DNA from: Thioclava atlantica
Lineage (GTDB): Bacteria > Pseudomonadota > Alphaproteobacteria > Rhodobacterales > Rhodobacteraceae
Length of the DNA: 64,000 nt
Assembly (NCBI RefSeq): GCF_000737065.1
Contig: NZ_AQRC01000001.1
Span: 310,001 to 374,000, forward strand
Direction: 5' to 3'
Below the pieces are notes generated by a model, which saw only the letters and a list, made by a program, of their open reading frames with translations, had not been told where the DNA came from and did not search any database. A program made the position numbers and the translations under genes. Positions 1-64,000 of this stretch are shown here, in pieces (the stretch's first letter is position 1; every line of letters begins with the position of its first letter).

Positions 1-903
1 ATCCTCTCGGGCGTGTTCGAGGGCCGCACCACCGGCACGCCGATCCAGCTGATGATCGAGAATACCGACCAGCGCTCGAAGGATTACGGCGAGATCGCGC
101 GCCAGTTCCGTCCCGGCCATGCCGATATCACCTATCACCAGAAATACGGCATCCGCGACTATCGCGGCGGCGGCCGGTCGAGCGCGCGCGAGACCGCAGC
201 GCGGGTGGCAGCGGGCGGCGTGGCGCAGGCAGTGCTGCGCCAGTTGGTCCCCGATCTCCGGATCTATGGCTACATGGTCCAGATGGGAGCCAAGCATATT
301 CACCGCGAGAGGTTCGACCGCGAGGAGATCCTGCGCAATCCGTTCTTCATCCCCGATGCGGAAGCCGTCGACGAATGGGCCGATTACCTCGCCGCGATCC
401 GCAAGAACCACAATTCCGTGGGCGCCGCGATCGAGGTCGTGGCCGAGGGCTGCCCGGCCGGTCTCGGCGCGCCGATCTATGCCAAGATGGATACCGATCT
501 GGCCGCCGCGATGATGTCGATCAACGCCGTGAAGGGGGTCGAGATCGGCGAGGGCATGGCGGCGGCGGCGCTGACGGGCGTCGAGAATGCCGACGAGATG
601 GTGATGGGCGAGGACGGCGTGGAATATCTCTCGAACCATGCGGGCGGCATCCTGGGCGGGATCACCACCGGCCAGCCGATCACCGTGCGGTTCGCCGTCA
701 AGCCGACCTCGTCGATCCTGACCCCGCGCCGCTCGGTCAATGTCGCGGGCGAAGAGGTCGAGGTGATCACCAAGGGCCGCCACGATCCCTGCGTGGGCAT
801 TCGCGCCGTGCCGGTGGCCGAGGCGATGATGGCTTGCGTGATCCTCGATCACTATCTGCTCGACCGCGGCCAGACGGGCGGCGTCCGCGGCGCCATCGGC
901 TGA
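1..903 (+). CDS. aroC: chorismate synthase, 5' end outside the window
   Basis: The frame is open from base 1 and the first visible residues are [17 protein letters not shown], so about 60 N-terminal residues are missing compared with the usual 360 or so. Chorismate synthase is the cytosolic FMN-dependent enzyme that turns 5-enolpyruvylshikimate-3-phosphate into chorismate, the last shikimate-pathway step. The family core is present: [11 protein letters not shown], then [15 protein letters not shown], and near the C-terminus the [16 protein letters not shown] segment. It ends at a TGA and is followed by 118 bases before a TetR gene. Identification rests on these conserved blocks and is secure. 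Confidence 0.96.
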
Positions 904-954
904 GGCGCTACGGGCGGCCGGTTTCCCGGAGGGACTGACGTCACGTTGGGCGGC

Positions 955-984
955 TTGCAGGCCGTGAAGCGGGCAGTCTATGCT
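955..984 (+). promoter_or_regulatory. candidate sigma-70 promoter of the TetR gene
   Basis: TTGCAG at 955-960 and TATGCT at 979-984 are separated by 18 bases and lie 38 bases upstream of the TetR start codon. This is pattern matching only. Confidence 0.3.
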
Positions 985-1021
985 GTGGCCCCGGACGCTT
1001 CCGTCCGGTGCGGGAGAACCA

Positions 1022-1642
1022 ATGGCGGACGCAGACCAGATCCATCGCGGGCGGAAATTCGATCAGGTGCTCGAAGGGGCGCGTGAGGTATTCCTGCGCG
1101 AGGGCTTCGAGGGCGCCTCGGTCGACGATATCGCGAAGGAGGCCGGGGTCTCGAAGGCCACGCTCTACAGCTACTTCCCCGACAAGCGGCTGATGTTCCT
1201 CGAAGTCGCGAAGACCGAATGCCGTCGGCAGGCCGATCAGGCGAGCGAGGCGATCGATTTCAGCCAGCCCCCCGAGGTGGTGCTGTCGCTTGCCGCCGCG
1301 CAGATCATCGACTTCATGGCCTCCGAACTGGGGCAGGGGATCTACCGGCTCTGCGTGGCCGAGGCGGAGCGCTTTCCCGAGCTCGGGCGGGCCTTCTATG
1401 CCTCGGGACCCGCGCTCGTGCATGAGAAGCTGATGGCTTATCTGCAGGAGGCGGTGGAGAGGGGCGAACTGGTCATCGACGATGTCGATCTCGCCGCCCA
1501 TCTCTTCGCCGAGCTCTGCAAGGCCGACCTGCATGCCAAGCTTCTGTTCGGGATGGAATGCTGCTCGCCGCAGGAAAAGTCGCGGGTGATCCGCGGCGCG
1601 GTCGAGATGTTCCTTGCCCGCTACGGCGCGAAGCGCTCCTGA
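1022..1642 (+). CDS. TetR/AcrR-family transcriptional regulator
   Basis: A 206-residue DNA-binding regulator. Residues about 10-57 form the TetR helix-turn-helix, with the GASVDDIAKEAGVSKATLYSYF recognition region typical of the family. The rest is the helical ligand-binding part, which resembles AefR-like C-terminal domains. An in-frame ATG at 980 exists, but the start at 1022 is preceded by GGGAGA at a proper distance and puts the helix-turn-helix at the usual distance from the N-terminus. Its stop codon abuts the stop of the convergent NYN gene. The ligand and targets cannot be read from the sequence. Confidence 0.9.
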   Translation: MADADQIHRGRKFDQVLEGAREVFLREGFEGASVDDIAKEAGVSKATLYSYFPDKRLMFLEVAKTECRRQADQASEAIDFSQPPEVVLSLAAAQIIDFMASELGQGIYRLCVAEAERFPELGRAFYASGPALVHEKLMAYLQEAVERGELVIDDVDLAAHLFAELCKADLHAKLLFGMECCSPQEKSRVIRGAVEMFLARYGAKRS

Positions 1643-2410
1643 TCAGGCCAGGTCGCGCACCATCCACTGATTGCCTTCGCCGCGCTGGAGCTGGAACCGC
1701 CCGGTCTTGATCAGCAGGTCCGACAGCTTCGCGCTGCCATAGGTGCGGGTATCGAAATCGGGATTGGCCTGGGTGATGAACTGCCCGAGCTGCCCGAGCG
1801 AATACCATTCCTCCTCGAGACCGATCGCCTTCATCGCGTTCACGATGATCGGGATCGCCGCCGTCGGAAGCTGCTTGCCGCTGGCGGGTTTCGCGGGGCT
1901 GCCCTTGCCGCTGGCGGGCTTCGCCGGCGCCTCGGGAGTTTCGCCATTGCCGAGGTTCTCGACATAGATGAAGCGTTTGCAAGCCTTGCGGAAGGCCTCG
2001 GGGGTCTTCTGCTCGCCGATGCCGTAGACATCGAGCCCCTGCTCGCGGATGCGCGCGGCAAGGCGGGTGAAGTCGCTATCCGAGGAGACCAGCACGAAGC
2101 CGTCGAAGAGCCCGGAATGCAGGAAGTCCATCGCCGCGATGACAAGGCCGATATCGGAGGCGTTCTTGCCCTTGGTATTGGCGAATTGCTGATCGGCCAC
2201 GAGGCCCAGCTCGGCCACCCGCTTCGCCCAGCCCGCAAGCCGCTGCGCCGACCAGTCGCCATAGATGCGGCGCACCGAGGCTTCGCCGAGGCTCGCGATC
2301 TCTTCGAAGATCGCCTCGGCATAGGAGGCGGGCACATTGTCGGCGTCGATCAGGACGCACAGGCGCGGCGCGCGCGAGGCGGCGTGGGAAATTTCCGGCA
2401 GGTCGGGCAT
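1643..2410 (-). CDS. NYN-domain (LabA/DUF88-like) protein with C-terminal OST-HTH/LOTUS-like domain
   Basis: A 255-residue protein. Residues about 16-150 look like a NYN (PIN-like) nuclease domain, with the acidic residues D22 and D24 in LIDADN, a KNASDIGLVIAAMD helix and a VSSDSDF strand, the expected metal-binding acidic positions. A linker of about 30 residues carries the imperfect repeat PAKPASGK. Residues from about 185 to the end resemble the OST-HTH/LOTUS RNA-associated fold. Family knowledge suggests an RNA-binding or RNA-cleaving role, but no substrate is known. The start at 2410 has an AGGAGA ribosome site; the frame upstream to 2461 is probably not translated. It is convergent with the TetR gene, sharing TGATCA at the two stops. 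Confidence 0.82.
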   Translation of the reverse strand: MPDLPEISHAASRAPRLCVLIDADNVPASYAEAIFEEIASLGEASVRRIYGDWSAQRLAGWAKRVAELGLVADQQFANTKGKNASDIGLVIAAMDFLHSGLFDGFVLVSSDSDFTRLAARIREQGLDVYGIGEQKTPEAFRKACKRFIYVENLGNGETPEAPAKPASGKGSPAKPASGKQLPTAAIPIIVNAMKAIGLEEEWYSLGQLGQFITQANPDFDTRTYGSAKLSDLLIKTGRFQLQRGEGNQWMVRDLA

Positions 2411-2500
2411 TTTTTCTCCTCGTGTCTGCTTGGCAGATAGGCTCGGTGGCCTCCATTGCAACCGCGCGACGGCGCGGGGGTGCGGCAGGGGGCAAATAAG

Positions 2501-2528
2501 AACGCCCCCTCCGCGGGGAGGGGGCGTT
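2501..2528 (-). terminator. Rho-independent terminator of petABC
   Basis: A perfect 12-bp stem (AACGCCCCCTCC) with a 4-base loop lies 21 bases after the petC stop on the minus strand and is followed on that strand by CTTATTT. Confidence 0.85.
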
Positions 2529-2549
2529 CGATGATCTTTTCGGTCTCGA

Positions 2550-3356
2550 TCAGAGGTCGAACTTCTTGCCCTTGTGCGGCGCCCAGAGCTTCTTGTTCGT
2601 CAGGTAGAGAAGCGAGCTGAGCACGATCAGCATGATCACCGCGACGAAGCCCCAACGCTTGCGCGCCTCGAGCTTGGGCTCGGCCGTCCACATCAGGAAG
2701 GCCGAGACGTCCGTGGACATCTGCTCGATGGTCGCGGGCGTGCCGTCCTCATATTCGATCAGATCGTCCGAGAGCGGAGGGGGCATGCCGATCCAGCCAC
2801 CCGGGAAGGCGTGGTTCTCGTAGAAGATCGAACCGGCTTCCTCCTTCTCCTCGCCGGTGAAGCCGGTGAGGATGGCGTGGATGTATTCCGGGCCGCCGGT
2901 GCCGCGCAGAAGCTGGTTGATGCCGAGACCGTAGGGGCCGTGGAAGCCCGCACGCGCCTTCGCCATCAGCGACAGGTCGGGCCCCATGCCCTCGCCGCTC
3001 ACCGCCGGGAAGTGGTCGGTTTCCTTGCCGGGACGGTCCTCGCCGGTTTCCTTGTCCATCACGGTGAACTCGGCGGCATAGGCGCGCACCCAGGCCGGAT
3101 CCATCATCGGACCGCCCTGATCGGCCAGCGTGCGGAAGGCGACGTATTTCAGGCCGTGGCAGGCCGAGCAGACCTCCCGGTAGACCTGGAAGCCGCGGCG
3201 CAGCTGCTGCGTGTCGAAGGTCCCGAAGGGGCCCTCGAAGGAGAAGCTGATATCCTCGACATGCCCTTCGCCGCCGCCTGCGGCGAGGGCGGGCCCGGCC
3301 AGAAGGCCGGTTCCGATGGCGAGCGCCGAAATGGCAGAGATCAGAAGATTTTTCAT
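2550..3356 (-). CDS. petC: cytochrome c1 of the bc1 complex
   Basis: A 268-residue haem-containing subunit of ubiquinol:cytochrome c oxidoreductase that passes electrons from the Rieske centre to cytochrome c on the periplasmic side. It has a Sec signal peptide (about residues 1-26, ending in ALA), the covalent haem motif CSACH at residues 63-67, and a C-terminal membrane anchor ([16 protein letters not shown]) followed by a basic tail. The start at 3356 places the signal peptide correctly; the much longer frame reaching back to 4283 is antisense-composition noise overlapping petB. It is third in the petABC operon, 20 bases after petB, and is followed by a strong terminator. Confidence 0.97.
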
Positions 3357-3376
3357 TGTCCGTTCCTCTTCCTGTC

Positions 3377-4693
3377 TCACTCGGCCGGTTTGACGTCGTA
3401 GTGATTGTTGAAGTCTTCCTCGATCGTCGCCGGCAGCGGTTTGGGCTTCTCGATCAGCCCGAGCACCGGAAGGATCACGAGGAAATAGACGAACCAGTAG
3501 GTCGCGCCGATCAGCGAGATGTAGGGATAGATCCCGTCGGTCGGCATCGCGCCCACCCACATCAGCACCACGAAGTCGATCACCAGCAGCCAGAACCACC
3601 ACTTGAACATCGGGCGGTAGCTGCCCGAGCGCACGCGCGAGGTGTCGAGCCACGGCGCGAGCGCCATCACCAGGATCGCGCCGAACATCGCGAGCACGCC
3701 GAAGAACTTCGCGTCGACGATGCCGAAGGTGATCCAGTTGACGAACATCACCGCCCAGACATCGGAGGTGAAGGCGCGCAGGATCGCGTAGAAGGGCAGG
3801 AAGTACCATTCGGGCACGATATGCGCGGGCGTCGCGAGCGGGTTCGCCTCGATGTAGTTGTCGGGGTGGCCGAGGAAGTTCGGCATGAAGCCCACGACGG
3901 CGGCGAAGACCAGCAGGACGACCGCGAGCGCGAAGAGGTCCTTGATCACGAAGTAGGGCCAGAAGGGCAGGGTGTCCTTCTCGGCTTCCGCCTTCGAGCC
4001 CTTGCGCACGTCCACGCCGGTCGGGTTGTTGTTGCCGGTGGTGTGGAAGGCCCAGATATGGACCACGACGAGCGCCGCGATCACGAAGGGCAGCAGGTAG
4101 TGCAGCGAGAAGAAGCGGTTGAGCGTCGCGTTGTCCACCGCCGGGCCGCCGAGCAGCCAGGCCTGGATCGACGGACCGATGCCCGGGATCGCGCCGAACA
4201 GGCCGGTGATCACCGTGGCGCCCCAGAAGGACATCTGGCCCCAGGGCAGCACGTAGCCCATGAACGCCGTGCCCATCATGCACAGGTAGATGATCATGCC
4301 GACGATCCAGGTGATCTCGCGCGGGGCCTTGTACGAGCCGTAGAACAGGCCGCGGAAGATATGGATGTAGACGGCCAGGAAGAACAGCGACGCGCCGTTG
4401 GCGTGGATGTAACGCAGCGCATAGCCGCCGTTGACGTCACGCATGATATGCTCGACCGAGGCGAAGGCGAGGTCGACATGCGGGGTGTAATGCATCACCA
4501 GAACGATCCCGGTGACGATCTGCAGCACCAGGCAGAAGGCCAGCACGATGCCCCAGATCCACCACCAGTTCAGGTTCTTGGGGGTGGGGATCATGATCGT
4601 GTCATAGATCAGCCCGACGATGGGAAGGCGCGAATGCACCCATTTCTCGAAGCCCGACTTGGGCTCGTAATGGTCGTGGGGAATGCCCGACAT
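3377..4693 (-). CDS. petB: cytochrome b of the bc1 complex
   Basis: A 438-residue integral membrane protein that binds two b haems and forms the Qo and Qi quinone sites. Visible marks are the N-terminal [14 protein letters not shown] helix, the RYIHANGAS and [11 protein letters not shown] haem regions, the [17 protein letters not shown] Qo segment and the [13 protein letters not shown] motif that lines the Qo site. Length and the eight predicted membrane spans fit proteobacterial cytochrome b. It starts 11 bases after the Rieske gene stop and has GAGGAGACC upstream of its ATG. Confidence 0.98.
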
Positions 4694-4704
4694 CAGTGGT
4701 CTCC

Positions 4705-5265
4705 TCAGCCCAGCTTGATCGTGGTGTCATCGGTGAACTCGGCCACCGGAATCTCGAGATTGCGCGGGGCGGGACCTTTGCGGATCCGTCCGGCCGTGTC
4801 GTAATGCGAACCGTGGCAGGGGCAGAACCAGCCGTGGTAGTCGCCCGAGCCGTTGCCGATCGGCACGCAGCCCAGATGGGTGCACACGCCGATCATCACG
4901 AGCCACTCGCCGGCCTCGTCGAGGGCGCGGTTCTCGTCGGTCGCCTCGGCGCCGGGCTTGTTCTCGTTCTCGGCGTTCACGTCCACCAGGTCGCTGAGCG
5001 GAACCTCACGCGCCATCTGGATCTCTTCCTCGGTCCGGCGGCGGATGAAGACGGGCTTGCCACGCCATTTCACGGTCAGCTGGGTGCCGGTCTCGACGCC
5101 CGAGACGTCCACAAAGATCGACGAGAGGGCCTTGACGTCAGCCGAGGCATTCATCTGGTTGATCAGCGGCCACACGGCCGCGCCGGTCACGACAGCGCCG
5201 GTGCCGGCGGTGGCGTAGTAGAGGAAATCCCTCCGGGTGCCTTCGTTATTGTCTGCGTGGGACAC
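4705..5265 (-). CDS. petA: Rieske iron-sulfur subunit of the bc1 complex (GTG start)
   Basis: A 186-residue membrane-anchored protein that accepts an electron from ubiquinol with its 2Fe-2S cluster. Residues 11-17 (RRDFLYY) form a twin-arginine signal-anchor followed by the hydrophobic span to about residue 35. Cluster ligands are C128 and H130 in CTHLGC, and C148 and H151 in CPCHGSH; C133 and C150 form the conserved disulfide. The start chosen is GTG at 5265, preceded by AAGGAGAGA, because it gives the same N-terminus as known Rhodobacter Rieske proteins. An ATG at 5325 would add 20 residues unlike the family. It is first in petABC. Confidence 0.96.
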
Positions 5266-5573
5266 GTTGTCTCTCCTTCCCGGGCCCGTGGGATGGGCCG
5301 ATAGTGACGTGCCGGGGCACTTCACCGGTGCCGCCTAACATGGCCGCTCTCATAGCAATCACGGTTTTGTCAGTCCAGAACACATTGACGCAGCATGCCA
5401 GCGAATGACGCCCATGCAACAAGTCACGCTGGGTCAATCGCGGTATCGGGGCGCGATGCGCGGGTCCCCGGCTGTGCCGAAGATGTCGCATTGCGCCCCG
5501 GGGCAGGGCCTCGAGATGCGATTTGGCGAATCATTTTCGTGAGTTTTCGTGACCTTGCCGGCGCTGTGGTAAC
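5266..5573 (-). promoter_or_regulatory. petA upstream region with candidate promoter
   Basis: This 308-base gap separates petR from petA, both on the minus strand. On the minus strand TGGACT (5372-5377) and TATGAG (5349-5354) are 17 bases apart and could be the -35 and -10 of a petABC promoter with an 80-base leader. Nearer petR the minus strand has a tandem CACGAAAA repeat (about 5538-5557). No protein-coding gene is credible here. Confidence 0.35.
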
Positions 5574-6290
5574 TCAGTCCGGCGCGAGCATGTAACCCAG
5601 TCCGCGCACCGTCTGGAGATAGCGCGGCTCGCGCGGGTCGGCCTCGAGCTTGCGGCGCAGACGGGTGATCTGGACATCCACCGCCCGGTCGCCGCCCCCG
5701 GCCTCGGCCACGGTCGAGCGTTCCCGCCCCAGCTCCTCGATCAGCGCGGCGCGGCTGACGACTTCGCCGGCATGGGCGGCGAAGATCTTCATCAACTGCA
5801 CCTCGGTCGCGGTCAGCTTCACCGGGGCTTCGCCGTGCCACAGCTCGCCGCGATCCTGATCGTATTTCAGCGGCCCCAGCGAGAGGAATTTCGGCCCCGT
5901 CTCGGTCTCTTGCGGAACCCGGCGCAGGATCGCGTTGATGCGCAGCAGCAGTTCCTTGGGCTCGAACGGCTTGGCGAGATAGTCATCCGCCCCCGCCTCG
6001 AACCCCTCGATGCGCTCGCGCGTCTCGCCGCGCGCGGTGAGCAGCAGGATCGGCGTCGCGATCGACTTGCGCAGGTCGCGGGTCAGGCTCAGCCCGTCCT
6101 CGCCGGGCATCATCACATCCATCACGATCAGGCTGAATTCGAGCCCGGCCAGCAGCGCGCGGGCATGGGCCGCGTCGCGCGCCGCCGTCACGAGAAAGCC
6201 ATGCCGTTGCAGGAAGCTTTTCAGCAGCATGCGGATGCGTTCGTCATCGTCGATGATGAGCAGGTGCGGATCGGCCTGATAGGGCATCAC
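5574..6290 (-). CDS. petR: PetR-like OmpR/PhoB-family response regulator
   Basis: A 238-residue response regulator. Residues 10-125 are the receiver, with the acidic pocket D14-D16, the phosphoryl acceptor D58 in VMDVMMPGEDG and the switch lysine in LAKPFEPKEL. Residues about 140-235 are the winged-helix domain, ending QTVRGLGYMLAPD. No histidine kinase gene is adjacent. Position immediately upstream of petABC and a 4-base ATGA overlap with a MarR-family gene match petP-petR of Rhodobacter capsulatus, where PetR is reported to be needed for growth. Function as a bc1 regulator is inferred from that synteny; PetR-type proteins may have wider targets. Confidence 0.88.
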   Translation of the reverse strand: MMPYQADPHLLIIDDDERIRMLLKSFLQRHGFLVTAARDAAHARALLAGLEFSLIVMDVMMPGEDGLSLTRDLRKSIATPILLLTARGETRERIEGFEAGADDYLAKPFEPKELLLRINAILRRVPQETETGPKFLSLGPLKYDQDRGELWHGEAPVKLTATEVQLMKIFAAHAGEVVSRAALIEELGRERSTVAEAGGGDRAVDVQITRLRRKLEADPREPRYLQTVRGLGYMLAPD

Positions 6291-6784
6291 TCTTCCTTCA
6301 TCGTCTGGTAGAGCTTGTGCAGATCCGGCCCCATCATCGCCTCGAGCACCTGCCGGAACCCCGCGACGGCCTGCGGCCCTGCCGCGCGATAGGCCGCGCG
6401 CATCCGTCCCCGTTGCGCCTCCGAGAGCGCGCGCTCGAGCGCCGCGCCCTTCTCGGTCAGGTGCAGCCGCCGCTCGCGCTTGTCCCGCCGCCCCACGCGG
6501 CTTTCCACCAGCCCGTCCTCGATCAGCGTGCGCAGCACCCGGTTGAGCGACTGTTTGGTCACCCCGAGCACCGCGAGCAATGTGGTGACCGTGAGGCCCG
6601 GCTGACGGTTGATGAAATGCAGCGCCCGGTGATGGGCACGGCCATAGCCGTGCTCCTCGAGCAGCCGGTCGGGATCCGAGGTGAAGGCGCGATAGGCGAA
6701 GAACATCGCCTCGATTCCCTTGCGCAGTTGCTCGTCGGTCAGAAACAGAAGAGTTTCACCCTGCGGGCTTCCGCTTTCGGCCAT
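6287..6784 (-). CDS. petP: PetP-like MarR-family transcriptional regulator
   Basis: A 165-residue MarR-type regulator with the winged helix-turn-helix at about residues 55-120 (VTTLLAVLGVTKQSLNRVLRTLIEDGLVESRVGRRDKRERRLHLTEKG region) flanked by dimerisation helices. The start is preceded by GAGAGGGA. It overlaps petR by ATGA, so the two are translationally coupled. In Rhodobacter capsulatus the same gene pair is called petP-petR. The effector is unknown. Palindromes immediately upstream (6805-6839) suggest it represses its own promoter. Confidence 0.85.
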   Translation of the reverse strand: MAESGSPQGETLLFLTDEQLRKGIEAMFFAYRAFTSDPDRLLEEHGYGRAHHRALHFINRQPGLTVTTLLAVLGVTKQSLNRVLRTLIEDGLVESRVGRRDKRERRLHLTEKGAALERALSEAQRGRMRAAYRAAGPQAVAGFRQVLEAMMGPDLHKLYQTMKEE

Positions 6785-6804
6785 GTCTATCCCTCTCTTT
6801 TGTG

Positions 6805-6839
6805 TGACTTTAAGTCAGCCTTGTTGACTTTCCAAGGCT
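6805..6839 (-). promoter_or_regulatory. candidate petP promoter with overlapping operator palindromes
   Basis: TGACTT-T-AAGTCA (6805-6817) is a perfect 13-base palindrome and AGCCTTG/CAAGGCT (6817-6823 and 6833-6839) is a second inverted repeat. On the minus strand TTGGAA (6830-6835) and TAAAGT (6807-6812) are spaced by 17 bases and could be the petP -35 and -10, so the first palindrome would cover the -10. The arrangement fits MarR autorepression and may also influence the divergent ilvE gene. Confidence 0.5.
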
Positions 6840-6937
6840 CAACTGATACCGAACGACAGTTTTGACGCAATATTATGTCCGCATCGGACGTAAGGGGCGC
6901 AATATTCGTAAAACGGCGGAGCCGCAAGGAGGATGAC

Positions 6938-7807
6938 ATGGCCGGGTCGTATGAAGATCGTGATGGCAAGATCTGGTTGGACGGGAAGCTGGTGGAATGG
7001 CGTGACGCCAATGTCCATCTGCTGACTCATGCTCTGCATTACGCCTCCTCGGTTTTCGAGGGTGAGCGTTGCTATAATGGCAAGATTTTCAAGGGGGAGG
7101 AACACTCCGCCCGTCTGCGCCGCTCGGCGGAACTGCTCGATATGGAGATCCCCTATTCGGTCGAGGAGATCGAGAAGGCCAAATACGAGATGCTCGCCGC
7201 CAATGGCTGGACCAATGCCTATGTGCGCGCGCTGGCCTGGCGCGGCGCGGGGGAGGACATGGGCGTCTCGGCGCGGCGCAACCCGGTCCGGCTCGCGATC
7301 GCGGGCTGGGAATGGGGCAACTATTACGGCGACGCGAAGATGAAGGGCGCCAAGCTCGACATCGCGAAATGGCGCCGGCCCGATCCGCGCACGATCCCGG
7401 TCGAGGCGAAGGCCGCCGGTCTCTACATGATCTGCACCATGTCCAAGCACGCCGCCGAGGACAAAGGCTATTCGGACGCGCTCTTCCTCGACTGGCGCGG
7501 CTATGTGGCCGAAGCGACGGGGGCGAACATCTTCTTCGTCAAGGATGGCGAGGTGCATACGCCGCTCGCGGATTGCTTCCTCAACGGCATCACCCGCCAG
7601 ACCGTGATCGGGCTGCTCAAGGAAAAGGGCATCACCGTCCACGAGCGCCGGATCGAGCCGACCGAACTGGCCGATTTCGAGCAGTGCTGGCTGACCGGCA
7701 CGGCGGCCGAGGTCACTCCGGTCTCCGAGATCGGCGGCTTCACCTTCGAAGTGGGCGCGCTCGCGCGCGAGATGGTCGAGACCTACGAGGCGCTCGTGCG
7801 CGCCTGA
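6938..7807 (+). CDS. ilvE: branched-chain amino acid aminotransferase
   Basis: A 289-residue fold-type IV, PLP-dependent transaminase that makes isoleucine, leucine and valine from their keto acids with glutamate as amino donor. The catalytic lysine is K158 in PVEAKAAGLY. HYASSVFEGERCY near residue 40, the GNYYGDAK region and the EATGANIFFV and LNGITRQTVIGL blocks are family marks. The ATG at 6938 follows AAGGAGG; an upstream ATG at 6875 is not supported. The gene is divergent from petP and ends before a strong bidirectional terminator. Confidence 0.95.
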   Translation: MAGSYEDRDGKIWLDGKLVEWRDANVHLLTHALHYASSVFEGERCYNGKIFKGEEHSARLRRSAELLDMEIPYSVEEIEKAKYEMLAANGWTNAYVRALAWRGAGEDMGVSARRNPVRLAIAGWEWGNYYGDAKMKGAKLDIAKWRRPDPRTIPVEAKAAGLYMICTMSKHAAEDKGYSDALFLDWRGYVAEATGANIFFVKDGEVHTPLADCFLNGITRQTVIGLLKEKGITVHERRIEPTELADFEQCWLTGTAAEVTPVSEIGGFTFEVGALAREMVETYEALVRA

Positions 7808-7831
7808 GGCTTTGGACCTCTCCGGAATGGA

Positions 7832-7858
7832 AAAGGCGCGCCGGTCTGGCGCGCCTTT
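7832..7858. terminator. bidirectional terminator after ilvE
   Basis: A perfect 11-bp stem, AAAGGCGCGCC with loop GGTCT, has A-rich and T-rich flanks on both sides. It separates ilvE from the convergent small gene ending at 7890. Confidence 0.9.
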
Positions 7859-7889
7859 CTTCTGTCAGGGTGTCGTCCGTCGCGCCGTG

Positions 7890-8075
7890 TCAGCTTCCTT
7901 CGGAGCGCTCGATGCGCAGGAACTGCGTGACCTTGGTGCGGCTTGCGCCGCGGTCGCGCTTGCTCAGTTCCTTGATCGCCGGATGCACGCCCTCGCGGCG
8001 CTGCAAATCAAGAAAACGCTTCACGCGCGCCCCTTCGGCTTTCGGACGGGGCTGGTCGATGATGTGTCGGGCCAT
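7890..8075 (-). CDS. small basic protein of unknown function (61 residues)
   Basis: A short frame begins MARHIIDQPRPKAEGARVK and ends IERSEGS. It is strongly basic, has no membrane segment and no cysteine, and looks largely helical. The ATG at 8075 is preceded by AGGAGGAGAG, one of the best ribosome sites in the window, and the gene ends just before a shared terminator, so it is probably real despite its size. I do not recognise a family. The basic charge would suit nucleic-acid or ribosome association, but this is only a guess. Confidence 0.65.
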   Translation of the reverse strand: MARHIIDQPRPKAEGARVKRFLDLQRREGVHPAIKELSKRDRGASRTKVTQFLRIERSEGS

Positions 8076-8171
8076 GGCTCTCCTCCTGTGCGAGAAAATC
8101 ACTATAGCACATCGCCGCCGAGTCGCGGGCGCGAGGGGGGCGGCTTTTTCCCGCAGCGCGCGAAAAGGTGC

Positions 8172-9113
8172 TCAGCCCGGCGGTGTCGCGGCGCGGCGCG
8201 CCCGCCGGCGCTCGAGACCCAGCTGATGCTCGCGCCAGATGATCGTGATGCCCGCGACGATCACGATCGCGGCCCCGGTCAGCGTGCTGCCGGTCGGCAC
8301 CTCGTTGAACACGGTATAGCCGATCGCAAGCGCAAACAGCATCGAGGCATAGTCGAAAGGCGCCACGAGAGAGGCATCGGCGAAACGGTAGGCGGAGGTG
8401 ATCATGATCTGTCCGGTGCCCCCGATCAGCCCCGCGAGGATCAGCAGAGCCGCCTCGCGCGGGGTGGGCACGACCCAGCCGAAGGGGATCGAGAAGAGCG
8501 AGAGCACGGTCGCGGTGCAGGAGAACCAGAACACGATGGCGGAGGTGCGCTCGCTGCCGACCATCCGGCGGATCTGGATCTGCGCGAGCGCGGCACAGGT
8601 CGCCCCCGCCAGCGCAAGCGCCGCCCCGAGGGCCTCTGCGCCCCCCGCCGCCCCTTGGGCGCCAAGTTTCGGCCAGAGCACGACGAGCACGCCCAGAAGC
8701 CCCATCCCGACCGCCGAGAAGCGGAAGGCGCGCACCGTCTCGCCCAGCAGCAGGGCGGCGAAGACGACGGTGAGCAGCGGCGCGGCATAGCCGAGCGCGG
8801 TGGCCTCGGGCAGCGGCAGGAAGGCGAGCGCGGCGAAGCTCAGCGCCATCGCCGTCGTGCCGATCACGCCGCGCAGGATATGCGCGGTGGGCTGCGCGAC
8901 CCGCAGGCCGCCCGACAGCTCGTGCCGCCAGACCAGCCAGACGATGATCGGGACGATGCCGAAGAAGGAGCGGAAGAACACCATCTCGCCCGGGGGGATG
9001 CGATCCGAGACCGATTTGATCAGCGCCTGCATGATCACGAAGCCGATCACCGTGCCCAGCTTGAGCGCGATGCCGAGGAAGGGGCGGGGAGAGGGTGGGG
9101 GCTGGGCGGTCAT
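8172..9113 (-). CDS. EamA/DMT-superfamily transporter
   Basis: A 313-residue membrane protein with about ten predicted helices arranged as two five-helix repeats, the drug/metabolite transporter pattern. The first EamA repeat includes GEMVFFRSFFGIVPII and the segment LSFAALAFLPLPEATALGYAAPLLTVVFAALLLGE; the second ends with DYASMLFALAIGYTVFNEVP. The C-terminal tail is arginine-rich and cytoplasmic. AGGGAGATC precedes the ATG. The substrate cannot be predicted; members export metabolites, amino acids or drugs. Confidence 0.9.
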   Translation of the reverse strand: MTAQPPPSPRPFLGIALKLGTVIGFVIMQALIKSVSDRIPPGEMVFFRSFFGIVPIIVWLVWRHELSGGLRVAQPTAHILRGVIGTTAMALSFAALAFLPLPEATALGYAAPLLTVVFAALLLGETVRAFRFSAVGMGLLGVLVVLWPKLGAQGAAGGAEALGAALALAGATCAALAQIQIRRMVGSERTSAIVFWFSCTATVLSLFSIPFGWVVPTPREAALLILAGLIGGTGQIMITSAYRFADASLVAPFDYASMLFALAIGYTVFNEVPTGSTLTGAAIVIVAGITIIWREHQLGLERRRARRAATPPG

Positions 9114-9163
9114 GATCTCCCTGAAGACTTAGCACAGCGGCGGCGCGCGTCCATGGCCCGCGA

Positions 9164-10204
9164 TCAGGAAACCGCCCCCAGCCGGGCGAGCGCCCATCGG
9201 GCCGCCTCCGCCACCACCGGGTCTTCCGCCCCCAGATGCGGCCGCGCCGCCGCCGCCAGCGCCGGATCGCCGGAATTGCCGATCGCGTAGAGCACGTTGC
9301 GCAGGAACCGGTCGCGTCCGATCCGCTTGATCGGCGAGCCCGCGAAGCGCGCCCGGAACGCGGCATCGTCAAGCGCGGCCAGCTCCGCGAGCGGCGGCGC
9401 GCCGACCCCGCCGTGATAGCTCGCCTCGCGCGCTTCGGCGGCGAACTTGTTCCAGGGGCAGATCGCGAGGCAATCGTCGCAGCCATAGATCCGGTTGCCG
9501 AGCTTCTCCCGCAACTCCGGCGCGATCGGTCCCTTGTGCTCGATCGTCAGGTAGGAGATGCAACGCCGCGCATCGAGCCGGTAGGGCGCGGGAAAGGCCT
9601 CGGTCGGGCAGATGTCGAGACAGGCCCGGCACGAGCCGCAATGGCTGATCTCGGGCGCGTCCGGCGCCAGCTCCACGGTGGTGAAGATCGCGCCGAGGAA
9701 GAACCAGCTCCCGAGATCGCGCGCCAGCAGGTTCGTATGCTTGCCCTGCCAGCCCAGCCCTGAGGCCTGACCGAGCGGCTTCTCCATCACCGGCGCGGTA
9801 TCGACGAAGACCTTGATCTCTTCGTTCTCCACCTGATCGAGCAGCCAGCGCCCGACGCGCTTGAGCCGCTTCTTCACCAGGTCATGGTAGTCGCGGCCCT
9901 GCGCATAGGCCGAGATCACGCCGCGATCCCGCTGCGCCAGGAGCGCGAGCGGGTCGTAGTCGGGCGTGTAGCTCTCGGCCAGCATCACCACCGAGCGCGC
10001 CTCGGGCCAGAGTGCGGCCGGGTCGCCGCGCCAATTGCGGCGCTCCTCCATCCAGCCCATCTGCCCGTGCATCCCCGCGCCGACAAAGGCCTCGAGCCGC
10101 CCCGCCGCCTCAGGGATCGCGTCGGGCGTGGTGATCCGCGCCTTCGAGAACCCCTCCTCGAGGGCTTTCGCGACCAGCCGTGTCTTCAGGTCCTCCACGG
10201 CCAT
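9164..10204 (-). CDS. queG: epoxyqueuosine reductase
   Basis: A 346-residue cobalamin-dependent iron-sulfur enzyme that reduces epoxyqueuosine to queuosine in tRNA. The two 4Fe-4S motifs are visible as [12 protein letters not shown] and [10 protein letters not shown]. The N-terminal part binds cobalamin, with the [26 protein letters not shown] region containing the conserved aspartate used in catalysis. The C-terminal about 60 residues form a HEAT-like repeat ([17 protein letters not shown]). The ATG lies directly after a half-copy of the dispersed repeat described separately, which appears to supply its ribosome-binding region. It follows the glutathione transferase gene on the same strand. 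Confidence 0.95.
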
Positions 10205-10262
10205 GGTTCCAAATGCTCCAAATATCCTGCGGGGGTCTGGGGGTGCAAAACCCCCAGCCGTC
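10205..10262 (-). repeat. half-copy of dispersed repeat plus G/C hairpin in the queG leader
   Basis: On the minus strand a CTGGGGG/CCCCCAG hairpin (loop TTTTGCA) is followed by CCGCAGGATATTTGGAGCATTTGGAACC and then the queG ATG. The ATATTTGGAGCATTTGGAA part matches one arm of the palindrome at 42240-42310. Confidence 0.7.
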
Positions 10263-10267
10263 CCGTC

Positions 10268-10933
10268 TCAGAAATCCAGCTCCGCATATTGCGGCGCGGG
10301 CGGCATGCCCGGCAGCTGGTCGGCTAGCAGCGAGCGGAAGGCCGGGCGCGACTTGATCTTCGCATACCAGTCCTTCACCGGCTCGGAGCGGTTCCAGTCG
10401 ACATCCGAGATGTAATCGAGGCAGCTCAGATGCGCGGCGGCGGCGAAATCGGCAAGGGTCATCACATCGCCCGCCAGCCAGCGCCGCTGCTCGAGCAGCC
10501 AGCCCATGTAGTCGAGGTGGTATTTGATCGCCGAGAGCCCGGCCTTGACCGCGCGCGAATCCGGATAGCCTTCCTTGCGGACCTTCTTCCAGACCCGCTC
10601 GCCCATCACCTTGCTGGTGACCTCGTCGTTGAACTTGTCGTCGAACCAGGCGCAAAGACGGCGCACCTCGTAGCGCCCGGCCGCGTCGCGCGGCATCAGG
10701 GGCGCGTCGGGATGGGTCTCGTCGATGAATTCGCAGATCGCCTGGCTCTCGGCCATCATCCGCCCGTCCATCTTGAGCACCGGCACCTTGCCTGCGGGGT
10801 TGCGGCGCAGGAATTCGGGCTGCTGTTCCCAGTAGCGCTCTTCGACCAGCTCCACTTCGAGCTTCTTCTCGGCCAGCGTGAGGCGGACCTTGCGGCAGAA
10901 CGGGGAGAGGGCGACATGGTAGAGGCGGATCAT
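10268..10933 (-). CDS. glutathione S-transferase family protein
   Basis: A 221-residue protein with an N-terminal thioredoxin-like GST domain (residues 1-75: LYHVALSPFCRKVRLTLAEKKLEVELVEE, then PAGKVPVLKMDGRMMAESQAI with the cis-proline and glutathione-binding ES) and a helical C-terminal domain. SPFCRK suggests a cysteine at the active site, as in omega or beta-like classes. The substrate is unknown. It precedes queG on the minus strand with a 63-base gap containing repeat sequence. Confidence 0.9.
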   Translation of the reverse strand: MIRLYHVALSPFCRKVRLTLAEKKLEVELVEERYWEQQPEFLRRNPAGKVPVLKMDGRMMAESQAICEFIDETHPDAPLMPRDAAGRYEVRRLCAWFDDKFNDEVTSKVMGERVWKKVRKEGYPDSRAVKAGLSAIKYHLDYMGWLLEQRRWLAGDVMTLADFAAAAHLSCLDYISDVDWNRSEPVKDWYAKIKSRPAFRSLLADQLPGMPPAPQYAELDF

Positions 10934-11110
10934 CGGGTCGGGTCTCTCGCATCTCGGGTGGGAGTTTCTCCCCTGATAGCCGGGGCCGTGGGCGGGTTCA
11001 ATGGCGCGGCTCCGCAGGTGAGCAGCACGTTGCCTGACGTTTTCGGGAGACGCGGGTGGTGCTGCGGAGGCCTCCGGCGCGGGTCCGGGCCTGCTGGTCC
11101 GCCTGAAGTC

Positions 11111-11710
11111 TCAGAACGCCTTGCGCGCGCGCAAAGCAGCCTGGATCGTGCCGTCATCGAGATAGTCGAGCTCGCCCCCGATCGGCACCCCCTGGGCGAG
11201 GCTCGTGACCTGCACTTGCGACCCCTCGAGCGCCTCGGCGATGTAATGGGCGGTGGTCTGACCCTCGACGGTGGCATTGAGCGCGAGGATCACCTCGGAG
11301 ATGCCCTCCTCGCGGATCCGCTCGAGCAGGTCCGGGATGCGCAAGTCCTCGGGTCCGATCGCGTCCAGTGCCGACAGCGTGCCGCCCAGGACGTGATAGC
11401 GGCCCTTGAAGGCATGGCCGCGCTCCATCGCCCAGAGATCGGCCACGTCCTCGATCACGCAGATCTCGCCGGTGGCGCGTTTCGGATCCTCGCAGATATC
11501 GCAGATGGCGGCGGTCGAGATGTTGCCGCAGCGGGCGCATTCGCGCGCGGTGCGGGCGACCTCGGCCATCGCCTCGGCCAGCGGGCCCATCAGCTGGGTG
11601 CGTTTCGAGATCAGGTGCAGCACCGCGCGGCGGGCCGAACGGGGCCCGAGCCCCGGCAGCCGCGCCATCAGCGCGATCAGAGCCTCGATCTCGTCACGCC
11701 CGCCCGTCAC
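11111..11710 (-). CDS. recR: recombination mediator protein RecR (GTG start)
   Basis: A 199-residue DNA-binding protein of the RecFOR pathway, which loads RecA at gaps. It has the N-terminal helix-hairpin-helix ([22 protein letters not shown]), the four-cysteine zinc finger ([16 protein letters not shown]), the Toprim domain with [14 protein letters not shown] and HVLGG, and the C-terminal ATP-like region. The start codon is GTG at 11710, only 4 bases after the ybaB stop, so translation is probably coupled. It is the last gene of the dnaX-ybaB-recR group. Confidence 0.97.
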
Positions 11711-11714
11711 GGTC

Positions 11715-12059
11715 TCAGCCCGGCAGGTCCATGTTCTCGGGCAGGCCGAGCTCGCGCAGAAGGCGTTTCTGTTCTTCCTGCTCGCGGATCTTGGCCTTGG
11801 CCTGAGTGTCCTTGATCGCGGCGAGGATCAGGTCCTCGACCACTTCCTTCTCCGAGGCCTGCAGGATCGACGGGTCGATCGAGAGCCCGGTCAGCTCGCC
11901 CTTCGCGGTGGCGCGCGCCTCGACGAGCCCGGCCCCCGCCTCGCCGATCACGACGATCGACTTCAGCTCTTCCTGAAGCGTCGCCATCTTCTCCTGCATT
12001 TCCTTGGCGGCCTTCATCATCTTCGCCATGTCGCCCATGGCGCCCAGTCCCTTGAACAT
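11715..12059 (-). CDS. YbaB/EbfC-family nucleoid-associated protein
   Basis: A 114-residue protein with a long N-terminal helix ([27 protein letters not shown]) followed by the small beta domain with [17 protein letters not shown], the YbaB/EbfC pattern. Such proteins form tweezer-shaped dimers that bind DNA. Its place between dnaX and recR is conserved across many bacteria and supports a role in DNA replication or repair, although the exact role is unknown. Confidence 0.94.
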
Positions 12060-12144
12060 CTCGGATCTCCGTCTCAGAAAGCTTTCGTCTCAGATACGCA
12101 TGGGGGCCTGAGGTCACAAGACCCGATCCCGGAGGAGTTGGCCC

Positions 12145-13890
12145 TCAGCTATCCTCGAACGGGTCCCATTCGTCCTCGACCTCGGGCAGCGCCTCGGTGG
12201 CGATCTCGGCGGCAAGCTCCTCGGCCGTCGCGATTTCCTCGAACCGCGCTTGCGGGAAGGTCTCGAAGATCGCCGCGACGAGCGGGTTGGTCATCGCCTC
12301 GCCTTTCGCCTTCTCCATCTCCGCCGCGCGGATCTCGGCGATCGTGGGCTGGCCGCCCTCGGAGACGACGGAGACGCCCCAGCGGGCCCCCGTCCAGCCC
12401 TGCAGCCGGGCCGAGAGGGTCGCCGCGAGATCGCGCGAGGCGCGGGGCCCGGGCTCGAACTCGATCCGGCCGGGGCGGTAGCTGACGAGCCGCAGGTTGT
12501 TCTCGACCTCGAGCAGGAGCGTCATGTCGCGCATCCGGGCGATCAGGTCGACAACGTCGTCGAAGCTGCCGAACCGGGCCAGCGCCTCGGCCACCGCATC
12601 CTGCTGCGGTGCGGGGGCAGCCGCGGCCACCGCGCCGCCTCCGGCGCGGCGCGCACGCAACGTCGCGCCATGGACCGGGCCGGTCGCCGGGGCGGGGCCG
12701 CGGCCTGCGGCCTGCGTGCTCGCGCCGCCCTGCTGGATCTTCTTGATCAGCGCCTCGGGATCGGGCAGGTCCGCCACATGGGTCATGCGGATGATCGCCA
12801 TCTCGGTCGCCATCATCGCATTGGGCGCGCCCGCGACCTCCTCGAGCGCCTTCAGAAGCATCTGCCACATCCGCGAGAGCACCCGCATCGGGATCGCGCC
12901 GGCCATTTCCTGACCGCGCCGCCGCTCGTCGGGCGAGACGGTCGGGTCCTCGGCCGCCTCGGGGGTGACCTTGATGACCGAGACCCAATGGGTGATCTCG
13001 GCCAGATCGCGCAGGATCGCCATCGGATCGGCGCCATCGGCATATTGCGCGGCAAGCTCGGTCAGCGCCTCGGCGGCCTGCCCGTGCAGGATCATGTCGA
13101 AGAGATCGAGCACCCGCCCGCGATCGGCCAGACCCAGCATCGCGCGGACCTGCTCGGCCGTGGTCTCGCCCGCGCCATGCGCGATCGCCTGGTCGAGCAG
13201 CGACATCGCATCGCGCACCGATCCTTCGGCCGCGCGGGTGATCAGCGCGAGCGCGTCATGCGCGATCTGCGCGTTTTCCTTTTCCGCGATCCGTTTGAGA
13301 TGGTCGATCATCACCTCAGGCTCGATCCGGCGCAGGTCGAAGCGCTGGCAGCGCGACAGCACCGTGACCGGAACCTTGCGGATCTCGGTCGTGGCGAAGA
13401 TGAATTTCACATGGGCGGGCGGTTCCTCGAGCGTCTTCAGGAGCGCGTTGAACGCGCTCGTCGACAGCATGTGAACCTCGTCGATGATATAGACCTTGTA
13501 GCGCGCCGAGGCGGCCCGGTAATGCACGCTCTCGATGATCTCGCGGATATCGCCGACCCCGGTGCGCGAGGCGGCGTCCATCTCCATCACGTCGACATGG
13601 CGGCCCTCGGCGATCGCGCGGCAATGCTCGCATTCGAGGCAGGGTTCGGTGGTGGGATTGCCCTGACCGTCGGGGCCCACGCAATTGAGCCCCTTGGCGA
13701 TGATCCGCGCCGTGGTCGTCTTCCCGGTCCCGCGGATGCCCGTCATGATGAAGGCCTGCGCGATGCGATCGGCGGCGAAGGCGTTCTTGAGCGTGCGCAC
13801 CATCGCGTCCTGACCGATCAGGTCGACGAAGGTGGCGGGGCGGTACTTGCGGGCGAGAACCTGATAGCCGGCCTCGGGCGTCTCGGACAT
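12145..13890 (-). CDS. dnaX: DNA polymerase III subunit gamma/tau
   Basis: A 581-residue clamp-loader ATPase. Visible motifs are Walker A GIRGTGKTTTAR, the zinc-binding cysteines in the CVGPDGQGNPTTEPCLECEHC region, Walker B IIDEVHMLS, sensor FATTEIRKVP and the SRC motif LSRCQRFDLRR. The C-terminal part after about residue 370 carries the polymerase-binding tau region and an acidic end. The ATG at 13890 follows AGGAGA; longer frames reaching 14109 run into the SRP RNA and are excluded. No obvious A-rich slippery site for a shortened gamma form is seen. Confidence 0.96.
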   Translation of the reverse strand: MSETPEAGYQVLARKYRPATFVDLIGQDAMVRTLKNAFAADRIAQAFIMTGIRGTGKTTTARIIAKGLNCVGPDGQGNPTTEPCLECEHCRAIAEGRHVDVMEMDAASRTGVGDIREIIESVHYRAASARYKVYIIDEVHMLSTSAFNALLKTLEEPPAHVKFIFATTEIRKVPVTVLSRCQRFDLRRIEPEVMIDHLKRIAEKENAQIAHDALALITRAAEGSVRDAMSLLDQAIAHGAGETTAEQVRAMLGLADRGRVLDLFDMILHGQAAEALTELAAQYADGADPMAILRDLAEITHWVSVIKVTPEAAEDPTVSPDERRRGQEMAGAIPMRVLSRMWQMLLKALEEVAGAPNAMMATEMAIIRMTHVADLPDPEALIKKIQQGGASTQAAGRGPAPATGPVHGATLRARRAGGGAVAAAAPAPQQDAVAEALARFGSFDDVVDLIARMRDMTLLLEVENNLRLVSYRPGRIEFEPGPRASRDLAATLSARLQGWTGARWGVSVVSEGGQPTIAEIRAAEMEKAKGEAMTNPLVAAIFETFPQARFEEIATAEELAAEIATEALPEVEDEWDPFEDS

Positions 13891-13979
13891 GCGGGGGTCT
13901 CCTGATCTTGCGCGCGCCAGTCTAGACGCGGGGGCGTCCAAGTCAAACCGATGTCGGGGCCGATGCGGGGGAGTGGGGT

Positions 13980-14073
13980 GAGAGGCTGGACAGCGACCCA
14001 AGCGGGGCTCGTTGCGGCTGCTTCCTTCCGGACCTGACCGGGTTGGCGAGGCGCTCGCCCGCGCCAACCTCTC
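13980..14073 (-). ncRNA. ffs: signal recognition particle RNA (small bacterial type)
   Basis: The minus strand contains CGGTCAGGTCCGGAAGGAAGCAGCCG, the near-invariant domain IV core that binds Ffh with the GGAA tetraloop. The ends GAGAGGTTGG and CCAGCCTCTC pair to close the hairpin, giving an RNA of about 94 nt. It lies about 90 bases upstream of dnaX on the same strand, a common position. Exact ends are inferred from the terminal pairing. Confidence 0.93.
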
Positions 14074-14161
14074 GAGGGCCGATATAGGAAAGCCGAACCA
14101 GATTCGCAAGCGTTGAGCGGGAAAGAGGGGGGCTCTGCCCCCGTCGCGCGGATGCGCGCCT

Positions 14162-14232
14162 CCCCCGGGATATTTCGATCAAGAGGAAGAGGCTCCGATC
14201 CTGTCTTCCTCTTGACGCAAATATCCCGGGGG
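14162..14232. repeat. long intergenic palindrome, copy 1
   Basis: Left arm 14162-14190 (CCCCCGGGATATTTCGATCA, then AGAGGAAGA) pairs with right arm 14204-14232 with only three mismatches around a 13-base loop. Flanking G/C-rich segments (about 14127-14142 and 14248-14262) also pair, extending the foldback. It lies just downstream of the ABC permease gene and probably stops transcription before the SRP RNA. Confidence 0.8.
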
Positions 14233-14263
14233 TGAGGGCGAAGCCCGAGGGGGCAGCGCCCCC

Positions 14264-15025
14264 TCAGCCCGGCTGCCGCTCGGCCCAGCCGGCGAAGATC
14301 TTCTCGAGCAGGACGACCGCGTAATAGAGCACGATCCCGAGGGCGGCGAGGGCGATCAGCACCGCGAACATCAGCGGATAGTCGCCATTGGTCTGGCCCG
14401 ACAGGAAGAGTGCGCCGAGCCCCTTGCCATGGGGGGAGATGATCTCGACGAGGTTAGTGCCGATGAAGGCGAGGGTGACCGAGACCTTCAGCGCGCCGAA
14501 GAATTCCGGCAGCGTCTTGGGCAGCGCGATCTTGCGGAAGATGGTGAATTTCGACGCGCCGAGCGCGCCGAGGATGTCGCGATATTCCGGCTCCAGCGTC
14601 GAGAGGCCGATCCCCACCGAGACCGCGATCGGGAAGAAGGAGATCAGGAAGGCCATCAGCACGGTGTTGAAATCGTGCTGGCCGATGAAGAGAAGCGCCA
14701 GAACCGGCACCACCGTCGCCTTGGGGATCGCGTTGAAGCCCACAAGGAGCGGGTAGAGCGCGTCGCGCGCGCTGCGCGAGAAGCCCATGATCATGCCGAG
14801 AAAGGTCCCGAAGAGGATCGAGAGCGCGAGCCCCGCCACGGTGCGCCAGAGCGTCTGCCAGCTGTCGATCAGGAACAGCTGCCAGTAGCGGATATAGGCT
14901 TCGGGCAGGTCCGAGGGCGAGGCCATCACGTAATTCGGCCAGCCATTGATCCAGACGATGAACTCCCAGATCGCGAGAAAGGCGAGGATCGACAGGATCG
15001 GGGTGGCGATCTTCTTTCCGCTCAT
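14264..15025 (-). CDS. ABC transporter permease, NitT/TauT type
   Basis: A 253-residue membrane protein with about six helices and the inner-membrane permease signature in the EYRDILGALGASKFTIFRKIALPKTLPEFFGALKVS loop, which contacts the ATPase. It belongs to the SsuC/TauC group. It overlaps the ATPase gene by ATGA and ends next to a long palindrome. Together with the ATPase and the NMT1-like binding protein it forms one importer. The substrate could be a sulfonate, a nitrogenous compound or a thiamine-like precursor; the sequence does not decide. Confidence 0.9.
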   Translation of the reverse strand: MSGKKIATPILSILAFLAIWEFIVWINGWPNYVMASPSDLPEAYIRYWQLFLIDSWQTLWRTVAGLALSILFGTFLGMIMGFSRSARDALYPLLVGFNAIPKATVVPVLALLFIGQHDFNTVLMAFLISFFPIAVSVGIGLSTLEPEYRDILGALGASKFTIFRKIALPKTLPEFFGALKVSVTLAFIGTNLVEIISPHGKGLGALFLSGQTNGDYPLMFAVLIALAALGIVLYYAVVLLEKIFAGWAERQPG

Positions 15026-15813
15026 GCGTGGGCCTCCCCGTCGCGGCCCTGCGCGATCCGGATCTGGTCGCGCAGCACATGCAGCATGTCCACGGCCTTC
15101 GGCTCGTAGAGGATGTCGATCCCGCGATCGGCGGGCAGATCCACCTCGAGCAGGTACTGGGTGCGCGCCGGCCGGCCCGAGAGCACCACGACCTGATCGC
15201 CCAGAAAGACGCTCTCGCGCAGGTCATGGGTGATCAGCACGGCGGTGAAGGGTTCGTTGCTTCGCAGGTCGCGCATCGTCTGCCACAGGTCCTCGCGGGT
15301 GAAATTGTCGAGCGCGCCGAAGGGTTCGTCCATGATCAGAACGTCCGGTTTGTGCACGATGGCGCGGCAGAGCGAGGCGCGCTGGCGCATGCCGCCCGAC
15401 AGTTCGGAGGGGCGCTTGGTCTCGAAGCCCTTGAGGCCGACCATCTCCAGCAGGTGCTCGGCGCGGGCGTATTTCTCGGCCTTGGACATCGCGGGGGCGA
15501 CGATTTCGAGCGGCAGGATGACGTTTTCGAGGATCGAGCGCCATTCCAGCATCACCGGGTTCTGGAAGGCCATGCCCACCGTCTTGCGCGGCGAGGTGAC
15601 CTTCTCGCCATGCAGCCAGACCTCGCCCTGATCGGGTTTCATTAGCCCCGCGACAAGACGGGTCAGCGTGGACTTGCCGCAGCCCGAGGGGCCGACCACG
15701 GCGCAGAATTCGCCCTGCGGCACCGTGATGTCGAGGCCGTCGAGCACGGGCAGCGGGCCGTGCCTGGTCTGATAGGCGTGAGAAACGCCCCGGATGTCGA
15801 TGAGAGTGTCCAT
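15022..15813 (-). CDS. ABC transporter ATP-binding protein, NitT/TauT type
   Basis: A 263-residue ATPase with Walker A GPSGCGKSTL, the Q-loop FQNPVMLEWRS, the ABC signature LSGGMRQRASL, Walker B VLIMDEPFGALD and the switch histidine in LITHDLRES. These place it with TauB/SsuB-like ATPases. It is the second gene of a three-gene operon (binding protein, ATPase, permease) and overlaps the permease start by four bases. Confidence 0.94.
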   Translation of the reverse strand: MDTLIDIRGVSHAYQTRHGPLPVLDGLDITVPQGEFCAVVGPSGCGKSTLTRLVAGLMKPDQGEVWLHGEKVTSPRKTVGMAFQNPVMLEWRSILENVILPLEIVAPAMSKAEKYARAEHLLEMVGLKGFETKRPSELSGGMRQRASLCRAIVHKPDVLIMDEPFGALDNFTREDLWQTMRDLRSNEPFTAVLITHDLRESVFLGDQVVVLSGRPARTQYLLEVDLPADRGIDILYEPKAVDMLHVLRDQIRIAQGRDGEAHA

Positions 15814-15826
15814 GCGGGTCCGGCCG

Positions 15827-15865
15827 GAAAAGAAAGGGGCGGGTCGCAGACGCGATGCCCGCCCC
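15827..15865 (-). terminator. intercistronic hairpin after the binding-protein gene
   Basis: On the minus strand GGGGCGGG and CCCGCCCC (arms 15858-15865 and 15836-15843) form a stem followed by TTTCTTTT. It lies between the binding-protein and ATPase genes and may lower expression of the membrane components. Confidence 0.65.
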
Positions 15866-15876
15866 TCTGGGGAGGA

Positions 15877-16890
15877 TCAGTCGATCTTCAGGCCGCCATC
15901 GCCCGGCAGGTATTCGGGGTCGAAATAGAGCGCGGCATCGGGCGTCGTCTTGAACTCGTAGACGGTCTTGGTCTGTTCGATCGCGGTGGCCATCCGGTCG
16001 GTGTCGATCCCGCCCATTCCATGCGCCTTGACGTAATCGGTGAGCACATTCGCGTCGATCGCCATCTGCAGGCGCTCGGTCTCGAGCGTCTTGTCGGCGG
16101 CCGGATTGCGCTTGAGCAGCGCGTCGACCGCCTTGCCCGGATCGGCGATCGCGGCCTTCCAGCCCTCGGCGGTGGCCTTGATGAAGCCGGTGATCTCGTC
16201 GGGATGGGCCTTCGCGTAATCGGTGTTCGCGATGATCGCGTTGCCATAGAGCGCCACGCCATGATCGGCCATCAGCAGCACCGACTGATCGTCCATCGGC
16301 ACGCCGAGGCGCTTGAGGTTGAGCGTCGAGGAGAACGAGAAGCCGGTCACCGCATCGACCTTGCCCTCGGCGAGCATCGGTTCGCGGGTCGGGAAGCCCA
16401 CCGGCTCGACCTTGATCTTCGAGATGTCGAGTCCGGCCTCCTTGGCGAAGATCGGGAATTGCGCCCAGGCGCCATCGGGGGGCGGGGCGCCCAGCACCTT
16501 GCCTTCGAGATCCTTGGGCTCGGTGAGACCCAGCGACTTGCGCCCGACCACGGCGAAGGGCGGCTTGTCATAGACCATCATCACCGCGGTCACCGGCGCG
16601 CCGGGGTTCTGGTCGAGGAATTTCATCAGCGAGTTGATATCGGCGAACCCCACCGGATAGGCACCGGTCGCGACTTTCGGGATCGCGTCGAGCGAGCCCT
16701 TGCCCTCGGATATCTCGACCTCGAGCCCCGCCGCGCCGTAATAGCCCTCGTCGATGGCGAGGAAATAGGGCGCCGAGGGGCCCTCGAATTTCCAGTCGAG
16801 CGCGAAGGGGATCTTCGTCTCCGCTTGCGCGATCACGGCCGAGAGGCCGAGCGTGAGTGCCGCGAGAAAACCGGTTCTGATGTGCTGCAT
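15877..16890 (-). CDS. NMT1/THI5-like ABC substrate-binding protein
   Basis: A 337-residue periplasmic binding protein. Residues 1-23 form a Sec signal peptide ending AQA. The mature protein starts ETKIPFALDWKFEGPSAPYFLAIDEGYY, the opening typical of NMT1/THI5-like and TauA/SsuA-like binding proteins, and has VPMDDQSVLLMADHGVALYGNAIIA in the second lobe. The ATG at 16890 gives the signal peptide; the frame continuing upstream has no such start. It is first in the operon and is followed by a hairpin. The ligand is unknown. Confidence 0.9.
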   Translation of the reverse strand: MQHIRTGFLAALTLGLSAVIAQAETKIPFALDWKFEGPSAPYFLAIDEGYYGAAGLEVEISEGKGSLDAIPKVATGAYPVGFADINSLMKFLDQNPGAPVTAVMMVYDKPPFAVVGRKSLGLTEPKDLEGKVLGAPPPDGAWAQFPIFAKEAGLDISKIKVEPVGFPTREPMLAEGKVDAVTGFSFSSTLNLKRLGVPMDDQSVLLMADHGVALYGNAIIANTDYAKAHPDEITGFIKATAEGWKAAIADPGKAVDALLKRNPAADKTLETERLQMAIDANVLTDYVKAHGMGGIDTDRMATAIEQTKTVYEFKTTPDAALYFDPEYLPGDGGLKID

Positions 16891-17078
16891 TCTGTCCCCC
16901 TGAAGCGCCTGCCGATGCCGTTGAACCGATGGTGGCGGGGGCAAGCACGGGGAGAAATCGAAACCGCATCCGGAGGGGGCTCCGGCACGGGGATAACGGC
17001 TTCGTGATGAAATTTTGGGCGCGCGGCAGCGCGTCTGCGACAAAACCGGGCGGGAGCGGGTCGCCCCGCGCCGGGGCC

Positions 17079-18410
17079 TCAGACCGTGTCGAGATAGAGC
17101 TCGGTCTGCTCCTGTTCCGAAAGCTCCGCCATGTAGTGCAATTCCTGCCGCTTGGTCATCGCGAAATTCTCGATCAGCTCGCGGTCGAAGATGCGCGGCA
17201 TCATCTTGCAGGCCTTGAAGGCGTCGATCGCGGCCCCCCATTCGGTGGGCATCTGCGGCAGGTCCTGCGCATAGGCATTGCCCTTGATCGGCGCGGGGGG
17301 GTCCATCGCATCCTCGATCCCGACCAGCGCGGCCCCGAGGATCGCCGCGATCATCAGGTAGGGGTTCACGTCGCCGCCTGCCACGCGATGCTCGATCCTC
17401 CGCGCGGCCGGGCCCGAGGCGGGGATGCGCAGCGCCGAGGTCCGGTTCTCATAGCCCCAGGCGATGCCGGTGGGAGCGTGGGCATCGGGCACGAGGCGGT
17501 CATAGCTGTTCTCGTGCGGTGCGAAGATGAGGGTCGAGCCCTCCATCGCGGCGAGGCAGCCCGCGACCGCATGGCGCAGCGCGTCCGAGCCCTGCGCGCT
17601 CCCGTCGTTGAAGATGTTGTTGCCCTCGGCATCGAGCACCGAGAAATGCATGTGCATCCCGTTTCCGGACCATTCGTCATAGGGCTTGGCCATGAACGAG
17701 GCCGCGAAACCGTGGCGCCGCGCGAGACCCTTGACCAGCATCTTGAAGAGCCAGCTGTCATCTGCCGCCTTGAGCGGGTCGGCCTGGTGGCTGAGATTGA
17801 TCTCGAACTGGCCCGGCCCGGCCTCGGAAATCGCGGTGTCGGCGGGAATGTCCATCGCCTCGCAGGCGTCGTAGAGCTCGGTGAAGAAGATGTCGAAGGC
17901 GTCGAGGGCGCGCAGGCTCAGAACCTCGCCCCCGGTGCGCCGCTTGCCCGAACGCGGGCTGGGCGGCACGCGCAGGGTCTTGCCGGAATCGTCGATCAGG
18001 AAGAATTCGAGCTCGGTCGCCACGACCGGGGTCAGACCCTTCGCCTTGTAGCGCTCCACGACGCGGGCCAGCGCCTGGCGCGGATCGCCGGCATAGGGCT
18101 TGCCGTCCATGTGGAACATCCAGATCGGCAGCAGCGCGGTCGGCGCCGAGAGCCAGGGCATCGGCAGAAAGCCACGCTCGGTCGGCATCAGGAGCCCGTC
18201 GCAATCGCCCGATTCAAAGACCAGCGGGCTGTCCTCGATATCCTCGCCCCAGATGTCGAGATTCATCACCGAGAACGGAAACCGGGTTCCTTCCGAAAAC
18301 ACCTTGTCGGCGAACCGGGCGGGCAGGCGCTTGCCGCGCGCCACCCCGTTGAGATCGGCCGCCGCCACGCGGATCGTTCGAACGTCGGGATGGTCATGCA
18401 GCCAGTTCAT
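17079..18410 (-). CDS. glutamine synthetase family protein (PuuA/GlnA3-like ligase)
   Basis: A 443-residue ATP-dependent ligase. The N-terminal beta-grasp region (residues 1-100) includes DLNGVARGKRLPA. The catalytic domain shows ELEFFLIDD, EAGPGQFEINL, the NGMHMHFSVLD metal/substrate strand, the PHENSYDRLVPD region and RTSALRIPASGPAARRIEHRVAGGDVNPYL, all glutamine-synthetase blocks. The sequence is closer to gamma-glutamylpolyamine synthetases than to GlnA. It directly follows a polar amino acid ABC permease gene, so it probably acts on the imported amine or amino acid. The substrate is inferred, not shown. Confidence 0.85.
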   Translation of the reverse strand: MNWLHDHPDVRTIRVAAADLNGVARGKRLPARFADKVFSEGTRFPFSVMNLDIWGEDIEDSPLVFESGDCDGLLMPTERGFLPMPWLSAPTALLPIWMFHMDGKPYAGDPRQALARVVERYKAKGLTPVVATELEFFLIDDSGKTLRVPPSPRSGKRRTGGEVLSLRALDAFDIFFTELYDACEAMDIPADTAISEAGPGQFEINLSHQADPLKAADDSWLFKMLVKGLARRHGFAASFMAKPYDEWSGNGMHMHFSVLDAEGNNIFNDGSAQGSDALRHAVAGCLAAMEGSTLIFAPHENSYDRLVPDAHAPTGIAWGYENRTSALRIPASGPAARRIEHRVAGGDVNPYLMIAAILGAALVGIEDAMDPPAPIKGNAYAQDLPQMPTEWGAAIDAFKACKMMPRIFDRELIENFAMTKRQELHYMAELSEQEQTELYLDTV

Positions 18411-18413
18411 CTG

Positions 18414-19241
18414 TCACCTGAGGATTTGCGGCCTGAACCGGATCCGCCTTCGCTGCTCTTGCGGAAGGTGGCGGTTGAGGCGGCGGTTGATCACCCCGAA
18501 GAGCGCGATCACGCTCAGCGTCAGCAGCACGAAAAAGAAGGCCGCGATCGGGTAGGGGATGAAGGGATTGAAGGTCTTGTCCGCGAAATATTTCGCGTAG
18601 TAGAGCGCGTCGCCCTCCTGGCGGAAGGCCGGGAAGCCCGAGAAGAAGACGAGCGTCGTGGCGTGGAACAGGAAGATCGCCTCGTTGGTATAGGATGGCC
18701 AGGCGAGGCGGAGCATCGTCGGCCAGGTCACGCGGCGGAACTTCTTCCAGCCCGAGAGGCCATAGGCGTCGGCGGCTTCGAGATCGCCCTTGGGGACCGA
18801 GCGCAGCGCGCCGTAGAAGATCTCGGCCGCATAGGCGGAGGTGTTGAGAAACAGCACGAAGAGCGCGCCGGCCCAGGCCCGGGTCATCCAGTTGGTCTCG
18901 ATCGTGATGCCGAGAACGGGAAAGCCCGCGCGCGGCAGCAGCGCCAGCGCCTCGTAGGCGAGGAAGAACTGGATGAAGAGCGGCGAGCCGCGGAAGACGA
19001 AGATGAACCATTCCGCCGGCTTGCGGATCAGCCGGCTCTCGACATTCTTCGCCAGCGCAAGTCCGGTGGCGAGAAAGAAGCCCGCGAGCAGTGCGAGGAC
19101 GCCGAAATAGATGTTCCAGATCATCCCCGATCCGATCAGGGTGAATTGCTGGCACATGGTGAAATCGGAGCGCGGCAGCAGCCGTTCGCCGATCCCGATC
19201 GAGCGCAGTCCGTAATCCGCGATGGTCTGGATGCAGCTCAT
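18414..19241 (-). CDS. polar amino acid ABC transporter permease (HisM/ArtM type)
   Basis: A 275-residue membrane protein of the histidine/arginine/glutamate permease group. It has a long N-terminus with two cysteines, the FVFRGSPLFIQFFLAYEA segment and the signature loop EAADAYGLSGWKKFRRVTWPTMLRLAWPSYTNEAI. The start at 19241 follows AGGAAGG and overlaps the upstream permease stop by four bases. It pairs with the neighbouring permease to form the membrane channel. Confidence 0.92.
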   Translation of the reverse strand: MSCIQTIADYGLRSIGIGERLLPRSDFTMCQQFTLIGSGMIWNIYFGVLALLAGFFLATGLALAKNVESRLIRKPAEWFIFVFRGSPLFIQFFLAYEALALLPRAGFPVLGITIETNWMTRAWAGALFVLFLNTSAYAAEIFYGALRSVPKGDLEAADAYGLSGWKKFRRVTWPTMLRLAWPSYTNEAIFLFHATTLVFFSGFPAFRQEGDALYYAKYFADKTFNPFIPYPIAAFFFVLLTLSVIALFGVINRRLNRHLPQEQRRRIRFRPQILR

Positions 19242-20119
19242 GCGCCCGCCTTCCTGAGCGCTTCGCCCGCGGCCGTGGCCTGCCCGAAGGCGAGGCGGCG
19301 GTTGATCCGGTCGAGCACGAGTTCGGACAGTTTCGTCATCACCAGGTAGAAGATCAGCAGGGCGAGGAAGTAGTAGAGCCGCCAGTCGCCATGCGGATAG
19401 GCGTAGATCTGCGACTTGGTCGCGCCCAGCTCGCGCGCCCAGTAGACGATGTCCTCGATCCCCAGCAGGAACAAGAGCGGCGTCGCCTTGATCAGGATCA
19501 TCCAGAGGTTCGACAGGCCCGGGATGGCATAGGCCCACATCTGCGGGATCAGCACCCGGCGGTTCACCTGCGCGCGGGTCATGCCATAGGCCTCGGCGGT
19601 CTCGAGCTGCGCGCGCGGCACGGCCTGCATCGCGCCGTAGAGGACATTCGCGGCGAAGGCGCCATAGACGATCGAGAAGGCCACCACGGCAAGCGCGAAG
19701 CCGTAGATCTCGTGGTAGATCTGCGGCGCGGTGTTGAGCGGCAGCTTCGCCGCGGCGCAGACGTGGAATTCGTTGCCGGCCCAGACCGGCTGGTTCCAGT
19801 CGGGGCACTTGACCCGGTTGCGGAGATATTCGAGGCCCTGATCCATCGCGATCGGGACGAAGAGGAAGAAGACGATGTCGGGCACGCCGCGCACCATCGA
19901 GATGTAGCCGCGCCCGAACAGCTTGAGCGGCGCGATATGCGACCGCGCGGCCAACGCCCCCCCGAAGCCGAAGATCAGCGCCGCCGGCGCGGTGACCGCC
20001 AGCAGGATCAGCACGACCCCGAAGGAGCCATAGAACATCATGTGCTTGCCCGTGGTCAGGTAGCACAGCATCCATGACAGCCCATGGAGCGAAGAGGGGT
20101 CGGTGCAGGTCGAGAACAT
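19238..20119 (-). CDS. polar amino acid ABC transporter permease (HisQ/ArtQ type)
   Basis: A 293-residue permease with SMVRGVPDIVFFLFVPIAMD near the first helices and the signature loop AQLETAEAYGMTRAQVNRRVLIPQMWAYAIPGLSNLW. An insertion of about 40 residues around KCPDWNQPVWAGNEFHVCAAAKLPLN with two cysteines lies in a periplasmic loop and is longer than in most HisQ proteins. It is the third gene of the operon ATPase, binding protein, permease, permease, ligase. Confidence 0.92.
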   Translation of the reverse strand: MFSTCTDPSSLHGLSWMLCYLTTGKHMMFYGSFGVVLILLAVTAPAALIFGFGGALAARSHIAPLKLFGRGYISMVRGVPDIVFFLFVPIAMDQGLEYLRNRVKCPDWNQPVWAGNEFHVCAAAKLPLNTAPQIYHEIYGFALAVVAFSIVYGAFAANVLYGAMQAVPRAQLETAEAYGMTRAQVNRRVLIPQMWAYAIPGLSNLWMILIKATPLLFLLGIEDIVYWARELGATKSQIYAYPHGDWRLYYFLALLIFYLVMTKLSELVLDRINRRLAFGQATAAGEALRKAGA

Positions 20120-20133
20120 TACGGGTCGTTCGA

Positions 20134-20162
20134 AAAGGGGGGGGCGGGTCGAAACCCGCCCC
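20134..20162 (-). terminator. intercistronic hairpin after the amino-acid binding-protein gene
   Basis: GGGGCGGGT-CGAA-ACCCGCCCC (20141-20162 on the plus strand) is a perfect 9-bp stem followed on the minus strand by CCCCTTTT. It sits in the 51-base gap between the binding protein and the first permease, where it may attenuate readthrough or protect the upstream mRNA. Confidence 0.65.
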
Positions 20163-20170
20163 GCGCCGGA

Positions 20171-20890
20171 TCAGTTGAAGGTCAGCGCGTCATCGCCGAA
20201 ATACTTCTTGAGCATTTCGTTCAGCGAGCCGTCGGCCTTCAATTTCGAGATGCCGTCGTTGAACTTGTCCTTCAGCGCGGTGTCGGACTTGCGCAGGCCG
20301 ATGCCGATACCCTTGCCGAGCTGGACGTCCTCGCCCACGAACTGCATTCCGTCGGTGCCCGCGAAAGGCTTGAGCGCGTCCTTGTCGGCAAAGACCGCGT
20401 CTGCCTCGCCGTTCTTCACCGCCGCGATCGTGTCGTCGAGGGTCGCGTATTCGGCCAGCGTCGCGCCGGTCTCGGCGACATGGGCCGCCTGGATGGTGCC
20501 GGTCTGCGCCGCGACCACGCCGCCCTTCAGGTCAACGCCCGGATCCATCGCCATGTAGGACGAGGCGGCCGGCGGGTAATAGGCCTGGGTGAAGTCGATC
20601 GACTTCTCGCGCTCCTCGGTGATCGACATGCCGGCCATGATGGTGTCGTAGTTGCCCGAGAGCAGGTTCGGGATGATCGAATCCCAGTCATTGGTGACCC
20701 AGGTGCAGTCGAGCTTCTCCATCTCGCACAGCTTGTCGCCGAGTTCGCGCTCGAAGCCCGCGACCTGGCCGTTGTCGTCGATGTAGTTGTAGGGAGGGTA
20801 GGCGCCCTCGGTGCCCATCCGCACGGTTTCGGCGGCGGCGACACCGGCGCTCAGGCCGAGAATGGCGGCAGTCAGAATCAGTTTCTTCAT
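20171..20890 (-). CDS. polar amino acid ABC transporter substrate-binding protein
   Basis: A 239-residue periplasmic protein of the bacterial solute-binding family 3. A signal peptide (residues 1-20, ending AAA) is followed by ETVRMGTEGAYPPYNYIDDNGQVAGFERELGDKLCEM, the family opening. SGNYDTIMAGMSITEEREKSIDFTQAYY carries the ligand-contact region. Two cysteines (in LCEMEKLDCTW) probably form a disulfide. An amino acid or opine/polyamine-like ligand is expected from the family and from the neighbouring ligase. Confidence 0.93.
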   Translation of the reverse strand: MKKLILTAAILGLSAGVAAAETVRMGTEGAYPPYNYIDDNGQVAGFERELGDKLCEMEKLDCTWVTNDWDSIIPNLLSGNYDTIMAGMSITEEREKSIDFTQAYYPPAASSYMAMDPGVDLKGGVVAAQTGTIQAAHVAETGATLAEYATLDDTIAAVKNGEADAVFADKDALKPFAGTDGMQFVGEDVQLGKGIGIGLRKSDTALKDKFNDGISKLKADGSLNEMLKKYFGDDALTFN

Positions 20891-20921
20891 TGGTTACCCC
20901 TGTCGTTGGACTTTGGTTGAT

Positions 20922-21716
20922 TCACGCCGGCGCGGTGGCCGACAGGAATTGTTGCAGACGCTCGGATTTCGGAGCGCCGAATACGGCCTCTGGCGGGCCT
21001 TCCTCCTCGATCTTGCCCTGATGCAGGAAGACGACGTGATCGGAGACGTCGCGCGCCAGGCGCATGTCATGGGTCACGAGGATCATGGTGCGATGCTCGC
21101 CGGCGAGGTCCTTGATGACCTTCACCACCTCCTGCTGCAATTCCGGGTCGAGGGCCGAGGTGGGCTCGTCGAACAGAAGCGCCTTGGGCTCCATGCACAG
21201 CGCCCGCGCGATCGCCGCGCGCTGCTGCTGACCGCCGGAGAGCTGCGCGGGCCAGGCATCGCATTTGTCGCCGATCCCGACCTTGTCGAGAAGCTGGCGG
21301 GCGAGCGGTTCGACCTCTTTCGGGTCGCGCCCCAGCACCGTGACCGGCGCTTCCATCACGTTTTGCAGGATCGTCATATGGGCCCAGAGATTGAACTGCT
21401 GGAACACCATCGAGAGATTGGTGCGAAACCGGGTGACCTGCGCGCGATCGGCGGGACGGCGCGACAGGCCCTCGCCCTTCCACTTGACCGCCTCGCCACC
21501 GAAGACGACCTCGCCGGACTGGCTGTCCTCCAGCAGGTTGCAGCAGCGCAGCAGGGTGGATTTGCCGGACCCCGAGGAGCCGATCAGCGAGATCACGTGA
21601 CCGCGCGGCGCGGTGATCGAGACGCCCTTGAGCACCTCGAGCGAGCCGTAGCTCTTGTGAAGATCGCGAATTTCGATGACGGGCGCTTCTTGGGGCGCAG
21701 TTTCTGTCAGGGTCAC
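20922..21716 (-). CDS. polar amino acid ABC transporter ATP-binding protein (GTG start)
   Basis: A 264-residue ATPase of the HisP/GlnQ group: Walker A GSSGSGKSTLL, Q-loop FQQFNLWAHMTILQN, signature LSGGQQQRAAI, Walker B LLFDEPTSALDPELQQEV, switch VTHDMRLA. The start is a GTG at 21716, chosen because the nucleotide-binding domain begins about 15 residues later and no ATG lies in between. It is the first gene of the amino-acid importer and ligase operon. Confidence 0.94.
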   Translation of the reverse strand: MTLTETAPQEAPVIEIRDLHKSYGSLEVLKGVSITAPRGHVISLIGSSGSGKSTLLRCCNLLEDSQSGEVVFGGEAVKWKGEGLSRRPADRAQVTRFRTNLSMVFQQFNLWAHMTILQNVMEAPVTVLGRDPKEVEPLARQLLDKVGIGDKCDAWPAQLSGGQQQRAAIARALCMEPKALLFDEPTSALDPELQQEVVKVIKDLAGEHRTMILVTHDMRLARDVSDHVVFLHQGKIEEEGPPEAVFGAPKSERLQQFLSATAPA

Positions 21717-21856
21717 GCGGGCAGCTTCTCTTTGTCCATCCGGTCAATCTGGCGCGATTTTGGACCTGAATGCAACGGGGCGGCCCTGCTTGACCAGAGG
21801 GAAACGGAGGAAATCACGGGCAGATGGCGAAAAAATGAGCGCGGAGCCTACGCCAT

Positions 21857-22300
21857 TCAGTCGCGGCGCGCCTCCACGCGCTGGCGCGCGCGGGCCGAAT
21901 CGACGTCATTCACGCCCAGAAGCTTCGCCGCGAGCCGGATCAGCGCATCCTCATGCGCATCGCGGACCCCGTCGGCCAGAGCGACGTCCCACAGCGCCTC
22001 GATCACGCCGGTGCGGTCTTCATAGGCGACCTTGTCCTTGAGCGCGCGGGTGAAGCGCACCGTGTCGGGCGCGCCCGACTCGATCTCCTCGGCGCGGCGG
22101 CGCATCTCGGTCGCCTCGAAGGGCGAAAGGCCGTTGCGCTGCGCCAGCACCCGATCGATGCGGATCTTCTCCTCCTCGTCGTAATCCTGGTCCGACCGGG
22201 CGAGGCGGACGAGAAGCGCGGCGAGCGCGAGTTCACGGTCATCCCCGGCCAGCGGGTCGGGGGCGGGATCGTTTAGGATATTGAGAAGGCGTCCGAACAT
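21857..22300 (-). CDS. TerB-like (tellurite-resistance-fold) protein
   Basis: A 147-residue, acidic, all-helical cytosolic protein. LALAALLVRLARSDQDYDEEEKIRIDRVL and VIEALWDVALADGVRDAHEDALIRLAAKLLGV are paired metal-binding-like helix motifs of the TerB/DjlA-N fold. Many bacteria carry such stand-alone proteins with no link to tellurite. It is a single gene here and its role is unknown. Confidence 0.82.
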   Translation of the reverse strand: MFGRLLNILNDPAPDPLAGDDRELALAALLVRLARSDQDYDEEEKIRIDRVLAQRNGLSPFEATEMRRRAEEIESGAPDTVRFTRALKDKVAYEDRTGVIEALWDVALADGVRDAHEDALIRLAAKLLGVNDVDSARARQRVEARRD

Positions 22301-22336
22301 GGCCCTAGAGATAAGCGTGCGCGCGGAAAGGGCAAG

Positions 22337-22639
22337 TCACGAGCTGGTTGGCGTGCCCGCGACGATCGCGAGATCGACCTCGGCCCCGGCGTCACGCATC
22401 GCGAGCGTCGCCTGATAGTCGGGCCCGTGATAGCAGCTGCGCGCGGCCTCGAGGGAGGGGAACGCGACGATCACCGTGGCGGGACGCATCGCGCCGGCGA
22501 CCAGGTCCTGCTCGCCGCCGAGCACGAGGATCTGTCCCCCATGGGCGGCGATCGCGGGGGCGGCGGCCGCGCGATAGGCCTGATAGGCGGCGGGGTCGGT
22601 GACGGAGACATGGGCGACCCAGTAGGCTTTCCCGCTCAT
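22337..22639 (-). CDS. DUF1330 family protein
   Basis: A 100-residue protein beginning MSGKAYWVAHVSVTDPAAYQAY, with GGQILVLGGEQDLVAGAMRPATVIVAFPSLEAARSCYHGPDYQ, the ferredoxin-like dimeric alpha/beta-barrel pattern of DUF1330. No enzymatic activity is established for the family. It starts after GGAGAG, 24 bases downstream of hisE, and may be cotranscribed with hisF-hisE. Confidence 0.88.
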   Translation of the reverse strand: MSGKAYWVAHVSVTDPAAYQAYRAAAAPAIAAHGGQILVLGGEQDLVAGAMRPATVIVAFPSLEAARSCYHGPDYQATLAMRDAGAEVDLAIVAGTPTSS

Positions 22640-22662
22640 CCCTCTCTCCTCCCCGGTGCGGT

Positions 22663-22971
22663 TCAGCGCGCGGCCTTCTCGGCGATCCCGGAGGTCCCCT
22701 CGCGCCGTTCTAGCTCGGCCAGAACCTCCGCGAGCGACACGCCGCGCGCGCTCAGCATGACGAGCAGATGATAGAGCACATCGGCGGATTCGTAGATCAG
22801 GTTCTCGCGGTCGTCCTTCGCCGCGGCGATGATCGCCTCGATCGCCTCTTCGCCGAATTTCTCGGCGCATTTCTCCGGCCCCTTGGAAAGCAGTTTCGCG
22901 GTCCAGGAGGTGTCGGGATCGGCCCCCTTGCGGGCTTCGATCGTGGCGGACAGTTGCTCGAGAATGCTCAT
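22663..22971 (-). CDS. hisE: phosphoribosyl-ATP pyrophosphatase
   Basis: A 102-residue MazG-like enzyme that hydrolyses phosphoribosyl-ATP to phosphoribosyl-AMP, the second step of histidine synthesis. The metal-binding helices appear as KCAEKFGEEAIEAIIAA and NLIYESADVLYHLLVML. The ATG overlaps the last base of the hisF stop, so translation is coupled. Length is typical for a stand-alone HisE. Confidence 0.96.
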   Translation of the reverse strand: MSILEQLSATIEARKGADPDTSWTAKLLSKGPEKCAEKFGEEAIEAIIAAAKDDRENLIYESADVLYHLLVMLSARGVSLAEVLAELERREGTSGIAEKAAR

Positions 22972-23729
22972 CACAGCCTCATCGGGATGCCCGCGGCGGC
23001 CATGTGCTCCTTGGCCTCGCGGATGGTGAATTCGCCGAAATGGAAGATCGAGGCGGCGAGCACCGCCGAGGCCCCGCCCTTGGTCACGCCCTCCACCAGA
23101 TGATCGAGCGTGCCGACGCCGCCCGAGGCGATCACCGGCACGTTCACCGCATCCGAGATCGCCCTGGTCAGTTCGAGATTGAACCCCGCCCGCGTGCCGT
23201 CGCGGTCCATCGAGGTCAGCAGGATCTCGCCCGCGCCCTTCGCGGTGACGGTGCGCGCGAATTCCACCGCGTCGATGCCGGTGGGCCTGCGCCCGCCATG
23301 GGTGAAGATCTCCCAGCGGCCGGGCGCGACGGTCTTGGCGTCGATCGCGCAGACGATGCACTGGCTGCCGAAGCGGTCGGCGGCCTCGGAGATCACGTTC
23401 GGATCGGCCACGGCGGCGGAGTTGAACGACACCTTGTCGGCGCCTGCGAGCAGGAGCGCGCGCACGTCCTCGTGGCTGCGCACGCCGCCGCCCACGGTGA
23501 AGGGCATGAAGCATTGCTCGGCGGTGCGGGTCACGAGATCGAACATCGTGCCGCGGTTCTCATGGGTCGCGTGGATGTCGAGGAAGCACAGCTCGTCCGC
23601 GCCCGCCGCGTCATAGGCCTTCGCCGCCTCGACCGGGTCGCCCGCGTCCACGAGGTTGACGAAATTGACGCCTTTCACGACGCGCCCGTCGGCGACGTCG
23701 AGGCAGGGGATGATGCGGGTCTTCAGCAT
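22971..23729 (-). CDS. hisF: imidazole glycerol phosphate synthase, cyclase subunit
   Basis: A 252-residue TIM barrel that joins with HisH to form imidazole glycerol phosphate and AICAR. It begins [20 protein letters not shown], with the catalytic aspartate in PCLDV and the second catalytic aspartate in [19 protein letters not shown] and [11 protein letters not shown] are the phosphate-binding turns. HisH and HisA are not in the window. Confidence 0.97.
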
Positions 23730-23783
23730 GGGGCGGGCTCCTTTGGCGCCTTCATAACGCGGGGCCCGCAGAAGGCAAAGGGG

Positions 23784-24731
23784 TCAGAGCGGGCTCACCG
23801 GGCATTGCGGCAGGAGCTTTCGCACCATCGCGGCCGAACACATCACGGTGGCCGGGGTCGTCACCGCCGCCGAGGCGGTCGCCGCGCCATGGCGCAAGGC
23901 GTCTGGAAGGGAATGGCCGCGCGAGAGCGCCAGCGTGAACCCGGCCACGAAACTGTCGCCCGCGCCCACCTTCGAGACCACCTTAACCTTCGCGGCCTTC
24001 GCGAACCATCGCCCCTCCCGCGTCGCGAGCACATTGCCATCCGCGCCCCGCGCCACGATCACCGCATTTGCGATCCCGCGCGTCACCAGATCCTGCGCGA
24101 AATCGGCGCTGTCGGTGCGGTCCGGCAAGGGCCGCCCCGCGAGCCCCTCGGCTTCGAGCTCGTCCATGCGCAGCACGTCGGCGGGCTTGAAACGCGCATC
24201 GAGGAGGTTGTGAAGGGGCTTGCCCGACGTGTCGAGGAAGAGCTGCGCCCGGGTGCGGGCGATCTTGGTCGCCAGCCGGGCGTGGAAATCCTCGGGCACG
24301 CCGGGCGGCTGGCTGCCCGAAAGCACGACGATGCCGCCCTCGGGCGCGGCGCGTGCGATCCGGGCCAGCGCCCGCGTGACGTCCTTCGAGCCCCAATCCG
24401 GCCCCGGCATCACGAAGCGGTATTGCTCGCCGGTTTCCTGGTCGGTGGCGGAGAAGCTCATCCGGGTCTCGCCGGGCGCGGGGAAGGGGAAGACCCCGAT
24501 CCCCGCCTCGGCCAGAAGCCGCATCACCTTGTCCCCGGTCGTGCCCCCGAGCGCCACGAAGGCGGTCGAATTGCCGCCGAGCGCCGAGATCGCGCGGCTC
24601 ACATTGAGGCCGCCGCCGCCCGGATCGCTATGCGGCCGGGTACAGCGCAGCTTGCGCTCGGGCTCGATCCGCGGGGTCGAGATGGCGAGGTCGACGGTGG
24701 GATTGAGCGTGATCGTGAGGATCGAGGTCAT
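23784..24731 (-). CDS. PfkB-family sugar-phosphate kinase (1-phosphofructokinase/PfkB-like)
   Basis: A 315-residue ribokinase-like kinase. It begins MTSILTITLNPTVDLAI, has the PGGGGLNVSRAISALGGNSTAFVALGG substrate region and the GAGDSFVAGFTLAL motif with the catalytic aspartate. These are closest to 6-phosphofructokinase II/1-phosphofructokinase/tagatose-6-phosphate kinases. No PTS or other sugar genes are adjacent, so the exact substrate is unresolved. GGAG precedes the ATG. Confidence 0.87.
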   Translation of the reverse strand: MTSILTITLNPTVDLAISTPRIEPERKLRCTRPHSDPGGGGLNVSRAISALGGNSTAFVALGGTTGDKVMRLLAEAGIGVFPFPAPGETRMSFSATDQETGEQYRFVMPGPDWGSKDVTRALARIARAAPEGGIVVLSGSQPPGVPEDFHARLATKIARTRAQLFLDTSGKPLHNLLDARFKPADVLRMDELEAEGLAGRPLPDRTDSADFAQDLVTRGIANAVIVARGADGNVLATREGRWFAKAAKVKVVSKVGAGDSFVAGFTLALSRGHSLPDALRHGAATASAAVTTPATVMCSAAMVRKLLPQCPVSPL

Positions 24732-24858
24732 TGCGCGCTCCGCAGCAGGCGTTCGCTGCCGATGATGACAGGCGCGGGCGCGCGTTCAAGGGGCAGATGC
24801 GGATCTGCCGCGGATGCGCGGGGCGACGCGAGCGGACGCCGCCCCGACGATGAGCCGA

Positions 24859-25788
24859 TTAGAGATCGAGCTGGTAGCTCATCGGGTGGAAATGGAACCC
24901 CTCGCCGGTCGCCTCGAGATATCCGACGCCGGGGAAGGGCATGTGATAGCCGATGAAGGCGAGCCGGTCAGCCGCGACCTGCCCGAGAAGCGTCTTGCGG
25001 GTCGCTGCGGCGGCTTCCTTGTCGGTGTCGTATTTCACCTCCCAGTCGGGGCGCTGGAGCGACCAGACATAGTGGTTGGTGGTATCGGCAGCGAGCATCA
25101 GCCCCTTGCCGCCGGACTCGACCAGGAAGGCCATATGGCCCGGCGTATGGCCGAAGGCCTCGACCGCCGAAATCCCCGAGATCACCGAATCGCCGCCCTT
25201 GAGGAAGCCGAACTTCTCGGCCAGCGGGCGCACCTTCGCCTCGAACGTGTCGTTGCCGGCCTGCGCCCAGTGATCGAACTCGGTCTGGCCGGTGACGTAT
25301 TTCGCGTTCGCGAAAGTCGCGCCGCCTTCGCCCATCAGCCCGCCGATATGGTCGCCATGCATGTGGGTGATGACGACGGTGGTGATCTCCTCGGGCGCAT
25401 GCCCGGCGGCGGCGAGCGCGCCGGTGATCCCGTCGGGCGACAGTCCGGTATCAAAGAGGATCTTCTCCGAGCCCGTCTCGATCAGCGTGGGGGTGAAGAA
25501 ATTCAGCGACTTGTCATGAGGAATGAAGGCCTCTTCGGAGACCTTCCGGAACGCCTCGGGGCTGGCATTCATCCCGAAGATGTCTTGTGGATTGTCCATC
25601 GCGCGCGAGCCGGCAAGCAGCGTCGTCACGGTCATCTCGCCCAGGCTCATCCGGCGGTAGGGCGGGATCGCGGGCGGCGCGTCGGCGCTCTGGGCCGCGG
25701 CTCCGGTTCCCGACAGGAGCGCGGGCGCGGCGGGAAGGATGGCGGCGGTCTTGAGCGCTGTGCGGCGTGTCATGGTCGTCCTCGTCAT
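24859..25788 (-). CDS. Tat-exported metallo-beta-lactamase-fold hydrolase
   Basis: A 309-residue protein. MTRTTMTRRTALKTAAILPAAPALLSG is a twin-arginine-type signal ending near AAAQS. The metal site is clear: THMHGDHIGG (HxHxDH), a later GHTPGHMAF histidine, the LAADTTNH aspartate and a C-terminal GYHMPFPG histidine. The family contains lactonases and other hydrolases; periplasmic location is implied by the signal. The first ATG (25788) is taken because GGGAGAG lies five bases upstream; a second ATG five codons later is possible. Substrate unknown. Confidence 0.88.
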   Translation of the reverse strand: MTRTTMTRRTALKTAAILPAAPALLSGTGAAAQSADAPPAIPPYRRMSLGEMTVTTLLAGSRAMDNPQDIFGMNASPEAFRKVSEEAFIPHDKSLNFFTPTLIETGSEKILFDTGLSPDGITGALAAAGHAPEEITTVVITHMHGDHIGGLMGEGGATFANAKYVTGQTEFDHWAQAGNDTFEAKVRPLAEKFGFLKGGDSVISGISAVEAFGHTPGHMAFLVESGGKGLMLAADTTNHYVWSLQRPDWEVKYDTDKEAAAATRKTLLGQVAADRLAFIGYHMPFPGVGYLEATGEGFHFHPMSYQLDL

Positions 25789-25885
25789 CGGTCTCTCCCT
25801 GTAGCTGTTGACGATCTCCCAGTGCCGGAGTCTAGCACGAGCTGCGCTCCGGCCATCACGAGAACGTCAGGGCGCCCGGGATGGA

Positions 25886-26302
25886 TCACTCCCACCAGCG
25901 GTCGATCGACGAGATATCCGCATCCGACCAGCCGAGATGATGGGCCAGTTCGTGCACGAAGACATGGGTGACGAGCGCGCCGAGTTCCTCGTTGCCGCGG
26001 GCAAGCCACTCGTCGAGGATCGGCCGCCGGAAGAGCCAGATCACATCTGTATGTCCGCCCGGATCCATCACCGATTTCTCGGTGAGCGGAATGCCCTCGT
26101 AAAGCCCGGTCAGCTCGAACGGGTCCTCGATGCCGAGCGCCGCGAGCATCTCCTGCGAGGCGAAATCCTCGACCCGGATCGCGATCTCGCTCGCGGCCTT
26201 GTCGAAGGGGGCGGGCAGGGCGGCGCGGGCCGCTTCGGCCAGGCTCTCGATATCCCCGAGACCCGGCGCGATCCGGTCGTGCCAGTCGTCTTCCGATGCC
26301 AT
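25886..26302 (-). CDS. metallopeptidase family protein (zincin, HExxH)
   Basis: A 138-residue cytosolic protein with HVFVHELAHHLGWSDADI, the HExxHxxGxxD zincin signature, near its C-terminus, and DVIWLFRRPILDEW upstream. It matches the small zincin_1/DUF1025 metallopeptidase family, whose substrates are unknown. The ATG at 26302 follows GGAGG; an ATG 12 codons earlier lacks support. It is divergent from gltX across a 100-base gap. Confidence 0.88.
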   Translation of the reverse strand: MASEDDWHDRIAPGLGDIESLAEAARAALPAPFDKAASEIAIRVEDFASQEMLAALGIEDPFELTGLYEGIPLTEKSVMDPGGHTDVIWLFRRPILDEWLARGNEELGALVTHVFVHELAHHLGWSDADISSIDRWWE

Positions 26303-26402
26303 GCCTGCCTCCGATCCGCGCTTGGCGCCGTGTGCCAATCCCCCTCATATGGACAAACGGGCCGCTCTGTGAAAGAGCAGGCGCCAACAGGAGTAGAGCC
26401 CG

Positions 26403-27731
26403 ATGACAACCGTTACCCGTTTCGCCCCGTCGCCCACCGGCTACATCCATGTCGGAAACCTGCGCACCGCCCTGATGAACCACCTGATCGCCCGCAAGAC
26501 CGGCGGCCAGTTCATCCTGCGCCTCGACGATACCGATCAGGAGCGCTCGAAGCAGGAATATATCGACGCGCTGAAGCAGGATCTGGAATGGCTCGGCATC
26601 ACCTGGGACCGCGAGGAACGCCAGTCGCTTCGCCTCGGGCGCTATGCCGAGGTGGCCGAGGATCTCAAGGCGCGCGGCAAGCTCTACGAGTGTTTCGAAA
26701 GCCCGACCGAGCTGGATCTCAAGCGCAAGAAGCAGCTCAACATGGGCAAGCCGCCGGTCTATGACCGCGCCGCGCTGGAGATGTCGGACGAGGACAAGGA
26801 CAGGGCGCGGGCCGAGGGCAAGGAAGGCTATTGGCGCTTCCTGCTCGAGCGCGCGCGGATCGAATGGACCGACGGCATTCTCGGCGATCTGTCGATCGAC
26901 GCGGCCTCGGTCTCCGATCCGGTGCTGATCAAGGCCTCGGGGCAGGTGCTCTACACCTTCGCCTCCTCGGTCGACGACACCGATATGGGCGTGACCGATA
27001 TCGTGCGCGGCGCCGACCACGTCACCAATACCGCGACCCAGGTCCAGATCATCCAGGCGATCGGCGGGACGGTTCCGAACTTCGCGCACCATTCGCTGCT
27101 GACCGGCCCGCAGGGCGAGGAGCTGTCGAAACGTCTTGGAGCGCTCTCGATCCGCGACCTGCGCGCGCAGGGCATCGCGCCCGAGGCGCTCTTGTCGATG
27201 ATGGCGCGGCTCGGCTCGAGCCAGCCTATCGAGCTGAAGATGAGCATCGACGAACTGGCCGACGGGTTCGAGCTGAGCCAGTTCGGCTCGGCCCCCACGA
27301 AGTTCGACGCGAACGACCTGATCCCGCTGACCCGCGCGCGCAACCAGCACCTGCCCTACGCGGCGGTGAAGGACCGGATCGCGGCTCTCGGGATCCCCGC
27401 AGAGCAGGGCGAGCGGTTCTGGGCGGTCGCCTCGCAGAACATCGACAAGCTCGAGGACCTGAAGGGCTGGGCGGATCTGTGCCTCGAGGGCGCCGAGCCG
27501 GCGATCGCCGAGGAAGATCGCGAGTTCATCGCTCAGGCGATGACGCTGCTGCCCGCGCCGCCCTATGGCGAGACCGCCTGGAAGGACTGGACCGCGGCCG
27601 TGAAAGACGCGACGGGGCGCAAGGGCAAGGGGCTCTTCATGCCGCTCAGAAAGGCCGTGACCGGCATGGATCACGGGCCCGATATGGGTGAGCTGATGCC
27701 GCTCCTGCACAAGGTCCGCGCGAAGGGGTGA
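26403..27731 (+). CDS. gltX: glutamyl-tRNA synthetase
   Basis: A 442-residue class I tRNA synthetase that charges tRNA-Glu and, in alphaproteobacteria with two copies, may also charge tRNA-Gln for later transamidation. The HIGH motif appears as YIHVGN in RFAPSPTGYIHVGNLRTAL, and the KMSKS motif as ELSKRLG. The catalytic core runs to about residue 260 and the helical anticodon-binding part follows. Only one cysteine (LYECFES) is present in the region where some enzymes bind zinc. AGGAG lies 10 bases upstream of the ATG. Confidence 0.95.
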   Translation: MTTVTRFAPSPTGYIHVGNLRTALMNHLIARKTGGQFILRLDDTDQERSKQEYIDALKQDLEWLGITWDREERQSLRLGRYAEVAEDLKARGKLYECFESPTELDLKRKKQLNMGKPPVYDRAALEMSDEDKDRARAEGKEGYWRFLLERARIEWTDGILGDLSIDAASVSDPVLIKASGQVLYTFASSVDDTDMGVTDIVRGADHVTNTATQVQIIQAIGGTVPNFAHHSLLTGPQGEELSKRLGALSIRDLRAQGIAPEALLSMMARLGSSQPIELKMSIDELADGFELSQFGSAPTKFDANDLIPLTRARNQHLPYAAVKDRIAALGIPAEQGERFWAVASQNIDKLEDLKGWADLCLEGAEPAIAEEDREFIAQAMTLLPAPPYGETAWKDWTAAVKDATGRKGKGLFMPLRKAVTGMDHGPDMGELMPLLHKVRAKG

Positions 27732-28073
27732 GGCCGGAGGGAGCGCTGCCTCTCCGCCGCCGGATGCCGAAAATTCACACGCAAAAAGGGGGCGCTGCCC
27801 CCGCCGCCTGGGGGCGGCTCCCCCGGGATATTTGGATCAAGAGGAAGCGCGTATCTTTCTTCCTCTTGACGAAAATATCCTCCGGGGGTGCGGGGGTGGA
27901 AAACCCCCGCCGCGCCGGTCTCCGCCCGAGATTCCTTGTGAAAGCCCTTCACGTCCTGGTTCTCGTTGGTCGATCGGGATCGATCCGCTCCACTGCCCAG
28001 CCCATTGACCGCCGTCAAAGGACGCAGGCGGGTTCCGTGCGATGGTGCGGGTACATGTTCAGGGAGTGTGCCC
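27732..28073. other. intergenic region between gltX and the bactofilin-like gene
   Basis: A 342-base gap. It holds the second long palindrome (27820-27888) and, around it, paired G/C-rich segments (GGGGGCGCTGCCCCC near 27788 and GGGGGTGGAAAACCCCC near 27893). The right part up to 28073 contains AGGGAG at 28061 as ribosome site for the next gene. No credible reading frame lies inside. Confidence 0.6.
27820..27888. repeat. long intergenic palindrome, copy 2
   Basis: Left arm 27820-27847 (CCCCCGGGATATTTGGATCA, then AGAGGAAG) pairs with right arm 27859-27888 (CTTCCTCTTGACGAAAATAT, then CCTCCGGGGG). It is nearly identical to copy 1 and lies after gltX, where it probably acts as a terminator. Confidence 0.8.
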
Positions 28074-29246
28074 ATGTTCCGGATCCAGTTGGTTGTCGCG
28101 CTGCTCCTCGCGGTCATCCCGCAGGTTGCGCATCCGGAGGCCTTTTCGGCCGGTGGTGATCTTTACGTGGCCGGCGAGGACAGCAGGGTCATGTCCACGG
28201 CCGGTCGCGACCTGTTTGCCACCGGGTTCAGCGTTCGTCTGACGGCGCCTGTGACGCAGGATGCGCATCTTCTCGGCGCGCGGGTCGAGGTGGCGCGGCC
28301 GGTCGGCGGGGATCTCATGGCCGCGGGCGGCGATGTGAAGATATCGGCCCCCGTGCAGGGCGATCTCTCGGTCGCGGGGGTCTCGGTCACGACCGACAGC
28401 GCGGCCAGGATCGGCGGCAATGCGCGGCTCTCGGGCGGCGCGGTCACCATCGGCGGTCCGGTGGAGGGCGCGCTCGTCGTCTCGGCCGGAGAGGTCACGC
28501 TCGACGCGCCGATCGGGGGCGATGTCTGGCTCACGGCGGGAACGCTGCGTTTCGGCGCGGAGGCACGGATTGCGGGGCGCCTGCATTACTCGACGCGCGA
28601 ACCCCTGGCCATTCCCGCCGCGGTGATCGCGGAGGATCGCGTCACCTTCCACCCTCTCGGAGAGGCCGCCGCGCGGATGGTCGAGCGGGACTGGAACGGG
28701 CACTGGCCGCTGCCCGGCCGGGGCGCGGTTCTCGCGGGCGCGGCGAGGACGCTGGTCTTCTTCGTCGCGATGGGGGCGATCTTCCTCGCCTTCGCGCCGC
28801 GCATGGTGGCCGATCTCGATGGCCGCATCGCGGCGCGGCCCGCGATCATGCTGCTCAGGGGGCTGATCGCTCTGAGCGCGGCGATCGGACTGGTGCCGAT
28901 CCTGGCGCTCACGATCATCGGCTTGCCGCTTCTGCCCGTGATCCTCCTCGCGATCATCCTGCTGTGGATGGCGGGCTACCTGCTCGGCGTCTTCGCGGTC
29001 TCGCTGCGCGTGTTGCGCGCGCTCAGGGGCGGCGCTGCGGAGCCGGGGATGGGGCTGAAGCTCGCGGCGCTCGCGGCAGGGCTCGTGGTCGCGGCCCTGC
29101 TGAACTTCATCCCGGTGCTTGGCTGGATGGCGAATTTCCTGCTCGTGCTGCTCGGGATCGGGGCAATCGCATCGCTGCCTTTCGAGCGACCCGCGCCTGC
29201 GATGGCGGGCGGAGGTGAGCCTGGCGCGCCGTCAGACGAGCGATGA
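28074..29246 (+). CDS. bactofilin-like polymer domain fused to a multi-span membrane domain
   Basis: A 390-residue protein. A signal peptide (about 1-23) is followed by a repetitive beta-solenoid-like stretch (residues 24-185) with GDLYVAGEDSRVMSTAGRDL, GGDLMAAGGDVKIS and GALVVSAGEVTL, resembling polymer-forming/bactofilin repeats. About four to five hydrophobic helices follow (VLAGAARTLVFFVAMGAIFL to FLLVLLGIGAIASL). The start at 28074 follows AGGGAG and gives the signal sequence. The beta part would lie outside the membrane if the signal is cleaved, which is unlike cytosolic bactofilins. Function unknown; an envelope-structure role is a guess. Confidence 0.75.
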   Translation: MFRIQLVVALLLAVIPQVAHPEAFSAGGDLYVAGEDSRVMSTAGRDLFATGFSVRLTAPVTQDAHLLGARVEVARPVGGDLMAAGGDVKISAPVQGDLSVAGVSVTTDSAARIGGNARLSGGAVTIGGPVEGALVVSAGEVTLDAPIGGDVWLTAGTLRFGAEARIAGRLHYSTREPLAIPAAVIAEDRVTFHPLGEAAARMVERDWNGHWPLPGRGAVLAGAARTLVFFVAMGAIFLAFAPRMVADLDGRIAARPAIMLLRGLIALSAAIGLVPILALTIIGLPLLPVILLAIILLWMAGYLLGVFAVSLRVLRALRGGAAEPGMGLKLAALAAGLVVAALLNFIPVLGWMANFLLVLLGIGAIASLPFERPAPAMAGGGEPGAPSDER

Positions 29247-29408
29247 GCGGGTTTCGGGTGGGATCCCACGCGGTACGAACGAGCGCCGCATCGTGGCGCG
29301 ATCAAGCATCTGGCCGGACCCGGCTGGCAGCGCATCGCCTTGCCCCCTGCGACCGAACGGCCCCGGGCGCGATGTTTATCGGCTGATACCGGAAAGAGAG
29401 GAGACTGG

Positions 29409-29479
29409 AGCGGGTAGCGGGAATCGAACCCGCGCGTTCAGCTTGGGAAGCTGACAGGCTACCATTACATCATACCCGC
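29409..29479 (-). tRNA. tRNA-Gly (anticodon CCC)
   Basis: The minus strand reads GCGGGTATGATGTAATGGTA and ends in the TTCGATT loop, with acceptor arms GCGGGTA/TACCCGC. The anticodon stem TCAGC/GCTGA encloses loop TTCCCAA, giving anticodon CCC. Discriminator T is followed by an encoded CCA (29406-29408). Confidence 0.97.
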
Positions 29480-29620
29480 CTGATGCGCCGTCAGATATCG
29501 CTCCCGCCCGCACCCGTCAAGTGGCCTTCGCCGCGGGCTTTCTCCTTGAAACCCCCTCCCTCGCACCGCAGAACGGCGTGCAGACGGCCCGGCAAGGTCC
29601 GGGCGGGACAGGGAGAGGGC

Positions 29621-30364
29621 ATGCGGTTCAGGGAGCTTCTCGATTTCGAATATGGAAAACGTCTGCCGGCCGAGTTCGGGGGCGCGAAGATCCGGGTGAC
29701 GGCGCGGGCCGACCGCCGCGTCCTTCGTCCCGGCTGGAACGGGGCCGCGCGCGATCTGCAGATGGTCGCGCGCAACCTGGTGCGGCCGGGCATGACGGTC
29801 TGGGATATCGGCGCCAATCTGGGGATATTCTCCTTCATGGCCGCCGGTTGCGCGGGAGCGCGGGGCAGGGTCCACGCGCTCGAGGCGGATCCGAAATATG
29901 CCGATCTGATCGCGCGCACCGCGGCGGGGCTCGGGGCCTCCTATGCGCCGGTCGATGTGCTGTGCGCCGCGATCGACGCGCGGGACGGGATCCGCAGCTT
30001 CGGGATCTCCGCGCGCGGCCATGCCCGCAACCGGCTCGTGGCCGAGGGGACGCTCGCGGGGGGCGATCTGGCGGCGCTGCGCTCGGTGGTGGCGCTGCGC
30101 GGGGATGCGCTTCTGGAGAACTGGCGCGCCCCGGATGTGGTGAAGATCGACGTGGAAGGCGCGGAGATCGTGGCGCTCGAGGGCGCGTCGCGCCTGCTCT
30201 CGGAGATCCGCCCGGTGCTCTATATCGAGATCGCCGACACCAATGCGCAGGCCGCGGCGGAGATCCTGCACGCACATGGTTACGATCTTTTCCGGCTGGA
30301 GGGAGACGGCAGCGAGAGCCCGATCGGGACCGGCTGCTTCTACACGATCGCCCGCCCTCGCTGA
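29621..30364 (+). CDS. FkbM-family methyltransferase
   Basis: A 247-residue SAM-dependent methyltransferase. The SAM motif is VRPGMTVWDIGANLGIFSFMAAG, followed by ARGRVHALEADPKYADLI, and the FkbM marks DVVKIDVEGAEIVALEGASRLL and RPVLYIEIAD are clear. Such enzymes usually O-methylate sugars or polyketides. The ATG at 29621 follows GGGAGAGG; earlier in-frame ATGs overlap the tRNA leader and add low-complexity residues. It stands alone, so its acceptor is unknown. Confidence 0.87.
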   Translation: MRFRELLDFEYGKRLPAEFGGAKIRVTARADRRVLRPGWNGAARDLQMVARNLVRPGMTVWDIGANLGIFSFMAAGCAGARGRVHALEADPKYADLIARTAAGLGASYAPVDVLCAAIDARDGIRSFGISARGHARNRLVAEGTLAGGDLAALRSVVALRGDALLENWRAPDVVKIDVEGAEIVALEGASRLLSEIRPVLYIEIADTNAQAAAEILHAHGYDLFRLEGDGSESPIGTGCFYTIARPR

Positions 30365-30396
30365 CGTCCAGCCCCGTCTCAGCCCCCTTCGCGCAT

Positions 30397-30430
30397 AAAA
30401 AACGCCCGGCCGGATGAACCGACCGGGCGC
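30397..30430 (-). terminator. terminator of the fasciclin gene
   Basis: On the minus strand CGCCCGGTCGG-TTCAT-CCGGCCGGGCG (one mismatch) is followed by TTTTTTATG, 31 bases after the fasciclin stop codon. Confidence 0.85.
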
Positions 30431-30461
30431 GACCGCAAGCCCCAAGGGGGAAAGGGCCCGC

Positions 30462-31034
30462 TTACATCTTCGGCAGCATCACCGTGTCGATCACATGGAC
30501 CATGCCGTTCGACTGCTTCACATCGGCGGTGGAGACGGTGGCGACATCGCCTTTGGGGTCTTTCAGCATCACCATGCCGTCCTTCACCATCGCGGTCAGG
30601 TCACAGCCGCCCAGCGTCTTGATGGTGGCCATGCCGTTGCCCATCTCGACGGTCTTCATGATGTTCTCGGCGCTGATCACGCCCTCGGCGACGTGGCAGG
30701 TCAGGATCTTCGTCAGCTGGTCCTTGTTCTCGGGCTTGAGCAGGGTGTCGACGGTGCCCGCGGGCAGCTTGGCGAAGGCGTCATTGGTGGGCGCGAAGAC
30801 GGTGAACGGGCCTGGGCCGGCGAGCGTGTCGACGAGCCCCGCCGCTTTCACCGCGGCGACCAGCGTGGTGAGGTTCGGAGCCGCCGAGGCATTCGCCGCG
30901 ATCGGCTTGTCGGCATACATCGGCGCGCCCCCGACCGTCGGGTTCATGTGCCCGTCGGCCAGTGCGGGACCGGCGAGGCCGAGCGTGACGGCGGCGGCCG
31001 CGGTGGCGGCGAAGGTACGGAGGTTGCTGAGCAT
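30462..31034 (-). CDS. exported fasciclin-domain protein
   Basis: A 190-residue protein with a Sec signal peptide (1-26, ending ALA) and one fasciclin (FAS1) domain: LTTLVAAVKAAGLVDTLAGPGPFTVFAPTNDAFAKLP, LTKILTCHVAEGV and the C-terminal NGMVHVIDTVMLPKM block. FAS1 domains take part in adhesion and matrix contacts; the role in bacteria is poorly defined. GGGAGAG precedes the ATG and a strong terminator follows. Confidence 0.92.
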   Translation of the reverse strand: MLSNLRTFAATAAAAVTLGLAGPALADGHMNPTVGGAPMYADKPIAANASAAPNLTTLVAAVKAAGLVDTLAGPGPFTVFAPTNDAFAKLPAGTVDTLLKPENKDQLTKILTCHVAEGVISAENIMKTVEMGNGMATIKTLGGCDLTAMVKDGMVMLKDPKGDVATVSTADVKQSNGMVHVIDTVMLPKM

Positions 31035-31182
31035 TTTCTACTCTCCCTGATGGACGGCAGAACCATATCCGCCGTTGCACAAGGGCTACGCAGCCACCGG
31101 GGAGATCCGATCACATGAGGCCGATCACGACTTCGTGAGGCGTGGGCGCGGGAGCGCGGCGCGTCTTGCCCGAACGTGCCTC

Positions 31183-33207
31183 TCAGCCGCGCCGCCGGCG
31201 TCGGCGTCCGCCGCCACCCTCGCCCGATCCGCCGCCGGTATTGAAACTCACCTCGGGCAGGGTCACGACGCTGCGCAATTCGGGGAAGGGATCGCTCGCA
31301 TGGGGCAGGGCGTTCGCGGCCACGAAATGCTCCTGGAAGCGCGGCTCGATCGCGGTCTCGATCTTGGAGATCCGGCGCACCTGGGATTCGATCTCGCGCC
31401 GCGCCTTGACCGAGCACAGCGCCATGCGCGCCCCGGTCCCGGCCGCGTTGCCCGCCGAGGTGACTGCGGAAAGGGGCGCATCGGGGATCATGCCGAGCAC
31501 CATCGCGTGTTTGGGGCTGATATGCGCGCCGAACGCGCCCGCGAGAACCACCCGGTCCACCCGGTCCACGCCCATCTCGTCCATCAGCAGCCGCGCCCCG
31601 GCATAGAGCGCCGATTTCGCCAGCTGGATCGCGCGGATATCGCCCTGGGTGACGGTGATGCGCGGGCCCTCGGGGCTTGCATCATGGATCACGTATTCAT
31701 GGGTGCGCCCATTGGCGACGCAGCGCTCGGTCCCGACCTGCGCGGCCGAGCCGATCAGACCCGACGTGTCCACGATCCCCGCCATCCGCATCTCCGCCAC
31801 CGCCTCGATGATGCCCGATCCGCAGATGCCGGTGATCCGCGGCTCGCCGAATTCGGGCGCGTTCGACCAGTGATCGTTGCCGATGATCTTGAAGCGCGGC
31901 TCCTTGGTCTCGGGGTCGATCTCGATCCGTTCGATGGCCCCGGGCGCGGCGCGCTGGCCCGAGGAGATCTGCGCCCCCTCGAAGGCCGGGCCGGTGGGCG
32001 AGGAACAGGCGAGCACGCGGTGCGAATTGCCGAGGATGATCTCGGCATTGGTGCCGACATCGACGATCAGCGATAACTCCTCGCGGGTCTGCGGCGCCTC
32101 CGAGAGCGCCACCGCGGCGGCGTCCGCCCCGACATGGCCCGCGATCAGCGGCAGCACATAGACCCGCGCCGAGGGCGCGGCCTCGATCCCGATCTCGCGG
32201 GCGGGAAACTCGAGGCTGTCCGAGGTGGCGAGCGCGAAGGGCGCCTGACCCAACTCCACCGGGTCGATGCCGAGCAGCAGATGATGCATCACCGGGTTGC
32301 ACACCACGACCGCCTCGACGATCTCGCCGGTCTCGATCCCCGCCTCGCCGGCCAGTTCGCGCGCCAGATCCCCCATCGCGGAATGGACGGCCTGGGTCAT
32401 CTCGCGGTCGCCGCCGGGGTTCATCATCACATAGGAGACCCGGCTCATCAGGTCCTCGCCAAAGCGGATCTGCGGGTTCATCACGCCTGCGCTCGCCAGC
32501 ACCCGCCCGTCGTCGAGCGCGACCAGATGCCCCGCGATCGTGGTCGAGCCGAGGTCGATCGCCAGCCCGTAGAGCGGCGCCTCGCGCAGTCCCGGCCAGA
32601 TCCCCGTCACCCGCGGCCCGTCGCCCGCGTCATGCACCGCGACGGTGACCTTCCATCCGCCCTTGCGCAACGCCGGCTGCAACACCCGCAGCAATTCCAG
32701 ATCGGCTTTCGCGCCCGCGATCCGCCATTGCCGCTCGAGCGCCTGCGCGAGGCGCTGGAAATCGCCCTCGGGGCGGTGCATGTCGGGCTCCTCGACCTCG
32801 ACATAGACGGGGCGCGTGGCCGCATCCATTTCCATCACCCGTTCCGAGGCGGCCTTGCGCACCACCTGCTTGTGCACCTGGCTCTCGGGCGGCACGTCGA
32901 TCACCACGTCGTCCAGGATCTCCGCCTGACAGCCCAGCCGTCGGCCCGGCTTCAGCCCGCGCACCCGGTCGTAGCGTTCCTCGACGGCGTTCACCGGGCT
33001 GAGCGCATCGGCCTCGACATGCAGCCCGTGCTTGGGAAAATCGCCATAGGAGGGCGCGATCTGGCATTTCGAGCAGATCCCGCGCCCGCCGCAGACCGAG
33101 TCCAGATCTACCCCGAGCTTGCGTGCAGCCGCGAGCACCCGCGTGCCGCGCGCCACCCGGCCGCGCTTGCCCGAGGGGGTAAAGATCACCTGCACGTCGT
33201 CGCTCAT
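31183..33207 (-). CDS. RACo/RamA-like ferredoxin-ASKHA protein (corrinoid protein activator family)
   Basis: A 674-residue protein. Residues 1-100 form a 2Fe-2S ferredoxin domain with cysteines C39, C45, C48 and C93. The remainder is the DUF4445-type ASKHA ATPase, with YGLAIDLGSTTIAGHLV (phosphate-1-like), LSLIVDVGTNAEIILGN and ITGICGSGIIEAVAEMRMAG. Known relatives reactivate oxidised cobalt in corrinoid methyltransferase systems using ATP. No corrinoid methyltransferase or corrinoid protein lies nearby. The C-terminus ends in an odd glycine- and arginine-rich tail (GGGSGEGGGGRRRRRRG). GGAGCGTGAC precedes the ATG. Confidence 0.88.
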   Translation of the reverse strand: MSDDVQVIFTPSGKRGRVARGTRVLAAARKLGVDLDSVCGGRGICSKCQIAPSYGDFPKHGLHVEADALSPVNAVEERYDRVRGLKPGRRLGCQAEILDDVVIDVPPESQVHKQVVRKAASERVMEMDAATRPVYVEVEEPDMHRPEGDFQRLAQALERQWRIAGAKADLELLRVLQPALRKGGWKVTVAVHDAGDGPRVTGIWPGLREAPLYGLAIDLGSTTIAGHLVALDDGRVLASAGVMNPQIRFGEDLMSRVSYVMMNPGGDREMTQAVHSAMGDLARELAGEAGIETGEIVEAVVVCNPVMHHLLLGIDPVELGQAPFALATSDSLEFPAREIGIEAAPSARVYVLPLIAGHVGADAAAVALSEAPQTREELSLIVDVGTNAEIILGNSHRVLACSSPTGPAFEGAQISSGQRAAPGAIERIEIDPETKEPRFKIIGNDHWSNAPEFGEPRITGICGSGIIEAVAEMRMAGIVDTSGLIGSAAQVGTERCVANGRTHEYVIHDASPEGPRITVTQGDIRAIQLAKSALYAGARLLMDEMGVDRVDRVVLAGAFGAHISPKHAMVLGMIPDAPLSAVTSAGNAAGTGARMALCSVKARREIESQVRRISKIETAIEPRFQEHFVAANALPHASDPFPELRSVVTLPEVSFNTGGGSGEGGGGRRRRRRG

Positions 33208-33429
33208 GTCACGCTCCCGGTTCGTCCGCCGCTACCCCCCCGTATCTATTGCCCCCGCGCGCCCGAGCAAAGCCCGCAACCGACCCGGCAGGTTGAGAAA
33301 TCGTCATGAAGATCATGCGCGCGGGTCAGCGGGCGGGGGACCGGCCGGAAAACGGGCCACACGCGCCGTTCACGCGGGAGCGATCGCGACCATTGCCCTC
33401 GCCGCGTGCGGGCTCTATCTAGATGCGCC

Positions 33430-34245
33430 ATGAAGATATTGTTTTTAGGCGATGTCATGGGCCGCGCGGCACGCGCCGCGATCGCCGCCCGCCTGCCGAA
33501 AATTCGCGAGGACTGGGGCCTCGATTTCGTCGTGGTCAACGGCGAGAACGCCTCGGGCGGGATGGGCCTGACCGGCGATCACGCGAAGCTCCTGCTCGAG
33601 GCAGGGGCCGATGTGGTCACGCTGGGCGATCACGCCTTCGACCAGAAGGACATGATGCGCTTCATCGAGACCGAGCCGCGCATCATCCGCCCCGTCAACT
33701 ACGCCAAGGAAGCGCCGGGCAAGGGCGCGCGGGTCTTCTCGGACCGGCGCGGACGCAAGGTGCTCGTGGCGCAGGTGCTGGGCAACGTGTTCATGAAACG
33801 CGCCTTCGACGATCCCTTCTCGGCGATCGAGACCGAGCTGAAACGCTTTCCGCTGGGCGGCGCGGTGCAGGCGGCGCTCGTCGATATCCATTGCGAGGCC
33901 ACCTCCGAGAAGATGGCGCTGGGCCACTGGTGCGACGGGCGCGCCTCGGTCGCCGTCGGCACCCATACCCATGTGCCCACGGGCGACGCGCAGATCCTCG
34001 AGGGAGGCACCGCCTACCTGACGGATGCGGGCATGTGCGGCGATTACAATTCGGTCATCGGCATGGAGAAGGCCGAGCCGATGCGCCGCTTCGTCACCGG
34101 CATGGCGCGCGACCGCTTCAGCCCGGCGCGCGGCGAGGTCACGCTTTGCGGGTTCTATGTCGAGACCGACGACCGCACCGGCCGGGCCAAGCGCGCCGAG
34201 GCGATCCGGGTCGGCGGCCGGCTCGCGCAGGTATCCCCGCTTTGA
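33430..34245 (+). CDS. YmdB-family metallophosphoesterase
   Basis: A 271-residue calcineurin-like phosphoesterase (TIGR00282 type). Metal ligands are visible in MKILFLGDVMGRAAR, VVNGENASGG, VTLGDHAFDQKD, LVDIHCEATSEK and VAVGTHTHVPTGDAQIL. Relatives such as Bacillus YmdB hydrolyse 2',3'-cyclic nucleotides. The ATG at 33430 starts the core motif directly; the eight extra codons upstream are unlikely. It is divergent from the RACo-like gene. Confidence 0.92.
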   Translation: MKILFLGDVMGRAARAAIAARLPKIREDWGLDFVVVNGENASGGMGLTGDHAKLLLEAGADVVTLGDHAFDQKDMMRFIETEPRIIRPVNYAKEAPGKGARVFSDRRGRKVLVAQVLGNVFMKRAFDDPFSAIETELKRFPLGGAVQAALVDIHCEATSEKMALGHWCDGRASVAVGTHTHVPTGDAQILEGGTAYLTDAGMCGDYNSVIGMEKAEPMRRFVTGMARDRFSPARGEVTLCGFYVETDDRTGRAKRAEAIRVGGRLAQVSPL

Positions 34246-34375
34246 CGATCGGCGTCCGCCCGTGCCGAGGCGCCCGGCAAAGACCTGAAACCGCGCCCGA
34301 GCCGGGCCACGGCGCGCTTGCCCGTTCGCGCGTCCCTTGTAGTATCGGCCCGAAGCGTCTGCGCGAGATCGAGAC

Positions 34376-36154
34376 ATGATCCGACTGCCCCTTTCCGAGA
34401 CCGGCACGGCGATTGCCGCGCTGCTGGTCGTGGCCTGGATGTTCGCGATGTTCCTGCGCGAACGCTGGCCCCCCGAGGTCACCGCGATCGCCGGGGCCGC
34501 GCTGATGCTGGTCTTCGGGCTCGTTCCCTATCCCGACGCGGCGGCGGTGCTCTCGAACCCCGCGCCCTGGACCATCGCCTTCATGTTCCTCATCATGGGG
34601 GCGCTCGTGCGCACCGGCGCGCTCGACGCGATGACGCGCTACGCGGAGTCGCATATCGACGCGAACCCGAAACTCACCATCCTGCTGATGTTCGTCATCA
34701 CCATGTTCGCGAGCGCGGTGATGAACAACACGCCCGTCGTCGCGGTGATGATCCCGGTCTTCATCCAGGTGGCGCGCAAGCTCAACATCTCGCCGTCGCG
34801 TTTCCTGATGCCGCTGAGCTACGTCACGGTGATGGGCGGCATGATTACCCTGATCGGCACCTCGACCAACATCCTCGTCGACGGCGTGGTGCGCGCCCGC
34901 GGCATCGAGCCCTTCTCGATCTTCGAGATCGCACCGATCGGCCTCGCGGTCTGCATCACCGGGGGCGCGTTCATGGCGCTCTTCGCGCCGCGCCTGCTGG
35001 CGCATCGGCAATCGCTTTCCTTCCTGCTCGGCGACCGTCCGAAGATGAAATATTTCACCGAGGTCGCGATCCCCGAGGAATCGGGCCTGATCGGCATCCC
35101 CGTGCTCGAGACCGATGTCTTCAAGCGCGAAGGCGTCCGCGTGGTCGACGTGCTGCGCGGCGACGCCTCGCTGCGGCGCAACCTCGAAACGGTGGAGCTG
35201 ATGGCCGGCGACCGGGTCGTGCTGCGCTCCGAGATGGAAGAGCTTCTCGGCATGCAGCAGAACCGCGATCTGCGGATGGTGGACAAGCTGTCCTCGGTGC
35301 GCACCGAGACGGTCGAGGTGCTGATCTCGCCCGGCTGCCGGATGATCGGTCAGCGGCTGGGCGACATGCGCCTGCGCCGCCGCTACGGCGTCTATGTGCT
35401 CGCAGCCCATCGCCGGAACCAGAATATCGGCCGCCAGCTCGACGATCTGGTGGTGGTGGTGGGCGACACGCTGCTCCTTGAAGGCGCGCCCGAGGATATC
35501 GCGCGCCTCGCCGCGGACATGGATCTCGTCGATGTCTCGAAACCCCAGGCCCGCGCCTATCGCCGCACGCATATGCCGATTGCGGCAGGCGCGCTGGCCG
35601 CCGTCGTCATTCTCGCCGCGCTCGGGGTCGCCCCGATCCTCGCCCTCGCGATGGTCGCCGTGGCGGGGATCCTCGTGCTGCGCTGCATCGACACCGACGA
35701 GGCCTTCACCTTCATCGAGGGGCGGCTGCTCGCGCTGATCTTCGCGATGCTCGTCGTCGGGGTCGGGCTCGAGAAATCGGGCTCGGTGCAGCTCATCGTC
35801 GACGGGGTGGCGCCGCTTCTCAAGGTCCTGCCCCCGCAGGCGGCGCTGATCGCCGTGTATTTCCTCGGCCTCATCATGACCGAACTGCTGTCGAACAACG
35901 CGGTCGCGGTGATCTACACGCCGATCGCGATCTCGCTCGCCTCCGCGCTCGGGCTCGATCCGCGCCCCTTCGCCGTGGCGGTGATGTTCTCCGCCTCGGT
36001 CGCCTTCGCCACGCCGATCGGCTACCAGACCCATATGATGGTCTACGGTCCGGGCGGCTACAAATTCACCGATTTCCTGCGTCTCGGGATCCCGATGGAT
36101 ATCGTCACCGGCCTCACCGCCTGTTTCCTGATCCCGCTGGTCTGGCCCTTCTGA
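34376..36154 (+). CDS. SLC13/DASS-type anion transporter with two RCK_C domains
   Basis: A 592-residue membrane protein. The N-terminal half has about six helices with the motif SAVMNNTPVVAVMIPVF and GTSTNILVDGVV, typical of DASS carriers. Residues about 215-400 are cytosolic and hold two TrkA-C/RCK_C-like domains (SGLIGIPVLETDVFKREGVRVVDVLRG; CRMIGQRLGDMRLRRRYGVYVLA). The C-terminal half repeats the helix pattern with TELLSNNAVAVIYTPIAISLA and FATPIGYQTHMMVYGPGGYKF. Such proteins move sulfate or dicarboxylates; the substrate here is not determined. Confidence 0.9.
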   Translation: MIRLPLSETGTAIAALLVVAWMFAMFLRERWPPEVTAIAGAALMLVFGLVPYPDAAAVLSNPAPWTIAFMFLIMGALVRTGALDAMTRYAESHIDANPKLTILLMFVITMFASAVMNNTPVVAVMIPVFIQVARKLNISPSRFLMPLSYVTVMGGMITLIGTSTNILVDGVVRARGIEPFSIFEIAPIGLAVCITGGAFMALFAPRLLAHRQSLSFLLGDRPKMKYFTEVAIPEESGLIGIPVLETDVFKREGVRVVDVLRGDASLRRNLETVELMAGDRVVLRSEMEELLGMQQNRDLRMVDKLSSVRTETVEVLISPGCRMIGQRLGDMRLRRRYGVYVLAAHRRNQNIGRQLDDLVVVVGDTLLLEGAPEDIARLAADMDLVDVSKPQARAYRRTHMPIAAGALAAVVILAALGVAPILALAMVAVAGILVLRCIDTDEAFTFIEGRLLALIFAMLVVGVGLEKSGSVQLIVDGVAPLLKVLPPQAALIAVYFLGLIMTELLSNNAVAVIYTPIAISLASALGLDPRPFAVAVMFSASVAFATPIGYQTHMMVYGPGGYKFTDFLRLGIPMDIVTGLTACFLIPLVWPF

Positions 36155-36168
36155 AGGAGTAACACCCC

Positions 36169-36534
36169 ATGCGTGCCGCCCTGATCCTGCCGCTTGTCCT
36201 TGCCGCCTGTGCGGGCGGGATGCGCGCGCCCTCCTGGCCCGATGACGTGAGCTTTCGCGGCGATGTGATGCGGGTGTCGTTCAATGACGGCACCCGCTGC
36301 TCGGCGAGCGCCGCCCAGGGCACCGGTACGCTCGGCGATTGCCGCTACCCGCTCCACTACCGGATCGAGGATTTCCGCCCGAGCCATCTGGCGGGCGTGC
36401 CGGGGATCGGCGGGCTCTTCCAGCCCTATGCGCGCGTCGTGCTCAGCGACGCTTCGGGCCGGAGCTGGAGCTTCCGCACGCCGCGCCCGATCGCCACGCG
36501 CGACCAGGGCGACGGGACGCTCGTGACGCCCTGA
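36169..36534 (+). CDS. small predicted lipoprotein
   Basis: A 121-residue protein with a lipoprotein signal, lipobox LAAC at residues 11-14 (LPLVLAACAGG). Two further cysteines (in DGTRCSAS and LGDCRYPLHYR) could form a disulfide. No known domain is recognised. It starts 14 bases after the SLC13 gene with an AAGGAGT site, so the two are probably cotranscribed. Function unknown. Confidence 0.75.
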   Translation: MRAALILPLVLAACAGGMRAPSWPDDVSFRGDVMRVSFNDGTRCSASAAQGTGTLGDCRYPLHYRIEDFRPSHLAGVPGIGGLFQPYARVVLSDASGRSWSFRTPRPIATRDQGDGTLVTP

Positions 36535-36612
36535 ACCGCTGCGGCCTTGCCCCGCCCCCCCGATCCGCTCTATATCGAGCCCGATTTCGCGAATATCCGA
36601 ACGGAGATACCC

Positions 36613-37353
36613 ATGGCAGGCCATTCCAAATGGGCCAATATCCAGCACCGCAAGGGCAAGCAGGATGCGGCGCGCTCGAAGATGTTTTCCAAGCTCTCGA
36701 AAGAGATCACGGTCGCTGCGAAGATGGGTGACCCCGATCCCGAGAAGAACCCGCGTCTGCGTCTGGCGGTCAAGGCCGCCAAGTCGCAATCCATGCCCAA
36801 GGACGTGATCGAACGCGCGATCAAGAAATCGCAGGCGGGCGATGGCGACGAATATACCGAGATGCGCTACGAGGGCTACGGCCCGAACGGCATCGCGATC
36901 ATCGTCGAGGCGCTGACCGACAACCTCAACCGCACCGCGTCGAACGTGCGCTCGACCTTCACCAAGCATGGCGGCAATCTCGGCACGACCGGCTCGGTGA
37001 GCTTCATGTTCGACCATGTCGGCGAGATCACCTACGACGCCTCTGCGGGCGATGCCGACACGGTGATGATGGCCGCGATCGAAGCCGGCGCCGAGGATGT
37101 CGAGAGCGACGACGAGGGCCACTGGATCTACTGCCCGATGGAGGACCTCTCGGAGGTCTCCGAAGCGCTCGAGGCCGAGCTGGGCGAGGCCAATGAGGCC
37201 AAGCTGGTCTGGAAGCCCCAGAACCGCACCGAGGTCGATCTCGAGACCGCGCAGAAGCTGATGAAGCTGATCGACACGCTCGAGGACGATGACGACGTGC
37301 AGTCGGTCACCGCCAATTTCGACGTGCCCGAGGAGGTCGCGGCTCAGCTCTGA
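36613..37353 (+). CDS. YebC/PmpR-family regulator (TACO1-like)
   Basis: A 246-residue protein that starts [28 protein letters not shown], the invariant YebC opening. [24 protein letters not shown] and [28 protein letters not shown] follow, and the C-terminal acidic domain ends the protein. Family members act in transcription control or in translation of proline-rich stretches. The start at 36613 matches the family; the upstream ATG at 36547 does not. A perfect terminator follows. Confidence 0.96.
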
Positions 37354-37376
37354 GCGACCCGGACGGACGGAATGCG

Positions 37377-37403
37377 AAAGGCGCCCCGCGGGGCGCCTTT
37401 TTT
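37377..37403 (+). terminator. terminator of yebC
   Basis: AAAGGCGCCCC-GC-GGGGCGCCTTT is a perfect palindrome continuing into TTT (six T in total), 23 bases after the yebC stop. Confidence 0.9.
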
Positions 37404-37443
37404 CATCGGCGGGAGGGAGCGCGGGCAGTGCCCACCCCCGATC

Positions 37444-37779
37444 TCACCCTTTCAGCGCATAGCGGTCGGTCTCCTCGAAGACGTCGATCGCCTTCGTCCC
37501 GGCCTTGATCCGCGCGCCATGCGGCATGCCCGCGGGGATCGAATAGCTGTCGCCGGGCCGATAGATCCGGGTCTCGTCGCCGATCGTCAGTTCCAGCTCG
37601 CCTTCCAGGACCGTGCCCCATTGCGCGCGATGCGCATGGGTCGGCAGATCGAAATCCTCGAGGAAGGTGAGAAAGACCACGAGCCCGCTCTCGGACACGA
37701 CCGCACGGCCCTGAACCACATCCTCGGGGAAGGGCAGGTCGAGGGCGGGAAAATTCCGGATGAAATCGGGCAGGTCCAT
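37444..37779 (-). CDS. cupin-domain protein
   Basis: A 111-residue single-domain cupin. The two motifs are visible as LPTHAHRAQWGTVLEGELELTIGD and DSYSIPAGMPHGARIKAG, with histidines that could bind a metal, although one usual ligand position differs (HAH..Q). No substrate can be inferred. It is convergent with yebC and divergent from the dehalogenase-like gene. Confidence 0.88.
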   Translation of the reverse strand: MDLPDFIRNFPALDLPFPEDVVQGRAVVSESGLVVFLTFLEDFDLPTHAHRAQWGTVLEGELELTIGDETRIYRPGDSYSIPAGMPHGARIKAGTKAIDVFEETDRYALKG

Positions 37780-37947
37780 GGCGTGTCCTCATCTGTGCGC
37801 CCCGCGTCGCGACCGGGCTTCGTGCGGCACTATCGGCCGCCGTGCCCGGCTTGGCAATCACCCGGGCGGGGAGGGGACCCCAAGCCGATTGCGCGCCCGT
37901 CCCGGTTCTGAGACAAACGGAGACGGGATTGCGGGAAGGACCGAGAG

Positions 37948-38655
37948 ATGCAGGCCGCGCTTTTCGATACGTTCGGGACGGTGGTGGATTGGCGCCGCGG
38001 CATCGCCCGCGAGGTGGCCACGCTCTTCGAGCGCCACGGCGTCACCGACCTTGATCCCTTCGCGATGGCCGATGCCTGGCGCGCGCGCTACGCGCCCTCG
38101 ATGGCCGAGGTGCGGGCGGGGCGACGCCCCTTCGTGCCGCTCGATCTGCTCCATCGCGAAAACCTCGAAGCCGCGCTGTCGCTCTGCGGCGTGGACCCGG
38201 CGATCTTCCCCTCCGAGGAACTCGACGCGCTCAATCTCGCCTGGCACCGGCTCGATCCCTGGCCCGATGCGATCGAGGGGCTGACCCGGATCAAGGCCCG
38301 CCTGATCGTCGCGCCGCTCTCGAACGGCAATCTGCGGCTCCTGCTCGACATGGCCAAGCGCGCGGGCCTGCCCTGGGACGCGATCATGGGCGCCGAGCTG
38401 GTGCGCGCCTACAAGCCCGATCCCGAGGCCTATCTCGGCTCCGCGCGGCTTCTCGATCTCGACCCGTCCGAGATCGTGATGGTCGCCGCCCATAACGACG
38501 ATCTGGCCGCCGCGCGCACCTGCGGGATGCGCACCGCCTTCGTGCTGCGCCCGCACGAGCACGGGCCGGGCCAGAACACCGATCTCGCCCCGGAACAGGA
38601 TTGGGATTTCGTCGCCGCCGATCTGTGCGATCTGGCCGCGCAGCTCGGTGCCTGA
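37948..38655 (+). CDS. HAD-superfamily hydrolase, haloacid dehalogenase type II-like
   Basis: A 235-residue cytosolic HAD enzyme. Motif I is LFDTFGTVVDWR (nucleophile D7), followed by the RYAPSM cap region, SNGN (motif II serine), the AYKPDPEAY lysine (motif III) and VMVAAHNDDLAAAR (motif IV). True L-2-haloacid dehalogenases usually read SSN in motif IV, whereas this protein has AAHN, so halo-acid activity is uncertain. The start follows GAGAG closely and fits the family. Confidence 0.85.
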   Translation: MQAALFDTFGTVVDWRRGIAREVATLFERHGVTDLDPFAMADAWRARYAPSMAEVRAGRRPFVPLDLLHRENLEAALSLCGVDPAIFPSEELDALNLAWHRLDPWPDAIEGLTRIKARLIVAPLSNGNLRLLLDMAKRAGLPWDAIMGAELVRAYKPDPEAYLGSARLLDLDPSEIVMVAAHNDDLAAARTCGMRTAFVLRPHEHGPGQNTDLAPEQDWDFVAADLCDLAAQLGA

Positions 38656-38658
38656 GGC

Positions 38659-39594
38659 TCAGAGCGCGAGGCTGCGCTGAGCCTCGCCCTCCCGGTCCGC
38701 AGACCCCGCCGGTTTGCGCGCCTGCACCACCAGCCCCCAGATCGGCGCGCCCCGGTCCTGACGCAGCACCGCGCGGGTGATATGCGCCTCGAACCCCGCC
38801 TCGGCCAGAAGCGCGGCCAGATGCGGCTCGGAATGGGCATAGCGGCGGCTCTCGCGCAGCACATAGGCCTCCGCGCCCTCATGCGCCTCGACGGTGAAGG
38901 CGAAGCGTCCCTCGGGCGCGAGCGCCTGCGCCACCCAGCCCACGATCCGCTCGAGCGCGCCCAGATAGGCGAAGACATCCGCCGCCGTGATCAGGTCCCA
39001 TCGCGCGGGCGCGGGGGAGAGCGCCGAGAGATCGCGCTTCTCCAGCCGGTCGTAGATCCCCTTCGCCTCGGCTTCGCGCAGCATCTCGGCCGAGATGTCC
39101 CAGCCCTCGAGCTCATCGGCCCCCGCGCGCAACTCCACCCCCATCAGCCCGGTCCCGCAGCCCAGGTCGAGCACCCGCCCGTAAGGCGCCGTCAGCCCGC
39201 CCGCGAGCAACTCCGGCGCCCGGTAGTCGAGCTTGTCCAGAAGCGCCGTCTCGAACTCGGAGGCGTATTGATCGAAGAGTGTCTCGACGAAGGCCGCCGG
39301 CATCGCATCGGCCAGCGTGCGCTCGCGCAGCAGATCGCGGCGCAGGCTCGCGCCCAGCCGGTCGGCCGGATCGGCCATGATCGCGGCCTCGAAAGCCTCC
39401 GCCGCGCCCGCGAGCCCCGCTTCGGCCCGGATCTCGCCCAGCCGGCACCAGCCCGCCGCCCAGCCGGGCACAAGCTCCAGCGCCTGCGCATAGAGATCGC
39501 AGGCCGCCGCCGGGTCCTCGGGCAGAAGCGCCTCGGCATAATCGGCACGACGATCGGCGATCAGGTCGCCGGACGACATCGAAACAGGGATCAT
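38659..39594 (-). CDS. TPR-containing SAM-dependent methyltransferase
   Basis: A protein of about 311 residues. Residues 10-90 hold helical tetratricopeptide-like repeats (DPAAACDLYAQALELVPGWAAGWCRLGEI). The rest is a class I methyltransferase with GRVLDLGCGTGLMGVELRAGADELEGWDIS and LITAADVFAYLGALERIV. Proteins with this layout are annotated as trans-aconitate-like or NDUFAF-like methyltransferases, but the target here is unknown. The start is unclear: ATG 39594 and ATG 39579 both lack a good ribosome site. It is convergent with the HAD gene, three bases apart. Confidence 0.82.
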   Translation of the reverse strand: MIPVSMSSGDLIADRRADYAEALLPEDPAAACDLYAQALELVPGWAAGWCRLGEIRAEAGLAGAAEAFEAAIMADPADRLGASLRRDLLRERTLADAMPAAFVETLFDQYASEFETALLDKLDYRAPELLAGGLTAPYGRVLDLGCGTGLMGVELRAGADELEGWDISAEMLREAEAKGIYDRLEKRDLSALSPAPARWDLITAADVFAYLGALERIVGWVAQALAPEGRFAFTVEAHEGAEAYVLRESRRYAHSEPHLAALLAEAGFEAHITRAVLRQDRGAPIWGLVVQARKPAGSADREGEAQRSLAL

Positions 39595-39690
39595 CGGTTT
39601 TTTCGGAAAATCTGGCGCGGGGCCCTCTGCCCGCGTCGCGCGATTTACGCCTTTTTGCGCAACGGTCAAGAGGGCCCGTCACCCGCCCCG

Positions 39691-40548
39691 TCAGCCAAGG
39701 AGCACCTCGCGCGCCGCCGCGCGGATCGCACGGCTGAGCGGCGCGAGCGGCGCCTTCAGCCGGCGCAGGCTCTGCCAATGCAGCGGCACGTCGATCGGCG
39801 CCTGCCCGATGCGTTCGAGCGCGCCGCTCGCGAGATGTCCGCGCACCAGCACCTCGGGATTGAGCCCCCAGCCGAGCCCCAGCAGCGTCGCGGTGACGAA
39901 ACCCTCGGTCGAGGCGATCCGGTGGCTCGCGAGGCCCACCGGCCCGCCGCAGATCATCGCCGCCCAATCCTCCTGCAGACGGTCCTTGGCGTTGAATTGC
40001 AGCGCCGGCGCGTCGCTCAGGCTCTCGCGGTTCAGCCCGGCGCGGAAATGGCGCGCGACGAAATCCGGGCTCGCCGTCGCGACATAGCGCAGCCGCCCGA
40101 GCGCGACCGTGTCGCAGCCCGCCACCGGCCCCGGATCGGAGGTGATCGCGGCCACCACCTCGCCGCGATGCAGCCAGTGCGCCGAATGGTCCTGATCGTC
40201 GATCACCAGATCGAAGCGCATCCCCGTCACCTGCGCCAGCGCCGGCAGCACCCAGGTCGCGAGACTGTCCGCATTGACCGCGATGCGCAAAACGGGCGGC
40301 GCCTCGGCGGGTGCGAGCGTGGCCTCCAGCAGCGCCACCTCGCGCAGGTGTCGGATCAGCCGCGCCCCGTCCTCGGTCGCGCGGCAGGGCGCGCCGCGGA
40401 TCACCAGCACCGTACCCATCCGCTCCTCGAGCGCGCGGATGCGTTGCGAGACGGCCGGCTGCGTCACCCCGAGCCGCGCGGCGGCGGCCTCGAAGCTTCC
40501 GGTTTCGATCACGGTGGCGAGCGCGTCGAGCGCGCGATAGTCCAGCAT
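39691..40548 (-). CDS. argP: LysR-family regulator, ArgP-type
   Basis: A 285-residue LysR regulator. Residues 1-60 form the helix-turn-helix (MLDYRALDALATVIETGSFEAAAARLGVTQPAVSQRIRALEERMG), followed by the periplasmic-binding-like effector domain. The opening and the divergent LysE/ArgO exporter match ArgP (IciA), which senses lysine and arginine and switches on argO. Two palindromes in the shared upstream region fit its binding sites. Confidence 0.88.
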   Translation of the reverse strand: MLDYRALDALATVIETGSFEAAAARLGVTQPAVSQRIRALEERMGTVLVIRGAPCRATEDGARLIRHLREVALLEATLAPAEAPPVLRIAVNADSLATWVLPALAQVTGMRFDLVIDDQDHSAHWLHRGEVVAAITSDPGPVAGCDTVALGRLRYVATASPDFVARHFRAGLNRESLSDAPALQFNAKDRLQEDWAAMICGGPVGLASHRIASTEGFVTATLLGLGWGLNPEVLVRGHLASGALERIGQAPIDVPLHWQSLRRLKAPLAPLSRAIRAAAREVLLG

Positions 40549-40590
40549 AAGTTCATCTTATTCAGGATCAGATTAATTAAGTTGAACTTA
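40548..40590. promoter_or_regulatory. tandem palindromes between argP and argO
   Basis: TAAGTTCATCTTA (40548-40560) and TAAGTTGAACTTA (40578-40590) are related T-N11-A palindromes whose centres are 30 bases apart, about three helical turns. The second is perfect apart from the central base. They lie in the AT-rich gap upstream of argO and overlap the argP start, as expected for a LysR site pair. Confidence 0.6.
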
Positions 40591-40638
40591 TCCGTCCCGC
40601 CCGCCAGAAGAAAGCCGCGAAACCCCGGGGGGACGATC

Positions 40639-41241
40639 ATGGCCTTTCTCGCAGGACTGAAACTCGGCCTCGGCCTGATCGTCGCGATCGGCGCGCAGAA
40701 CGCCTTCGTGCTGCGCCAGGGGCTGCGGCGCGAGCATGTCTTCGCGGTGGCGCTGTTCTGCGCGCTCTCCGATGCGGTGCTGATCGCGCTCGGCGTCTCG
40801 GGCTTCGCACTGGCGAGCGGTGCGCTGCCCTGGCTCCCCGAGGCGCTGCGCTGGGGCGGGGTCGCCTTCCTGGGCTGGTATGCGCTGCGCTCGCTCATCG
40901 CCGCGATCCGGGGCGGCGAGCATCTCGAGGCCGGGCGCGGCGCCGCGCCGAGCCTGCGCGCGGTGCTGGCCACCGTCGCCGCCTTCACCTGGGCCAACCC
41001 CCATGTCTGGCTCGACACGGTGGTGCTGCTGGGGGCGGTCTCGGCGCAGTTTCCCGGCGCGCGGTTCGGTTTCGCCTCGGGCGCGATCACCGCCTCCTTC
41101 CTGTTCTTCTTCGCGCTCGCCTATGGCGCGCGGCTTCTCGCGCCGCTCTTCGCCCGCCCCGAGGCCTGGCGCGTGCTCGATGCGGGCATCGCGCTCCTGA
41201 TGGGATCGCTCGCCTGGCGCCTCGCCGCGGGCGCGCTGTAA
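40639..41241 (+). CDS. argO: LysE/ArgO-family amino acid exporter
   Basis: A 200-residue membrane protein with about six helices. MAFLAGLKLGLGLIVAIGAQNAFVLRQGLRREHV is the characteristic LysE/ArgO opening, and FTWANPHVWLDTVVLLGAV is the second conserved block. It exports arginine or lysine analogues. The ATG at 40639 follows GGGGGGACG; the open frame extends far upstream but antisense to other genes. It is divergent from argP. Confidence 0.93.
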   Translation: MAFLAGLKLGLGLIVAIGAQNAFVLRQGLRREHVFAVALFCALSDAVLIALGVSGFALASGALPWLPEALRWGGVAFLGWYALRSLIAAIRGGEHLEAGRGAAPSLRAVLATVAAFTWANPHVWLDTVVLLGAVSAQFPGARFGFASGAITASFLFFFALAYGARLLAPLFARPEAWRVLDAGIALLMGSLAWRLAAGAL

Positions 41242-41295
41242 CGGATACAATCACGCCCCTTGATCCTTGCGCGAATTGCGCGTCCAAGAGAGCCC

Positions 41296-42204
41296 ATGAT
41301 CGCGCATGAGCCCCCCGACAAACCGCTGATCGGCATCCTGTGGATGCTGGCGACGACGCTGTGCTTCGTGCTGGTCAACATCATCGTGCATGCTCTCGGC
41401 GAGGGGGTGCCAGCCGCGCAATCGGCCTTCGTGCGCTTTCTCTGGGGGCTCGTCTTCTTCGCCCCGGCGCTGGTGCGGATCCTGCGCCGCAGCTATCCGG
41501 GCAAGGTCTGGGCGCTGTTCGGCCTGCGCGGCATGTTCCACGCGCTCGCGGTGGGGCTGTGGTTCTTCGCGATGGCGCGCACGCCGATCGCGGACGTCAC
41601 CGCGATCAACTATCTCAACCCGATCGTGGTGACGGTGGGCGGCGCGCTTTTGTTCGGCGAGGGGCTGGCCTGGCGGCGGATCTCGGCGGTGATCGTGGCG
41701 CTGATCGGGGCGGTGATCATCCTGCGCCCGGGGATGCGCGCGATCGAGCCGGGCCATGTCGCCCAGCTGGGTGCGGCGCTCTTCTTCGGCGGCGCCTATC
41801 TCGCGGCGAAAAGGCTTACCGATTTCGTCCCCGCGAGCACCGTGGTCGCGATGATGACGCTGGTGGTGACGGCGGCGCTGGCGCCGGTCGCGCTCTGGCA
41901 ATGGCAGCCGATCTCGCTTTCGGAGGTGCTCTGGCTCGGCGCGGTGGCGATCTTCGCGACGGGCGGGCATTACTGCATGACCCGCGCCTTCGCCGCCGCC
42001 CCGGTGACGGTGACCCAGCCGGTGATCTTCCTGCAACTGGTCTGGGCGGCGCTTTCGGGCTGGGCCTTCTTCGACGAGCGGCCCGATCCCTTCGTGCTGC
42101 TGGGCGGCGCGATCATCATCGCCGCGGTGAGCTACATGACCTGGCGCGAGGCGCAGGTGAAGAAACGCGCGATCACCCCGCCCGCGCCGGCCACCAAGAT
42201 CTGA
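41296..42204 (+). CDS. EamA/DMT-superfamily transporter
   Basis: A 302-residue protein with ten predicted helices in two EamA repeats: GVPAAQSAFVRFLWGLVFFAPALVR and VTAINYLNPIVVTVGGALLFGEGL in the first, VTVTQPVIFLQLVWAALSGWAFFDERP in the second. The ATG at 41296 follows AAGAGAG. It lies 54 bases after argO on the same strand and is followed by a long palindrome. Substrate unknown; it is distinct from the DMT protein at 8172-9113. Confidence 0.9.
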   Translation: MIAHEPPDKPLIGILWMLATTLCFVLVNIIVHALGEGVPAAQSAFVRFLWGLVFFAPALVRILRRSYPGKVWALFGLRGMFHALAVGLWFFAMARTPIADVTAINYLNPIVVTVGGALLFGEGLAWRRISAVIVALIGAVIILRPGMRAIEPGHVAQLGAALFFGGAYLAAKRLTDFVPASTVVAMMTLVVTAALAPVALWQWQPISLSEVLWLGAVAIFATGGHYCMTRAFAAAPVTVTQPVIFLQLVWAALSGWAFFDERPDPFVLLGGAIIIAAVSYMTWREAQVKKRAITPPAPATKI

Positions 42205-42237
42205 GACCGGCGCGCCCGGCCCGGCGCGGGGACGCTC

Positions 42238-42310
42238 CGCGGGGGATATTTGAGGCATTTGGAAGCGGGCGCGACGCCGGGCTTCCAAATGCTCGAAATA
42301 TCCCCGCCGG
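42238..42310. repeat. long intergenic palindrome, copy 3 (variant type)
   Basis: Left arm CGCGGGGGATATTTGAGGCA, then TTTGGAAGC (about 42238-42265), pairs with right arm GCTTCCAAATGCTCGAAATA, then TCCCCGCCGG (42281-42310). The GATATTT core matches copies 1 and 2, but the inner part reads GCATTTGGAAG instead of ATCAAGAGGAAG. It separates the convergent DMT and choV genes and probably ends transcription from both sides. Confidence 0.8.
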
Positions 42311-42318
42311 AGGCATCC

Positions 42319-43371
42319 TCACTGGCCGTGCGCGCCGCCCTGCGGGTCGATGAGCCGGGTGATGACGCCCTCGCGGGTCACCAGGCGCCCGTCGGTGAGC
42401 GGCACGACCGCTTCGGTCCGCAACCGCTCCATCACCGCGCGCACCGGCGCATCGGGCGGCATCGGCGCGCCCGCGGCGCTGGCCATCGGGGTGCCGGGCG
42501 GGTCGGCGAGGTCTTCCGCGGTCAGCACGCCGAGCGGGTTCATATGGGCGACGAAATCGGCGACATAGGCATTGGCGGGCCGGGCGATGATCTCGCGCGC
42601 GGTGCCGCATTGCACGATCCGCCCGCCATCCATCAACGCGATCCGGTTGCCGATCTTGAAGGCCTCGTCGAGATCGTGGCTGACGAAGATGATCGTGCGC
42701 CTGAGCGTGTCCTGCAATTCGAGCAGCTCGTCTTGCAGCTTGGTGCGGATCAGCGGGTCGAGCGCGGAGAAGGGCTCGTCCATCAAGAGGATCGGCGCGT
42801 CGGTGGCGAAGGCGCGGGCGAGCCCCACGCGCTGCTGCATGCCGCCCGAGAGCTCGGCGACCTGTCGTTCGGCCCAGTCCGCGAGGCCCACCAATTCAAG
42901 CTGGGCATCGACCTTTTCGCGGCGCTCGGATTTGCTCATTCCCGCCAGTTCGAGACCGAGCCCCACATTCTCGCGCACGGAGCGCCAGGGCAGCAGGCCG
43001 AATTGCTGGAACACCATCGCGATCCTGGTCAGCCGCATCCGGCGCAGGGTGGCGGGATCGGCATGGGTGACGTCGACGAGGCCGTCTCCGTCCTGCACCT
43101 CGACCTTGCCGCGCGCGACCGGGTTGAGCCCGTTGACCGCGCGCAGAAGCGTCGATTTGCCCGAGCCGGAGAGGCCCATCAGCACGAGGATCTCGCCCTC
43201 GGGCACCTCGACCGAGCAGTCATGCACGCCGAGCACCTGGCCCGTGCGTTCCTGGATCTCCTCGCGGGTGAGGCCCTGATCCATCAGCGGCAGGGCCTCG
43301 TGCGGATCGTCGCCGAAGACGATCGAGACATTGTCGAAGCGGACGGCGGTTCTGGGAGTGGTCCGGGTCAT
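42319..43371 (-). CDS. choV: choline ABC transporter ATP-binding protein
   Basis: A 350-residue ATPase of the glycine betaine/choline (ProV/OpuAA) class. Walker A is GLSGSGKSTLLRAVNGL, the Q-loop FQQFGLLPWRSV, the signature LSGGMQQRVGLARA and Walker B ILLMDEPFSALDPL. After the ATPase domain the C-terminal about 70 residues include a possible CBS-like remnant (APVRAVMERLRTEAVVPLTDGRLVTREGVI). It overlaps choW by ATGA and is the last gene of the choline uptake operon. Confidence 0.94.
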   Translation of the reverse strand: MTRTTPRTAVRFDNVSIVFGDDPHEALPLMDQGLTREEIQERTGQVLGVHDCSVEVPEGEILVLMGLSGSGKSTLLRAVNGLNPVARGKVEVQDGDGLVDVTHADPATLRRMRLTRIAMVFQQFGLLPWRSVRENVGLGLELAGMSKSERREKVDAQLELVGLADWAERQVAELSGGMQQRVGLARAFATDAPILLMDEPFSALDPLIRTKLQDELLELQDTLRRTIIFVSHDLDEAFKIGNRIALMDGGRIVQCGTAREIIARPANAYVADFVAHMNPLGVLTAEDLADPPGTPMASAAGAPMPPDAPVRAVMERLRTEAVVPLTDGRLVTREGVITRLIDPQGGAHGQ

Positions 43372-44204
43372 TTCGAGCCTCCCCGGCGCAGCATGCGGTC
43401 GAGAATGATCGCGACCACGACGATGACGAAGCCCGACTCGAAGCCGAGCGCGGTATTGACGGTGTTGAGCGCGCGCACGACCGGCACGCCGAGCCCGTCG
43501 GCGCCGACCAGCGCCGCGACCACCACCATCGAGAGCGAGAGCATGATGGTCTGGTTCAGCCCCGCCATGATCTGCGGCGTGGCGAAGGGCAGTTCCACCT
43601 TCCACAGGAGCTGGTTCTTCGTCGCGCCGAAGGCCTGGGCCGCCTCGCGCAGCGTGTCGGGGGTCGAGGCGACGCCCAGATGGGTGAGCCGGATCGGCGC
43701 GGGCAGCACGAAGATCACCGTCGCGATCAGCCCGGGCACCATGCCGATGCCGAAGAACACGATCGCGGGGATCAGGTAGACGAAGGCGGGCAGGGTCTGC
43801 ATCAGGTCGAGCACCGGCTGGATCACCGCGTAGAGGCGCGGGCGATGGGCGGCGGCGATGCCGATCGGCACGCCGATCCCCATGCACACGACGCAGGCCG
43901 CGATCACCAGGGTCAGGCTCTCGGTGGTTTCCTCCCAGTAGCCCTGGTTGAGGATGAAGAGGAAGCCCGCGACGACGAGGACCGCGATCTTCCAGCTGCG
44001 CTGGAGCGCGTAGGCGAGCGCCGCGAAGGTCGCGATCACCAGGAGCGGCGGCGGGCTTTGCAGGACCCAGAGCGTCGCGTCGATCAGCGCCTGAAGCGCG
44101 ACCGAGAGCGCATCGAAAAGCGGCGCCGCATGGTCCTGCAGCCAGTCGATCACCGCCCGGGCGGTGCGTCCCACGGGGAGTTTCGTGTCGGTCAGCCAGT
44201 TCAT
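43368..44204 (-). CDS. choW: choline ABC transporter permease
   Basis: A 278-residue permease of the ProW/OpuAB class with about seven helices. Marks are TLPAFVYLIPAIVFFGIGMVPGLIATVIFVLPAPIRLT and the ATPase-contact loop TLREAAQAFGATKNQLLWKVELPFATPQIMAGLNQTIML. GGGACAGG precedes its ATG. It lies 13 bases after an unknown exported protein gene within the cho operon. Confidence 0.94.
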   Translation of the reverse strand: MNWLTDTKLPVGRTARAVIDWLQDHAAPLFDALSVALQALIDATLWVLQSPPPLLVIATFAALAYALQRSWKIAVLVVAGFLFILNQGYWEETTESLTLVIAACVVCMGIGVPIGIAAAHRPRLYAVIQPVLDLMQTLPAFVYLIPAIVFFGIGMVPGLIATVIFVLPAPIRLTHLGVASTPDTLREAAQAFGATKNQLLWKVELPFATPQIMAGLNQTIMLSLSMVVVAALVGADGLGVPVVRALNTVNTALGFESGFVIVVVAIILDRMLRRGGSK

Positions 44205-44217
44205 TGCCTGTCCCTTG

Positions 44218-44910
44218 TCAGTTCTTCTTCTTGCGCGCCGCGATCGCGTCGAAGGCGACCTGAGATTGCGGCGTTCCGGTCTCCGGGTCGAGGCGCGTCA
44301 CGCGCAGCACGAGGCCCGGATCGGGGGCGTATTCCTTCAGGAAAGCGCTTTGCAGCTTGCCCATGTCGATGCGTTCGACGACCTGCCAGGCCGGGTAGCT
44401 GCACGCACCGATATGCACCTCGCCGGTGCCGAGATAGCGATAGGTGACGGTGCCGTTGCGTTCGGTCTCGCCGACGATGACGAGGGTCACCTTGCTTTGC
44501 CATTCGCCAGTTTCGGGCAGGCTCGCGAGGCTTTGCGGATCGGCGTCGTAGCGCAGCTCGAAGCGGCGCCCGCTCATCTCCTGGAGGGTGACGGCGAGCG
44601 GATGGGCATAGGTTTCGCGCTTGGGCGGCAGGCCGGTCGCGGAGTCGTCGGCGCGATAGGAGGTGAGGGCGCCGTCCTCGAACCGGTAGGCCATCGCCAT
44701 TTGCGGGGCGTCGCGCGTGAGCGTGATGCCCGCCCCCGCGAGGTCGCTCGCGGCGGGGCAGGGCGGGGTGGCCGGCTCGGCGGCCTGTGCCGTCTGCGCC
44801 GCGAGCGCGAGCACAAACGCCGCGCCGAGAGGGGCGCGGCGCCGGGGGCGCCCGGCGCGCGGGGCCGGGGCCCGTTGCGCCGCGCGCCGCGTGAGCGAGG
44901 GGAGGCTCAC
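44218..44910 (-). CDS. unknown exported protein inside the choline transporter operon (GTG start)
   Basis: A 230-residue protein with a long basic N-terminus and a hydrophobic signal segment (APLGAAFVLALAAQTAQA, about residues 26-43). The mature part is beta-rich, without a known domain, and has only two cysteines (PPCPAAS and IGACSYPAW) that may pair. The start codon is GTG at 44910, overlapping the choX stop as GTGA, so it is translationally coupled to the choline binding protein. Typical choXWV operons lack such a gene. It might be a periplasmic accessory of the transporter; this is inference only. Confidence 0.72.
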   Translation of the reverse strand: MSLPSLTRRAAQRAPAPRAGRPRRRAPLGAAFVLALAAQTAQAAEPATPPCPAASDLAGAGITLTRDAPQMAMAYRFEDGALTSYRADDSATGLPPKRETYAHPLAVTLQEMSGRRFELRYDADPQSLASLPETGEWQSKVTLVIVGETERNGTVTYRYLGTGEVHIGACSYPAWQVVERIDMGKLQSAFLKEYAPDPGLVLRVTRLDPETGTPQSQVAFDAIAARKKKN

Positions 44911-45851
44911 GAGTTCAGCGCGTCTTCGACCGCCTGGCGGGCATCGCCGCCATCGAGGGTGGTCACGCCCTCGAGCCAGGCTTCCCAGGTCGCGGGATGC
45001 GCCTTGAGCCAGGCTTTCGCGGCGGCCTTCGGATCTTCGTTGTCATCGAGGATCTTGCCCATGATCTCGTTTTCCATCGCGAGCGAGAAATTCAGGTTCG
45101 AGACGAGCTTGCCGGGGTTCGGGCAGTCCTGCACGAAGCCCTTGCGCACATTGGTCATCACCTGCGCGCCGCCGTAATCGGGGCCGAAATAATCGTCGCC
45201 GCCGGTCAGGTAGGTGATCTTGAAATTCGAGTTCATCGGGTGCGGCTCCCAGGCGAGGAACACGATCGGCTTGCCGGCCTTGTCGGCGCGCGCGACCTGC
45301 GCGAGCATCCCCTGCTCGGAGCTTTCCTTCAGGTCGAAGCCCTTGAGGTCGAAGGCGTTCTTCTCGATCATGTCGAGGATCAGGCGGTTGCCGTCATTGC
45401 CGGGCTCGATGCCGTAGATCTGGCCGTCGAGATCGTCCTTGTGTTTGGCGATATCGGCGAAATCGTGGATGCCGAGCTTGTCGCCGGCCGCGTTGGTGGC
45501 GAGGGTGTATTTCGCGCCTTCGAGGTTCACGCCGAGCGTCTCGACCGTGCCGTCTTTCTCGTAGGGTTCGATATTGGCGGCCATCGAGGGCATCCAGTTG
45601 CCGAGGAACACATCGACATCGCCTTTCGACAGCGCCTCGTAGGTCACCGGAACCGAGAGGACCTTGGTGTCGGTCTTGTAGCCGAGCGCCTCGAGGATCG
45701 TGGTCGCGACCGCGGTGGTCGAGGTGATGTCGGTCCAGCCGACATCGGAGAAGGTGACGGAGGAGCAGTCGGCCGCCTGGACGGGTGCGGTGCTCGCGAT
45801 GCCGAGCGAAAGCGCAGCCCCCAGAGCGAGGAGGGTGGAACGTAGCTTCAT
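44907..45851 (-). CDS. choX: choline ABC transporter substrate-binding protein
   Basis: A 314-residue periplasmic protein of the OpuAC/ChoX class. The signal peptide (1-26, ending VQA) is followed by ADCSSVTFSDVGWTDITSTTAVATTILEALGY. DVFLGNWMPSMAANIEPY and FLAWEPHPMNSNFKITYLTGGDDYF hold aromatic residues typical of the quaternary-amine binding site. GGGAG precedes the ATG. It is the first gene of choX-orf-choW-choV and is divergent from betI. Confidence 0.95.
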   Translation of the reverse strand: MKLRSTLLALGAALSLGIASTAPVQAADCSSVTFSDVGWTDITSTTAVATTILEALGYKTDTKVLSVPVTYEALSKGDVDVFLGNWMPSMAANIEPYEKDGTVETLGVNLEGAKYTLATNAAGDKLGIHDFADIAKHKDDLDGQIYGIEPGNDGNRLILDMIEKNAFDLKGFDLKESSEQGMLAQVARADKAGKPIVFLAWEPHPMNSNFKITYLTGGDDYFGPDYGGAQVMTNVRKGFVQDCPNPGKLVSNLNFSLAMENEIMGKILDDNEDPKAAAKAWLKAHPATWEAWLEGVTTLDGGDARQAVEDALNS

Positions 45852-45878
45852 ATTTTTCTCCCTGTGCCAGCGTCGAAA

Positions 45879-45918
45879 AACCGCAGGATGCGGTTGTTGA
45901 TTGACGAGTCAATAAACA
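45879..45918. promoter_or_regulatory. BetI-like operator and choX leader hairpin
   Basis: ATTGAC-GA-GTCAAT (45900-45913) is a perfect palindrome inside a 24-base near-palindrome (45895-45918) and resembles the ATTGAAC/GTTCAAT pattern expected for BetI. Next to it AACCGCA-GGA-TGCGGTT (45879-45895) forms a 7-bp hairpin followed, on the minus strand toward choX, by TTTTTCG. Both lie in the only gap between the two choline operons. Confidence 0.6.
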
Positions 45919-45964
45919 TGTCCTAGCTCGACATGCAAGGAAACCGCCCGGGGACGAAACCACC

Positions 45965-46546
45965 ATGCCGAAGCTTGGAGCAGAGCCTATACGCCGCGCC
46001 GCGCTGGTGAAAGCGACGATTGAGACCGTCGGCGAGGCCGGATCGCTCGATGTCACGGTCGCGCAGATCGCGCGGCGCGCGGGCATGTCGTCGGCGCTGG
46101 CACATCATTATTTCGGCTCGAAGGAGCAGATCTTCCTCGCCGCGATGCGCGCGATCCTGTCGATCTACGGGGCGGAGGTGCGCGGCGCGCTGGCGACCGC
46201 GCGCGCCCCGCGCGACCGGGTGCGGGCGGTGGTGATGGGGTCTTTCGCGGCCGGCTCGTTCCGGCACGAGGCGATCGCGGCCTGGCTGAACTTCTACGTT
46301 CTCGCGCAGTCGAGCGCCGATGCGCGCCGGCTGCTGCATGTCTATCAGCGTCGCCTGCGTTCGAACCTGGTGCACGGGCTGCGACCGCTGGTGGGCGCGC
46401 GGGCCGGGGCCGTGGCCGAGGGCTTGGGCGCGCTGATCGACGGGGTCTATATCCGCGCCGCGCTGGTGGGGGGCGAGCCCGACCGGGACGCCGCCTGCGA
46501 TCTGGTGCTGGCGCATCTGGAAAAGGAATTGGAGGGCGTGCAATGA
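45965..46546 (+). CDS. betI: TetR-family choline-responsive repressor
   Basis: A 193-residue TetR regulator. It begins [26 protein letters not shown], close to known BetI proteins, with the helix-turn-helix [31 protein letters not shown]. BetI represses choline genes and is relieved by choline. Its stop overlaps the betB start (ATGA). The palindrome just upstream is its likely operator. Confidence 0.93.
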
Positions 46547-47994
46547 GAGCGCAACCGAAGGCGAGCCATTTCGTCAATGGCGCGTGGATGGAAGACGAGG
46601 CGGGCGACGCGCTGATCGTCACCTATCCCGGCACCGGCGAGGTGATCGCGAAGCTGCATGCGGCGACGCCCGCGGTGATCGACGCCGCGATCGAAGGCGC
46701 CGTGCAGGCGCAAAAAGACTGGGCCGCGCTGCGCCCGGTCGAGCGGGGGAGGGTTCTGACCCGTGCCGTCGCGATCATCCGCGAGCGCGCCGAGGAACTG
46801 GCGCAGCTCGAGACGCTCGATACCGGCAAGCCGATTCAGGAGACCCGCGAGGCCGATTGGCCCTCGGGGGCCGAGGCGCTGGAATATTTTGCGGGGCTCG
46901 CGCCGACGCTGACCGGCGAGACGATGCCGCTGGGCGGCGATTTCGCCTATACGATCCGCGAGCCGCTGGGCGTCTGCGCCGGGATCGGGGCGTGGAACTA
47001 CCCGAGCCAGATCGCCTGCTGGAAGGCGGCGCCGGCGCTGTCGACCGGCAATGCGATGGTGTTCAAACCCTCCGAGATGACGCCGCTGGGCGCGTTGAGA
47101 CTGGCCGAGATCTTCATCGAGGCGGGGATGCCCGCGGGCGTGTTCAACGTGGTCCAGGGCTTCGGGCCGGTGGGCGCGGCGCTCTCGAGCGATCCGCGGA
47201 TCGCAAAAGTGTCGCTGACCGGCTCGGTGCCGACGGGCCGGAAGGTCTATCAGGCGGCGGCTGCGGGCATGAAGCATGTCACGATGGAGCTGGGGGGCAA
47301 GTCCCCGCTGATCGTTTTCGAGGATGCCGATCTGGAAAGCGCGATCGGCGCGGCGATGCTGGGGAATTTCTATTCCTCGGGGCAGATCTGCTCGAACGGG
47401 ACGCGGGTCTTCGTGCAGAAGGGGATCAAGGAGGCGTTCCTCGCACGGCTGAAGGAGCGCACCGAAAAGATCGTCGCGGGCGATCCGCTCGACGAGGCCA
47501 CGCAATTCGGCCCGCTGATCTCGGCGGCGCAGTTCGACAAGGTGATGTCCTATATCGAGACCGCGAAGGATGAGGGCGCGCGGCTGGTCTGCGGCGGCTC
47601 GGCGGGCAATGAGGGGCCGCTTTTCGTGCAGCCCACGGTCTTTGCCGATGTGACCGACGCGATGACCATCGCGCGCAAGGAGATCTTCGGTCCGGTGATG
47701 TCGGTGCTCGAATTCGAGACCGAAGAGGACGTGATCGCGCGCGCCAACGACACGCAGTTCGGCCTCGCGGCGGGGGTCTTCACCGGCGATCTGGCGCGCG
47801 GGCACCGCGTTGTCGGCCAGCTTCAGGCGGGCACCACCTGGATCAACGCCTATAACCTCACCCCGGTCGAGATGCCCTTCGGCGCGGTGAAGCAATCGGG
47901 ATTCGGGCGCGAGAATTCGCGCGCAGCGGTCGAGCACTACACCCAGCTCAAGTCGGTCTATGTGGGCATGGGGCCGGTCGAGAGCCCTTACTGA
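46543..47994 (+). CDS. betB: betaine aldehyde dehydrogenase
   Basis: A 483-residue NAD(P)-dependent aldehyde dehydrogenase that oxidises betaine aldehyde to glycine betaine. The cofactor region has [21 protein letters not shown] and [12 protein letters not shown]. The catalytic glutamate lies in [12 protein letters not shown] and the catalytic cysteine in [47 protein letters not shown] is the usual C-terminal block. It is second in betIBA; no betC sulfatase lies between. Confidence 0.97.
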
Positions 47995-48010
47995 GACACG
48001 CCGGGAGAGG

Positions 48011-48067
48011 CCGGGGGGCTGTCTGCCCCCCGGACCCCCCGAGGATATTTTCGTCAAGAGGAAGATG
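48011..48067 (+). repeat. half-copy of dispersed repeat at the betA start
   Basis: A GGGGGGCTGTCTGCCCCCC hairpin is followed by CCCCCCGAGGATATTTTCGTCAAGAGGAAG and then ATGATG of betA. It matches the arms of palindromes 1 and 2. The AGAGGA inside the repeat is the only plausible ribosome-binding sequence for betA. Confidence 0.7.
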
Positions 48068-49720
48068 ATGGCGCAGGCTGCGGAATTCGTGATCGTTGGA
48101 GCGGGCTCGGGCGGCTCGGCGCTGGCCTATCGGCTGGCGGAAGCGGGGCGCGAGGTTCTGGTGATCGAGCATGGCGGCTCGGATGCGGGACCGTTCATCC
48201 AGATGCCGGGCGCGCTGAGCTATCCGATGAACATGCCGGTCTATGACTGGGGTTTCGCCTCGGAGCCCGAGCCGGGGCTCGGCGGGCGCCGCCTCGCGAC
48301 GCCGCGCGGCAAGGTGCTGGGCGGCTCCTCGAGCATCAACGGCATGGTCTATGTGCGCGGTCATGCGCGCGATTTCGACCATTGGGAGGAAAGCGGCGCG
48401 CGGGGCTGGGGCCATGCCGATGTGCTGCCCTATTTCAAGCGGATGGAGCACTGGCACGGCGGCGAGAGCGAATGGCGCGGGCGCGCCGGGCCGCTCCATG
48501 TGACCCGCGGGCCGCGCGCCAATCCGCTCTTCGACGCTTTCGTCGAGGCGGGGCGGCAGGCGGGCTACCCGGTGACCGACGACTACAACGGTGCGCGGCA
48601 GGAAGGCTTCGGCCCGATGGAGGCGACGATCTGGAGGGGGCGGCGCTGGTCGGCGGCCAATGCCTATCTGCGTCCGGCACGAAAGACCGGAAAGCTGCGC
48701 ATCGTGCGGGCGCTGGCGCGGCGGGTGGTGTTCGAGGGCACCCGCGCGGTGGGGGTCGAGGTCGAGCGCAAGGGCCGGATCGAGGTGATCCGCGCCGGCC
48801 GCGAGGTGGTGCTGGCGGCAAGCTCGATCAACACGCCGAAGCTGCTGATGCTCTCCGGGATCGGCCCGGCGGAGCATTTGCGGGCGCGCGGCGTCGAGGT
48901 GCTGGCGGACCGGCCCGGCGTGGGCGGCAACCTGCAGGACCATCTCGAGGTCTATATGCAATTCGCCGCGCGGGAGCCGGTCACGCTCTTCAGGTATTGG
49001 AACCTCGCGGGCAAGGCCTGGGTGGGTGCGCAATGGCTGTTCTCGAAGGGCGGCGTGGGCGCGTCGAACCAGTTCGAGGCCTGCGGCTTCATCCGTTCCG
49101 ATGCCGGGATCGATTATCCCGATATCCAGTATCATTTCCTGCCCATCGCGGTGCGCTATGACGGCAAGGCCGTGGCCGAGGGGCATGGCTTCCAGGCGCA
49201 TGTCGGGCCGATGCGGTCGAAATCGCGCGGCACGGTGCGGCTGCGCTCGGACGATCCCGCGGCCAAGCCCGAGATCCGGTTCAACTACATGAGCCATCCC
49301 GACGACTGGACGGAGTTCCGCAAATGCGTCCGGCTGACGCGGGAGATCTTTGCCCAGCCCGCGATGGCGGGGCATGTGAAGCACGAGATCCAGCCCGGAC
49401 CGGCGGTCGAGAGCGACGAGGAGATCGACGCCTTCATCCGCGAGCATGCCGAGAGCGCCTATCATCCCTGCGGCACCGCGCGGATGGGCGCGGCGGATGA
49501 CCGCGAGGCGGTGGTCGATCCCGAAGGGAGGGTGATCGGGGTCGAGGGGCTGCGGGTGGCCGACAGCTCGGTCTTTCCGCGCATCACCAACGGCAATCTC
49601 AATGCGCCCTCGATCATGGTCGGCGAGAAGATCGCCGATCATCTGCTGGGCCGCGATCCGCTGCCGCGCGAAAATCTCGAGCCCTGGGTCGCGCCGAACT
49701 GGCAGGTGGCGCAGCGCTGA
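48068..49720 (+). CDS. betA: choline dehydrogenase
   Basis: A 550-residue GMC-family flavoprotein that oxidises choline to betaine aldehyde. The FAD dinucleotide motif is [40 protein letters not shown] and [22 protein letters not shown] are GMC signatures 1 and 2, and the active-site histidine region is [13 protein letters not shown]. Two adjacent ATGs exist (48065, 48068); the second gives the better spacing to AGGA. The two betI-betB and betA parts are separated by a 73-base gap holding a repeat half-copy. Confidence 0.96.
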
Positions 49721-50095
49721 TCAGCCGCGCCCGGCGCCGAGGGCGAGCCGCCCCGGCCCCTGCGCCGCGAGGATCAGCAAGCCGCCCGCGACCGCCCAGT
49801 TCTTGACCACGATCGTGACCTGCCAGGGATCGGCGCGCAGCTGCCAGTGAAACCAGCTGGTGAAGAGGCAATAGCCCGCAAGCGCGAGCGCCCAGAGCTG
49901 CACCCGCGGCCCGGCGATCAGGGCGAGCCCGGCGACCAGGTTGAACGCCGCCACCGGCCAGACCAGCCAGCCGGGCAGGCCGAGCCAGCCGATCATCTCC
50001 TGCACGATCCGCGGGTCCGAGACCTTCTGGGCCGCGCCGCCGAGAAAGAGCAGGGCGATCAGGATGCGGCCTGCGAGGTTCGCGTAATCGGTCAT
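49721..50095 (-). CDS. DoxX-family membrane protein
   Basis: A 124-residue protein with four hydrophobic helices: [59 protein letters not shown] and [17 protein letters not shown]. This is the DoxX/SURF4-like pattern. Functions in the family range from terminal oxidase subunits to redox stress proteins. Its stop abuts that of betA within TGATCA. Confidence 0.85.
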
Positions 50096-50203
50096 CGGGG
50101 GTGGTCCTTCGGGAAAACGGTGGTCCGGGGCGGCGTGGGTGGTGTTCTGCCATTCCCTACGAAATCTGTTGATCTGCAGATCAGAAAACTCGATATCTTG
50201 AGT

Positions 50204-50845
50204 ATGTTAAGGATTTGTTCATTTCTCGTTCTCATGGCGTTTCCCGCCGCTGCCGCGACTGTCTCGGGCATTCCGCGCATCGTCGACGGCGATACGCTGG
50301 TGGTGCAGAACACGCGTGTGCGGCTGTTCGGGATCGACGCGCCCGAGGCCCGCCAGCGTTGCGAGACCGGCACGGGCGGGCATTGGGCCTGCGGGGCGGC
50401 CGCGACGGCGGCGCTGCGCGAGCTGGCCGGGCAGGGGGTGCGCTGCACCGGCGCGCAGGAGGATCGCTACGGGCGGTTGATCGCGGTCTGCCGGGCGGGC
50501 GGGCGCGACATCAATGCCGAGATGGTGCGCAAGGGCGCGGCCTTCGCCTATCGCAAATATGCCCGTGACTACGTGCCCGCCGAGGAGGCCGCCCATGCCG
50601 CGCATCGCGGGATCTGGCAGGGCGCGGCGGAGCGGCCGGCGCAGGTGCGCACCGAGGCGCGCAAGGGGCAGGAGGCGCCGGGGCGCTGCGCGATCAAGGG
50701 CAATATCTCGGCGCGCGGCAAGCTCTACCATCTGCCGGGCGAGCGCAGCTATGGCGCGACCCGGATCAGCACCGCGAAGGGCGAGCGGTGGTTCTGTTCC
50801 GAGGCGGAGGCGAAAGCGGCCGGATGGCGCCACGCGGGCGGCTGA
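50204..50845 (+). CDS. exported thermonuclease-family (SNase-like) protein
   Basis: A 213-residue protein with a short signal peptide (1-18, ending AAA). The SNase domain (about 20-130) has [31 protein letters not shown], with catalytic-type residues D, R and E, and ERDRYGRL-like [12 protein letters not shown] and [18 protein letters not shown]. After about residue 150 a C-terminal part with [18 protein letters not shown] and [14 protein letters not shown], a cysteine-bearing excalibur-like extension, follows. The start at 50204 lacks a strong ribosome site but gives the signal. Divergent from the DoxX gene. Confidence 0.87.
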
Positions 50846-50917
50846 TTTGACCCGTGTCAAAGCGGAGCCGCGCGGGGCGCGCTAAGGTGCTTCTGACAGT
50901 CATGAAAGGGAGACGAC

Positions 50918-51160
50918 ATGGCCAACACGCCGCATACGCTGCAAGACGAATTTCCGCATCAGGTCGAGCAGATCCACGCGCTCAAGCTGAGCGATTCGCA
51001 TTTCGCCAAGCTGCTCGATCAATATGATACGCTCAACGACAAGGTTCACCGGGCCGAGACCAATATCGAGCCGATGGACAGCCTCGCCGAGACCGAGTTG
51101 CGCAAGCAGCGGGCTCTGGTGAAGGACGAGATCGCGCGGATGTTGAGTGCTGTCGCCTGA
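50918..51160 (+). CDS. YdcH/DUF465-family small protein
   Basis: An 80-residue helical, coiled-coil-like protein: HALKLSDSHFAKLLDQYDTLNDKVHRAET followed by LAETELRKQRALVKDEIARML. This is the DUF465 (YdcH) pattern, usually a helical hairpin. No function is established. AAGGGAGACGAC precedes the ATG and a terminator follows. Confidence 0.9.
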   Translation: MANTPHTLQDEFPHQVEQIHALKLSDSHFAKLLDQYDTLNDKVHRAETNIEPMDSLAETELRKQRALVKDEIARMLSAVA

Positions 51161-51194
51161 GGGGTGGCGAACGAGGGACACATCCGCGCAGAAG

Positions 51195-51225
51195 CGCCCC
51201 GGGACCCCGCGTCCCGGGGCGTTTT
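51195..51225 (+). terminator. terminator between the DUF465 gene and pccR
   Basis: CGCCCCGGGAC-CCCGC-GTCCCGGGGCG is an 11-bp perfect stem followed by TTTTC on the plus strand, 34 bases after the DUF465 stop and next to the convergent pccR stop. Confidence 0.85.
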
Positions 51226-52619
51226 CATGCGATGTCGTAGGGCAGCAGCCCGCGATGGTCGGGATCGACCTGCAAGCGGCGCTCGAGCGGCGGCACCGAG
51301 CGCTGGTGGCAGTCCTTGCGCTCGCAGATCCGACAGGAGATTCCGATCGGCTGATAGGCCTTCGGATTGCCGAGCTCCATGTCGTCGGCATAGACGAGCC
51401 CCTTGGCGTGGCTCACCTCGCAGCCCAGGCAGATCGCGTAGCGGCGCACCGGCGCGGTGAAGGAGCCGCCCGATTTCGACACGTCGCGCGCGAGGCAGAG
51501 ATAGCGCACCCCGTCGGGCGTCTCGGCGAGCTGGCGGAGGAATTTCGTCGGCGTCTCGAAGGCCTGATGCACGTTCCACAAGGGGCAGGCGCCGCCGAAG
51601 CGGGCGAATTGGAGCCGCGTGGCGGAGTGGCGCTTGGTGATCGTGCCGGCCTGGTCGACGCGCACGAAGAAGAAGGGGATGCCCTTGGCGCCCGGGCGCT
51701 GCAGCGTCGAGAGGCGGTGGGCGACCTGCTCGATCGAAGCGGAGAAGATGTCGCTGAGCCGTTCGAGGTCGTGGCGGGTCTCCTGCGCGGCCTCGAGGAA
51801 GGAGGCGTAGGGCAGCAGCGCCGCCCCCGCGAAATAATTCGCAAGGCCGATCTTGGCGATGGCGCGGGCGGTGTCGGACTGGAAGCGCGCGAGATCGAGC
51901 GTGGCTTCGAGCAGGTCGTTCTGGGTGCTCAGCGCGACCTGGTGGAGAAGCTGGAAGGCCTGCGTCGCGCGGCCCGCATGGGCATTGATCAGGATCGTGT
52001 CGTCCCTGCGTTCGCGCAGCGGTGAGATGTCGGAGAACTGAACCTCGATCCCGCGTTTCGCGAGCGTCGCGATGGCGTGGGGGATCGGGTCGAGGCGCCT
52101 GCCACCGGGGCAGGAGAACCGCTCGGCCGCGCGGTCGACCGCGTCGATGTAATTGTCGCAATAATGAAAGAAGTCGCGGACCTCTTCCCAGGGGCTCACC
52201 ACCGTCTGCGCGCCGTCGCGGCCGAGCGCCTCGTCGAGCGAGGCGAGGCGTTCATGGGTCTGGCGATAGGCGCGGTGCAGCTCGAGAAAGGCACGGGCGA
52301 GGGCGGGGGCGTTCGACGCGGCAAGCCGCAGATCGGCAAGCGGCGGCGCGGCATCGGAGAAGATCGGATCGGCCAGCGCCTCGCGCATGTCGCTCACCAG
52401 CCGCTCGGCATCGCCGGCCGACAGCTCGGTCACGTCGAGGCCGAACTCGCCCGCGAGTGCCAGAACCACCTGCGCCGAGACGGGCCGGTGGTTGTTCTCC
52501 ATCTGGTTGAGATAGGGCAGGGAGACGCCGAGACGTTCCGCGAAAGCCTTCTGCGTCAGCCCGAGCCGCGTGCGGGTCTCGCGCAGCTTCACCCCGGCAT
52601 AGAGTTTCTGAGTCGCCAT
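51225..52619 (-). CDS. pccR: short-chain fatty acyl-CoA regulator PccR (ScfR family)
   Basis: A 464-residue regulator. Residues 1-65 form an XRE-type helix-turn-helix (LRETRTRLGLTQKAFAERLGVSLPYLNQMENNHRPVS). The middle is IrrE/acyl-CoA-binding-like, and the C-terminal DUF2083-type part has a cysteine-rich end (CLGCEVSHAKGL, CRICERKDCHQRSVPPLERRL). This layout and its place divergent from pccB match PccR of Rhodobacter sphaeroides, which senses propionyl-CoA. AGGAGGAGAT precedes the ATG, and TTTGCAAA sits directly before it, suggesting autoregulation. Confidence 0.92.
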   Translation of the reverse strand: MATQKLYAGVKLRETRTRLGLTQKAFAERLGVSLPYLNQMENNHRPVSAQVVLALAGEFGLDVTELSAGDAERLVSDMREALADPIFSDAAPPLADLRLAASNAPALARAFLELHRAYRQTHERLASLDEALGRDGAQTVVSPWEEVRDFFHYCDNYIDAVDRAAERFSCPGGRRLDPIPHAIATLAKRGIEVQFSDISPLRERRDDTILINAHAGRATQAFQLLHQVALSTQNDLLEATLDLARFQSDTARAIAKIGLANYFAGAALLPYASFLEAAQETRHDLERLSDIFSASIEQVAHRLSTLQRPGAKGIPFFFVRVDQAGTITKRHSATRLQFARFGGACPLWNVHQAFETPTKFLRQLAETPDGVRYLCLARDVSKSGGSFTAPVRRYAICLGCEVSHAKGLVYADDMELGNPKAYQPIGISCRICERKDCHQRSVPPLERRLQVDPDHRGLLPYDIA

Positions 52620-52629
52620 ATCTCCTCCT

Positions 52630-52781
52630 TTTGCAAATGATTTCTTAGCTTTGCAAAGAGGAGGCGTCAATTTTCCCGTATCGCTGTGCCGGTTTGAGCG
52701 AGGGGGCGTGACCGGGCGGCGGCGCCACCTCTGTTCGCATGTTCGCAATTCGCTGAGAAATGCTTGCCAATGTTTTGCAAA
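52630..52781. promoter_or_regulatory. TTTGCAAA motif cluster between pccR and pccB
   Basis: TTTGCAAA occurs at 52630-52637 and 52650-52657 near the pccR start and at 52774-52781 near pccB, the last preceded by the related CTTGCCAA (52763-52770). The published PccR target in Rhodobacter sphaeroides is a pair of TTTGCAAA words. The pair at the pccB side has a three-base spacer by this reading; the pair at the pccR side has 12 bases. Confidence 0.65.
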
Positions 52782-52850
52782 TTTTCTTGAATCCCCTTTG
52801 TAAGATTGTTGCGCTTGTCATAGGGTGCCGAAAATATTCGGAGGACCCTC

Positions 52851-54383
52851 ATGAGAGACATCCTGAACGAGCTCGAGGAGCGTCGCGCGCAGGCCCGGCT
52901 CGGCGGCGGCGAGAAGCGGATCGAGGCGCAGCACAAGAAGGGCAAGCTGACCGCGCGCGAGCGCGTCGAGCTGCTGCTGGACGAGGGCTCTTTCGAAGAG
53001 TTCGACATGTTCAAGACCCATCGCTGCGCCGATTTCGGGATGGAGGAGAGCAAGCCTTACGGCGACGGCGTCGTCACGGGCTGGGGCACGGTGAACGGCC
53101 GGATGGTCTACGTGTTCTCGCAGGATTTCACCGTCTTCGGCGGCTCGCTGTCGGAAACCCATGCCGAGAAGATCTGCAAGATCATGGATATGGCGGTGCA
53201 GAACGGCGCGCCTGTGATCGGGATCAACGATTCGGGCGGGGCGCGGATCCAGGAGGGCGTCGCGTCGCTCGCGGGCTATGCGGACGTGTTCCAGCGCAAC
53301 ATCATGGCCTCGGGCGTGGTGCCGCAGATCAGCCTCATCATGGGGCCCTGCGCGGGCGGGGCGGTCTATTCGCCCGCGATGACCGATTTCATCTTCATGG
53401 TGAAGGACAGCTCCTACATGTTCGTCACCGGCCCCGACGTGGTGAAGACGGTGACCAACGAGATCGTCACCGCCGAGGAATTGGGGGGCGCCACCACCCA
53501 TACCAAGAAGAGCTCGGTCGCCGACGGCGCCTATGAGAACGACGTGGAGGCGCTTTACGAGACCCGCCGACTGATCGACTTCCTGCCGCTGTCGAACCGC
53601 GAGAAGGCGCCGGTGCGGCCCTTCTTCGACGAGGTGGACCGGGTCGAGGCCTCGCTCGACACCCTGGTGCCGGCGAACCCCAACACGCCCTATGACATGA
53701 AGGAGCTGATCCTGAAGGTCGCGGACGAGGGCGATTTCTTCGAGATCCAGAAGGATTTCGCGGCCAATATCATCACCGGCTTCATCCGGCTCGAGGGCCA
53801 GACCGTGGGCGTGGTGGCGAACCAGCCCATGGTGCTGGCGGGCTGCCTCGATATCGACAGCTCGCGCAAGGCCGCGCGCTTCGTGCGCTTCTGCGACGCC
53901 TTCGAGATCCCGATCCTGACGCTGGTCGACGTGCCGGGCTTCCTGCCGGGCACCAGCCAGGAATATAACGGCGTCATCAAGCATGGCGCGAAGCTGCTCT
54001 TCGCCTATGGCGAGGCGACCGTGCCGAAGGTGACCGTGATCACCCGCAAGGCCTATGGCGGGGCCTATGACGTCATGAGCTCCAAGCACCTGCGCGGCGA
54101 TTTCAACTATGCCTGGCCCACCGCCGAGATCGCGGTGATGGGGGCGAAGGGCGCGGTCGAGATCCTCTACCGGTCTGAACTGGGCGATGCCGAGAAGATC
54201 GCGGCGCGCACGAAGAACTACGAGGACCGCTTCGCGAACCCGTTCGTCGCGGCCGAGAAGGGCTTCATCGACGAGGTGATCCAGCCCCGCTCGACCCGGC
54301 GCCGGGTGGCGCGGGCCTTTGCGGCGCTGCGCTCGAAGAAGCTCTCCAACCCCTGGAAGAAACACGACAACATTCCGCTCTGA
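52851..54383 (+). CDS. pccB: propionyl-CoA carboxylase, carboxyltransferase (beta) subunit
   Basis: A 510-residue subunit that moves the carboxyl group from biotin to propionyl-CoA, giving (S)-methylmalonyl-CoA. The two crotonase-like halves show [26 protein letters not shown] and [20 protein letters not shown] in the first, [53 protein letters not shown] in the second. CGGAGGACCCTC precedes the ATG. It is divergent from pccR, which is expected to control it. Confidence 0.97.
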
Positions 54384-54400
54384 GGAGGGAGAGGACCGCG

Positions 54401-54904
54401 ATGGGGGCTCGGCTGCATCGGATCTGGATCGGCCTTCTGGCCGGGCTGATGCTGCCCGCTCCCGTGATGGCGCAGGAATTGCGGGAGGTGCCCGCCGCGC
54501 CGGAATACGGGCTGTTGATGCATCCCGACGATCTCGAGCCGGGGGACGGACCCCCGGGGACTTTCGGCACCGCGATCCCGGTGCCCTCGGGGCAGAAGCT
54601 GTGGTGGGTCGACGTGATCCACACCGCCGCGGGGACGAACGGGCTGACCTACCGGTTCCGCTTCCTCGCACCGCAGATCGGGGGGCGCAGCCCGCTGAGC
54701 CCGGAGATCGCGCTGAATGATATCGAGGCGCTGTGCAACAGCTGGGTGGTGCCGCGCCTCGCAACACCGGCACCCGAGCCCGAGCAGGTGATCGTAAGCC
54801 TCTCGGACCGGATCGTGCCCTTCGGACAGGCCGCCCCCGAGGCGGTGCAATATTTCGACAGTTTCTCGGTTCAAGACGGGAAATGCATATGGGAGTTCTA
54901 CTGA
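54401..54904 (+). CDS. unknown exported protein downstream of pccB
   Basis: A 167-residue protein with a signal peptide (about 1-24, ending VMA) and a beta-rich mature part (QKLWWVDVIHTAAGTNGLTYRFRFLAP). Cysteines occur in EALCNSW and near the end in DGKCIWEFY. No known domain is recognised. It starts 17 bases after pccB with GGAGGGAGAGG upstream and must be cotranscribed with it. Function unknown. Confidence 0.75.
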   Translation: MGARLHRIWIGLLAGLMLPAPVMAQELREVPAAPEYGLLMHPDDLEPGDGPPGTFGTAIPVPSGQKLWWVDVIHTAAGTNGLTYRFRFLAPQIGGRSPLSPEIALNDIEALCNSWVVPRLATPAPEPEQVIVSLSDRIVPFGQAAPEAVQYFDSFSVQDGKCIWEFY

Positions 54905-55109
54905 TGGCATCAGCCGCGACCGTTCAGACCGGTGGTGCAGCCTGGCCGTTTGCCGCGCGGGCTTCGGCGATCGCGCAGCGCGCGGGCGAGGGGACGGAGC
55001 GGGCGCCGCACATGCCGGCCGCCCCGCATATATCTTACGGTTACCTAGCGGCAACTTGGCTGCGCCGGTACGCTTTTCCCGTTCGAAATCAAGAACGGGG
55101 GAGTGAAAA

Positions 55110-55457
55110 ATGTACAAGAAATACATCATTTTGGCGGTCGGTGCCGCGGCGCTCGCAGCCTGTGCGCCCAAGCCGATGCCCGAGCCTGTCACGGCCGAGC
55201 CGGTCTATACCGGGAAATATGGCGGACCGGTCGAGACCTGCCGCCCCGCAGGCTATCTCGTGGGCAGCCAGTATCCGGTCTCCGTGCCCGATTGCCCGCA
55301 GCAATGCGCGCCCGGATCGCATCTCGTCGGGGCGACCGCTGCGCGACCTGCGGTCTGCGTGCCCGACCCGACCCATGAGGGCAGCAACGGCAACGTGCCG
55401 ACCCGCACGCCCAACGACACTCCGACCGGCGCGAACGGGGCTACGACCGCTCCCTGA
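55110..55457 (+). CDS. small cysteine-containing lipoprotein
   Basis: A 115-residue predicted lipoprotein with lipobox LAAC (residues 15-18, in AAALAACAPK). Four further cysteines (VETCRPAGY, VPDCPQQCAPG, AVCVPDP) suggest disulfides, and the C-terminal 30 residues are low-complexity Asn/Thr/Pro/Gly. GGGGGAG precedes the ATG. No family recognised. It stands in the pccB-pccA interval. Confidence 0.72.
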   Translation: MYKKYIILAVGAAALAACAPKPMPEPVTAEPVYTGKYGGPVETCRPAGYLVGSQYPVSVPDCPQQCAPGSHLVGATAARPAVCVPDPTHEGSNGNVPTRTPNDTPTGANGATTAP

Positions 55458-55508
55458 CGTCTCGAGGCTGGCGCGTCGTCCCGGGTGTGAGCCGCGGGAG
55501 GGCGTGTC

Positions 55509-55898
55509 ATGCTGAAGCATCGCGGATTTCCCGGGCGCCTGCCTTCGACGGATTACCAGTTCACGATCCGCCGGGCGAACAAGAAGGGCGCGACGAAGAT
55601 CATCCGGCGCGAGCGCTTTGCCGACCGCGCTGCGGCCGACCGGCGGGCGGATGCGGGCTTTCTGGCCGCGCTCTGGACCCATTTCGGCGAAGAGCCCTTC
55701 GAGCGCGGCAATCTCGATGCCGGGCGACTGAGCTGGCTGTTCGGCCGCGAGGTGGTGCCGGCCGAAGACCCGTTCGATCCCGAAAGCTACGAGGCGCTTC
55801 TGCGTCTCGACGTGAAGCGCGCGCAGGCCTCCTTCCCCGAGGTCTTCGCCTCTCCGGAGGCGTTCGATTTCGGTGACGAGGACGAGGATTGGGCATGA
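55509..55898 (+). CDS. hypothetical cytosolic protein
   Basis: A 129-residue protein without signal or membrane segment. The N-terminal 40 residues are basic (TIRRANKKGATKIIRRERFADRAAADRRA) and the C-terminus is acidic (AFDFGDEDEDWA). GGGAGGGCG precedes the ATG. No domain recognised. It is followed by a terminator at 56060. Confidence 0.65.
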   Translation: MLKHRGFPGRLPSTDYQFTIRRANKKGATKIIRRERFADRAAADRRADAGFLAALWTHFGEEPFERGNLDAGRLSWLFGREVVPAEDPFDPESYEALLRLDVKRAQASFPEVFASPEAFDFGDEDEDWA

Positions 55899-55999
55899 TT
55901 TCGCTGATCCTCCGGCCGGAATGGCAGCATGCTGCCGAGTTCGCGCAGGACGCGGAAAACGCCTTTGCAATCCATCGGGTGAAGGCGCAGGTTCAGGGG

Positions 56000-56033
56000 G
56001 CGGGTCAAACTGTCCCCACTATTCCTGACCCGC
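56000..56033. repeat. long-loop inverted repeat downstream of 55898
   Basis: GCGGGTCA (56000-56007) and TGACCCGC (56026-56033) pair across an 18-base loop. It precedes the terminator at 56060. Origin unknown; it might be a relic of a mobile element end. Confidence 0.4.
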
Positions 56034-56059
56034 GTAAAATCCCTACCCCTTCCCTTTAT

Positions 56060-56097
56060 CTGCGGCCTGATCTGATGGTCGGGCCGCAGTTTTTTTC
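56060..56097 (+). terminator. terminator upstream of the small lipoprotein gene
   Basis: CTGCGGCC-TGATC-TGAT-GGTCG-GGCCGCAG is followed by TTTTTTT. It ends transcription of the genes between pccB and 55898. Confidence 0.88.
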
Positions 56098-56235
56098 CCG
56101 TGAAGGGGCGCAGGATAGGCGGTGCGACGCCGATCGACGCGCGACGGGTGCTCGTGCGGCGTTTTTGCCGTTGGCTTTTCACGGCTTCGCGATAAGATTT
56201 TGCGCAATCAGAACCGCTAACGGAGGCAGTGTCCC

Positions 56236-56442
56236 ATGCGCAAAACCCCCCTTCTTCTTCTCGCCGCCGGGCTCGCGCTCGCAGGCTGCATGCAAACCGA
56301 CGGCCAGCGCGCGCTGGCAGGCGCCGCGGGCGGCGCGATCATCGCGGATGCGACCGACAACAACGTGGTTGCCGGTGCCGCTCTGGGTGCGCTCGCGGGC
56401 ACCTATTGCGACGACGCGGGCGTCTGCACCCGCTCCTACTGA
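56236..56442 (+). CDS. small glycine-rich lipoprotein
   Basis: A 68-residue protein with a lipoprotein signal (lipobox LAGC at residues 15-18, in LALAGCMQT) and a short alanine/glycine-rich segment AGAAGGAIIADATDNNVVAGAALGALAGTYC, similar to the glycine-zipper type in small outer-membrane lipoproteins. Two C-terminal cysteines (TYCDDAGVCTRSY) may pair. GGAGGCAG precedes the ATG. It has its own flanking terminators, so it is a separate transcription unit. Confidence 0.75.
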   Translation: MRKTPLLLLAAGLALAGCMQTDGQRALAGAAGGAIIADATDNNVVAGAALGALAGTYCDDAGVCTRSY

Positions 56443-56483
56443 GTTCGACCGCGCGGGCCTGACCGCGCGCCCACTCGACATGA

Positions 56484-56524
56484 CCGCCATCGGGGCACGC
56501 CGCCCCGGTGGCGGTTTTTCTTTT
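56484..56524 (+). terminator. terminator between the small lipoprotein gene and pccA
   Basis: ACCGCCATCGGGGC (56484-56497) pairs with GCCCCGGTGGCGGT (56503-56516), one G-T pair, and is followed by TTTTCTTTT. pccA therefore needs its own promoter in the next 70 bases. Confidence 0.88.
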
Positions 56525-56594
56525 GTCTCACAGCAAGATCACGACATGCGGGGCGGGTGGAGGCCCCTCCCGCTCCCGAAGGGAAGGACCTGAC

Positions 56595-58598
56595 ATGTTC
56601 AAGAAAATCCTGATCGCCAACCGCGGGGAGATCGCCTGCCGCGTCATCAAGTCGGCGCGCAAGATGGGGATCAAGACGGTCGCCGTCTATTCCGACGCGG
56701 ACGCGCAGGCGCTCCATGTCAGGATGGCCGACGAGGCGGTCCATATCGGTCCGCCGCCCGCGAACCAATCCTATATCGTGATCGACAAGATTATGGACGC
56801 GATCCGCCAGACCGGGGCCGAGGCCGTGCATCCGGGCTATGGCTTCCTGAGCGAGAACAAGCTTTTCGCCGAGGCGCTGGAAAAGGAAGGCGTGGCCTTC
56901 ATCGGCCCGCCCTCGGGCGCGATCGAGGCGATGGGCGACAAGATCACCTCGAAGAAGCTCGCGCAGGAGGCGGGGGTTTCGACGGTGCCCGGCTACATGG
57001 GGCTGATCGAGGATGCCGACGAGGCGGTGAAGATCTCGGATCAGATCGGCTACCCGGTGATGATCAAGGCCTCCGCCGGCGGTGGCGGCAAGGGGATGCG
57101 GATCGCGTGGAACGCCGAAGAGGCGCGCGAGGGCTTCCAGTCCTCGAAGAACGAGGCCGCGAACAGCTTCGGCGACGACCGCATCTTCATCGAGAAATTC
57201 GTGACGCAACCGCGCCATATCGAGATCCAGGTGCTGGCCGACAAGCACGGCAACTGCGTCTACCTGAACGAGCGTGAATGCTCGATCCAGCGCCGCAACC
57301 AGAAGGTCATCGAAGAGGCGCCCTCGCCCTTCCTTGACCCCGAGACCCGCCGCGCGATGGGCGAGCAGGCCGTGGCCCTGGCCAAGGCGGTGGATTACGC
57401 GAGCGCCGGCACGGTGGAATTCATCGTCGATGGCGAGAAGAACTTCTACTTCCTCGAGATGAACACCCGACTTCAGGTGGAGCACCCCGTCACCGAGCTG
57501 ATCACCGGCATCGACCTGGTGGAGCAGATGATCCGCGTCGCCGATGGCGAGACACTGCCCTTCGCGCAGGGTGATATCGGCATCAATGGCTGGGCGATCG
57601 AGAGCCGTCTTTACGCCGAGGACCCCTATCGCAACTTCCTGCCCTCGATCGGCCGGCTCACCCGCTACCGCCCGCCGGTGGAAGGCCAGAGCGCGACGGG
57701 CGGCATCGTGCGCAACGATACCGGCGTCTTCGAGGGCGGCGAGATCTCGATGTTCTACGACCCGATGATCGCGAAGCTCTGCACCTGGGCCCCGACCCGC
57801 GAGGAGGCAATCGAGGAGATGCGTCTCGCGCTCGACACGTTCGAGGTCGAGGGGATCGGGCACAACCTGCCGTTCTGCGCGGCGGTGATGGATCACGAGC
57901 GCTTCGTGACCGGCAATATCACCACCGCCTTCATCGCCGAGGAATATCCCGAGGGCTTCGAAGGGGTGACGCTGTCCAAGCACATGCTGCGCAAGGTCGC
58001 CGCGGCGACCGCGGCGATGGAGCGCGTCGCGGAAATCCGGCGCACGAAGATCTCGGGCACGCTGGGCAATCACGAACGCATGGTCGGCACGGATTGGGTC
58101 GTCTCGCTGCAAGGGGATGACTACCCCGTCACGGTGAAGGCGGACAAGCAGGGCTCGACCATCGTCTTCGAGGATGGCGATGCGATGCGCGTCGAGAGCG
58201 ACTGGACCCCGGGCGATCAGCTGGCCAAGCTGACGGTCGATGGCGCGCCGCTGGTGCTCAAGGTCGGGAAGATCCCGCTGGGCTTCCGGATCCGGGTGCG
58301 CGGCGCCGATCTCAAGGTCCATGTGCGCACGCCGCGCCAGTTCGAGCTGTCGCAGCTGATGCCGGTGAAACTGCCGCCCGACACCTCGAAATTCCTGCTC
58401 TGCCCGATGCCGGGCCTCGTCGTGAAGATCTCGGTCGAGGAAGGGCAGGAGGTGCAGGAGGGGCAGGCGCTCGCGACCGTCGAGGCAATGAAGATGGAGA
58501 ACATCCTGCGCGCCGAACGCAAGGGCATGGTCAAGAAGATCAATGCCGAAGCCGGGGCGAGCCTCGCGGTGGACGACATCATCATGGAGTTCGAATAA
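56595..58598 (+). CDS. pccA: propionyl-CoA carboxylase, biotin-containing (alpha) subunit
   Basis: A 667-residue protein. Residues 1-450 are the biotin carboxylase (MFKKILIANRGEIACRVIKSARKMG; ATP-grasp KASAGGGGKGMRIAW; EMNTRLQVEHPVTELITG), followed by the BT linker domain and the biotin carrier with VEAMKMEN, whose lysine carries biotin. The last motif lies about 35 residues from the end. The ATG at 56595 follows GGGAAGGACC; the frame upstream is within a terminator. It works with pccB but is 2.2 kb away. Confidence 0.97.
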   Translation: MFKKILIANRGEIACRVIKSARKMGIKTVAVYSDADAQALHVRMADEAVHIGPPPANQSYIVIDKIMDAIRQTGAEAVHPGYGFLSENKLFAEALEKEGVAFIGPPSGAIEAMGDKITSKKLAQEAGVSTVPGYMGLIEDADEAVKISDQIGYPVMIKASAGGGGKGMRIAWNAEEAREGFQSSKNEAANSFGDDRIFIEKFVTQPRHIEIQVLADKHGNCVYLNERECSIQRRNQKVIEEAPSPFLDPETRRAMGEQAVALAKAVDYASAGTVEFIVDGEKNFYFLEMNTRLQVEHPVTELITGIDLVEQMIRVADGETLPFAQGDIGINGWAIESRLYAEDPYRNFLPSIGRLTRYRPPVEGQSATGGIVRNDTGVFEGGEISMFYDPMIAKLCTWAPTREEAIEEMRLALDTFEVEGIGHNLPFCAAVMDHERFVTGNITTAFIAEEYPEGFEGVTLSKHMLRKVAAATAAMERVAEIRRTKISGTLGNHERMVGTDWVVSLQGDDYPVTVKADKQGSTIVFEDGDAMRVESDWTPGDQLAKLTVDGAPLVLKVGKIPLGFRIRVRGADLKVHVRTPRQFELSQLMPVKLPPDTSKFLLCPMPGLVVKISVEEGQEVQEGQALATVEAMKMENILRAERKGMVKKINAEAGASLAVDDIIMEFE

Positions 58599-58660
58599 GT
58601 GGCTGCCGCGCCGTGGCATAGGCTGGCCCCCGCGGCCTGTCCCGCCACGGCGGGGCGCGA

Positions 58661-59161
58661 TCAGAGACCGCGTTCCTGGCGGACCTCCTCGCGTCGGATC
58701 GGCATCTTGTCGATCGAGCGGACGATCTCGCGCGCGTCCCAGGGGGCGGGTTTGCGCAGGTTCACGGTGCCGTCCTTGGCGATGATGACGAGCGAGAAGC
58801 CACGCGGCCGGAGCTGTCGGCGCAGGTCGCTGGCGGGATCGGGCGTGGTGTCGGTGATTACCACGACGTCGCGCCGGGCCAGTTCGGACCAATGCGCCTC
58901 GATCTGGCGCATCTGCTCGCGGAAGGCGGGATCGAACGGGCTGTCGGCGAAGACGACGACCGGGCGCTTCTGCCAGACGAAGGAGGCCAGATCCGCCTCG
59001 GCTCCGGGAACGGGGGCGAAGACGGGGTCCTCGTGCTCGCTCTGGACCGCCGCCGGCTCGGGCGGCACCGCCTCTTGCGCCGTGGCCATCCCGAACGGCA
59101 TCCCGAGCGGCGCCAGCGCGAGATATGCAGCGATTCCAAGGGTCAGGCGTGGGGGCATCAT
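58661..59161 (-). CDS. exported DUF4174-domain protein
   Basis: A 166-residue protein. A signal peptide (about 1-28, ending TAQ) is followed by a thioredoxin-like DUF4174 domain: ADLASFVWQKRPVVVFADSPFDPAFREQMRQIEAHWSELARRDVVVITD and FSLVIIAKDGTVNLRKPAPWDAREIVRSIDKMP. It lacks a CxxC motif. The start is one of two tandem ATGs (59161 or 59158) after GGAGAG. It lies on the opposite strand between pccA and the mutase gene; a link to propionate use is not evident. Confidence 0.85.
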   Translation of the reverse strand: MMPPRLTLGIAAYLALAPLGMPFGMATAQEAVPPEPAAVQSEHEDPVFAPVPGAEADLASFVWQKRPVVVFADSPFDPAFREQMRQIEAHWSELARRDVVVITDTTPDPASDLRRQLRPRGFSLVIIAKDGTVNLRKPAPWDAREIVRSIDKMPIRREEVRQERGL

Positions 59162-59319
59162 CGTCTCTCCTGAACCCGATATAGGCATTGCGCGCCGCCC
59201 GCGCCATGCCGCCCGACACGATTTTCATCCCCCGGCAGGGCGGGGGGAGGCTCGGACGTAACGATCGGCCGCGACAGGTGCGAAATGCCCCGCGGCGACA
59301 GTGAAAGAAGGACATGGCC

Positions 59320-61449
59320 ATGACGGACAGAAAAGAGGAATGGCGCAAGCTCGCCGAGAAGGAGCTGCGCGGCCGGCCGCTCGAGGATCTCACCTGGCAG
59401 ACGCTGGAGGGGATAGAGGTCAAGCCGGTCTATACTGAGGACGACACCGCCGGGCTCGACCATCTGGGCACGATGCCGGGGATCGCGCCCTTCACCCGCG
59501 GCCCGCGCGCCACGATGTATGCCGGCCGCCCCTGGACGATCCGGCAATATGCGGGCTTCTCGACGGCCGAGGAATCGAACGCCTTCTATCGCCGCGCGCT
59601 GGCGGCCGGTCAGCAGGGCGTGTCGGTGGCCTTCGACCTCGCGACGCATCGGGGCTATGACAGCGATCACCCGCGCGTCGAGGGCGATGTCGGCAAGGCA
59701 GGCGTGGCGATCGACTCGGTCGAGGACATGAAGATCCTGTTCGACGGCATCCCGCTCGATCAGGTCTCGGTCTCGATGACGATGAACGGCGCGGTGATCC
59801 CGGTTCTGGCGAATTTCATCGTCACCGGCGAGGAGCAGGGCCATGACCGCTCGGTTCTGTCGGGCACGATCCAGAACGACATCCTCAAGGAATTCATGGT
59901 CCGCAACACCTATATCTATCCGCCCGAGCCCTCGATGCGGATCATCGCGGATATCATCGAATACACCTCGAACGAGATGCCGCGCTTCAACTCGATCTCG
60001 ATCTCGGGCTACCACATGCAGGAGGCGGGCGCGAACCTCGTGCAGGAGCTGGCCTTCACGCTGGCCGACGGGCGCGAATATGTCCGCACCGCGATCAAGG
60101 CGGGAATGGATGTCGACAAGTTCGCGGGGCGCCTGAGCTTCTTCTTCGCGATCGGGATGAACTTCTTCATGGAAGTCGCCAAGCTGCGCGCCGCGCGCCT
60201 GCTCTGGCACCGCGTGATGAGCGAGTTCAACCCGCAAAAACCGCAAAGCTCGATGCTGCGCACCCATTGCCAGACCTCGGGCGTGTCGCTGGCCGAGCAG
60301 GACCCCTATAACAACGTCGTGCGCACCGCCTATGAGGCGATGGCCGCGGCGCTGGGCGGCACGCAATCGCTGCACACCAACGCGCTCGACGAGGCGATCG
60401 CGCTGCCCACCGATTTCTCGGCCCGGATTGCGCGCAATACCCAGCTGATCTTGCAGGAAGAGACCGGTATCACCAATGTCGTCGATCCGCTCGCGGGCTC
60501 CTACTACATCGAGAAGCTCACCGCCGATCTCGCCGAGAAGGCCTGGGCGCTGATGGAAGAGGTCGAGGAGATGGGCGGCATGACGAAGGCCGTGGCCTCG
60601 GGCATGCCCAAGCTGCGCATCGAGGAATCCGCGGCGCGCCGTCAGGCGATGATCGACCGCGGCGAGGAGGTGATCGTGGGGGTGAACAAGTACCGCCTCG
60701 AGAAGGAGGACGAACTCGACATTCTCGATATCGACAACGTCAAGGTGCGCGAGAACCAGATCGCCCGGCTCGGGAAGATCCGCGCCAGCCGCGACGAGGC
60801 CGCCTGCCAGGCCGCGCTCGACGAACTCACCCGCCGCGCGACGGACGGCGGCAACCTGCTCGAGGCGGCGGTCGAGGCCGCGCGCGCCCGGGCCTCTGTG
60901 GGAGAAATCTCGATGGCGATGGAAAAGGTATTCGGCCGGCACCGTGCCGAGGTGAAGACCCTCGCGGGGGTCTATGGCGCGGCCTATGAGGGCGACGAGG
61001 GCTTCGCGCAGATCCAGCGCGACGTCGAGAGCTTCGCCGAGGCCGAGGGCCGCCGCCCGCGGATGCTGGTGGTGAAGATGGGTCAGGACGGGCATGATCG
61101 CGGCGCCAAGGTGATCGCGACGGCCTTCGCCGATATCGGCTTCGACGTCGATGTGGGCCCGCTGTTCCAGACCCCCGAGGAAGCCGCACAGGACGCGATC
61201 GACAATGACGTGCATGTGGTGGGGATCTCCTCGCAGGCGGCGGGGCACAAGACGCTCGCGCCGAAGCTGATCGAAGCGCTGAAGGAGAGGGGCGCCGAGG
61301 ATATCATCGTGATCTGCGGCGGCGTGATCCCGCAGCAGGATTACGAATTCCTCAAGAAAGCCGGGGTCAAGGCGATCTTCGGACCGGGGACCAACATCCC
61401 CGCCGCCGCACGCGAGATCCTCGACATCATCCGCACCACGCGCAGCTGA
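59320..61449 (+). CDS. mcmA: methylmalonyl-CoA mutase
   Basis: A 709-residue single-chain adenosylcobalamin enzyme that converts (R)-methylmalonyl-CoA to succinyl-CoA. The TIM-barrel part (to about residue 540) has [40 protein letters not shown] and [24 protein letters not shown]. The C-terminal B12 domain has the DxHxxG-type motif [25 protein letters not shown]. Two ATGs exist (59314, 59320); the second has a better distance to AAGGA. The epimerase and the chaperone MeaB are not visible. Confidence 0.97.
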
Positions 61450-61591
61450 GCCCGCGGGGTGAAGAGGGGGAGGGGGCCTAGCCCGACCGATAGTTGTCCG
61501 CTGAATGGTTCCGATGTCCGCAATTGGGTGGGCTCACTTGCGCCTGCAGGCATTGTCTCTGCCTGGCCAAGACGCTGCCACTGACAAAGAG

Positions 61592-61620
61592 AAAAGGCGC
61601 GGATTCCACCGCGCCCTTTT
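61592..61620. terminator. terminator downstream of the mutase gene
   Basis: AAAAGGCGCGG and CCGCGCCCTTTT (one bulged base) form a hairpin with a short loop and T- and A-rich flanks. It can serve the gene at 61650-62036 on the minus strand and transcripts arriving from the mutase side. Confidence 0.7.
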
Positions 61621-61649
61621 CCTGTTCGTTTTGCGTGATCTAAGTCTAG

Positions 61650-62036
61650 TCAGCCTTCGCTGGCGTTGACCGATTGCCCGGGCGCAACGCTTGCGGCGCC
61701 TTCGCGGCCACGGGTGGCGCCAGTTTTCTCGATCCGCAGCGCGATTTCGTCGCGCACGACATCCGGGCAGTCAGGATGATTGGCGATCCGTTTGGCGTTG
61801 GCGAGCGTGGCGGTTTCGCTGAACAGGCGGAAAAACTCTTCCGCTTTGGGCGTATCCGCGAGTTGTGCCAAGACGCTCTCGAGGCTGGCGAAGAGCGCTT
61901 TGTTCGCGCGGTCGTGCTCCCGGTGCTGATCAAGAGCGATCTGCGCAGTGAGGTTTTCCGCGCGGGCTTTCATTTGCCGTTGGCGGTCGGTCATGCGGTT
62001 CCAGTCGATCACGGGATGCCGGTGTTTCTGTGCCAT
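61650..62036 (-). CDS. hypothetical helical protein
   Basis: A 128-residue, mostly helical, soluble protein starting MAQKHRHPVIDWNRMTDRQRQMKARAENLTAQIALDQHREHD. It has few hydrophobic runs and no recognised domain. AAAAGGATTAGACGAC lies upstream of the ATG at 62036; the frame further upstream to 62174 crosses repeated low-complexity DNA. It lies beside the IS remnants and may have come with them. Confidence 0.6.
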   Translation of the reverse strand: MAQKHRHPVIDWNRMTDRQRQMKARAENLTAQIALDQHREHDRANKALFASLESVLAQLADTPKAEEFFRLFSETATLANAKRIANHPDCPDVVRDEIALRIEKTGATRGREGAASVAPGQSVNASEG

Positions 62037-62386
62037 GTCGTCTAATCCTTTTCTGGCGGTTTCTGCGGCATCTGCCCCGCGTCTGTCACAGGGCTTCTTG
62101 GCCGCTGATGATGAGGTGGGTTCACCGCGCTGCGCGCGGAAATCGAATTCGCGAACTTTTTCACGTTTTCTCATCCGAGCCCCGACCGACGTCGTCGGAC
62201 CGGGCGCGCGTCAAACGACGGCGAAGCGCATTCAGTGGCAATGACAGCGATCTGCGCGCTTGAACCAGGTTACGAAACATGGTCTCGTTGAGTAGCTCGT
62301 CGCGCATCCGGCCGTTGATGGGGAAGACGGCCCCGCTCCTGAGAAGGGGCCGTATACTGGTCCTACTTTGCAGAAGGAGCATCCCT
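62037..62386. other. non-coding interval with IS relics
   Basis: A 350-base gap. It carries a fragment of an IS3-type transposase on the minus strand (62215-62320) and the hairpin ACGGCCCC/GGGGCCGT (62327-62353) just before the IS110 relic. Nothing else credible is coded. Confidence 0.6.
62215..62320 (-). pseudogene. fragment of an IS3-family transposase (OrfB C-terminal part)
   Basis: The minus strand encodes NGRMRDELLNETMFRNLVQARR, matching the NGRLRDELLNETLF block that carries the catalytic glutamate of IS3-family OrfB. Homology stops abruptly on both sides, so this is a short deletion remnant. Confidence 0.75.
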
Positions 62387-62817
62387 ATGAACCCAGCCAC
62401 CGTGGGCCTTGATCTGGCCAAGAACGTATTTCACGTCCATGTCGCCGACGCGTCCGGCAGAACGCTCGAGAGCAAGCGGCTTACGCGTCGTGAGCTTATG
62501 CCTTACTTCGAGTCGTTGCCCTCTTGCCTGATCGGTATTGAGGCGTGTGCGACAGCCCACAACTGGGCCCGTCAGTTGCAGGGGCTCGGCCATGACGTGC
62601 GCCTCATTCCTCCAGGTTACGTCAAACCCTTCGTGCGCCGGGGGGCGAAGAATGACGCCACTGATGCGGCCGCCATTTGTGAAGCGGTTACCCGTCCCAA
62701 CATGCGCTTTGTCCCGATCAAATCGCGCGAAGATCAGGCATTTCTGATGCTGCACAGAGCCCGAGGGCTTCTGGTCCGACAGAGAACGATGGCAGCTTGT
62801 GCATTCCGGGCGCATTT
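62387..62817 (+). pseudogene. truncated IS110-family transposase
   Basis: The N-terminal DEDD domain of an IS110-type transposase starts MNPATVGLDLAKNVFHVHVADASGRT; LIGIEACATAHNWARQLQGLGHDVRLIPPGYVKPFVRRGAKNDATDAAAICEA is characteristic. The homology breaks after RAHF at about 62817, where an IS3-type left end begins. A full IS110 transposase has roughly 340 residues, so more than half is missing. AGAAGGAG precedes the start. Confidence 0.88.
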
Positions 62818-62897
62818 TGAGCTACCCCCTGAAATTCGGACACTGACATAAGCTACGATTTGCAGTCTGCTGATCTTCGACGAGAAGGAGATCAGAG

Positions 62898-63191
62898 ATG
62901 TCGAAACGCAAGCAGCACGCGCCCGAGTTCAAGGCAAAGGTCGCGCTGGAAGCCCTGAAGGGTGAAGAGACAGCGGCCGAACTGGCGAGCCGGTTCGGGG
63001 TGCATCCGACGATGATCCATCAATGGAAGCGGGCCCTGCTCGAAGGCGCGTCCGGCGTGTTCGAGCGCGGGGGCCGCAGGAAGCCCGAGATCGACGAGGA
63101 GCAGGTGAAGGAGCTCCACGCCAAGATCGGGGAGCTGGCGGTGGCCAACTCTTTTTTGGAACGAAAGCTGAAGCCCTGGGGCGGGAAGTGA
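62898..63191 (+). CDS. IS3-family transposase OrfA
   Basis: A 97-residue DNA-binding protein with MSKRKQHAPEFKAKVALEALKGEETAAELASRFGVHPTMIHQWKRALLEG, a helix-turn-helix of the IS3 OrfA class, and a leucine-zipper-like end KELHAKIGELAVANSFLERKLK. AGAAGGAGATCAGAG precedes the ATG. The slippery heptamer T-TTT-TTG (63152-63158) in phase with its codons would allow the -1 frameshift into orfB. Confidence 0.92.
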   Translation: MSKRKQHAPEFKAKVALEALKGEETAAELASRFGVHPTMIHQWKRALLEGASGVFERGGRRKPEIDEEQVKELHAKIGELAVANSFLERKLKPWGGK

Positions 63192-63199
63192 GGCGCGGC

Positions 63200-63380
63200 A
63201 TGATCGAGCCTGACCACCCGGACCTGTCGATCGGCCAGCAGTGCAAGCTGCTGTCGATCGCGCGCTCGTCTTTCTACTACACCCCCAAGGGCGAGACCGA
63301 ACAGAACCTCGGCCTGATGCGACGGATCGACGAGCAGTTCCTGGAGACCCCGTTCTTCGGCGTCCGGCAAATGACCTGGC
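63200..63380 (+). pseudogene. 5' part of IS3-family orfB, truncated
   Basis: The -1 frame relative to orfA reads MIEPDHPDLSIGQQCKLLSIARSSFYYTPKGETEQNLGLMRRIDEQFLETPFFGVRQMTWH, the OrfB N-terminal part. After this point the reading frame continues to 63484 but the residues no longer resemble OrfB; the catalytic DDE core is absent. Confidence 0.88.
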
Positions 63381-63567
63381 ATCCTAAGCCGTTCAACCGG
63401 AAAAGCACACGCGGAGCGACTGTCATGATTTCGGTGGAACGGCTATCGCTCGGGGCCAGCCAGAAGCCAAAATCCGCGACATGACAATCAGAATATTCTT
63501 CAAGTCGTTGCAAAGCAGCCCGGCGCATCTAAATTATAACGCTCTTCGAATAAATTAACTCAGGCGT
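63381..63567. other. AT-richer junction DNA
   Basis: Between the truncated IS3 and the gene at 63568 the sequence becomes clearly AT-richer (for example TAAATTATAACGCTCTTCGA around 63531). No gene is recognised. Confidence 0.5.
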
Positions 63568-64000
63568 CTATTCGTCGCGCCGCCTCTCTTTTTGCGCTGC
63601 ACCAGTCGCTAGCGCATATTCTCGCCCCTGCTCAAAGGTGGCAATCTCCCAGAGCGCTGGATCAAGTGCACGAAAGAGCTCTTCGTGATGGGAGGCAGTA
63701 TCGCTATCGCCGAGGGCGAAAAGGCAATTAGCCAGCGTGGCGTGGATCCATTTCATGTCACTTCGCTCAGCTGAGGCGGGATCACCTAGTATGCGCTCAA
63801 GATTGGCAACGATATTTTCGCGCGTCTTGCGTGCGCTCATCCGGTCGAATAGCGCTTCGTCTGGATCAGATTGCAGCGCTCCGCGCATATCGTAGCAGGT
63901 AGCCAAATTCTCACCGTTGTAATAGTCGCCTCGCACTTCAAACCCTCGACGGTAATGTCGGATTGCCATGTCCAATTGTCCGGGTTGGTTGGTCGCCAGC
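63568..64000 (-). CDS. TPR-like protein, 5' end outside the window (possible TRAFs-binding/DUF4071 type)
   Basis: The minus-strand frame is open to the last base, so the N-terminus is missing. Visible residues LATNQPGQLDMAIRHYRRGFEVRGDYYNGENLATCYDMRG and later LANCLFALGDSDTASHHEELFRALDP look like helical repeats of the type in TRAFs-binding/DUF4071 proteins, which often sit in signalling or defence loci. Base and codon use are less GC-rich than the rest of the window, suggesting transfer. Assignment is tentative. Confidence 0.6.
   Translation of the reverse strand, partial: LATNQPGQLDMAIRHYRRGFEVRGDYYNGENLATCYDMRGALQSDPDEALFDRMSARKTRENIVANLERILGDPASAERSDMKWIHATLANCLFALGDSDTASHHEELFRALDPALWEIATFEQGREYALATGAAQKERRRDE

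Follow-up and report, generated by a model that had tools for sequence, protein, structure and literature searches.

The window analysed here, a stretch of 64,000 nt of the Thioclava atlantica genome (contig NZ_AQRC01000001.1), contains betI and betB upstream of betA. All three genes scored above their NCBIfam cut-offs (for betA, 815.8 bits with TIGR01810 against a cut-off of 732.1). The distance from the betB stop codon to the first ATG of betA is 70 nt, and this gap contains an arm of a dispersed repeat (Table 1).

Table 1. The betB-betA junction and other repeat arms in the window
Feature	Position	Strand	Basis or remark
Second arm adjoining a start codon, with tail GGAGCATTTGGAACC	10207..10220	-	Precedes the ATG of called gene 9164-10204
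Palindrome (converging arm pair), between a minus-strand gene end and the SRP RNA gene	14168..14226		Fold z -7.17 (14130-14270)
Palindrome (converging arm pair)	27826..27880		Fold z -4.34 (27790-27925)
betB, betaine-aldehyde dehydrogenase	46543..47994	+	NCBIfam PRK13252 and TIGR01804 above cut-off; arm follows betB end
Arm hairpin 1, CCGGGGGGC-TGTCT-GCCCCCCGG	48011..48033	+	Sequence; minimum-energy fold of 48010-48085
Second C-run, CCCCCC	48035..48040	+	Same length as G-run and C-run of the hairpin (6,6,6)
Core GAGGATATTT	48041..48050	+	Sequence, repeat pattern
Tail TCAAGAGGAAG, including AAGAGG (48056-48061), the presumed Shine-Dalgarno site	48054..48064	+	Repeat pattern
betA, choline dehydrogenase	48068..49720	+	NCBIfam TIGR01810; start from comparison with G003 and G001

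The arm in the betB-betA junction

As the original prediction had it, a repeat arm lies directly before betA, and positions 48041-48064 are its core and tail, here separated by the three bases TCG. What had been described as a half-copy of 22 nt proved to be a whole arm of about 48011-48064, with hairpin, second C-run, core and tail. The usual order of an arm, read by eye, is a GGGGGCGCTGCCCCC-like hairpin 1, then hairpin 2, which is variable, the second C-run, core and tail; the betA arm is of a short form, with one hairpin and no hairpin 2. Its TTTTCGTCAAGAGGAAG, at 48048-48064 (+), has an identical copy at 27859-27875 (-). Allowing up to three mismatches, the window contained five matches to this sequence, the other three carrying one to three mismatches, against 0.03 expected from shuffles.

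The tail is immediately followed by ATGATG, which offers two in-frame ATGs, at 48065 and 48068. Since two same-genus relatives (G003 and G001) have one nearby betA ATG each, at the site of 48068 by residue count, 48068 is the better betA start. AAGAGG ends 6 nt upstream of this ATG and is the sole Shine-Dalgarno-like word within 20 nt ahead of the start. The earlier statement that no other such sequence is present holds for these last 20 nt and not for the gap as a whole, where GAGG, GGAG or AGGA words also occur at 48004, 48007 and 48041-48042. Because those words are too far from the betA start, only the group at 48058-48059 stands at ribosome-binding distance.

Scans of 47800-48200, the betA locus, gave no hairpin-plus-T-run match and no consensus promoter. 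At gathering score, Rfam returned one tRNA and the SRP RNA for the whole window and nothing else; with E values up to 1, positions 47950-48150 gave five sub-threshold matches (microRNA, lncRNA and flavivirus families), none relevant. Note that the SRP RNA gene, at 13977-14073 (-), adjoins the palindrome at 14168-14226.

A family of repeat arms at gene ends

The strict pattern GGATATTTN{3,9}AAGARGAA, which fixes the base ahead of GATATTT as G, matched 68 times in the 3.93-Mb genome (30 forward, 38 reverse), and the reversed-pattern control matched 0 times. With the genes around the arms called by a purpose-built codon model, 29 arms fell in convergent gaps, 18 sense and 14 antisense arms in co-directional gaps and just one in a divergent gap; four lay at a stretch edge and two overlapped a called gene. 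The arms favour gene ends, because convergent gaps hold fewer bases than divergent ones (6,202 against 13,108 of the 58,323 intergenic bases in 440 kb, contig C2 plus the window). In support of this, the nearest upstream gene was on the same strand in 49 of the 68 arms, at a distance of 17-154 nt (median 48), and in 40 of these 49 the gene end was 68 nt away or less. Arms at 1-9 nt before a same-strand ATG numbered only five of 68 (betA, C4:272958, C5:222460, C5:73828 and C6:139651). The suggestion that the palindromes evolved from leader half-copies is not supported by these mainly gene-end positions. In the same 440 kb, TCAAGAGGAAG occurred 10 times, always within an arm and never in a called gene.

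Hairpin sequences differ from copy to copy, and core and tail are constant. Hairpin 1 was recognised in 61 of the 68 arms. In these, G-run, C-run 1 and C-run 2 had correlated lengths (Spearman 0.59, 0.48 and 0.69, the last being C-run 1 against C-run 2), with p-values that are only a guide because the arm copies are related. All three runs were of equal length in 40 of the 61 (5,5,5 in 29; 4,4,4 in six; 6,6,6 in five), as though either C-run were a possible pairing partner for the G-run. Single sense arms in co-directional gaps made up 7/12 of the short form, as at betA, against 4/43 of the long form (Fisher p 0.0009; 55 arms compared, with seven lacking hairpin 1 and six at edges or overlapping genes omitted).

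A looser pattern gave 110 arms (a few probably matched by chance) in the stretches of this genome that were examined; most stretches had been picked for arms, so 110 is no genome-wide count. The tails read CAAGAGGAAG in 67, CATTTGGAAG in 20, YAGGTGAAG in eight and otherwise in 15, and the genome has at least five tail families (for example in stretches L178, L181 and L185). The set included 29 inverted pairs, 18 with the same tail family and 11 mixed, and a rule of one tail family per inverted pair was thus rejected. In the window, GCATTTGGAA words form such a pair at 42255-42292, representing a second tail family.

Besides T. atlantica, the repeat family extends to other Rhodobacteraceae. A looser core-and-tail pattern, which counts overlapping matches twice, matched in 43 of 61 genomes: the 16 of the same genus had 3 to 171 matches, 13 of the 21 other genomes of the family had at least 10 (up to 201), and the 24 genomes outside the family had 0 to 3, as did the reversed control per genome.

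Some known systems share features with the arms. Intrinsic terminators likewise place a GC-rich hairpin after stop codons, and 29/68 arms are in convergent gaps; unlike terminators, the arms have in their core, GGATATTT, a poor T-run that is followed by a constant tail. DNA uptake sequences of the Neisseriaceae occur in thousands of copies, intragenic ones being common (PMC3630211). As occurs with the arms, they have species-specific spellings, sometimes more than one per genome, and form inverted pairs, which in the Neisseriaceae are associated with terminators (PMC3630211). We rejected an uptake sequence because the arm has as few as 68 strict copies and because, over 440 kb, 0/10 tails fell inside a called gene. 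Among the matches listed from the open-licence PMC literature, we saw no description of this repeat element.

Spelling dialects and the betA leaders of relatives

The surprising part of the finding is that the repeat is spelled in dialects. GATATTT..CAAGAAGAA had 0 matches in the T. atlantica genome, 87 in G001 and 65 in G003. We read 71 G001 arms, of which 19 were placed by both flanks in the T. atlantica stretches examined; placement covered part of this genome, and the 52 unplaced arms are uninformative. Fifteen of the 19, betA included (at 13 junctions, with inverted pairs at two), read CAAGAGGAAG in T. atlantica and CAAGAAGAAG in G001. The base before GATATTT was G in 15/15 T. atlantica arms and A in 14/15 G001 arms, paired counts that carry a selection, the G001 loci having been chosen by their A tail and most T. 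atlantica stretches by the G before GATATTT. The hairpin was nearly the same in both genomes at several of the placed sites. At the other four sites there was no matching T. atlantica arm: one was empty (L237), one had a different tail in the corresponding position (L252) and two had no arm (L238 and L241).

In G003, where the search left the core and tail positions open, the variable bases of core, pre-tail and tail read A-T-A in 57 of 80 arms, G-C-G in 22 and G-T-A in one. Thus, two spellings coexist in this genome with almost no mixtures. The same three positions read G-T-G in 63 and G-C-G in three arms of the T. atlantica stretches, and A-T-A in 68 and G-T-A in two arms of the G001 stretches. 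Base pairing between the co-changing core and tail positions was rejected, as both go from G to A.

The shared spelling may be driven by a binding factor, replacement by a sub-family or gene conversion; whole arms are less likely to have undergone simple gene conversion, as the hairpins and the three bases separating core from tail have not been made alike. As a tentative explanation, which we consider possible and still rather less than probable, core and tail may form a genome-specific word for a trans-acting factor (a protein or uptake machinery) and be respelled in concert. The presumed ribosome-binding site at betA (GAGG in T. atlantica, GAAG in G001) would then be rewritten as a by-product, rather than through selection acting on betA alone. 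If a factor does read the word, the Rhodobacteraceae would have a gene-end recognition system, none such having been seen among the matches listed from the open-licence PMC literature, and G003, where two spellings coexist, would be the genome in which to seek that factor.

To follow the leader itself, we used 16 genomes of the genus, which left 15 readable betA leaders, that of T. atlantica (G000) included, as betA is cut in G005. An arm-like core, defined with a widened pattern that includes GAGTATTT and GATTTT, preceded betA in 12 of the 15 (G000, G001, G002, G003, G006, G007, G009, G010, G011, G013, G014 and G015) and was missing in G004, G008 and G012. The tails of these 12 leaders had six spellings: TCAAGAGGAAG (G000, G009, G014), CCAAGAGGAAG (G003), TCAAGAAGAAG (G001), CCAAGGGGAAG (G010, G013, G015), CCAGATGAA (G002, G006, G007) and GCAAATGGAAA (G011). 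The search for further copies of each tail covered 10 of the 11 arm-bearing relatives, G011 being left out, and the betA spelling recurred elsewhere in eight (G001, G002, G003, G009, G010, G013, G014 and G015). The leader is therefore not something conserved in species that lack the repeat, a result that would have counted against the original prediction. In G006 and G007, GAGTATTT..CCAGATGAA is present at betA alone, genome-wide, and copies of the AAGARGAA kind number 45 and 33, respectively. In these two genomes the leader departs from the main spelling, and concerted spelling is not a general rule.

Among 15 betA loci of other genera, a sense arm-like core was found in two (G031 and G027); reading by eye added a full inverted pair in G035 and a reversed core further up in G020 and G017.

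The tail as a probable ribosome-binding site

That dispersed repeats can supply genes with signals is known in broad terms. The betA leader is a short-form arm of a gene-end repeat of the Rhodobacteraceae, and we consider it probable that its AAGAGG serves the ATG at 48068 as a Shine-Dalgarno site of modest strength. The arm, consisting of a hairpin, a second C-run, a GGATATTT-like core and an 11-nt tail, would belong to the end of betB and at the RNA level may be a 3'-end hairpin, or one for processing or stabilisation. Since betA follows this arm at once, the tail comes to lie in the ribosome-binding position, where ribosomes would probably use AAGAGG. A repeat word with species-specific spelling would thereby sit inside the presumed start signal of betA and change alongside the other copies in close relatives.

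Judged from the sequence, AAGAGG is likely to be the ribosome-binding site of betA. The duplex energy of the tail, computed with an assumed 16S 3' end, was -5.9 kcal/mol for the ATG at 48065 and -6.1 for that at 48068; the exact 16S 3' end GGATCACCTCCTTT had no match in the assembly. Among 378 called genes, this ranks betA at the 31st (48065) or 34th (48068) percentile, the gene starts having been partly chosen by Shine-Dalgarno likeness. The tail of betA is weaker than the gene median (-7.8), the median of the in-coding control being -4.0.

The earlier claim that a half-copy leaves free a site that the full hairpin hides finds partial support. Unpaired means were taken for AAGAGG, AAGAGGAAG and ATGATG. 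In the predicted folds, AAGAGG was unpaired at a mean of 0.85 in the betA leader and paired in both palindromes of the window; ATGATG was unpaired on average at only 0.34. In the minimum-energy folds of five contexts, the ATG at 48065 was paired every time, and AAGAGG was paired at one or more of its bases in four. As for the proposal that a half-repeat has become a translation signal, a copy of the repeat does stand at ribosome-binding distance, and its use there is our inference.

Alternatively, the arm might be nothing more than the betB 3' end, serving termination, processing or stability; betA would then be translated by coupling or from a leader independent of Shine-Dalgarno pairing, and the likeness of the tail to a ribosome-binding site would be chance, due to a repeat word rich in purines. 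In line with this, just five of 68 arms stand so close before an ATG, and the arm at 10207-10220 (-) has in the same place a weaker tail, GCATTTGGAACC, a weak Shine-Dalgarno match with an energy at the 13th percentile. Across the 12 same-genus arm leaders scored, tail strength at betA lay between the 12th and the 51st percentile, and the low ranks in G001 (12th), G002 (19th) and, from another genus, G031 (15th) suggest that translation of betA may not depend on a Shine-Dalgarno tail. At betA, the position of the arm is better kept than the Shine-Dalgarno strength. Against the alternative stand the usable distance of AAGAGG, which lies 6 nt from 48068 and is the sole candidate in the last 20 nt, and the 70 nt from the betB stop to the first betA ATG, which would be far for simple coupling, so we regard a role at the betB end alone as unlikely.

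More doubtful still is that the arm is a REP-like miniature mobile element, moved by a RAYT-type transposase, of which one copy landed before betA. REP/BIME sequences (GTAG- and CGTC-tagged) have many intergenic hairpin copies with several sub-families per genome, which like the arms are single or in inverted pairs (PMC3733652). In the main text of that paper, the words Rhodobacter, Paracoccus, Ruegeria and Roseobacter are absent (PMC3733652). The high copy number, the hairpins, the 29 inverted pairs of the 110-arm set and the whole arm of G001 at the site that is empty in T. atlantica (L237) would all agree with such an element. However, the arms keep core and tail constant while their hairpins vary by copy, and 15 of the 19 placed G001 arms have a T. 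atlantica arm at the same place. In addition, no match to Y1_Tnp (RAYT, PF01797) was found in the T. atlantica genome or in 10 of the 12 same-genus relatives searched, and several of these 10 are arm-rich. Two of the 12, G007 and G010, have Y1_Tnp (RAYT-like) genes.

Finally, a regulatory leader specific to betA (riboswitch-like or a protein site) and unrelated to the repeat, which the arm-like element kept in 12/15 same-genus genomes could suggest, is very improbable, given that 67 other places carry this core and tail pattern, that the 12 leaders have six tail spellings, and that the Rfam matches comprised only the tRNA and SRP RNA in the window and five sub-threshold ones at the leader.

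The exact tail followed by ATG was also searched in named genomes. It gave 34 matches in 33 stretches, chiefly of Thioclava and other Rhodobacteraceae, whose genes were called with a model trained on this window. No called start coincided with 25 of the 34, so most such strings are not evident start signals; some nevertheless open long frames, such as one of 434 codons in L108. The ATG begins a called gene in seven, and L116 has a called start 30 nt further on. In an uncultured Thioclava (L122), whose leader matches that of G009, the tail and ATG open a betA frame of 551 codons.
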